Assembly (NCBI GenBank): GCA_025352045.1
Contig: JANXUD010000060.1
Span: 1-38,830, forward strand
Source: Gammaproteobacteria bacterium
GTDB taxonomy: Bacteria > Pseudomonadota > Gammaproteobacteria > Xanthomonadales > Xanthomonadaceae
Direction: 5' to 3'
Length of the DNA stretch: 38,830 nt
Below are positions 1 to 38,830 of this stretch, piece by piece. The notes under the pieces were generated by a model. The model did no database searches. It saw nothing but the letters and a program-made list of their open reading frames with translations, and had not been told where the DNA came from. Both the position numbers and the translations under genes were made by a program. The number at the start of each line of letters is the position of its first letter. The first letter of the stretch is position 1.

Positions 1-563
1 ACCCAGCCCGAGCCGTGGCCATCGTCGGTGCGCACGGTGCAGGTGTAGTTGACGTCGCTGACCCGCTGGTAGCCGAAGTTGCCCTTCGAATTCATGAAGG
101 CGCTGAAGCCGGCGCTGTCGGCCAGGAAGCCCGCGGCCACCAGTTTGTCGGCCTTGCACGGGCCGATGGAATAGGCCGCGACCTGGGCCCGGTACTCAGG
201 CGTGATGTCGGCGGTGGACTGCGAGAAGGTCGGCGTGGCCGCGTAGGTCTGCGGCCCGAGCTCGGGCATGTATTCCTCGTTCTCCGGCGCCAGCTTGGCC
301 AGGGCCTCGGCGCGGCGCACGACGCGCTCGAGCGAGGCATCATCGAACTCGTTGATGGTGGCAACGCCGGTGCGCTTGCCGAAGGCCACCTGCACCGCCA
401 GCGACACGTCGCTGACGATCCCGCTGGTGGAGACATTGTTCAGCGCGAAACGGATGTTGCCGGCGTTGGAGCCGTTGAGGCTGGCGTTGCACTCGTCGGC
501 CATCGACAGCTTGACCACCTTGGTCAACAGGGCGCGTGCCTCGGCCTCGTCATAAAGCTTCAT
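1..563 (-). CDS. TldD/PmbA (TldE-like) family protein, partial
   Basis: This frame is open from an ATG at 563 to the left edge of the window, so only about 187 N-terminal residues are visible. The protein begins MKLYDEAEARALL and has the PmbA/TldE-type N-terminal layout (GNIRFALNNVSTSG, then VAFGKRTG). It has no signal peptide. A good ribosome site (AGGAG) sits about 11 bases before the ATG. The start lies 17 bases after the stop of the upstream TldD-like gene, so the two are almost certainly co-transcribed. In characterised members, TldD and TldE form a heterodimeric zinc protease in which TldD carries the metal-binding motif. By position this is the non-catalytic partner, but the C-terminal half is not visible. 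The family call is firm; the E-subunit role is inferred. Confidence 0.8.
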   Translation of the reverse strand, partial: MKLYDEAEARALLTKVVKLSMADECNASLNGSNAGNIRFALNNVSTSGIVSDVSLAVQVAFGKRTGVATINEFDDASLERVVRRAEALAKLAPENEEYMPELGPQTYAATPTFSQSTADITPEYRAQVAAYSIGPCKADKLVAAGFLADSAGFSAFMNSKGNFGYQRVSDVNYTCTVRTDDGHGSGW

Positions 564-580
564 GGGTTCGGTCTCCTGGC

Positions 581-2212
581 TCAGCCGAGGCTACGGGCGG
601 TGTTGATGACGTTGACGCCGTTGAAGCGCGCCGTGGACGAGAAGTGCGACACCGCGGACGATTGTCCCGGCTGCCCCTTGCCGTCGAAGAAACTGCCGCC
701 CAGGCGGTAGTCGCGCTCGTCGCAGACGCCGACGCAGCTGTTCCAGAACTCCGGCGTGCGGATCTGGTAGGCCACGTCCTCGATCATGCCGGCGACCTTC
801 CCGTCCTTGATCTCATAGAACAGCTGGCCGCCGAACTGCGCGTTGTAGCGCTGCTGGTCGATCGAGAAGCTGCCGTCGCCGATGATGTAGATGCCCTTCT
901 CGACGTCCTTGACCATCTCGGCGACGCTGAGCGGCGCCTTGCCCGGCGCCAGCGAGACATTGGCCATGCGCTGGAACTGCACGCTGGACCAGTTGTCGGC
1001 GTAGCAGCACCCGTTCGACTCGGTGCCGCCCAGGATATGCACCTGGTCGCGGATCGCCTGGTAGTTGACCAGCACGCCGTCCTTGATCAGGTCCCAGCGC
1101 TTGGTCTTGACGCCCTCGTCGTCATAGCCGACCGCGCCCAGGCTGCCCGGCTGCACCTTGTCGGCGAAGATAGTGACCTTGTCGCTGCCGTACTTGAACT
1201 TGTCGCGCCACTTGTCCAGCGTGGCGAAGCTGGTGCCGGCGTAATTGGCCTCGTAGCCGAGTACGCGGTCCAGCTCGGTCGGGTGGCCGACCGACTCGTG
1301 GATGGTCAGCCACAGGTGCGAGGGATCCAGCACCAGGTCGTACTTGCCGGGCTTGACCGAGGGCGCGGTGAGCTTCTCGCGCGCCTGCTTCGCGGCGGCG
1401 ATGGCGTCCTCGACCATGTCGTAGGAGGTGGAGTAGTTGACGATGCCGTTGGGCGTGACGACCTTGCCCGCCGCGCTGCCGTCCAGGTATTCGTAGCCCA
1501 TGCCCATCGGGCAGCTCAGGCCGTCGCGGGTGCGGAACTTGCCGCTGGCCTTGTCGATGCAGGTCACCGTCATCGGCGCCCAGATGCGGTGCACGTCCTG
1601 GTCGATGTAGCTGCCGTCGGTGGAGGCGAAGTATTTCTGCTCGTTGACCTGGAACAGCACCGAGTTCACGTAGTCGGCGCCGGCCTTCATCGCCGCGGCG
1701 TTCACGCCCAGCAGCAGGTCCGCCTTGTCCTTGATCGGTACTTCCATCGCATTCTTGACGATCGGCGTCTTCCAGCTGACCTCGCCCACGCCCGGCGTTG
1801 GCGCAAGCACGACTGGCGCGGTCTGCGCCTTCGAGTTGGCCTTGGCGATGGCGACTGCCTGGCGCGCCGCGGCGGCGACGCCGGCGGTGCTCATGTCGGA
1901 GGTCGCGCAAAAACCCCAGGTCCCCGCAGCGATCACCCGGATGCCCACGCCCACCGACTCGGTGTTCACCACGTTCTGGACTTTGTCCTCGCGGGTGATG
2001 ACGAACTGGCGCAGGTAGCGGCCGATGCGGACATCGCAGTAGCTGGCGCCGGCGCCGGTGGCGGCGTTGAGCGCGGTATCGGCGATGGCCTTCTTCAGGC
2101 GCACGTCCATGGTGTCGCCCAGCGCCTCCGCGGCGATGGCGCGGCCGGCGCCCGGCAACAGCAGGCCGCCGGCGGTGAGCCCGGCCAATTGCATGAAATC
2201 GCGTCGTTGCAT
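581..2212 (-). CDS. TldD-like metallopeptidase with Tat signal
   Basis: A 543-residue TldD/PmbA-family zinc metalloprotease. The HExxxH motif is at residues 305-310 (HESVGH), followed by PTELDRVLGYEANYAGTS, as in TldD. The N-terminus (MQRRDFMQLAGLTAGGLLLPG) is a twin-arginine signal with RRDFMQ followed by a hydrophobic stretch and an AxA-like end near residue 28, so the folded protein is probably exported by Tat. The family's best known members are cytosolic and act in microcin or CcdA processing, so an exported member is unusual. The start is supported by a GGGGAGAG ribosome site at 2219-2226. A related TldE-like gene follows after 17 bases. The substrate is unknown. Confidence 0.9.
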   Translation of the reverse strand: MQRRDFMQLAGLTAGGLLLPGAGRAIAAEALGDTMDVRLKKAIADTALNAATGAGASYCDVRIGRYLRQFVITREDKVQNVVNTESVGVGIRVIAAGTWGFCATSDMSTAGVAAAARQAVAIAKANSKAQTAPVVLAPTPGVGEVSWKTPIVKNAMEVPIKDKADLLLGVNAAAMKAGADYVNSVLFQVNEQKYFASTDGSYIDQDVHRIWAPMTVTCIDKASGKFRTRDGLSCPMGMGYEYLDGSAAGKVVTPNGIVNYSTSYDMVEDAIAAAKQAREKLTAPSVKPGKYDLVLDPSHLWLTIHESVGHPTELDRVLGYEANYAGTSFATLDKWRDKFKYGSDKVTIFADKVQPGSLGAVGYDDEGVKTKRWDLIKDGVLVNYQAIRDQVHILGGTESNGCCYADNWSSVQFQRMANVSLAPGKAPLSVAEMVKDVEKGIYIIGDGSFSIDQQRYNAQFGGQLFYEIKDGKVAGMIEDVAYQIRTPEFWNSCVGVCDERDYRLGGSFFDGKGQPGQSSAVSHFSSTARFNGVNVINTARSLG

Positions 2213-2407
2213 CCGAAGCTCTCCCCAAGCCTTGAAACATGGACGCCGCCCGGTCGGGCGGCAACGGTAGCGGTGCCCGACGAGAGTGCAGACCGGGCAG
2301 AACGAGCGTCAAGTGACGAATGGCATGGGTGCCATGGCCCCGGTGTTGCCGTGCGAGACACGCGCGATGCCCAGGCGAGGGCGCCGCGCAGCAAGGCCGA
2401 TGGTTTG

Positions 2408-3307
2408 TCAGCTGTGCATCGGACCCAAGGGGCGTGGCCGCCGCAGGACCAGGGCGATCCCGGCCAGCACCACCGCCGCGCAGCCGACCAGTCGCGGCGA
2501 CAGCGGCTCGCCCAGCAGGGCCACGCCGCCCAAGGCCGCGAGCACCGGCACGCACAGTTGCAGGGTCGCGGCGGTGCTGGCGCGCAGCGCGGGCAGCGCG
2601 GCATACCACAGGGCGTAGCCGACCCCCGAGGCCAGGGCGCCGGACACCAGGGCACAGGCGATGCCGGTGGCGTCCGCGTGCGCCCCGGCACGGGACGACA
2701 GCAGCAGGGCCGCGGCCAACGGCAGGCTGCGCGCGAAGTTGCCGGCGGAGCGCGCCAACGCGTCGCCGGCGCGGCGCCCCCGCAGTGTGTACAGGCCCCA
2801 GGCGACGCCCGCACCGAGCATCATCGCGGCGGCGACCGGCGGCGGTGCCTGCAGGCCGGGTGCGAGCAGGGCGAGCAGGCCGGCAGCAGCGACGCCCGCG
2901 CCCAGTGCGCGGACGCCTGCGAGGCGGTCGCCTTCGCGCCAGCCCTGCACCAGCATCGTCGCCTGCACCGCGCCGAACAGCAGCAAGGCGCCCGTCCCCG
3001 CCGACAGGCGCGTGTACGCCAGCGAGAACAGCGCCGCGTAGGCGAACAGTGCCGCGGCCGAGGCCCAGTCGCCGCGCCCGGCCGGCTCGACCGCGCGACC
3101 GTCGCCAGGCGCGCGACCGCTACCGGCGCGCCAACGGCGCCAGACCAGCAGCGCGGCGAGTGCGGCGACACCGGCGGCCAGGCGAAGGGCGGTGAAGCTG
3201 GCGGCGTCGATGCCGCCATCGCGCAAGGCGGCGCGGCACAGCAGGGAGTTGCCGGCGAAGCCGAGAAGGGCGAGGAAGGCGAAGGCGGCAGTGCGGCGCG
3301 GCGGCAT
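2408..3307 (-). CDS. EamA/DMT-family transporter
   Basis: A 299-residue integral membrane protein of the drug/metabolite transporter superfamily. It has the usual two-fold EamA repeat and about ten hydrophobic segments. The first repeat starts FAFLALLGFAGNSLLCRAAL, with the typical early N-S-L and later A-x-R-L features. The second repeat starts near residue 160 (AAAMMLGAGVAWGLYTLRGR). The C-terminus ends with the basic tail seen in the family. Members usually export amino acids, nucleobases or drugs, but nothing here indicates the substrate. The start lies 13 bases after the stop of the upstream coiled-coil gene, which suggests co-transcription. A 195-base gap then separates it from the tldD-like gene. 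Confidence 0.85.
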   Translation of the reverse strand: MPPRRTAAFAFLALLGFAGNSLLCRAALRDGGIDAASFTALRLAAGVAALAALLVWRRWRAGSGRAPGDGRAVEPAGRGDWASAAALFAYAALFSLAYTRLSAGTGALLLFGAVQATMLVQGWREGDRLAGVRALGAGVAAAGLLALLAPGLQAPPPVAAAMMLGAGVAWGLYTLRGRRAGDALARSAGNFARSLPLAAALLLSSRAGAHADATGIACALVSGALASGVGYALWYAALPALRASTAATLQLCVPVLAALGGVALLGEPLSPRLVGCAAVVLAGIALVLRRPRPLGPMHS

Positions 3308-3320
3308 CGTCGCCGGGGCG

Positions 3321-3896
3321 TCAGCCGTGCGAAGGCGCGTGGTTCTTCAGGATCAACTCGGCGATCCAGGGCTCGCCGCGCTCGGTCAGTTCGAGCGGCG
3401 TGAGCTCCCAGTTGGTCAGCACGATGGCCTCGGACAGGCTGAATTCCAGCTGCGCCTTGGTGAAGCGCCGGGTGCCGCCGATCACCGCCTCGAGCACGGC
3501 CTGGCTGGGCATGGGCGCGTCCATCTCGGCGGCACGCGCGGCCTCGGCGGCGCCGGGATCGGTGCCGCCGCGCGTGGCCAGCCATTCGATCCGACGCAAG
3601 GCGGTGTGCTGGACCTCGGCGTCCTTCTCGCCCTCGTAGTCGGGCGTGGCCGCGGCCAGGGTCTTGTGCAGGGTGTTGAGCTGGCCGAACACGCGCATCC
3701 GCGCCAGGTTGGCGACGTCGCGGGTGTGCTCGGCGTCCTCGATGTCCTGGCGCAGGCGGGCGATCTGCGCGGCCTGCGCGTCGAGCGCCTTAGCCATCGC
3801 GTCGATACGGGCCAGCCAGTCCTCGCGCGCCGACAGCGCGGGGGCGATCACCACCCGGGAGCGGAAATCGGCAAGCAGGAGGCGAGGGTCCTTCAT
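3321..3896 (-). CDS. Uncharacterised coiled-coil protein
   Basis: A 191-residue protein I do not recognise. It has no signal peptide or membrane segment and is probably cytoplasmic. Residues about 30-80 are Ala/Arg/Glu/Gln-rich with heptad-like spacing (AKALDAQAAQIARLRQDIED) and likely form a coiled coil. The C-terminal third is mixed and contains FTKAQLEFSLSEAIVLTNWE, followed by LTPLELTERGEPWIAEL. Codon use matches the neighbours and the frame has high third-position GC, so it is a real gene. It lies between folE (45-base gap) and an EamA transporter (13-base gap) on the same strand. No function can be assigned from sequence. Confidence 0.75.
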   Translation of the reverse strand: MKDPRLLLADFRSRVVIAPALSAREDWLARIDAMAKALDAQAAQIARLRQDIEDAEHTRDVANLARMRVFGQLNTLHKTLAAATPDYEGEKDAEVQHTALRRIEWLATRGGTDPGAAEAARAAEMDAPMPSQAVLEAVIGGTRRFTKAQLEFSLSEAIVLTNWELTPLELTERGEPWIAELILKNHAPSHG

Positions 3897-3941
3897 GGGG
3901 CAATTATCGCCGAATCCGGGCCGCGGCGCGCTGGCCCGCGA

Positions 3942-4595
3942 TCACGGCCGCATGCCGATGAATTGCAGGAACTCGGCCCGGGTCCGGGCGTCGTCGCGAA
4001 AGCCCCCGAGCATGGAGCTGGTGACCATGCTGACCCCGCGCTTGTGGATGCCGCGGGTGGTCATGCATTCGTGCGCACCCTCGATGACCACCGCCACGCC
4101 GCGCGGCATCAGCACGTCCTCGATGGTGTGGGCGATCTGCGCGGTGAGCTTTTCCTGCACCTGGAAGCGTCGCGCGAAGGCCTCCACCACGCGCGCCAGC
4201 TTGCTGATGCCGACCACCCGGCCATTGGGCAGGTAGCCGACGTGCGCCTTGCCGATGATCGGCGCCATGTGGTGCTCGCAATGGCTTTCGAATTCGATCC
4301 CGCGCAGGACGATCAGCTCGTCATAGCCCTCGACCTCCTCGAAGGTCCGGCGCAGGTACTCGGCTGGATCCAGCGCGTAGCCGGAGAACCAGTCCTGGTA
4401 GGCCTTGACGACGCGCTTGGGCGTATCCAGCAGGCCTTCGCGCGCGGGGTCGTCCCCTGCCCAGCGCAACAGGACGCGGACGGCGGCCTCGGCCTCAGCC
4501 TGCGTGGGTGGCGCTCCCGCGGGCGCGGGAATGGCCTGCGTCGGGTCCTGCGGCGTGCGGTCCATCGGCCTTGCTTCCGTCGGTCGGGAACCCAT
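3942..4595 (-). CDS. folE: GTP cyclohydrolase I
   Basis: Converts GTP to 7,8-dihydroneopterin triphosphate, the first step of folate and tetrahydrobiopterin-type pterin synthesis. The 217-residue frame has the zinc ligands Cys106, His109 (in SHCEHHM) and Cys177 (in AHECMTTRG). It also has the [20 protein letters not shown] and [14 protein letters not shown] blocks that form the active-site pocket of the homododecameric enzyme. A second in-frame ATG at 4565 (MDRTPQDP) has a better ribosome site (AAGG) and would give 207 residues; the residues before it are not part of the conserved fold. The MFS gene ends four bases before the longer start. The pterin product could support the pterin-dependent PhhA encoded at 12.6 kb, although that link is inferred. 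Confidence 0.96.
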
Positions 4596-4599
4596 CCTA

Positions 4600-5910
4600 C
4601 TAGCTCGCCGATTCGCTCGCCGATTCGCCCGCCGCGTCGCTGGCGGCGCGCGCGCTGGCCACCTGCGCGGCGGCGGCCTTGCGCGTCGCCCGCCAGGCCA
4701 GGCTGAACCCGCCCAGCAGCATCGCGCCAGCCATCCAGAAGGTCACCCCGACCCACGCGGTGTGCAGGTGCCTGCCGGTCACGACCGAGAACACGCGCGT
4801 GAACAGCAAGGGCCCGACGATGCCGGCCACGCTGGCCAGGCTGCCGATGGCGCCCTGCAGGCGGCCCTGTTCGGTCGGGGCGACTTGGCGCGTCATCAGG
4901 CCCTGCGCGGCGGGCATCGCGAAGCCCCACATCGCCGCGATCGGCATCGCCGCCCAGAACCAGTAGCCGGTCGGCGCGAAACCGTAGAGCGTGAAGCCGA
5001 GCGTGCCCATGCCCAGGCCGAACAGCAGGGTGCGCCGTTCGCCCCAGCGCCTGATTGCACGGCCGATCAACCCGCCCTGCACGATCGCCGACAGCACGCC
5101 GACGATGCCCAGCGTGATGCCGACCATGCGGCTGCCCCAGTCGAAGCGATAATCCGCGTACAGCACGAAGGTGCTCGGGTACACCATGTGCGCCATCTGC
5201 ATCAGGAACAGCACGCCCGCCAGCGCGAACACTTCCGGGTGGTGCGACAGGAAGCCCAGCGAGGCGACCGGGTTGGCGCGCTTCCAGGAGAACGCCGCGC
5301 GCCGGTCCTTGGGCAGGGATTCGGGCAGCACGAACAGGCCGTAGCAGAAGTTCGCCAGCGACAGCGCCGCCGCCACCCAGAACGGCGCGCGCGGGCTGAG
5401 CTCGCCCAGGAACCCGCCGATCACCGGCGCGATCACGAAGCCGATACCGAAGGCCATGCCGATCTTGCCGAAGGCCGCGGCGCGTTTTTCCGGCGGCGTG
5501 ACGTCGGCAATATAGGCATTGGCCGTGCTGAAGCTGGCCGACGTGATCCCCGACAGCACCCGGCCGATGAACAGCAACGGCAGGGTCTGAGCCACCGCCA
5601 TGAGGATGAAGTCCAGGCCCAGGCCCAGGTTCGACAGCAGGATCACCGGCCGCCGCCCGAAGCGGTCGCTGAGCGCGCCCTGGATCGGCGAGCACACGAA
5701 CTGCATCAGCATGAACACGCTGGCGAAGATGCCCTGGGTGAGCGCCGCCCTGGACACGTCGCCCCCGTAGAAGCTGGCGATCAGGTGCGGCAGTACCGGG
5801 ATGATCATCCCGAAGGCCAGGATGTCCAGCAGCACGGTGATGAAGATGAAGGCCAGCGCCGCGCGGCGCCCGCCGGTGGGATGCGGGGGTACTACCGCGG
5901 ATGCATCCAC
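4600..5910 (-). CDS. TetA-like MFS transporter
   Basis: A 436-residue major facilitator with about 12 predicted membrane helices, of the TCR/Tet (DHA1) type. Visible hallmarks are [19 protein letters not shown] in helix 1 and the loop 2-3 motif [12 protein letters not shown] (the G-x-L-S-D-R-F-G-R-R signature). Motif C-like [16 protein letters not shown] lies in helix 5. Such proteins are proton-coupled exporters of tetracyclines or other small molecules. Chromosomal relatives with this signature are common in Xanthomonadaceae and often have no proven substrate, so resistance should not be assumed. No tetR-like regulator is adjacent. A candidate -10 (TAGACT on the minus strand, 5938-5943) precedes the start. 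Confidence 0.88.
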
Positions 5911-5937
5911 GGGCGGTCTCGATCGGAAGTGGCGCCC

Positions 5938-5943
5938 AGTCTA
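5938..5943 (-). promoter_or_regulatory. Candidate -10 box for the MFS gene
   Basis: The minus strand reads TAGACT here (4 of 6 to TATAAT), 27 bases before the MFS ATG. The same hexamer precedes several other genes in this window. No clear -35 is visible, so this is only a candidate. Confidence 0.3.
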
Positions 5944-6022
5944 AGCGCGGCCGCCGCGCGCGGTCACCACGGCGTGGCGGCAACGCGCCTGGGCAGGCTG
6001 GCCCTGGCCAGCCCCCGGCGGC

Positions 6023-6826
6023 TTACTTCGGCGCGGCCTTGGCCAGCGGCGACGGCGGGATGGAGCGCGCCATGCCCTGGTTCGAAGCCAGCAGCGATCC
6101 CGCCTGCAGGCCCGGCAGCTTGCGGTTGTTGCAGCCCAGGAAGGGCGAGCGCTTCAGCCACCCGCTGTCCGGGTAATACGAAAAGATCATCTGGCCGTTC
6201 TTGAGCGAGTCGATCACCTGGTGGGCGATTTCCGGACGCAGCGCGGGGCAGCCCCAGCTGCGGCCGAGCCGGCCCTTGGCCTGCGCCATCTGCGTGTTCA
6301 CGTAGGGCGCCCCGTGCATGACGATCGCGCGCGCCATCGCTGCGTCGTTGGTGCCGGGTTCCAGGCCCTGCATGCGCAGCGAATAGCCGTTGTGGCCTTC
6401 GTAGGTGTCGGCGGTGCGGAACAGGCCGAGGCTGGACTGGTGGCTGCCGTCGCTGTTGGAGAAATGCAGCGCCATGTTTTCGCCGGTGCCCTGGCCGTGC
6501 GCGACGACTTCGCGGAACAGCAGCTTGTTCGCGACCAGGTCGAACACCCACAGGCGGGGTTCGGTGGACGGGCGGGAATAGTCGATCACGGCGAGGCGGG
6601 TCGAAGGGACCTGGCCCAGCGAGCTGGCGGCGCACTGGCGCGCCTCGAGGGCGAGCTGCAGCACGCGCGGGTCGGCATCGGTGGCCAGGTGCGACAGCGC
6701 GATCGCTGGCGCCTCGACGGTGATGGCAACCGGCAGCGGCTGGAACGCGGGGGCGGCCAGCGCCGGAGCGGCGGCCAGGGTGAGGCAGAAACCGGCAAGC
6801 AGGGGCGCGGCGAAGTTCGAACGCAT
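6023..6826 (-). CDS. YkuD_2-type murein L,D-transpeptidase
   Basis: A 267-residue protein of the murein L,D-transpeptidase catalytic-domain family (the YkuD_2 branch). A signal peptide is evident (MRSNFAAPLLAGFCLTLAAA, cleavage near ALA-AP, residue 25). The domain runs from about residue 75 (RLAVIDYSRPSTEPRLWVFD) to 225. The predicted catalytic block is His171-Gly172 (MHGAPY) and Ser190-Trp-Gly-Cys193-Pro (RSWGCPA). It should act in the periplasm on peptidoglycan stem peptides. A strong GGGAGGAAA ribosome site precedes the ATG. Two YkuD-type L,D-transpeptidase genes lie immediately upstream on the same strand, but gaps of about 154 and 260 bases suggest separate promoters. Confidence 0.88.
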   Translation of the reverse strand: MRSNFAAPLLAGFCLTLAAAPALAAPAFQPLPVAITVEAPAIALSHLATDADPRVLQLALEARQCAASSLGQVPSTRLAVIDYSRPSTEPRLWVFDLVANKLLFREVVAHGQGTGENMALHFSNSDGSHQSSLGLFRTADTYEGHNGYSLRMQGLEPGTNDAAMARAIVMHGAPYVNTQMAQAKGRLGRSWGCPALRPEIAHQVIDSLKNGQMIFSYYPDSGWLKRSPFLGCNNRKLPGLQAGSLLASNQGMARSIPPSPLAKAAPK

Positions 6827-6980
6827 CGTCGTGTTTCCTCCCAGGACCGGCGAAAGATACCGGTAGGGAGGTTAGCAAAACGTTCGCTGAACGACTGTTT
6901 TCCTTCGAATTCAGGCGGATTGCGGAATCGATGTCACGATTTGTGGACGATTTCCTGGTTTCGGCGGGCGTTCCGCCCGG

Positions 6981-7754
6981 TCAGGGCGAACCCATGGCGA
7001 GGTTCGCGGACTGGCCGTTGCCAGTGGAGGCGAACATGGCTTGGTCGCCCGGCAGCCTGCCCACCTGCATCGCCATCCAGGGCTGGAGGCCCGCGCGCAC
7101 CAGCGCGTCGGCGCTGCCGTCTTGGGCGATCACCACCAGGTTGCCCGGCGAGGTCACGCCAAACAGCTGCTCGGCGAAGGCCCTGGGCAGGCGCACGCAG
7201 CCATGCGAGGCCGGGTAGCCGGGGATCTTGCCGGCGTGCATCGCCACGCCGTGCCAAGTCAGGCGCTGCATGAAGGGCATGGGCGCGTCGTTATACAGGT
7301 TTGAGCGGTGCAGCTTTTCCTTGCCGAGGATCGGATAGGTGCCGGTCGGCGTCTCGCGATTCTCGCTGCCGGTACTGACGGTGGTGATTGCCACCGGCCG
7401 GCCGCCGCGAAATACCGTCGCACGCTGCGCGGACAGGTCCACCACCACCAGGAGCATGCCACTGCGCGGCGCGCCGGGGAGCCACTGCGACTCGCCGGGC
7501 CGGAGCGCGGCGGCCTGCGCGGCAACCTCCTCGAGCGCCGGATCGCGCACGACGTTGGCGGGCGCGGGGACGGGCACGATGATGCCGCCATCGGGCGCGC
7601 GGACGACGGCCGGCGCGGTGGTCGCGGGGAGTTCCGTGGCTGGCACGCCGGCATCGCGCACGAACGACTGCGCGGCCGCGGGCTGGACAGACTGCGCGGC
7701 GAACAAGGCGAGTGCGACGGCAGTCGCGGTGAGGCTGGCATTGGAGCGGGTCAT
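6981..7754 (-). CDS. L,D-transpeptidase (YkuD family)
   Basis: A 257-residue periplasmic L,D-transpeptidase. The signal peptide runs to about residue 28 (MTRSNASLTATAVALALFAA, then QPAAAQS). The YkuD domain spans residues 98-210, with His173 (AMHAGKIPGYP) and the Ser183-His-Gly-Cys186-Val-Arg-Leu-Pro block carrying the catalytic cysteine. The ATG at 7754 is chosen because it gives a clean signal peptide; the open frame extends 30 residues further upstream with Arg-rich, non-signal sequence. The catalytic domain is very similar to the first domain of the next gene (NLYNDAPMPFMQRLTW against SLYNDASMPFMQRLTW), so they are paralogues. The reaction (cross-linking or lipoprotein attachment) cannot be told from sequence. 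Confidence 0.9.
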   Translation of the reverse strand: MTRSNASLTATAVALALFAAQSVQPAAAQSFVRDAGVPATELPATTAPAVVRAPDGGIIVPVPAPANVVRDPALEEVAAQAAALRPGESQWLPGAPRSGMLLVVVDLSAQRATVFRGGRPVAITTVSTGSENRETPTGTYPILGKEKLHRSNLYNDAPMPFMQRLTWHGVAMHAGKIPGYPASHGCVRLPRAFAEQLFGVTSPGNLVVIAQDGSADALVRAGLQPWMAMQVGRLPGDQAMFASTGNGQSANLAMGSP

Positions 7755-7801
7755 GGCGGCGATCCTTCGCGTTGCGCATCGACGTCGTTGTCGGCGAGCA
7801 C

Positions 7802-7807
7802 AGACTA
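7802..7807 (-). promoter_or_regulatory. Candidate -10 box for L,D-transpeptidase gene
   Basis: The minus strand reads TAGTCT 47 bases before the ATG at 7754, which would give a leader of about 40 bases. No convincing -35 is visible. Confidence 0.25.
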
Positions 7808-8014
7808 GGATGCTGCGGGTGTCGCAGGATGAGTGCGCGCGCAACGCGTGGTAGTTCCGCGCATCCGGTTCAGCGGGTACTCCCGACGCGCTCAGCTTTC
7901 GCTCAGGCTCGCGTCACGCACCGCTCATCTTCGCCTTCTTGCTGGTGAAAACGTGCCGCGCGCTGCGCGCAGGACAACGCCGGTGGCATGACTGATGACC
8001 TGTGTCGGCGCGGG

Positions 8015-9187
8015 CTACTCGGAGGGCGGCGCTTGCTCGTCGCCGGGCACGTCGTTGCCGCTTGCGAGCACGGTAAGCGCGCCGCCAGTGGTCTTCGGCA
8101 ACACCGAGGCGTCGGTCACCACCAGCGTGGTGCCAGGCAGCAGCGCGTCGTACAGGCCCCTGGCGAATTTCGCCGGCAGGCTGACCCGGCCGGCCGCCAC
8201 CGGATCGAGCGTGGTGGCCTTGCCGTCCCTGGCGTAGCCGGGCAAGGCTATCGTCATCCAGTTCAGGGCCAGGCGATCGGGCACGACCAGGCTGGGCTCG
8301 CGGCGACGGCCGTCGAGCAAGACGTAGGCCTGCGTGCCGAGCGGACCCTTGCCGCGCAGGTCGAAGCGCGCGCGGCCGATCTCGATGCCGTTGCGCATCA
8401 CCAGCACGCGACGGTCGGCGGCACTGAGCAGGATGGTCAGCGGGCCGGCGGGCGACAGGTCGGGCCGCCAGCGGTAGTCCTCGTACCAGCTCAGCCGCGG
8501 TTCCTTCGACGGCGTCGATCCCGCCACCGGGATCGGCGGCACGAACACGCCCGGGTGCGCGGTTTCGGCAGGCGCGCTGCTGTCGTTGGCGATGATCACG
8601 GTGATGCCGAAGTCGGTCACCTCGTACAACTTGCGCGCGAACTCTTCCGGCAGCCGCACGCAACCGTGCGACGCGGGGTAGCCGGGCAGCTTGCCCGCGT
8701 GCAAGGCGACGCCGTCCCAAGTCAGCCGCTGCATGAAGGGCATCGATGCATCGTTGTAGAGGCTGGAGTGGTGGTCCTTGTGCTTCTGCAGGATGGTGAA
8801 CACGCCGGTCGGCGTCTCGTGGCCCTTCTTGCCGGTGCTCACCGTGGACACGGCGATGCGCACGCCGTTGCGGTACACGTAGGCCTTCTGCTCCGGGATG
8901 CTGACCACGATGACCATCGGGCCGCTCGGGGAGATTTCGGGCAGCCAGAGGAACTGGCCGGGCTTGAGCGGCGCATTGTCCAGGTCGATCGGCAGCGGCG
9001 GGGGCGCTGACAGGGCCGGCAGCACGACCGGCGCGACGACCGGCGGCGCGGCAGGCACATCCTGTGCCACGCGCGCGGCCGGCGCGGGCGCCACCTGGTT
9101 GCTGGCTCCCGCGGCCGCCAGGCCCGCCACGCACAGGCCCGCGCCCAGCAGCAGGGCCCGGGCCAATTTCGTCAAACGCATCGCCAT
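8015..9187 (-). CDS. L,D-transpeptidase with degenerate second YkuD domain
   Basis: A 390-residue exported protein. Its signal peptide (MAMRLTKLARALLLGAGLCV, AGLAAAGA) is followed by a Pro/Ala linker to about residue 70. The active YkuD domain is at 80-200, with His163 and Ser173-His-Gly-Cys176-Val-Arg-Leu-Pro. Residues 238-359 look like a second copy. RPDLSPAGPLTILLS matches LPEISPSGPMVIVVS, MRNGIEIGRA matches YRNGVRIAVS, and LPAKFARGLYD matches LPEEFARKLYE. In the second copy the catalytic block reads AAGRVSLP (331-338), so both His and Cys are gone. The start MAM at 9187 is chosen for the signal peptide. The neighbouring paralogue lacks this extension. The second domain is probably a binding or structural module. 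Confidence 0.9.
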   Translation of the reverse strand: MAMRLTKLARALLLGAGLCVAGLAAAGASNQVAPAPAARVAQDVPAAPPVVAPVVLPALSAPPPLPIDLDNAPLKPGQFLWLPEISPSGPMVIVVSIPEQKAYVYRNGVRIAVSTVSTGKKGHETPTGVFTILQKHKDHHSSLYNDASMPFMQRLTWDGVALHAGKLPGYPASHGCVRLPEEFARKLYEVTDFGITVIIANDSSAPAETAHPGVFVPPIPVAGSTPSKEPRLSWYEDYRWRPDLSPAGPLTILLSAADRRVLVMRNGIEIGRARFDLRGKGPLGTQAYVLLDGRRREPSLVVPDRLALNWMTIALPGYARDGKATTLDPVAAGRVSLPAKFARGLYDALLPGTTLVVTDASVLPKTTGGALTVLASGNDVPGDEQAPPSE

Positions 9188-9207
9188 CACTCCCGTCTCG
9201 CCGGATC

Positions 9208-10383
9208 CTAGTCCACCCGGCAGAACACCGCCTTGAGGTAGCGGCTTTCCTTCACATGCGCCATGAACGGATGATCGCCCCCGGCACCGGCCACCTTGAG
9301 CACCTGGACCCGGCGACCGGCGAAATAGGCCGCCCGGCGGATCATGTCCAGGAATTCCTCCTCCGACACCAGGCCCGTGCAGGAACAGCTCAGCAGCACG
9401 CCGCCCGGCTTGACCACGGACATGGCCAGCTTGTTCATGTCGTTGTACTTCTTCAGCGCCGGGATCACCTGCTCCCGGTCGCGCGTCAGCTTGGCCGGGT
9501 CGAGCACCACCACGTCGAACTGCTCGCCCGCATTGGCCGCGTCGCGCAGCCAGGGGAACAGGTCGGACTGGACGAACCGGATCCTGGCGTCGTTGAGCTG
9601 CGCATTGCGCCGCGCGACCTCGAGGATCTCCTCGTCCAGGTCGATGCCGACCACCTCGTCGGCGCCGCCGCGCGCCTTGGCGTAGATGGCGAAGCCGCCC
9701 GAGTTGCAGCAGATGTCCAGCACCCGCTTGCCGCGGCACAGCTGCGCGAGGAATTCGCGGTTGTCGCGCTGGTCGGCGAAAAAGCCGGTCTTGTGGCCAC
9801 TTCCAGGACTGGCCTTGAACTTCAGGCCGTGCTCGGTGATCAGCGCCGGCGCCGGCGCCTCCGGCGAGCGGAAGTCGAAACTCTCCTGCTTCTGCACGTG
9901 TTCCTCGGCGAAGCTGTAGAAGCGGCAACCGGGGAAGCTCTCGCGCAGCGCGGCGTAGATCCATTCGCGATAGCGGAACATGCCAGCCGAGAAGAACTCC
10001 ACCACCAGCAGGTCGGCGTAGCGGTCCACGACCAGGCCAGAAAGACCATCGCCCTCCGAATGCACCACGCGCCACCCGTCGGAGACCGCGTCCAGGCCAA
10101 GCAGCTCGCGGCGCAGCGCCACCGCGGCGGCGATCTTGCGCGCGAACCAGACCGCGTCGATGGCTTCGTTCGGGTCTTCGGTCAGCACGCGCAGCGCGAT
10201 CCGCGAGTGGCCGTTGTAGAAGCCACGGCCGACCCAGGCGCCGGCGTTGTCGAGGACATCGACCAGGCTGCCGGGCTTGGGCTTGGCCACAGGCTTGTCC
10301 ACCATCTTCTGGAACACCCAGGGATGGCTGGAGCGCCGTTCGATCTTCAGCCGGACCACCGGCAAGGCCATGTTCTCGTCCAT
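9208..10383 (-). CDS. rlmI: 23S rRNA (cytosine) methyltransferase RlmI-like
   Basis: A 391-residue SAM-dependent methyltransferase of the RlmI/YccW type, whose E. coli member makes m5C1962 in 23S rRNA. An N-terminal PUA domain (LPVVRLKIERRSSHPWVFQK) leads through the central EEHVQKQESFDF region to a Rossmann domain. SAM motif I is RVLDICCNSGGFAIYA at about 220-234. The acidic motif VVGIDLDEE and VVLDPAKLTR follow, and the Cys-containing LLSCSCTGLVSEEEF motif is the one expected to carry the catalytic cysteine. A second in-frame ATG at 10371 is possible and would remove four residues. Its stop lies 20 bases before the next gene's start. The length matches the family (about 396). Confidence 0.92.
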   Translation of the reverse strand: MDENMALPVVRLKIERRSSHPWVFQKMVDKPVAKPKPGSLVDVLDNAGAWVGRGFYNGHSRIALRVLTEDPNEAIDAVWFARKIAAAVALRRELLGLDAVSDGWRVVHSEGDGLSGLVVDRYADLLVVEFFSAGMFRYREWIYAALRESFPGCRFYSFAEEHVQKQESFDFRSPEAPAPALITEHGLKFKASPGSGHKTGFFADQRDNREFLAQLCRGKRVLDICCNSGGFAIYAKARGGADEVVGIDLDEEILEVARRNAQLNDARIRFVQSDLFPWLRDAANAGEQFDVVVLDPAKLTRDREQVIPALKKYNDMNKLAMSVVKPGGVLLSCSCTGLVSEEEFLDMIRRAAYFAGRRVQVLKVAGAGGDHPFMAHVKESRYLKAVFCRVD

Positions 10384-10399
10384 CCCCCATTGTAGTTGT

Positions 10400-10452
10400 G
10401 GGAGCGGCTTCAGCCGCGATTTCCGGAGCCGATCGCGGCTGAAGCCGCTCCC
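10400..10452. repeat. Inverted REP pair (BIME-like element)
   Basis: Two perfectly complementary 21-base arms, 10400-10420 and 10432-10452, are separated by an 11-base spacer. Each arm begins or ends with the GGGAGCGGC-type REP core and contains its own small palindrome (GCGGCT-TC-AGCCGC). This is the GGGAGCGGCTTCAGCCGCGA class of dispersed extragenic palindrome, common in Xanthomonadaceae and Pseudomonas genomes and usually mobilised by RAYT (TnpA-REP) transposases. It lies in the divergent gap between rlmI (minus) and the rhomboid gene (plus). It could form a large cruciform or RNA hairpin. No RAYT gene is in the window. Confidence 0.85.
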
Positions 10453-10492
10453 GCGGGCTTGCGTTGCGCGCCGGCTGCCCCATCTTGTCGCC

Positions 10493-11290
10493 ATGGGACC
10501 TTCCGATGGCGCCATCCCGCCGGCCTTGCACGAGGACGCGCACGACCCCGAACTGGCCACGGCGCCGGCGGTGCTGGCGCGCTTCAAGCGCGCGCTGAAC
10601 ATCAGCATGGCGGCGGTGATCGCGCTGGCCCTGGTGTTCTTCCTCGGCGGCGAAGCGCCGGTGGCGCTCACCGTGCAGCCGCAGAAGCTGGCCGGCCTGG
10701 TCGGCATCGCCACCGCGCCCCTGCTGCATGGTTCGGTCGAGCACCTGGCGGCGAACGCATTGTCGGTGTTGATCCTGGGCACGCTGGCCGGCACGGTGTT
10801 TCCGCGCGCGACGCTGCGCGCCCTGCCGCTGATCTGGTTCGGCGCCGGCTTCGGCACCTGGCTGATCGGCAGCGGCGGCTACCACCTGGGCGCGAGCGGC
10901 GTGACCCACGGCCTGGGCTACCTGGTGTTCACCCTGGCCCTGCTGCGCCGCGACCGCGCCTCGATCGCGGCGGCCCTGATCGCCTTCTTCTTCTTCGGCG
11001 GCATGATCCTGAGCGTCCTGCCGATGGAAATGGGCATCTCCTGGGAATCGCACCTGTCCGGCGCCATCGCCGGCGTCCTGTCCGGCCTGCTCTGGCGGCG
11101 CGCCGACCCGATCCCGCCGCGACGCCGGTACAGCTGGGAGGTCGAAGCCGAGGCCGCGCATGCCGAGGCCGTCGAGGCGGAGTCGCTGGAGCCGGCGCGT
11201 CCGCACGACGTGCCCGTGATCTGGCGCCGCGCGCCCTCCGATGAAGCCGTGATCCTGCGCTTCCGTCCACGCCCACCTCCGGAACAGTGA
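10493..11290 (+). CDS. Rhomboid-family intramembrane serine protease
   Basis: A 265-residue membrane protein with about six hydrophobic segments. Rhomboid signatures are present: HGSVEHLAANAL (His79, His84, Asn88) after helix 1, the nucleophile Ser135 in HLGASGVTHG, and the general base His187 in ESHLSGAIAG. It should cleave transmembrane segments of substrate proteins within the lipid bilayer. The C-terminal 60 residues are cytoplasmic-looking, with a Glu/Ala-rich run and an Arg/Pro-rich tail (ILRFRPRPPP). The ATG at 10493 is chosen because the frame continues upstream only through the REP element. A hairpin follows the stop. The substrate is unknown. Confidence 0.9.
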   Translation: MGPSDGAIPPALHEDAHDPELATAPAVLARFKRALNISMAAVIALALVFFLGGEAPVALTVQPQKLAGLVGIATAPLLHGSVEHLAANALSVLILGTLAGTVFPRATLRALPLIWFGAGFGTWLIGSGGYHLGASGVTHGLGYLVFTLALLRRDRASIAAALIAFFFFGGMILSVLPMEMGISWESHLSGAIAGVLSGLLWRRADPIPPRRRYSWEVEAEAAHAEAVEAESLEPARPHDVPVIWRRAPSDEAVILRFRPRPPPEQ

Positions 11291-11298
11291 CGGGGGTC

Positions 11299-11324
11299 TC
11301 GCGCCATCGGGTGTGATGGCGCGA
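11299..11324. terminator. Perfect hairpin after the rhomboid gene
   Basis: TCGCGCCATC (11299-11308) and GATGGCGCGA (11315-11324) form a perfect 10-bp stem with a 6-base loop. It lies just after the rhomboid stop and 42 bases before the diguanylate cyclase start. No T-run follows, so it may be a factor-dependent terminator, an RNA-stabilising hairpin or an operator. Confidence 0.4.
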
Positions 11325-11365
11325 CGATTGCATCGCCCTACCCAGGGATTCCGGGGGCGAGCCAC

Positions 11366-12553
11366 GTGGAGTGGGTGTTCGATCTGCGCAGCGCCATCGT
11401 GTACGGGGCGGTGGTGACGCTGCTCGTGGGCGGGCTGTTGCTGCTGAGCTGGCGCAGCCTGCCGCGCGGCGTGCGCCCAGCCCTGCGCTGGTGGCTGGCC
11501 AGCCTGGGCTTGCATGCCCTGGGCGCCGCCCTGCTGGCGACCCGCGGCCTGGCGCCGCCGTGGCTGGGCGTGGTGCTGGCCAACTCCATCCTGGGGCTGG
11601 CCCTGGCCTGCATGGCGATCGCCCTGCGTGCCTTCTATGGCATGCCGCAACGCCGGCTTGCGCACCTGGGCCTGGCGCTGCTGATCGCGGCGGCCGCGCT
11701 CTGGTTCATCGAGGGGCGTCCGGACGTGCACGCGCGGATCCTGAGCCTGGCCTTCCTGTTGTCGCTGCCGATGGCCAGTGCCGCCCGCGCGGTGTTCCGC
11801 CGCGGCGGTCCGAAGGGCGAGGTGGCCCGGTTCACCGGCATCGCCTTCGCCTTCGGGGCGGCGGTCCTGCTCACCCGCATGGCCAGCGAATGGCTCTGGC
11901 CGGCCGGCAACTTCGTGCTGCTGGCACCCACGGCCATGAACATCGCCTGCGTGGGCACCCTGCTGGCCCTGCCGGCCCTGGCCACGGTCGGCTTCCTGCT
12001 GATGTGCACCGAGCACTCGCAGGCCGAGCTCGAGCGCAGCGCCCGGCTGGACTACCTGACCGGGATCTTCAACCGGCGCGCCATCGAGGAGCTGGCCAGC
12101 GCCGCGATCAGCAGCGCGCGCAGGCACAGCACGCCGCTGGCGATCCTGCTGCTGGACGTGGACCACTTCAAGCGCGTCAACGACGACCACGGCCACGAGG
12201 CCGGCGACCAGGCCCTGGTCGAAGCCGTGCGGCGCATGCGCGCGGTGCTCCGCGCCGAGGACCTCGTTGGTCGCCAGGGCGGCGAGGAATTCGTGGTCGT
12301 GATGCCCGACGTGGGCCTGGCGAGTGCACACGCGGCCGCGGAGCGCCTGCGCCGCGCCTTCGCCGGCGATGCCATGCGCATTTGTGCGGGGGCATGCGAC
12401 ATCGAGGCCTTCGTCACGGTGTCCATTGGCGTCGCCGCACTGCGGCCGGGGGACGCTTTTTGGTCACAGCTGCTGCGGCGCGCGGATCGGGCGATGTATG
12501 CGGCCAAGGCTGCTGGCCGGAACAAGGTCGTGGTCGATCTCGACGGCGCCTGA
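11366..12553 (+). CDS. Membrane-bound diguanylate cyclase (GGEEF)
   Basis: Makes the second messenger c-di-GMP from two GTP. The 395-residue protein has an N-terminal block of about seven hydrophobic helices (residues 7-215), with no recognised extracellular sensor. A short linker leads to a GGDEF domain (225-392). The active-site signature is GGEEF at 305-309. The metal/substrate motif DVDHFKRVNDDHGHEAGD is intact. The inhibitory I-site RxxD is present as RAED (296-299), exactly five residues before GGEEF, so product feedback inhibition is expected. The start is a GTG at 11366, giving MEWVFDLRSA. The membrane region resembles the MASE-like sensors often found with GGDEF, but I cannot name the type. 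Confidence 0.92.
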   Translation: MEWVFDLRSAIVYGAVVTLLVGGLLLLSWRSLPRGVRPALRWWLASLGLHALGAALLATRGLAPPWLGVVLANSILGLALACMAIALRAFYGMPQRRLAHLGLALLIAAAALWFIEGRPDVHARILSLAFLLSLPMASAARAVFRRGGPKGEVARFTGIAFAFGAAVLLTRMASEWLWPAGNFVLLAPTAMNIACVGTLLALPALATVGFLLMCTEHSQAELERSARLDYLTGIFNRRAIEELASAAISSARRHSTPLAILLLDVDHFKRVNDDHGHEAGDQALVEAVRRMRAVLRAEDLVGRQGGEEFVVVMPDVGLASAHAAAERLRRAFAGDAMRICAGACDIEAFVTVSIGVAALRPGDAFWSQLLRRADRAMYAAKAAGRNKVVVDLDGA

Positions 12554-12604
12554 ATGCCGCCGCCGCGGCGCCGATGCAGTGCCGCGTGCCCGCGTCGTTG
12601 GCGT

Positions 12605-12610
12605 TAGACT
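12605..12610 (+). promoter_or_regulatory. Candidate -10 box for phhA
   Basis: TAGACT lies 34 bases before the phhA ATG, so transcription would start near 12617. No clear -35 is visible. Confidence 0.3.
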
Positions 12611-12644
12611 GGACGCCGATCCAGCCGTTTCCCGGGCCGTCCGC

Positions 12645-13532
12645 ATGACCCAGCCGCAGCGCGTCGAGCACCTCGCCACCGACAAGGGCTCCGTGCCGGT
12701 GTACACCACTGCCGTGGTCGACCAGCCCTGGGACAGCTACACCGCGACCGACCACGAGGTCTGGCGCACCCTGTTCCGCCGGCAACGCGAGTTGCTGCAG
12801 GGCCGGGCCTGCCGCGAGTTCCTCGAGTCCCAGGACGCGATGGGGATTTCCGAAGCAGGCATCCCGAAGTTCAGCGACTTGAACGCGACGCTGGGCCCGA
12901 CGTCGGGCTGGACCCTGATTGGCGTGCAGGGCCTGCTGCCGGAACTGGATTTCTTCGAGCACCTGGCCAACCGGCGCTTTCCGGTGACCTGGTGGATCCG
13001 CACGCCCGAGCAGCTGGACTACCTCAGCGAGCCTGACCTGTTCCACGACCTGTTTGGCCACGTGCCGCTGTTGATGAACCCGGTGTTCGCCGACTACATG
13101 CAGGCCTACGGCCGGGGCGGCGTGAAGGCGCACGGCATCGGCGCCGATGCACTGGCGCAGCTGACGCGCCTGTACTGGTACACGGTGGAGTTCGGGCTGA
13201 TCGACACGCCGGAGGGACTGCGCATCTACGGCTCGGGCATCGTCAGCTCGGGCGGCGAAAGCGTGCACTGCCTGGAATCGCCCGCGCCGAACCGGCTCGG
13301 CTTCGACCTGCTGCGGGTGATGCGCACGCGCTATCGCATCGACACCTACCAGAAGACCTATTTCGTGATCCGCGGCTTCGACGAACTGTTCGACGCCACG
13401 CGGCCGGACTTCCGTCCGTACTACGAGCAGCTCGCCACCGCGCCGACTTTCCCGGCGGGCGCGGTGCTCGACGCCGACCGCGTGTACCACCGCGGCACCG
13501 GTGAAGGCTGGGCGCAGGACGGCGACATCTAG
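12645..13532 (+). CDS. phhA: Phenylalanine 4-monooxygenase
   Basis: Hydroxylates phenylalanine to tyrosine using tetrahydropterin, iron and oxygen. The 295-residue protein is the single-domain bacterial type without the regulatory ACT domain. The iron ligands are His134 and His139 (LFHDLFGHVPLL) and Glu182 (YTVEFGLI). The pterin-site region includes TPEQLDYLSEPD and SGGESVHCLESP. The ATG at 12645 fits the family length of about 297, and the sequence before it is not conserved. The pterin cofactor derives from the GTP cyclohydrolase pathway; a folE gene lies about 8 kb away, but no PhhB dehydratase is in the window. Confidence 0.96.
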   Translation: MTQPQRVEHLATDKGSVPVYTTAVVDQPWDSYTATDHEVWRTLFRRQRELLQGRACREFLESQDAMGISEAGIPKFSDLNATLGPTSGWTLIGVQGLLPELDFFEHLANRRFPVTWWIRTPEQLDYLSEPDLFHDLFGHVPLLMNPVFADYMQAYGRGGVKAHGIGADALAQLTRLYWYTVEFGLIDTPEGLRIYGSGIVSSGGESVHCLESPAPNRLGFDLLRVMRTRYRIDTYQKTYFVIRGFDELFDATRPDFRPYYEQLATAPTFPAGAVLDADRVYHRGTGEGWAQDGDI

Positions 13533-13537
13533 GCCCC

Positions 13538-13557
13538 GCGCTCGGCGCGCCGAGCGC
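13538..13557. terminator. 20-bp palindrome between convergent genes
   Basis: A perfect 20-base palindrome (GCGCTCGGCG and its complement) is flanked by GCCCC (13533-13537) and GGGGC (13562-13566), which can extend the stem with a small bulge. It fills the 41-base gap between phhA (plus) and the minus-strand membrane gene. It is probably a bidirectional terminator, though no T-run is present on either strand. Confidence 0.5.
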
Positions 13558-13573
13558 CGCCGGGGCAGCGACG

Positions 13574-14275
13574 TCAGGCCGGTACGCGCTTGCCGGCCGG
13601 TGCCGGGCGGATCGCCGGCACGCGGTTTCGCCGATCGAGCCAGGCCCGGCTGGCGCCGGCCAAGACCAATGGGCCCAGCCAGGCAATGTTCTGCAGCACC
13701 GGGCCCGACAATGACGGCAGCAGGCGCGGCAAGCCCAGCGAGAGGAAGGCGATGTGGGTCGCCACGCCGGCGCCGATCATGCCGCCGTAGTGTTCGGCCA
13801 GCCACCAGCGCGGCTGCGCCGGCCCGCGGCTGGCCAGGCGCAGCATGCCGCGCCCGCCCAGCAGGCCGACCAGGGAAAAGCCGCCGAAGATCGGGTTGGC
13901 CTGCTGCACGCCCAGGGCCAGGATCGCGACGCCCGCGGCCACGTTCGCCCAGGCCAGGCGACGGAATCCCGCCCCCGCGTAGCGCGAGAAATCGCGCTTG
14001 TGGCGCGAGGCGAACCAGCCCTTCCAGAGCGCGCTGAGCGTGATCAGCATCAGGTAGAACAGGAACACGCCGAAAGGCGCGCTGAAATGCAGCAGGGCGC
14101 GCACGCTCAGGGGCACCGCGGGCACCAGCAGGCCGAGCATCACCAGCACATAGGCCTTGCCGGCCAGCTTGTGCGGCGTGCTGCCCTTGCGCGACAGCGC
14201 GGCGACCCAGAAGGTGGCGAGGGCGCCAAGGCCCAGTCCGACGTGGGTGAACAGGGTCAGGCTGTAGGCGCTCAT
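13574..14275 (-). CDS. DUF2306-like multi-pass membrane protein
   Basis: A 233-residue integral membrane protein with about seven hydrophobic segments. The N-terminus reads MSAYSLTLFTHVGLGLGALA and is followed by STPHKLAGKAYVLVMLGLL. The pattern of a His in helix 1 and an H-(K/R)-x-x-G-(K/R)-x-Y motif before helix 2 resembles DUF2306 and similar predicted cytochrome-like membrane proteins. This is from memory of the pattern and is not proven. Its function is unknown. The ATG at 14275 starts directly at the hydrophobic region; upstream in-frame sequence is not membrane-like. It is divergent from the histidine kinase gene across a 176-base gap and convergent with phhA. Confidence 0.75.
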   Translation of the reverse strand: MSAYSLTLFTHVGLGLGALATFWVAALSRKGSTPHKLAGKAYVLVMLGLLVPAVPLSVRALLHFSAPFGVFLFYLMLITLSALWKGWFASRHKRDFSRYAGAGFRRLAWANVAAGVAILALGVQQANPIFGGFSLVGLLGGRGMLRLASRGPAQPRWWLAEHYGGMIGAGVATHIAFLSLGLPRLLPSLSGPVLQNIAWLGPLVLAGASRAWLDRRNRVPAIRPAPAGKRVPA

Positions 14276-14310
14276 GGGTTTCCTGTGCCGGCTGCATGGC
14301 CGGGGGTGCG

Positions 14311-14329
14311 GCGTGGCGGCTTGCCACGC
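14311..14329. promoter_or_regulatory. Inverted repeat in divergent gap
   Basis: GCGTGGC (14311-14317) and GCCACGC (14323-14329) form a perfect 7-base inverted repeat around a 5-base centre. It lies between the divergent membrane-protein and histidine-kinase genes. It could be an operator for the adjacent response regulator or a chance hairpin in GC-rich DNA. Confidence 0.25.
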
Positions 14330-14451
14330 GTCCACGATGCCGCGGCGCGGCGCGCGGGGAAGGTGCCGACGGTCATCGCATCCGGGTGCCGGAAGTCACC
14401 ACTTGCACGCCGCGGCTTGAGCGCGCCGCCCGCGGGGGCCAAGCTGGAGCC

Positions 14452-15591
14452 ATGTGGACCCGCCTGCGCGACCTGCTGCAACCGATGAATCTCGCCGCCT
14501 ACGTGGCCTGGCTGGCGATCGCCAGCGAGATCTGGTCCGCGCCGGCCAACGGCACGGGCCTGGTCCACGGACCCGCGCTGCGGCCACTCGTGATGGGACT
14601 GCACCTGCTGTTCCTGGCGCTGTTCGTGGCGCGGCAGTGGCTGGGCGCCTCGCAGGCGCGCGCGGCCGCCGTGGTGTTCGCCCAGCTGGGCGTCGGGCTG
14701 GCGATCGCCTCGCTGGCGCGCTACGGCTCGACCCCGGTGCTGCTGATCATCGCGCTGGCCCAGCTGGCACAATTCCTGTCGCCGTTGCGGCTGGGCCTGG
14801 TGTTCGTCGCGGTCAACCTGGCCATGTTCGGCATCTACACGGGCCTGTGGCGGTCCTCGTCGCCGGTCATGGGCACGCTGATCTATGCCAGCTTCCAGTT
14901 GTTCGCGATGATGACCGCCTGGTATGCCTTCACCGCGGAGCGCTCGCGCGACGCGCTGGCGATGGTCAACGCCGAACTTCTGGCCACGCGTTCCCTGCTC
15001 GAGCAAGGCGTGCGCGATTCCGAACGCCTGCGGCTGTCGCGGGAGCTGCATGACGTCGCGGGCCACGGCCTGACCGCGCTGAAGCTCAACCTGCGCGCCC
15101 TGCAGCGCCAGCCCGCGCTGGCCGACGACCCGCAACTTGCGCTGTGCGCGCGTCTTGCCGACGAGCTGCTGGGCGACATCCGCGGCCTGGTGCAGCAGAT
15201 GCGCCTGCATGACGGCGTGCCGCTGGGCGAGATCATCAGCCGCCTTGCCGCGCCCTTCCCGCGCCCGCGCCTGCACCTGGCGATCGAGGACGGCCTGCGC
15301 GTGCCTACGCTGGAGCAGGCCGAGACCGTGGTGCGCACCGTGCAGGAGGCGCTGACCAATGCCGCCCGCCACGGCGGCGCCGACAACCTGTGGCTGTCGG
15401 TGCGCCATGCCGGCGATGCGCTGCAGCTGGAATTCCGCGACGACGGCCGCGCGCCCGCGGGCGAGTTGCGCTTTGGCAACGGCCTGACCGGCATGCGCGA
15501 ACGCCTGGAAGCCGCGGGCGGCGGCCTGCGCGCGGCACGCGGCGACGACGGCGGCGTGCGCCTGTCGGCCTGGCTGCCGGCAGCCGCATGA
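14452..15591 (+). CDS. DesK/NarX-type sensor histidine kinase
   Basis: A 379-residue sensor kinase of the HisKA_3 class. Residues 12-160 hold about five or six membrane helices with short loops, so sensing is probably within the membrane, as in DesK. A coiled linker (165-192) leads to the dimerisation helix, with phospho-acceptor His200 in SRELHDVAGHGLTALKL. The ATPase region has the N box TVQEALTNAARHGG and the G box FGNGLTGMRERLEAAGG. The ATG at 14452 follows GGAG closely. Its stop overlaps the response regulator start by four bases (ATGA), so translation is coupled. The stimulus is unknown. Confidence 0.92.
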   Translation: MWTRLRDLLQPMNLAAYVAWLAIASEIWSAPANGTGLVHGPALRPLVMGLHLLFLALFVARQWLGASQARAAAVVFAQLGVGLAIASLARYGSTPVLLIIALAQLAQFLSPLRLGLVFVAVNLAMFGIYTGLWRSSSPVMGTLIYASFQLFAMMTAWYAFTAERSRDALAMVNAELLATRSLLEQGVRDSERLRLSRELHDVAGHGLTALKLNLRALQRQPALADDPQLALCARLADELLGDIRGLVQQMRLHDGVPLGEIISRLAAPFPRPRLHLAIEDGLRVPTLEQAETVVRTVQEALTNAARHGGADNLWLSVRHAGDALQLEFRDDGRAPAGELRFGNGLTGMRERLEAAGGGLRAARGDDGGVRLSAWLPAAA

Positions 15592-16238
15592 GCGACGCCG
15601 CACCGGCGCCGCTGCGCCTGGCCCTGGCCGATGACCAGGCCCTGGTGCGCGGCGGCCTGGTCGCCCTGCTGTCGGGCTTCGCGCAATTGCGGGTGGACGT
15701 GCAGGCCGCAGATGGCCTCGCCCTGCTGGCCGCACTCGAGACCACCGCCGTGGACGTGGTGCTGTCGGACATCCGCATGCCCGGCCTGGATGGCTTCGGC
15801 GTGGTCCAGGCACTGGCCGCCCGCCCCGGGGCGCCACCGGTGATCCTGCTCACCACCTTCGACGAACCCGAGCTGGCCCTGCGCGCGGCCGGCGCGGGCG
15901 CGCGCGGCTTCCTGCTCAAGGACGCCTCGCCCGAGGACCTGGTCGATGCCATCACCCGCGTCGCGGCGGGCGAAACCCTGCTCGCGCCGGTGTCGACCGA
16001 CCCTGTGCGCGCGCGTTTTGCCTACCGCGACCAGAGCGAGCCCAGCGACACCTTCGGCGAACGCGAGGTGGCGATCCTGCGCCTGCTCGCCGGCGGCTAT
16101 TCGAACAAGGAAATCGCCCGCGCCGTGTTCCTGTCGGAGGGCACGGTGAAGAACTACGTCTCCGACATCCTGGACAAGCTGGGCGCGCGCGACCGCACCC
16201 GCGCGGTGCTGAAGGCGATCACCCTGCGCATCATCTGA
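15588..16238 (+). CDS. NarL/LuxR-type response regulator
   Basis: A 216-residue response regulator. The receiver domain has the acidic pair Asp15-Asp16, phospho-acceptor Asp61 ([13 protein letters not shown]), the switch Thr region (LLTTFDE) and Lys in [11 protein letters not shown]. The C-terminal LuxR-type helix-turn-helix reads [20 protein letters not shown], with [19 protein letters not shown] continuing the recognition helix. It is the cognate regulator of the histidine kinase, because their genes overlap by four bases. The family is DesR/NarL. Its targets are not known, although the divergent membrane-protein gene upstream is a natural candidate. Confidence 0.93.
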
Positions 16239-16247
16239 GGCGCCGGG

Positions 16248-16253
16248 TAAAAT
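16248..16253 (+). promoter_or_regulatory. Candidate -10 box for fbp
   Basis: TAAAAT (5 of 6 to TATAAT) in an otherwise GC-rich stretch, just after the response regulator stop. Transcription would start near 16260, 40 bases before the fbp ATG. The -35 is poor (TGCGCA at 16225-16230). Confidence 0.4.
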
Positions 16254-16299
16254 ATCGCGCCGCGACGTGCGGCCCGACCCGTCCGGATGCCGCGCCGCC

Positions 16300-17349
16300 A
16301 TGACCCCGCCCAGGCCCATTTCCCTGACCCGCTTCCTGATCCAGGAACAGCAGGCCGGCCACATCAACGCTGATCTGCGCCTGCTGATCGAAGTCGTCGC
16401 CCGCGCCTGCAAGTCGATTGCCACCGCGGTCGGCAAGGGCGCGCTGGGCGGCGTGCTTGGCGATGCCGGCACCGGCAACATCCAGGGCGAGGCGCAGAAG
16501 AAGCTCGACGTGCTGTCCAACGAGATCCTGCTCGAGGCCAACGAGTGGGGCGGCCACCTCGCCGGCCTGGCCTCGGAGGAGATGGAGCACGCGCACCCGA
16601 TTCCGAACGCCTATCCCAAGGGCAACTACCTGCTGCTGTTCGATCCGCTCGATGGCAGTTCGAACATCGACGTCAATGTCGCGGTCGGCACCATATTCTC
16701 GGTTCTGCGCTGCCCGGACGGCGTGACCGAGCCGGGCGATGCGCACTTCCTGCAGCCGGGCCGCGCCCAGGTCTGCGCCGGCTACACGATCTACGGGCCG
16801 AGCACCCTGCTGGTGCTGACCGTGGGACGCGGCACGCATGCCTTCACGCTCGACCGCGAGCAGGGCAGCTTCATCCTCACCCGCGAGTCCATCCGCATCC
16901 CGGAAGCGGCCCAGGAGTTCGCGATCAACACCTCCAACCAGCGCCACTGGCACCCCTGCGTGCAGGCCTATGTGGCCGACCTGGTGGCCGGGGCGGCCGG
17001 GCCGCGCGGGCGCGACTTCAACATGCGCTGGGTCGCGAGCATGGTCGCCGACGTGCACCGCATCCTCACCCGCGGCGGCGTGTTCCTGTATCCGGCCGAC
17101 CGCAAGGACCTGTCCAAGCCGGGTCGCTTGCGGCTGATGTACGAAGCCAATCCGATGGCCTTCATCGTCGAACAGGCGGGCGGCGCGGCGAGCACCGGCA
17201 TCGGGCCACTGATGGACCTGGTACCCATCGGACTGCACCAGCGCGTTCCGGTTGTCCTGGGCTCACGCGACGAGGTCGCGGTAGTAGAACGCTACCACCG
17301 CGATCCGGCACATTCGCCGGCCGGGTGCGCGAGCCCGGCTCCAGCCTGA
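16300..17349 (+). CDS. fbp: Class I fructose-1,6-bisphosphatase
   Basis: Hydrolyses fructose 1,6-bisphosphate to fructose 6-phosphate in gluconeogenesis. The 349-residue protein has the class I signatures: the metal-binding [20 protein letters not shown] (from residue 114), the acidic ASEEMEH loop (Glu93, Glu94) and [17 protein letters not shown]. The substrate-site block [12 protein letters not shown] and the [17 protein letters not shown] region are also present. The ATG at 16300 is preferred to an upstream GTG at 16267 because the conserved N-terminal [10 protein letters not shown] follows it closely. The C-terminal tail after residue 335 ([12 protein letters not shown]) is not conserved. 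The next gene is 87 bases downstream. Confidence 0.96.
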
Positions 17350-17362
17350 ACCGGACCGCCGG

Positions 17363-17377
17363 CGGGCTTGCAGCCCG
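17363..17377 (+). terminator. Small hairpin after fbp, flanked by a direct repeat
   Basis: CGGGCT-TGC-AGCCCG forms a 6-bp stem just after fbp. It sits between two copies of the 12-base repeat CCGGACCGCCGG (17351-17362 and 17375-17386). There is no T-run, so terminator activity is uncertain. Confidence 0.3.
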
Positions 17378-17436
17378 GACCGCCGGGGCGTATTGCTAGG
17401 CGCGGCCCCAACGGCCACAACGGGAGGAAGTTGTCC

Positions 17437-17697
17437 ATGGATATGCAAACCCTGCTAGTCATCCTGATCGTCGGCGCCATCGCGGGCTGGCTCGCCGGCA
17501 TGGTCGTCAAGGGCTTCGGCTTTGGCCTGCTCGGCAACATCGTGATCGGCATCATTGGTGCCTTCGTCGGCGGCTGGCTGCTGGCCAGGCTCGGCGTGTC
17601 GGTCGGCGGCGGCATTGTCGGCGCGATCATCGGCGCCTTCATCGGCGCGGTGGTGGTCCTGTTGATCATCGGCCTGTTCCGACGCGGCGCCAGGTAA
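17437..17697 (+). CDS. GlsB/YeaQ/YmgE-family small membrane protein
   Basis: An 86-residue, very hydrophobic protein of the transglycosylase-associated (GlsB/YeaQ/YmgE) family. It has three membrane helices separated by Gly-rich turns: TLLVILIVGAIAGWLAGMVV, GFGLLGNIVIGIIGAFVGGW and GIVGAIIGAFIGAVVVLLII. A short basic tail, FRRGAR, ends the protein. The family is associated with stress responses in other bacteria, but the molecular function is not established. The start follows a strong GGGAGGAAG ribosome site (17422-17430). It is followed by a tandem terminator, so it is probably a single-gene unit or the end of an fbp transcript. Confidence 0.9.
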   Translation: MDMQTLLVILIVGAIAGWLAGMVVKGFGFGLLGNIVIGIIGAFVGGWLLARLGVSVGGGIVGAIIGAFIGAVVVLLIIGLFRRGAR

Positions 17698-17712
17698 CCT
17701 AGGGGAGCATCG

Positions 17713-17770
17713 CGGCGGCTTCGGCCGCCGTGCTGCTTCGGGAACGGCGGCTTCGGCCGCCGTTTTCGTT
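17713..17770 (+). terminator. Tandem UUCG hairpins, intrinsic terminator
   Basis: Two hairpins share the GGCGGC-TTCG-GCCGCC core. The first is CGGCGGC/GCCGCCG at 17713-17730. The second is AACGGCGGC/GCCGCCGTT at 17743-17764, followed by TTCGTTT. The cUUCGg tetraloop and trailing Ts make the second a convincing rho-independent terminator for the GlsB-family gene. The first copy may be a backup or a duplicated stem. Confidence 0.8.
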
Positions 17771-17801
17771 TCCGCTTTCGTGCCTGCGCCGCATCGGCGG
17801 C

Positions 17802-17807
17802 TAGACT
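17802..17807 (+). promoter_or_regulatory. Candidate -10 box immediately before cls
   Basis: TAGACT ends five bases before the cls ATG. A start 6-7 bases after the hexamer would fall on the ATG itself, giving a leaderless mRNA, and no ribosome site is visible. The -35 is weak. Confidence 0.3.
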
Positions 17808-17812
17808 GCGCC

Positions 17813-19225
17813 ATGGCCGAGGCGTGGTTCATCCTGCATAGCGAGGCGAGCTTCTGGCTCGCACTGGTGTGGTTCACCTACCTGGTCGGGCTCGCCTGCT
17901 GGATCGCCTTGCAGAAGCGCGAGCCGGTGGCGACCCTGAGCTGGATCCTGTCGCTGGCCCTGCTGCCGGTCGTCGGCCTGCTGGTCTACCACCTGCTCGG
18001 GCCGCAGCGGATCAAGCGGCACCGGCTCAGGCGCCTGCGCGCGCGGGCGCGGATCGAGGAAATCAAGTTCGGCATCGGCGCGGACAGCACCAACAGCCCG
18101 CTGATGCGCCTGGCACTGGGCAGCAGCGGCTTCCTGCCCAGCAGCGCGCAGGAGGTGCGCCTGCTGGTGGACGGCACCGCGACGTTCGACGCGCTGGTCG
18201 AGGCGATCGGCCAGGCCACGCGGCACGTGCACCTGGAGTACTACATCTTCGACCCGGACCGCACCGGCACGCGCATCCGCGATGCCCTGGTCGAACGCGC
18301 CCGCGCCGGCGTCACCGTGCGCCTGCTGCTCGACGCCCTCGGCTCCGCGGGAGTCTCGCGCGCCTTCCTCGCGCCGCTGGTGGACGCTGGCGGCGAGGTT
18401 GCCTGGTTCCATCGCTTCCGCCTGCGCCGGCTCTGGCGCCCGCGGCTGAACCTGCGCTCGCACCGCAAGATCGCCGTGATCGACGGGCGCGTCGGCTTCA
18501 CCGGCGGGATCAACGTCTCCGACACCGAAGACCCGGCCCTGCGCAGCGACGCCTTCCACGACCTGCACCTGCGCATCGAGGGCGAGGCCGTGCGCTGGTT
18601 GCAACTGGCCTTCTCCGAAGACTGGGTCTACGCCAGCGGACGCCCGGCGCAGGTCGACGCGTCATGGAGCGAAACGCGGCCGGGCCCGATCCGCACCCAG
18701 GTGCTGCCCGCCGGCCCGGATTCGCCCTGGGAAACCATTCACCGCGTGCTGGTCGCCGCGATCCAGTCCGCGCGCAACCGCGTCTGGCTGGTCACGCCCT
18801 ACTTCGTGCCGGGCGAGGCCGCGCGCATGGCCCTGACCTCGGCGGCGCTGCGCGGCCTGGACGTGCGCCTGCTGGTGCCGACGATGAGCGATTCGCGCCT
18901 GGTCACCGCGGCCGCGCGCTCCTACTACGACGAGTTGCTCGCCGCTGGCGTGCACGTGCATGAGTTCCCCGCGATGCTGCACGCCAAGGCGCTGCTGGTG
19001 GACGAAGACACCTGCGTGCTCGGCAGTTCAAACTTCGACAACCGCAGCTTCCGGCTGAATTTCGAGCTGTGCGTGCTGTTCGAGGACGCCGGCGTGGCGG
19101 GCGCGCTCGAAACCGTACTGGCGCGGGACTTCGCGCGCTCGCGCCAGGTCGCCACCGGGCGTCCACTGGCGTTCCGCTCGCGCCTGGCCGAGGCGCTCGC
19201 CAGGCTGCTCTCTCCCCTGCTCTGA
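17813..19225 (+). CDS. cls: Cardiolipin synthase (phospholipase D family)
   Basis: Joins two phosphatidylglycerols to form cardiolipin at the inner membrane. The 470-residue protein starts with two membrane helices (about 12-33 and 40-62). Two PLD domains follow with intact HKD motifs: His217-Lys219-Asp224 (SHRKIAVIDGRVGFTGG) and His390-Lys392-Asp397 (LHAKALLVDEDTCVLGSSN). Length and order match ClsA. The ATG at 17813 is the first in frame next to the membrane helix. The hexamer TAGACT ends only five bases before it, so if that is the -10 box the mRNA would have almost no leader. The gene stands alone after a strong terminator. Confidence 0.93.
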   Translation: MAEAWFILHSEASFWLALVWFTYLVGLACWIALQKREPVATLSWILSLALLPVVGLLVYHLLGPQRIKRHRLRRLRARARIEEIKFGIGADSTNSPLMRLALGSSGFLPSSAQEVRLLVDGTATFDALVEAIGQATRHVHLEYYIFDPDRTGTRIRDALVERARAGVTVRLLLDALGSAGVSRAFLAPLVDAGGEVAWFHRFRLRRLWRPRLNLRSHRKIAVIDGRVGFTGGINVSDTEDPALRSDAFHDLHLRIEGEAVRWLQLAFSEDWVYASGRPAQVDASWSETRPGPIRTQVLPAGPDSPWETIHRVLVAAIQSARNRVWLVTPYFVPGEAARMALTSAALRGLDVRLLVPTMSDSRLVTAAARSYYDELLAAGVHVHEFPAMLHAKALLVDEDTCVLGSSNFDNRSFRLNFELCVLFEDAGVAGALETVLARDFARSRQVATGRPLAFRSRLAEALARLLSPLL

Positions 19226-19340
19226 ACGCCCGGGCACCGCTCGTCGTCGCCCGCCTGCCGCCGCTCCGGGCCGTCCGCCGGCGCCTCGCCCAGCGCGCGG
19301 GCCTTGGGCTACACTCGGCGCGGGTCAACGAGGTGCCGCC

Positions 19341-19610
19341 ATGCACTGGTTCTATCTGCTGCTCGCCGTCGCATTGATGCTGGCCGCGTCCAAGGCCGCC
19401 GGCTGGCTGGTCGTGGTCCTGCTGCTGGCCGCGCTGGTGCTGTTCGTGGCCTGGATGCTGGGGTGGGTGAACTCGCGCATTTCCAGCGGCGCCCGCAACG
19501 ACATGCAGATCATCAGCCCGGACGAACTGCGCCGCATGCGCGAGCAGGCCGAGGCGCGCAAGGCCGCCGGCACGCCGGCACCGCGGCCACCGGACGAGCC
19601 CGCCGCCTGA
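19341..19610 (+). CDS. Small membrane protein of unknown function
   Basis: An 89-residue protein I do not recognise. Residues 2-44 hold two closely spaced membrane helices (WFYLLLAVALMLAASKAAGW and LVVVLLLAALVLFVAWMLGW). A cytoplasmic-looking tail follows, with NDMQIISPDELRRMREQAEA and a Pro/Ala end (APRPPDEPAA). The start is supported by a GAGGTG ribosome site and by a TACACT -10-like box at 19310-19315. Its stop lies 18 bases from the stop of the convergent diguanylate cyclase gene. Confidence 0.75.
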   Translation: MHWFYLLLAVALMLAASKAAGWLVVVLLLAALVLFVAWMLGWVNSRISSGARNDMQIISPDELRRMREQAEARKAAGTPAPRPPDEPAA

Positions 19611-19628
19611 TCGCCGCCGACGCTCCGC

Positions 19629-22538
<2,910 letters not shown>

Positions 22539-22659
22539 GCGCGGAGTATGCGCCGGGCCGGCGACGCGGTAATGTGCCGGGCAGCACGGGTCCGGGCGCC
22601 CTCCTGGTCCGCACCGTAACCAGTCCACACCCTTCGAATCGCCCAAGAATCCCGCCCCC

Positions 22660-23406
22660 GTGACCCTGCTCAGCGTCAATGTGAACAAAGTGGCCGTGCT
22701 GCGCAACTCCCGAGGTGGCGCAGGGCCCGACGTCCGGGCCGCGGCCCTTGCGGTGCTGGCCGCAGGCGCCGGCGGCATCACCGTCCACCCGCGTCCCGAC
22801 CAGCGCCACATCCGGCCGGGCGACGTGGACGCGCTGGCGGACCTGGTGCGCGGGCGCGCGGAATTCAACATCGAGGGCAACCCGTTTGCACCGCCGCGCG
22901 GCGACTACCCCGGCCTGCTCGCCCTGGCCGAACGCACCCGCCCTGACCAGGTGACCCTGGTGCCGGACGGGGACGGCCAGCTGACGTCGGACCATGGGTT
23001 CGATCTGCGCCGGGACGCGGCCCGCCTGCGTCCGCTGATCCAGGAGCTGCACGCCGCCGGCGCCCGCGTCAGCCTGTTCGTGGATGCCGGCGCAGCGGCG
23101 CTGGAACTGGCGGCCGAGGCAGGCGCCGACCGCATCGAGCTGTACACCGGTCCCTATGCGGATGCCTTCGCTGCCGGCGCGCCGGGACCGATGCTGGCCG
23201 CCTGCGTGGACACTGCCACCCAGGCGCGGGCGCTGGGCCTGGGCGTGAATGCCGGCCACGACCTGAGCCAGGCCAACCTCGCCGCGTTCGCGCGTGCGGT
23301 GGCGCCGGCCGAAGTCTCGATCGGCCACGCCCTCATTTCCGAAGCCCTGTACGACGGGCTCGATGCGACCGTGCGGGCCTACCTGCGGATCCTGGCAGGG
23401 GACTAG
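22660..23406 (+). CDS. pdxJ: Pyridoxine 5'-phosphate synthase
   Basis: Condenses deoxyxylulose 5-phosphate with aminoacetone phosphate derivatives to form pyridoxine 5'-phosphate, in the DXP-dependent vitamin B6 pathway. The 248-residue TIM-barrel protein starts [20 protein letters not shown], the conserved substrate-binding beginning. It contains [53 protein letters not shown] and EVSIGHALI, all standard PdxJ blocks. The start is a GTG at 22660 with no obvious ribosome site; the conserved N-terminus fixes it. Its position next to the exbD end of the tonB cluster is the same as I recall for Xanthomonas genomes. Confidence 0.96.
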
Positions 23407-23421
23407 GGCGTGCCGCACAGG

Positions 23422-23447
23422 AAAACGCCGCCCTTGCGGGGCGGCGT
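23422..23447 (-). terminator. Intrinsic terminator of the tonB-exb operon
   Basis: On the minus strand ACGCCGCCC and its complement form a 9-bp stem (23425-23433 with 23439-23447) around a 5-base loop, followed by TTTTC. It lies between the second exbD (minus) and pdxJ (plus), whose stop is 15 bases away. It is well placed to end the exb transcript and may act on both strands. Confidence 0.75.
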
Positions 23448-23505
23448 CGAAGTCTGCGGGAGGTCGCTGCGGCGCTGTCGCCGTCGCGACCCCAAGCGCG
23501 GCGGG

Positions 23506-23952
<447 letters not shown>

Positions 23953-23967
23953 GTTCCGTTCCTGCTC

Positions 23968-24387
<420 letters not shown>

Positions 24388-24411
24388 GGTCTGTCTGCCT
24401 GGTGGTCGGGC

Positions 24412-25188
24412 TTAGCGCTTGATTTCGCCGACGCGCGAACCAGTGGCGAAGAAATCGTGCAGGTCGTGCGCGAAGGTGTCGAACTTGGCGTACGTGTCGC
24501 GGTTCACGCGGACGAAGTAGTTGTACGCAAGCACGGCCGGGATCGCGACGCCGAGGCCGATGGCGGTCATGATCAGCGCCTCGCCGACCGGGCCGGCGAC
24601 GGCGTCGATCGAGGACGAACCGCTTTCGCCGATGGCCAGCAGGGCGTGGTAGATGCCCCAGACGGTGCCGAGCAGGCCGACGAAGGGCGCGGTGGCGCCG
24701 ACGGTGGCAAGCCAGGTCAGGCCGTTCTCGAGGTTGGCCGACTCGCGGGTCACGGCCTGGCGCAGGGCGCGGTCGATGAACTCGGAGCGGTTCAGGGCCT
24801 CGACCAGGCGCGAGCCTTCATGGCGCTGGTGGTGGGCGGCGGCCTGGGCGCAGTCGAGCGCGATCTTGGAGAAGGGCTCGTTGGCCTTCTGCTCCTCCAT
24901 GAAGCGGATCGCGTCCTGCGCGTTCGGGGTTTCCCAGAACGTGCGCATCACGCGGTCGGCGCGGGCGCGGATGACGCCGTTCTTGATCAGGTTGACGATG
25001 GTGTACCACCAGGCGCCGACCGACATGATCACCAGGAAGATCAGCACGCCGCGGCTGATCAGGTCCTGGTTCTGCAGCATGTGGTAGAAGCCCAGCTGCT
25101 GCAGGCTTTCGGCGTTGCTCGCCGCGCTGCCCGCCGGGGCGGCCGTCGCGGCTGCGGCGGCGGTGGTGATGAGGATGTCCTGCAGCAT
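24412..25188 (-). CDS. exbB: ExbB (MotA/TolQ/ExbB proton channel family)
   Basis: A 258-residue inner-membrane proton channel subunit that works with ExbD to energise TonB. Three membrane helices are visible: about residues 45-67 (ISRGVLIFLVIMSVGAWWYT), 155-185 (LTWLATVGATAPFVGLLGTV) and 200-225 (IMTAIGLGVAIPAVLAYNYF). The Thr in helix 2 and the VGLLGTVWGI block are family signatures. An Ala-rich N-terminal extension (ILITTAAAAATAAPAGSAAS) precedes the first helix. It follows tonB after 53 bases and precedes exbD by 24. Confidence 0.94.
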   Translation of the reverse strand: MLQDILITTAAAAATAAPAGSAASNAESLQQLGFYHMLQNQDLISRGVLIFLVIMSVGAWWYTIVNLIKNGVIRARADRVMRTFWETPNAQDAIRFMEEQKANEPFSKIALDCAQAAAHHQRHEGSRLVEALNRSEFIDRALRQAVTRESANLENGLTWLATVGATAPFVGLLGTVWGIYHALLAIGESGSSSIDAVAGPVGEALIMTAIGLGVAIPAVLAYNYFVRVNRDTYAKFDTFAHDLHDFFATGSRVGEIKR

Positions 25189-25241
25189 AAATATGGCCTT
25201 CTATTTGTCGGTTGAATAACGTCTGGTGGGAATGTTCTGGA

Positions 25242-25889
<648 letters not shown>

Positions 25890-25969
25890 GCGGGTGGCGG
25901 CTCGATCGTTCGTTCTCGCGGCGCTCAGGCGCAACGACCCGCCACGTTCCGGCGGCGGGAACTTGCTAG

Positions 25970-25996
25970 CTTATACCAAGGCTAGGGCATAACCAA
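25970..25996 (-). promoter_or_regulatory. Candidate tonB promoter
   Basis: On the minus strand TTGGTT (25991-25996) and TATAAG (25970-25975) are 15 bases apart, in the only AT-rich part of the 112-base gap before tonB. The spacing is short. No clear Fur box is visible. Confidence 0.4.
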
Positions 25997-26001
25997 CGGG
26001 G

Positions 26002-27234
26002 TCACTTGGCCCCGGCCGCCTTGATGCTGGCATCGGCCCATTTCTTGGTCTCGGGGTACTTGGCGGCCTCGCGGTACGCGGCCAGGGCGCCGGCCTTGTT
26101 GCCCGACTCCTTCTCGCTCTGCCCGATCACCTGCCAGGCGCCGCCCGGCTTCTTCACGCCCTTGTCCAGGGCGCTGTGCGCGGCCGCCTTGGCGTCGGCC
26201 CAGTGCTCGGCGCCGGCCTGCAGCTTGGCCACGTTCAAGTACATCTCGCCGTCCTTGGACATCGGCGCGCCCTTGGTCCAGGCGGCGATCGCCTTGTCCA
26301 CCTGGTCCTGGCCGTAATAGACCCGGCCCTGGAAGGCGTACATGTCGGCACTGGGCTTGAGCACGCCCTTGGCCAGGCCCTCGTCGATCAGGGATAGGGC
26401 GTCCTTCTCGCGCCCCTCGATGTTCGCCAGCAGGTGGTAGCCGACGTCGTAGTCCTTGCTCTCGGTGAGCAGGCCGGCGGCGCGCATCTTGTCGAACATC
26501 GCCCCGGCCTTGGCGTCCTGGTCGGACTGCATGTACAGGCTGGCCAGGTTCATCATGATCGTCTTGTCGTTGGGCTTGGCGGCAAGCAGCTTCTCCATGG
26601 CCGCCGCGGCCTCCTGCGGCTTGTTCATGCCCAGCAGGATCTGCGTGCGGATGGTCGCGGCGTTGGCGTCCTCGGACTTGGTCTCGGACTGGAAGCGGTC
26701 GATGGTCTTGAGCGCCTCGTCGTGCTGGCCATCGGCCTCGAGCATCTGCGCCAGCTGCAGCATCGCGCGGTAGTGGTTGTTGTTGTGCATGCCGTTGGCG
26801 TCGATCGCCATGCGGTAGTACTTGATGGTGTTCGGGAACGGACCGTTTTCCTTGCCCTGCCAGGCGCCGCCGGCCAGGTAGGCCGCGCTGGACTTGTCGA
26901 AGGGCGTGGCATGCGGGTCGGCGATGATGGCATCGGCCTTGGCGATCATCGCGTCCTCGTTGCCCTCGCCTTCCTGCAGCTTGAACAGTGCTTCCATCTG
27001 CTTGGCCACTTCCTTGGCGCCCGACTGCTTGGGACTAACCCGGGTGGCGTTGGGATACAGCGGCGCCTGGTTGGTGGCGGCGTTGGACTTCTGGTCGGCG
27101 GCCCGCTTGGCGGCACGGGTATTCGCGCGGCGGCTGTCCACGCCGCCGGACTGCTCCTGCCCCCAGGCCTTGGTCACGGGGGCGGCGGGGAGAAGCAGCA
27201 GCAGGGCTGCGGACAAGAGCAGGGGGGATTTCAT
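26002..27234 (-). CDS. Exported TPR-repeat protein
   Basis: A 410-residue protein with a signal peptide (MKSPLLLSAALLLLLPAAPV, cleavage near AWG-QE) and mostly helical repeats of about 34 residues. Clear TPR-like units include YRAMLQLAQMLEADGQHDEA, ILLGMNKPQEAAAAMEKLLA and MYAFQGRVYYGQDQVDKAIA, with a last unit near the end (KESGNKAGALAAYREAAKYP). It should be a periplasmic scaffold. It lies between gyrB and tonB on the same strand. The position next to the tonB operon suggests an accessory role in TonB-dependent uptake, but this is only context. The start follows from the signal peptide. Confidence 0.85.
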   Translation of the reverse strand: MKSPLLLSAALLLLLPAAPVTKAWGQEQSGGVDSRRANTRAAKRAADQKSNAATNQAPLYPNATRVSPKQSGAKEVAKQMEALFKLQEGEGNEDAMIAKADAIIADPHATPFDKSSAAYLAGGAWQGKENGPFPNTIKYYRMAIDANGMHNNNHYRAMLQLAQMLEADGQHDEALKTIDRFQSETKSEDANAATIRTQILLGMNKPQEAAAAMEKLLAAKPNDKTIMMNLASLYMQSDQDAKAGAMFDKMRAAGLLTESKDYDVGYHLLANIEGREKDALSLIDEGLAKGVLKPSADMYAFQGRVYYGQDQVDKAIAAWTKGAPMSKDGEMYLNVAKLQAGAEHWADAKAAAHSALDKGVKKPGGAWQVIGQSEKESGNKAGALAAYREAAKYPETKKWADASIKAAGAK

Positions 27235-27330
27235 GGTGGCACTCCGTGCGTCGGGGTTTGGATGGTAGGGCGTGGGGCGGCGCGGCTCAAGGCGCGGCGC
27301 GGAAGATTCCCGCGTCGTGCTTGTCGTGGC

Positions 27331-27346
27331 CTACACCACTTTGTAG
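27331..27346. promoter_or_regulatory. Short inverted repeat upstream of TPR gene
   Basis: CTACA (27331-27335) and TGTAG (27342-27346) form an inverted repeat with a 6-base centre, in the 243-base gap between gyrB and the TPR gene, about 97 bases before the TPR start. This gap also holds an imperfect GC-rich hairpin just after the gyrB stop (about 27436-27468) with no T-run. A regulatory role is speculative. Confidence 0.2.
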
Positions 27347-27477
27347 ACCGTCGGAACTTAACGGGGTGGCAACGGGAGGTTAAATCCCGGTCGCATGCCC
27401 GCAGGCGGTGGCCGGCACTGCCGGACCAGGCGGGCGCGAGGCCCGGGGTGCAGGGCCCTGGCGCGCGCGGTCGCGAC

Positions 27478-30069
<2,592 letters not shown>

Positions 30070-30143
30070 TCAATCAAGCGTTTGAATTAGATCACGCAAC
30101 GTCCGAAGCTGTGGCTCGAGGCGCCTGGGCGCAACCGGCGCGC

Positions 30144-31238
30144 TCAACCCTCGGCCGCTGCGCGTCGAACGCTTCCATGTTCCACGTGGAACAGCGCGCC
30201 ACCGCCTGACGCTGCCTGCAGTGGCCCCGGCACCTGCGTTCCGGAGATGATCAGCTGTGCTCCCGAGGCCGTGGCGGTGTCCAGCACCAGGGCCTGGTGT
30301 GCGGCGTCCAGCTCGGAAGCGAGATCGTCGAGACACACCACGGGCCAGTCGCCATGGCGATCGGCTTGGTGCCGGGCCTGGGCGAGCAGGCAACCCAGTG
30401 CGGTGAGCTTTTCCTGGCCGCGGGACAGGTCCTCTCGGCCGGGTAGGCCACTGAAGCCGATCCGCCAATCGGCCCGATGCGGGCCGGTGGAGGTATGGCC
30501 CAGTGCCAGGTCCCGGTCGCGCGCCAGCAGCAGCGCATCAGCGAGGGAAAGCTCCTGCCGGCGCCAGCCGGGCCGAAACTCGAGCATCGACACGCCCAAC
30601 TCGGCCAGCAAGTGCCCCGTTTCCGCGACCACCACCGGTTCCAGGGCGTCGAGATAGTCCTGGCGGAACCGCGTCAGGGATTCGCCGCTTTCCGCCAACT
30701 CATGGTCCCAGGGAGCGAGCGCTGACGCGGCGGGACGTGACTTGAGCAGGGCGTTGCGCTGCTTCAGGGCACGGGCGTAGCGGCGCCAGAGTGGCAGGAA
30801 CCCCGGTTCCACGTGGAACAGTCCCCAGTCGAGGAAGCGCCGGCGGTGCTCGCTGGTGCCCCCGATCAGTTCATGGCTGCCCGGATCGAAGCAGACCACC
30901 GCCACCTGGGCGCAGAGTTCACCGAGGTTGCCGACGTCCTCCCCATCGAGCCGGGCCTCCCAGCGATTGCCGGCGTGCCGCAGCCCGGCGCGATGGGGCG
31001 CCTGGGCTCCGTCGGTCCATTCGGCGTAAATCTCCAGGTGGGCCGCGCCGGTACGCACGAGGCCCTCGCTGACCCGGCCCCGGAACGAGCGCCCGTAGGC
31101 CAGCAAGTGCAGCGCCTCGAGCAGGCTGGACTTGCCAGACCCGTTCGGGCCGATCAACAGGTTCAGGGCGGGGTCGAGCTCCAGTTGCGCCTCGGCCACG
31201 CAACGCACGTCGCGGACCTGAAGCTGCTGCAGGATCAC
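30144..31238 (-). CDS. recF: DNA replication and repair protein RecF
   Basis: An SMC-like ATPase that loads RecA at gaps with RecO and RecR. The 364-residue protein has Walker A at residues 30-38 (GPNGSGKSS), the signature SRGQEKLTALGCLLAQARHQ and Walker B VVCLDDLASELDAAHQ, all intact. It follows dnaN after 72 bases. Two near-identical palindromes within the gene (30178-30193 and 30805-30820) both encode Phe-His-Val-Glu and match the ParB-binding parS consensus. The C-terminal tail (GGGALFHVEHGSVRRAAAEG) that carries the first site lies beyond the conserved fold. Confidence 0.97.
   Translation of the reverse strand: MILQQLQVRDVRCVAEAQLELDPALNLLIGPNGSGKSSLLEALHLLAYGRSFRGRVSEGLVRTGAAHLEIYAEWTDGAQAPHRAGLRHAGNRWEARLDGEDVGNLGELCAQVAVVCFDPGSHELIGGTSEHRRRFLDWGLFHVEPGFLPLWRRYARALKQRNALLKSRPAASALAPWDHELAESGESLTRFRQDYLDALEPVVVAETGHLLAELGVSMLEFRPGWRRQELSLADALLLARDRDLALGHTSTGPHRADWRIGFSGLPGREDLSRGQEKLTALGCLLAQARHQADRHGDWPVVCLDDLASELDAAHQALVLDTATASGAQLIISGTQVPGPLQAASGGGALFHVEHGSVRRAAAEG
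30178..30193. other. parS (ParB-binding) site 1, within recF
   Basis: TGTTCCACGTGGAACA is a perfect 16-base palindrome and matches the chromosomal parS consensus, in the Pseudomonas-type variant with TTCC/GGAA flanks. It lies in the recF C-terminal codons, about 2.4 kb from the DnaA-box cluster. Confidence 0.88.
30805..30820. other. parS (ParB-binding) site 2, within recF
   Basis: GGTTCCACGTGGAACA differs from a perfect palindrome only at the first base. The inner 14 bases are perfect, and the minus strand reads TGTTCCACGTGGAACC. It is 627 bases from site 1 and encodes LFHVEP of recF. Confidence 0.85.
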
Positions 31239-31310
31239 GCGTGACGCTCCGGAAAACGCAGGCCCGGGGTCACCGGGCCTGTGGCGGGGCGGGCAGGGTG
31301 GCGCGCGCGG

Positions 31311-32411
31311 TCACAGGCGCAGGGGCATGACCACGTGCCGGCTGCGCTCATGGCTGGCCTCGCGGATCAGCGCGGAGGAGTTGCCGTCGCGCAGGTTGAT
31401 CACCACCTCGTCCTCGCGCAACGCCGACAGCGCGTCGAGCAGGTAGGTGACGTTGAAACCGACCGCCAGCCCATCCACGCGGGTCTGGGCCTCGACTTCT
31501 TCCTGGGCCTCTTCCTGCTCGGGATTGTGCGCCACGATGCGGAGCTGCCCGGGCGAGACTTCGAGCTTGACGCCGCGGTACTTCTCGTTGGACAGGATGG
31601 CGGCGCGCTGCAGGGCGGCGCGGAGCACCTCCCGGTTGACCCGCACTTCCTTGTCGGCGCCGATCGGGATCACCGCGTCGTAGTCGGGGAAGCGGCCATC
31701 GATCAGCTTGGAGGTAAAGGTCACGTCCTCGCGGCGCATGCGCAGGTGGCTGCGCCCGACCTCGAGTTCCACCTCGCCGTCCCCGCCCTCGAGCAGGCGC
31801 TGCAGCTCCAGCACGCCCTTGCGCGGCAGGATGATCTGCTTGCGGGTCTGGGCGCCGGCGGGCAGCTCGGCTTCGCACAGGGCCAGGCGATGGCCGTCGG
31901 TGGCGACGCAGCGCAGCGAGTTCTCGCGCAGGTCCAGCAACAGGCCGTTGAGGTAATAGCGCACGTCCTGCTGGGCCATGGCGAAGGCGGTGCGCTCGAT
32001 CAGCTCCTTGAGCGAGGACTCAGGGACGCGGACGCGCTCGACCAGCTCCAAGTCCTCGATGGCCGGGAAGTCGATCGCCGCCAGGGTCGCCAGGGTGAAG
32101 CGGCTGCGGCCGGCTTGCACGGTGACCTTGTCGCCCGCTTGGCTGACCGTGATCCGGGCGCCGTCGGGCAGGGCCCGGATGATTTCGAACAGCTTGCGGG
32201 CCGGGATGGTGACTTCGCCGTCCTGGCTTTCATCCACCGCAGTACGGGCCACCATCTCGACTTCGAGATCGGTGCCGGTCATCGACAGCTTGCCGTCCGC
32301 GACCTGGACCAGGAGATTGGCAAGGACCGGCAGGGTCTGTCGTCGCTCGACGACGTTCACGACCTGCTGCAGGGGCTTGAGAAATGCTTCGCGGGGAAGG
32401 CTGAAACGCAT
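31311..32411 (-). CDS. dnaN: DNA polymerase III beta subunit (sliding clamp)
   Basis: The ring-shaped processivity clamp. The 366-residue protein has the three-domain clamp fold. Typical sequences are MRFSLPREAFLKPLQQVVNV at the start, LPVLANLLVQV, the central KGVLELQRLLEGGDGEVELE block and the C-terminal SHERSRHVVMPLRL, whose last residues form part of the partner-binding pocket. The length equals the E. coli protein. It lies 263 bases after dnaA, across the putative origin, and 72 bases before recF. Confidence 0.98.
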   Translation of the reverse strand: MRFSLPREAFLKPLQQVVNVVERRQTLPVLANLLVQVADGKLSMTGTDLEVEMVARTAVDESQDGEVTIPARKLFEIIRALPDGARITVSQAGDKVTVQAGRSRFTLATLAAIDFPAIEDLELVERVRVPESSLKELIERTAFAMAQQDVRYYLNGLLLDLRENSLRCVATDGHRLALCEAELPAGAQTRKQIILPRKGVLELQRLLEGGDGEVELEVGRSHLRMRREDVTFTSKLIDGRFPDYDAVIPIGADKEVRVNREVLRAALQRAAILSNEKYRGVKLEVSPGQLRIVAHNPEQEEAQEEVEAQTRVDGLAVGFNVTYLLDALSALREDEVVINLRDGNSSALIREASHERSRHVVMPLRL

Positions 32412-32431
32412 GCAGAAACCCCAAGATCCAA

Positions 32432-32606
32432 GGTGGATAAATAAGAACTGGTGGTGGTAGAGGGCGCCAGTTTAGCTGAAGTTCAGATCCAACCAATTGA
32501 TAATTAAAGGAAATCTCCGCCAGAGCCCTGTGCGTGAAGCCTATCGGCGCCCGGGATAATCTGTGGATAAGTCCAGGGCCCCGCAACTTCTCCAATCTTA
32601 TCCACA
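32432..32606. other. oriC: Putative chromosomal replication origin (oriC)
   Basis: The dnaN-dnaA gap contains perfect DnaA boxes TTATCCACA at 32562-32570 (minus) and 32598-32606 (plus), in inverted orientation 27 bases apart. A one-mismatch box (TTATCCACC, minus) lies at 32432-32440. Between them is an AT-rich stretch at about 32490-32516 (CAATTGATAATTAAAGGAAA) that could be the unwinding element. The flanking replication genes and divergent gene orientation agree with an origin. The exact extent is inferred; the dnaA-rpmH gap is the alternative or second part. Confidence 0.8.
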
Positions 32607-32674
32607 GCCTGTCCCCAACGCTCCTGCCCAGCCTGCCTGCCACCCACCCACCGCCCGCGGCTTGACGGGCAACA

Positions 32675-34024
32675 TCATTCGGTGAGCTTGCGCACCAGCT
32701 TGTCCCAATCCTCATGCAGCTTGCCGTCGGTGCCGATCAGCTCGCGGATCACCCGGCAGGCATGGAGCACCGTGGTGTGGTCGCGGCCGCCGAACGCATC
32801 GCCGATTTCCGGCAGGCTGTGCTCGGTCAAATCCTTCGCCAGGGCCATCGCCATCTGTCGCGGCCGCGCCAGTGAACGGGTGCGCCGCTTCGACAGCATG
32901 TCCGCCACGCGAAGCTGATAGTAGTCTGCCACGGTCTTCTGGATATTGCTGATCGAGATCACCTGCGCCTGCGCGCGCAGGAGGTCGCGCAGGGTCTCCT
33001 GGGCGAACTCCGGGGTGATGCTGCGGCCCATGAAGTTCGAGCGCGCCGCCAGGGTGTTGAGCGCGCCCTCGAGGTCGCGCACGTTGGAGCGCATTCGCTT
33101 GGCGATCAGGTAGGCCACGTCCTCGGGCAGCTGCATCTTCCGCTCGCTGGCCTTGGCGGTCAGGATGGCCGCGCGGGTTTCGAAGTCGGGCGGCTCGATC
33201 GCCACCGACAGGCCCCAGCCCAGGCGAGATTTAAGCCGGGGCTCGAGGTTTTCCACCTCGCGCGGATAGCGGTCGCAGGTGAGGATGATCTGCTGCTTGC
33301 CGTCGAACAGGGTGTTGAAGGTGTGGAAGAACTCCTCCTGGGTGGTGTTCTTGCCGGCGAAGAACTGGATGTCGTCGATCAGCAGCGCGTCCACCTGCTG
33401 GAACTGGCGCTTGAACTGGTCCATGGATTTCTCCTGCAGCGATTTCATCATCGCGCTGAAGAACTGTTCCGAACGCAGGTAGAGCACGCGCATGCCCGGG
33501 TTGTTGGCGCGCATCAGGTTGCCGGCGGCGTACATGAGGTGGGTCTTGCCCAGGCCCGTGCCGCCGTACAGCAGCAGCGGGTTGTAGTCCCGCCCCGGGT
33601 TCAGGGCGACCTGGAGGGCGGCCGCACGGCCGAGCTGGTTGCTGCGGCCCTCGACGAAATTGTCGAAGGTGTAGTGCTTGTCCAGGTTGCCGGGGAAGTC
33701 CACCGGCGTACGGCCGGCGACCGCCAGGGCAGCGGCGGCCGAGGCGCCGGAGGCGCTGCCGGTGCCGGGCAGCGGGTCGCGCGCGGTCGACGAACCCACC
33801 TCCAGCGCGACCTGGGTGGGCAGGCCCGCGAAATGGCTGATCAGCTCGCGGATGCGCCCGAGGTAGCGCTCGCGGACCGTGTCCACGACGAAGGCGTTCG
33901 GCGCGTAAAGGGTCAGGCCATCGGGCCGGGACGAGGCTTGCAGGGGCTTGAGCCAGGTGTGGACGTCCTCGGCCGAATACTCGGTTTCCAGGCGTTCCAG
34001 GCAGCGGGGCCAGACAGTTTCCAT
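32675..34024 (-). CDS. dnaA: Chromosomal replication initiator DnaA
   Basis: Binds DnaA boxes and unwinds oriC. The 449-residue protein has domain I ([20 protein letters not shown]), an Ala/Ser-rich linker (about 80-105) and the AAA+ domain with Walker [10 protein letters not shown] (154-162) and Walker [10 protein letters not shown]. The C-terminal DNA-binding domain has the signature [12 protein letters not shown] from residue 415. The ATG at 34024 gives the family N-terminus; the longer open frame upstream runs through the promoter region. A perfect DnaA box lies 32 bases upstream of the ATG, which suggests autoregulation. Confidence 0.98.
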
Positions 34025-34055
34025 CGAAGTCGCGGGTCCGGCCCGGCTTGCAGGC

Positions 34056-34064
34056 TGTGGATAA
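34056..34064 (-). promoter_or_regulatory. DnaA box in dnaA leader
   Basis: A perfect TTATCCACA on the minus strand, about 10 bases downstream of the predicted dnaA transcription start. DnaA binding here should repress dnaA, as known for dnaA promoters in other bacteria. Confidence 0.8.
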
Positions 34065-34079
34065 GTGGGGCGAGCGGGC

Positions 34080-34108
34080 AGTCTAGCCCCGGTCGCCGGG
34101 GAAGCCAA
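34080..34108 (-). promoter_or_regulatory. Candidate dnaA promoter
   Basis: On the minus strand TTGGCT (34103-34108) and TAGACT (34080-34085) are separated by 17 bases, with transcription expected near 34073. The spacer contains the perfect inverted repeat CCCCGG-CGA-CCGGGG (34087-34101). Confidence 0.5.
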
Positions 34109-34120
34109 GACCGGGTCGAG

Positions 34121-34150
34121 TTGACGGCAAGCCATGATGATTGCTAGACT
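34121..34150 (+). promoter_or_regulatory. Candidate rpmH promoter
   Basis: TTGACG (34121-34126) and TAGACT (34145-34150) are 18 bases apart. The start near 34157 gives a 30-base leader before rpmH. The -35 boxes of this and the divergent dnaA promoter are only 12 bases apart. Confidence 0.55.
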
Positions 34151-34186
34151 TTTTCGTTCTGTTCCGCCGTCTTTCGAGCGCACCCC

Positions 34187-34327
34187 ATGGCCACCAAGCG
34201 TACCTACCAGCCGAGCAACCTGAAGCGCAAGCGCGACCATGGTTTCCGTTCCCGCATGAAGACCGCCGACGGCCGCAAGATCCTGGCCCGTCGCCGCGCC
34301 AAGGGCCGCGCCCGCCTCTGCGTCTGA
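34187..34327 (+). CDS. rpmH: 50S ribosomal protein L34
   Basis: A 46-residue, strongly basic ribosomal protein. It begins [20 protein letters not shown] and continues [20 protein letters not shown], a near-standard L34 sequence. The family length is 44-47. It is the first gene of the rpmH-rnpA-yidC-mnmE run and is divergent from dnaA, as in most proteobacteria. Confidence 0.98.
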
Positions 34328-34385
34328 CCCCGGTCCCGGCGGCCCGTGCCGCCGTGCCGCATCGCGGCTGTGTCGAACGCCACCC

Positions 34386-34853
34386 GTGAGCGTCACCCCA
34401 ACCCCGACCACCCGACACGGCCATCCGCGCCGCGCCGTCCTGCGCGATGCCGCGCAATTCCAGGCCGTGTTTCGCGACGGCCGCCGACTCAACGGCCCCT
34501 GTTTCCGCTTGCACGCCGCGTTGTCCGCGGCGGACGCAGCCGCGCACGATCCGCGCGTGGCGACGGCCGCGCGACTTGGCGTGACGGTGTCCAAGCGCGT
34601 GGACAAGCATGCCGTCGGCCGCAACCGCATCCGCCGCCAGGTCCGCGAAATCTTCCGGCTGCAGCGCGATGGCCTGCCGCCGGGCGACTACGTCGTGCTG
34701 GCGCTGGCTCAGGCCGCGCGCAGCGACAATGCCGCCTTGCGCCACGAGCTCTTGTCCTTGTTCGAACGCGCCCGCACGTTGAAGCCCAGGGTCGCAGCGG
34801 TCACACTAGCGCCCGCCGACGCGACCGACCGGCCCCTTCCTCCCTCTCCCTGA
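34386..34853 (+). CDS. rnpA: Ribonuclease P protein component
   Basis: The protein subunit that helps RNase P RNA process tRNA 5' ends. The 155-residue basic protein has the RNA-binding signature [14 protein letters not shown] (78-91), preceded by [15 protein letters not shown]. The start is a GTG at 34386, 58 bases after rpmH. The C-terminal 25 residues ([17 protein letters not shown]) are an Ala/Pro tail beyond the usual fold. In many bacteria yidD lies between rnpA and yidC; here the gap to yidC is only 28 bases and yidD is absent. Confidence 0.95.
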
Positions 34854-34881
34854 TGGCGCCTCGCGCCCGGTACGCTCGTCC

Positions 34882-36639
34882 ATGAACCAGACCCGCTCCT
34901 TCCTGTTGATCGCCTGGCTGGCCGTGGCCGCCTTGCTGTGGATCGAGTGGAGCAAGCCGCCCGCGCCGGCGACCGCCAACACCGCCACTGGTTCGCCCGC
35001 GACGGCCACGGTCGCCGCCGATGGCGCGACGCTGGCCCCTGTCGGTGCCTTGCCCGGCGCGCCCGCCGGCAGCAGCGGTGCTGCGCTGGCGCCAGCGGCG
35101 CCGGGCGCCGCCGCGGCAAGCGCTGGCGCGCCCGACCTGATCAACCTCCAGAGCGACACCCTGCAATTGCAGGTCGACCTCGCCGGCGGCCGCGTGCTCG
35201 ATTCGCAACTTCTGCAGTACACGGTCGAGAAAAAGCCGGGCAGTCCGCACGTGCACCTGTTGTCGAGCGGCAACGCCGACTGGTTCGTCGCCGATGCGGG
35301 GCTGATCAGCGTCGACGCGCGTGCCGCGCAGCGCGAACTGCAGCCGCACTTCCAAACCATCGATGGCGGTCGCGATTTCCGCATCGCGCCCGGCGCCTCC
35401 GAGCTCGCCGTACCCGTCACCTGGACCGATCCGCAGACCGGGCTGGCGGTGACGCGCACCCTGCGCCTGGCCCGTGGCAGCTATGTGCTCGAGATCGACG
35501 ACACGGTCGCCAACCGCCGCGCCGCCGCGCAGCGCCTATATCCGGTGGTCGGCCTGTCGCGGGTCGCGCCGCCGCCGCCGCCCAAGCACAGCTTCCTGAC
35601 CAATCCCGACTCGCTCAGCTTCGTGGGCGGCGTGTGGTACAGCCCGGACGCCAAGTACACCAAGGTGGCGTTCAAGGACTTCACTGCGAAGACGCCCGGC
35701 AACGCCGCCGTCACCGGCGGCTGGATCGGCATGCTGCAGCACCATTTCGCCAGCGCCTGGGTGCCGTTCGCCAACGATGCGCAGACCCGCTTCGAAACCT
35801 CGATCGGCGCGCGCGCCGGCGTGCCGCTCTACACCATCCGCAGCATCGCCGCGCCCATGGACCTGGCGCCGGGCACGCAGGCCACGCACCGCAGCCGCCT
35901 GTGGGTCGGTCCCAAGCTGCAGGGGCCGATGGCGCAGGTATCGCCCGAACTGCGGCTCACGGTCGACTACGGACGCCTGACCTTCATCGCCCAGCCACTG
36001 TTCTGGCTGCTGTCGGCGCTGCATCGCCTGTTCGGCAACTGGGGCTGGGCGATCATCGCGATCGTGCTGCTACTGAAGGCGGCGCTGTATCCGCTGTCGA
36101 AGAAGCAGTACCAGAGCATGGCCAAGATGCGCGCCATGCAGCCGCGCATCGAGTCCCTGCGCGAGCGGTATGGCGAAGACAAGCAGGCGATGAACCTGGC
36201 CATGATGGAGCTGTACAAGAAGGAAAAGATCAACCCGATCGGCGGCTGCCTGCCGATCCTGGTGCAGATGCCCGTGTTCTTCGCCCTGTACTGGGTGCTG
36301 CTGGAAACCGTCGAGCTGCGCCATGCGCCGTGGATGGGCTGGATCCAGAACCTGACCGCGCCCGATCCGTATTACGTCCTGCCGGCGCTGAACCTGCTGG
36401 TGATGTTCCTGACCCAGCGCATGACGCCAACGCCAGGCATGGACCCGATGCAGAAGAAGATGATGCAGGTCATGCCGCTGGTCTTCGGCGTCATGATGAT
36501 GTTTTTCCCGGCGGGCCTGGTGCTGTACTGGGTCACCAACGGCGGCCTCGGCCTGCTGCAGCAGTGGTGGATGACGCGCGTGCACGGCCCCAACGCCAAG
36601 CCGCCGGCGGGCAAGATGCCCGCCACGGTTTCCCGCTAG
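34882..36639 (+). CDS. yidC: Membrane protein insertase YidC
   Basis: Inserts and folds inner-membrane proteins, alone or with SecYEG. The 585-residue protein has an N-terminal anchor ([18 protein letters not shown]), an Ala/Pro/Gly-rich stretch (about 28-78) and a large periplasmic beta domain to about residue 355. The conserved five-helix core follows, with [59 protein letters not shown] and [13 protein letters not shown]. The length is close to other gammaproteobacterial YidC proteins. The ATG at 34882 lies 28 bases after rnpA, and mnmE follows after 7 bases. Confidence 0.97.
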
Positions 36640-36646
36640 CGGCACC

Positions 36647-37993
36647 ATGGCGGCGCGCGACGTCCGCGACACGATCGCCGCCGTCGCCACCGCGGCCGGC
36701 GCGGCCGGCATCGGCATCGTCCGCCTGTCCGGCCCGCGCGCCATCGCCATCGCGCAGGCCCTCACCGGCGCCACCTTGCAGCCGCGCCGAGCGCACTACC
36801 TGCGCTTCCTCGACGCCGACGGCGCGGTCATCGACGATGGCCTCGCCCTGTCCTTTCCCGCGCCGCGTTCCTACACCGGCGAGGATGTCGTGGAGTTGCA
36901 GGCCCACGGCAGCCCGGTCCTGCTCGCGCAATTGCTGCGCCGCTGCCTCGCGCTCGGCGCGCGCGCCGCGCGGCCCGGCGAGTTCACCGAACGCGCCTTC
37001 CTGGAGGGAAGGCTCGACCTCGCCCAGGCCGAAGCCGTCGCCGACCTGATCCACGCCGGCAGCGCCGCCGCGGCGCGCGCGGCACGGCGGTCGCTCGACG
37101 GCGAGTTTTCGCGCGCGGTCGCCGAGCTTGCCGAGGGACTGTCGGTGCTGCGCATGCATGTCGAAGCGGCGTTCGATTTTCCCGACGAGGACATCGACCT
37201 GCTGGCGACGCCTGCACTCGCCGCGCGCCTGGACGACGTGCGCGACGCGCTGTCAGCCCTTCGCGCCCGGGCCGAACGGGGCCGCCGCCTGGTCGACGGC
37301 CTGCACGTGGTGATCGCCGGGCCACCCAATGTCGGCAAGAGTTCGCTGCTCAATGCGCTGGTGGCCGAGGACCGCGCCATCGTCAGCGCGATCGCCGGCA
37401 CCACCCGCGACCTGTTGCGCGAGGACCTGCAGCTGGACGGCGTCGCGCTCACCCTGGTGGACAGCGCAGGCTTGCACGCCTCGGGCGATCCGCTGGAGGC
37501 CGAAGGCATGCGCCGGGCGCGCGCGGAACTGTCGCGCGCCGACCTGGTGCTGGCGGTGCTGGACGCCAGCGCCTCGGACGAGGGCGCGTGCGACGCACTG
37601 GCCGCCGAGTTGCCCGCGGGCGTGGCGGTGCTCTGGCTGCTCAACAAATGCGACCTCGTGCCTGCCGCCGCCCCGCCATTGTCACCGGAGGCGCTGGCGG
37701 TATCGGCGCGCACCGGCGCCGGACTGGAGGCCCTGCGCGACCGCCTGCGGGTGGCCGCCGGCCACGACCTCGGTGCCGGCGGCAGCTTCAGCGCCCGTGC
37801 GCGCCACCTGGACGCGCTCGACCGTTGCGCTGCGGCGCTGTCCACGGCCGGACGACAACTGGCCGCCGGCCAGGCCGAACTGGCGGCGGAGGACTTGCGC
37901 CTGGCGCAGGCCGCGCTGGGGCAGGTCACGGGGATGGTGGATGCGGACATGCTGCTCGGCCGGATCTTTGCCGGCTTCTGCATCGGCAAGTAG
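36647..37993 (+). CDS. mnmE: tRNA modification GTPase MnmE
   Basis: With MnmG it modifies U34 of certain tRNAs (the carboxymethylaminomethyl pathway). The 448-residue protein has the formyl-THF-binding N-terminal domain ([34 protein letters not shown]) and a helical domain. The inserted G domain has G1 GPPNVGKSS (225-233), GTTRD (251-255), DSAG (272-275) and NKCD (333-336). The invariant C-terminal FCIGK (444-448) carries the catalytic-type Cys. It starts seven bases after yidC, so the two are probably co-transcribed. The partner mnmG is not in the window. Confidence 0.97.
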
Positions 37994-38007
37994 GCCACTG
38001 CAGCACG

Positions 38008-38036
38008 GCGCACGGCAGGCGCACGGCAGGCGCACG
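38008..38036. repeat. Short tandem repeat after mnmE
   Basis: The 11-base unit GCGCACGGCAG occurs twice in full and once in part (7 bases), 15 bases after the mnmE stop. A further GCACGG lies just before it. No function is evident. Confidence 0.7.
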
Positions 38037-38135
38037 CTCAGCCGGGCCTGATCCATCCGTGGCGCAACGACTAGTAGGGTTGTACTGGACGCGAGCGTCG
38101 AGCGTCGATTGGATCACGCCGCGAACGCAAATGGC

Positions 38136-38164
38136 TTGACAACGCGGTCACCGTCTTGTGTTCT
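38136..38164 (+). promoter_or_regulatory. Candidate promoter of lipoprotein gene
   Basis: A perfect TTGACA (38136-38141) is followed after 17 bases by TGTTCT (38159-38164), a weak -10. Transcription near 38171 would leave a 40-base leader before the ATG at 38211. Confidence 0.4.
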
Positions 38165-38210
38165 GAAAGCCACGCGCGTTTCCCGCCTGCCCGCCTGTGA
38201 GCCCATCGCC

Positions 38211-38830
38211 ATGGTTTCCGTCCGTCCGACTGCCACGCCCCTTCGCTGGGCCCTCGCCACTGCCCTCGGTCTGGGTCTCGCTGCCTGCTCCAAGCCGGCG
38301 CCGGCACCCACGCCGCCGGCTGCCGCGCAGGCGGCCGCCGCTGTCGCGGACGCGCAGGCCGCCGCGCAGGCCGCCGCGGCGCAACAGGCCGCCGCACTCG
38401 CCGCGCTTTCCACCGACGAGTTGAAGGCGCGCGGCCGCCAGGCGCTGCGTGAGCAACGCATCTACAGTCCCGCCGGCAACAACGCGATGGAGTACTACAT
38501 CGCGCTGCGCAAGAAGAGCGCCAAGCCCGACGCCTCGGCCGAAAGCGCGCTGATGGACCTGCAGCCGTACGCGGTGATCGCCGCCGAGCAGGCCCTGGCC
38601 AAGGAAGACTTCAGCGAGGCCGAGCGGCTGCGCGGCCTGATCGCCGCGGCAGATCCCCAGGCGCCATCGCTGGCCCGCATCGGCGACGCGATCACCAAGG
38701 GCCGCGCCGCCCAACTCGCCCGCGCCAGCACCGCGTCGACGGATGCCGCCGCCAAGCTGGCCGTCGACGAAGCGGCTAAGGCCAAGGCACTCGCCAAGAC
38801 GCAGGCCGATGCCGCCGCCGCGCTCGCCGC
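38211..38830 (+). CDS. Ala-rich lipoprotein, partial (possible TonB-like)
   Basis: The frame is open from an ATG at 38211 to the right edge, so about 206 residues are visible. A lipoprotein signal is clear (WALATALGLGLAAC), with lipobox LAAC and Cys26 as the lipidated residue. Next come a Pro/Ala linker (SKPAPAPTPPAA) and a long Ala/Gln heptad-like stretch (AAAVADAQAAAQAAAAQQAA). A helical region follows (LKARGRQALREQRIYSPAGN, then MEYYIALRKKSAKPDASAES), then more Ala/Lys-rich sequence. From memory, Xanthomonadaceae genomes carry an 'energy transducer TonB' lipoprotein of this style after mnmE. The C-terminal domain that would prove it is outside the window. Confidence 0.7.
   Translation, partial: MVSVRPTATPLRWALATALGLGLAACSKPAPAPTPPAAAQAAAAVADAQAAAQAAAAQQAAALAALSTDELKARGRQALREQRIYSPAGNNAMEYYIALRKKSAKPDASAESALMDLQPYAVIAAEQALAKEDFSEAERLRGLIAAADPQAPSLARIGDAITKGRAAQLARASTASTDAAAKLAVDEAAKAKALAKTQADAAAALA

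Follow-up and report, generated by a model that had tools for sequence, protein, structure and literature searches.

Two parS-type palindromes embedded in recF codons beside the probable replication origin of a gammaproteobacterium, and their conservation across the class

Results

Two palindromes are read in frame within recF

The window, by which we mean the whole 38,830-nucleotide stretch of DNA analyzed, has the gene order dnaA-dnaN-recF-gyrB around the sites described here (Table 1). Since the DnaA model is restricted to residues 207-649 of the ORF that holds it, dnaA probably begins inside this ORF, near position 34012. Perfect DnaA boxes (TTATCCACA) are present in the gap between dnaN and dnaA (32562 and 32598) and at 34056; when one mismatch was allowed the window contained 6 boxes against 2.84 expected, a number reached in 4 of 100 shuffles. 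GC skew goes negative at about 33-35 kb, and it wavers elsewhere in the window too.

Table 1. Genes and sites around recF in the window.
Feature	Coordinates	Strand	Description
gyrB	27478..29919	-	TIGR01059, 980.9 bits (cut-off 882.4)
recF	30144..31238	-	364 aa; host gene of both sites; TIGR00611, 314.3 bits (cut-off 172)
C-terminal parS-type site (site 2)	30178..30193	-	TGTTCCACGTGGAACA; codons Phe350-His-Val-Glu353; 16-mer identical to P. aeruginosa parS2
Inner parS-type site (site 1)	30805..30820	-	TGTTCCACGTGGAACC in recF sense; codons Phe141-His-Val-Glu144; 16-mer identical to P. aeruginosa parS1
dnaN	31311..32411	-	366 aa; ORF named from place and length, no profile scan
Two perfect DnaA boxes, dnaN-dnaA gap	32562..32606	.	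Probable origin side; GC skew turn nearby
ORF holding dnaA	32675..34630	-	TIGR00362, 548.5 bits (cut-off 343.9)

Two exact copies of the 14-base palindrome GTTCCACGTGGAAC lie in recF, at 30179-30192 and 30806-30819, 627 bases apart. On the plus strand the corresponding 16-mers read TGTTCCACGTGGAACA (site 2) and GGTTCCACGTGGAACA (site 1). Both match the parS palindrome form TGTTCCACGTGGAACM exactly, and the P. aeruginosa parS1 and parS2 16-mers used for comparison are those of Table 1 of PMC4368675. The original prediction had placed two such elements in recF, with a common palindrome read each time as Phe-His-Val-Glu; positions and sequences were as described, and translation confirmed the frame at both sites. 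It had also put them 1.8-2.4 kb from a DnaA-box cluster; about 1.7-2.4 kb separates them from the box pair of the dnaN-dnaA gap.

The palindrome is confined to recF in a genome that encodes ParB

The genome assembly to which the window belongs comprises 3.0 Mb in 141 contigs and is 98.92% complete. Exact matches to GTTYCACGTGRAAC occurred only twice in the whole genome, both times in recF, whereas for a genome this large the base composition would give 0.008 exact copies of the 14-mer. A scan of the whole 3.0 Mb revealed no copy with one mismatch, and places with two mismatches were no commoner than those of the reversed control pattern (16 versus 23). The 14-mer is thus not scattered, being confined to recF near the origin, which supports its earlier assignment as a parS form.

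A single ParB is encoded in the genome (TIGR00180, 189.5 bits against a cut-off of 58.45; Pfam ParB_N, HTH_ParB and ParB_C). Its gene lies on a contig other than that of the window and adjoins a gene for a ParA-like ATPase, which matched Pfam AAA_31 above the Pfam cut-offs but exceeded no NCBIfam cut-off. We take the gene beside this pair to be rsmG/gidB.

The sites occupy the same two codon positions across much of the class

We read 151 recF loci from the order and close named relatives, the window included, which yielded 144 distinct sequences after removal of 7 duplicates. Both sites were present in each of the 144, always in one frame and at the same pair of codon positions, and all 151 loci had exactly two sites in recF, spaced by 603-657 bases. 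The query peptide used in part to find the 80 named loci among these contains FHVE, so that those 80 lean towards having the site; 70 further loci of the order were found by profile from 150 genomes, 30 by best score and 40 picked for spread. In whole-genome scans, 80 of 80 genomes of the order had one to four exact sites, with exactly two in 47. Both sites were present in 13 of 15 further genomes of the order; in G047 one of the two was exact and the other carried a single mismatch. G018, where no full recF was found (best match 125 bits), had two exact sites elsewhere in the genome. A third site was located upstream of recF (up to 1.3 kb) in 91/144 sequences and downstream (up to 700 bases) in 12/144, and the four genomes scanned from the genus of the window had two exact sites each and no third one. 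One record titled Bacillus subtilis SK7B5 (JAHREJ010000062.1, 4001-5089) encodes a RecF 57% identical to that of the window and has both sites, as the Xanthomonadaceae loci do; we take the record to be mislabelled or contaminated.

To cover the families of the class we used a sample of 140 genomes, 118 of which had a recF above the cut-off. Leaving out G000, G001 and G012 (the window and its family) gave 115 recF genes, of which 110 were read first and five (G173, G271, G278, G275, G238) later. Two exact in-frame sites were found in 79/115 and at least one in 104/115; site 1 stood alone in 15 genes and site 2 in 10, and 11 genes had no exact site. The genes with only site 1 include L161, where the match starts 29 bases from the end of a contig and recF may be truncated, and G275, where the reading frame is interrupted before site 2. 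The recF of G275 (L356) is broken into two frames, each part carrying one exact site, reflecting either a decayed gene or an assembly error. At site 1, mismatches numbered none in 94 genes, one to three in 7 and five or more in 14 (n = 115); the sites are nearly all or nothing. A third exact palindrome was seen at another recF codon in L199 (aa 364) and in L264 (aa 294), the latter having lost site 2. ParB was present in 135/140 genomes of the sample. A RecF match above the cut-off was lacking in 22/140, among which G163, G282, G237 and G174 were looked at; in the first three neither recF nor a site was found.

From a further sample of 120 genomes of the phylum we read 16 more recF loci inside the class and 46 outside it. 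Among the former, both sites were present in 10, site 2 alone in 1 and neither in 5, whereas none of the 46 recF genes from the rest of the phylum carried a site.

On a single-gene FastTree tree of RecF, used for counts only, each site changed state 18-19 times; site 1 was inferred in the class ancestor and the deepest node was inferred without site 2. Considering these many changes, that deepest node and the coming and going of third sites near recF, one could suppose that the sites are parS but that each lineage acquired them in recF recently or by convergence, without inheriting an old common arrangement. This would leave unexplained that the same two codon positions are used every time, that the class ancestor is inferred to have had site 1 and that most sites are free of any mismatch (94/115 at site 1), and we consider it improbable. 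As one part of the explanation that we hold very likely overall, the placement of parS in recF would be old in Gammaproteobacteria and retained for the most part in genomes with a chromosomal ParB. In the sequences compared, recF is a favoured location but not a compulsory one, since some recF genes of the class lack an exact site in genomes with ParB and since each site has changed state so often.

Sites are mostly missing from recF where no clear ParB is found

A ParB match was present in the genomes of all 11 recF genes of the class sample that lack an exact site. In G151, G153, G173, G223 and G278, recF still contains a palindrome that differs by one or two changes. Candidate sites elsewhere in the genome exist for five of the remaining six (G191, G267, G201, G276, G185), and a genome scan of G187 with the looser pattern gave no candidate site. 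In G345 and G375 (L269, L268), which have two or three ParB matches each, site 1 is lost and site 2 is kept with one mismatch (GTTYCATGTGGAAC).

G295 and G384 gave no ParB match, and those of G318 were all below the cut-off. Enterobacteriaceae and Pasteurellaceae are described as being without chromosomal par genes (PMC3909081), and E. coli K-12 was hence taken as lacking them, E. coli having some TIGR00180 match of unstated strength in the control table. The recF genes of all four, G295, G384, G318 and E. coli K-12, carry no site. One site is kept in G249, a 300-contig assembly in which no ParB was found. Overall, recF had a site in 1/5 genomes without clear ParB and in 111/122 genomes with ParB (p = 0.0006, no kinship correction), a comparison that leaves out G173, G271, G278, G275 and G238. 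As the four genomes may be one related group, their loss of ParB and of the sites may be a single event, and the link between the two losses rests on few, related genomes.

These results also bear on whether the palindrome could be the site of another DNA-binding protein, such as a regulator of a dnaN-recF-gyrB operon, instead of ParB. Excess ParB in P. aeruginosa lowers expression of the genes around parS1-4 (PMC5521831), making a regulatory side effect conceivable. The sequence, however, is that of the parS bound by ParB in P. aeruginosa, the genome has a ParB but no other exact copy able to serve as parS, and, G249 aside, the sites are absent from the four recF genes of genomes without clear chromosomal ParB. 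We therefore regard a different binder as very improbable and retain ParB as the probable protein recognizing these sites.

Selection on the DNA probably accounts for codons and residues at the sites

Among sites of the class reading FHVE or FHVK, 178/183 were exact palindromes, against 12.0 expected when synonymous codons were shuffled within each gene. For the recF of the window alone, the same shuffle gave 0.21 expected palindromes against 2 observed. When 223 scored alignment columns were ranked by codon uniformity beyond the usage of the gene itself, the top eight were all site columns, namely the preceding residue, His, Val and Glu at both sites. The suggestion that an alignment of recF might reveal conservation of the DNA beyond that of the protein was thus strongly borne out. 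Of the sites lacking an exact palindrome, 2/19 at site 1 and 3/23 at site 2 still read FHV[EK], each one base off; loss of the palindrome goes mostly with loss of FHV[EK].

Shifted palindromes point in the same direction. In G223 (L251), both recF sites have become GTTTCATATGAAAC, which changes Val to Met twice (FHMK). Its genome contains no other copies of GTTYCAYRTGRAAC, and a still wider pattern found two copies of GTTTTATGTAAAAC elsewhere in it; a changed parS preference in this lineage is possible. Inspection by eye of the ParB recognition region of G223 against that of the window, with 19 other genomes alongside, showed no matching change, so that a switch in ParB specificity could not be read there. 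In G173 (L353), a genome of 0.9 Mb, site 1 is GTTCTACGTAGAAC, in which a silent change in the Val codon mirrors the change of His to Tyr (FYVE), and site 2 is GTTCCACGTAGAAC, one step towards the form of site 1; the wider pattern matched only these two recF sites, with one match for the reversed control. G151 has one-step centres at both recF sites, the only copies in its genome. If selection acts on a palindrome, symmetric DNA changes that also alter the protein are to be expected.

Comparison with RecF proteins outside the class (n = 46, phylum) separates what belongs to the protein from what belongs to the DNA. Their end often has the form F-x-V-x-x-G (F in 21/46, V in 33/46, G in 35/46), whereas His (9/46) and Glu (7/46) are not conserved, and at the positions corresponding to site 1 the motif is not conserved at all. 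Because F-x-V-x-x-G recurs outside the class while His and Glu do not, this RecF ending is general, and His, Glu/Lys and the choice of codons belong to the DNA site. The prediction that site 2 sits in a non-conserved tail, as if kept for the DNA, has to be corrected in this respect, since the tail is not kept solely for the site. The inner site, where the motif is not conserved outside the class, is the clearer case of residues imposed by the DNA. Among the matches listed, two alignments to solved RecF chains lack FHVE at site 1 and do not extend as far as site 2. Covariation between the Phe codon (TTC/TTT) and Glu/Lys gave p = 2.7e-5 at site 1 and 0.07 at site 2 without kinship correction, and after division into G+C classes significance remained just in the low one at site 1; given the weak result at site 2, the G+C classes and kinship, we do not use it as support.

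That RecF itself needs Phe-His-Val-Glu, the palindrome being a by-product of G+C-rich codon bias, might be argued from the fixed position of both sites in RecF and from the recurrence of the site 2 ending, His included at times, outside the class, but the synonymous shuffle, the column ranking, the pattern of loss, the variable residues at site 1 outside the class and the protein-altering symmetric changes in G223 and G173 make this very improbable, and we reject a protein-first explanation.

Discussion

Taken together, the two palindromes are very likely the chromosomal parS, or centromere, of a ParABS system, in an old arrangement where the sites double as RecF codons and selection on the DNA fixes residues of the protein. 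ParB, encoded elsewhere beside ParA, would load on the two recF palindromes and spread over the origin-side dnaA-dnaN-recF-gyrB region, and ParA would then move the ParB-parS complex shortly after replication. Published work on P. aeruginosa documents such binding and spreading, in that ParB occupies parS1-4 in vivo and extends across more than 20 kb (PMC5098823); for this host we infer, by analogy, that ParB binds and spreads from the recF sites as its working centromere. The two sites are very probably used to pull copied chromosomes apart. As judged by comparison of RecF sequences, selection on the DNA would also fix the codons and the His-Val-Glu/Lys residues at two otherwise variable RecF positions.

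parS in recF is already known, since parS1 and parS2 of P. aeruginosa lie there (PMC5521831, PMC3909081) and bind ParB in vivo, and the window is a further case. The likeness to P. aeruginosa PAO1 extends to the same gene, the same two 16-mers in the same order, proximity to oriC and a ParABS system in the genome. PAO1 differs in having the extra strong sites parS3 and parS4 and six weaker proposed ones, whereas the recF pair are the only exact copies in this genome; nine of the ten sites proposed for P. aeruginosa are predicted to be intragenic (PMC4368675). According to PMC5098823, P. aeruginosa segregates normally without parS1-3, and about 25% of cells are anucleate without all four sites.

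In Xanthomonas citri, whose family is that of many of the relatives read, parS has been placed at the 3′ end of dnaN, with the sequence credited to Livny et al. 2007 (PMC3937727). It is the same 14-mer, likewise close to the origin, and fits the third site that we found upstream of recF in Xanthomonas, where the loci also carry the recF pair. The parS of Caulobacter crescentus is a ParB-parS centromere of the same system (PMC5815017), but in the accessible part of that article the native parS lies outside recF and the recF-gyrB region figures only as an insertion hot spot for added parS. Conservation across the class at homologous codons, or RecF residues following the DNA, did not appear in the literature searched, and the review PMC7022226 gave no match for recF; Livny et al. 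2007, the likeliest place of an earlier notice, lay outside this coverage, leaving priority unsettled.

On a broader view, recF is probably an ancestral home of the gammaproteobacterial centromere, and parS the reason why His-Val-Glu/Lys sits at two RecF positions, with the protein following shifts of the palindrome and drifting upon loss of ParB. If so, the sequence of RecF would preserve the history of both the centromere and ParB. More speculatively, loading of ParB inside the replication operon could couple its expression to segregation, and the two may then be tied. A strong effect on expression is not expected at normal ParB levels, because in the accessible part of PMC5521831 only genes near parS3 and parS4 rise in P. 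aeruginosa without ParB or parS1-4.

The sites provide an unusually clear example of DNA carrying two codes, in which, over much of a class, a segregation signal fixes not only codons but even residues of a repair protein unrelated to it. FHVE in gammaproteobacterial RecF is accordingly a caution against reading such a stretch as a functional protein motif. recF offers a simple way to predict parS and its shifts, and lineages that have lost ParB form a natural series in which to test the conditions that allow a centromere to move.
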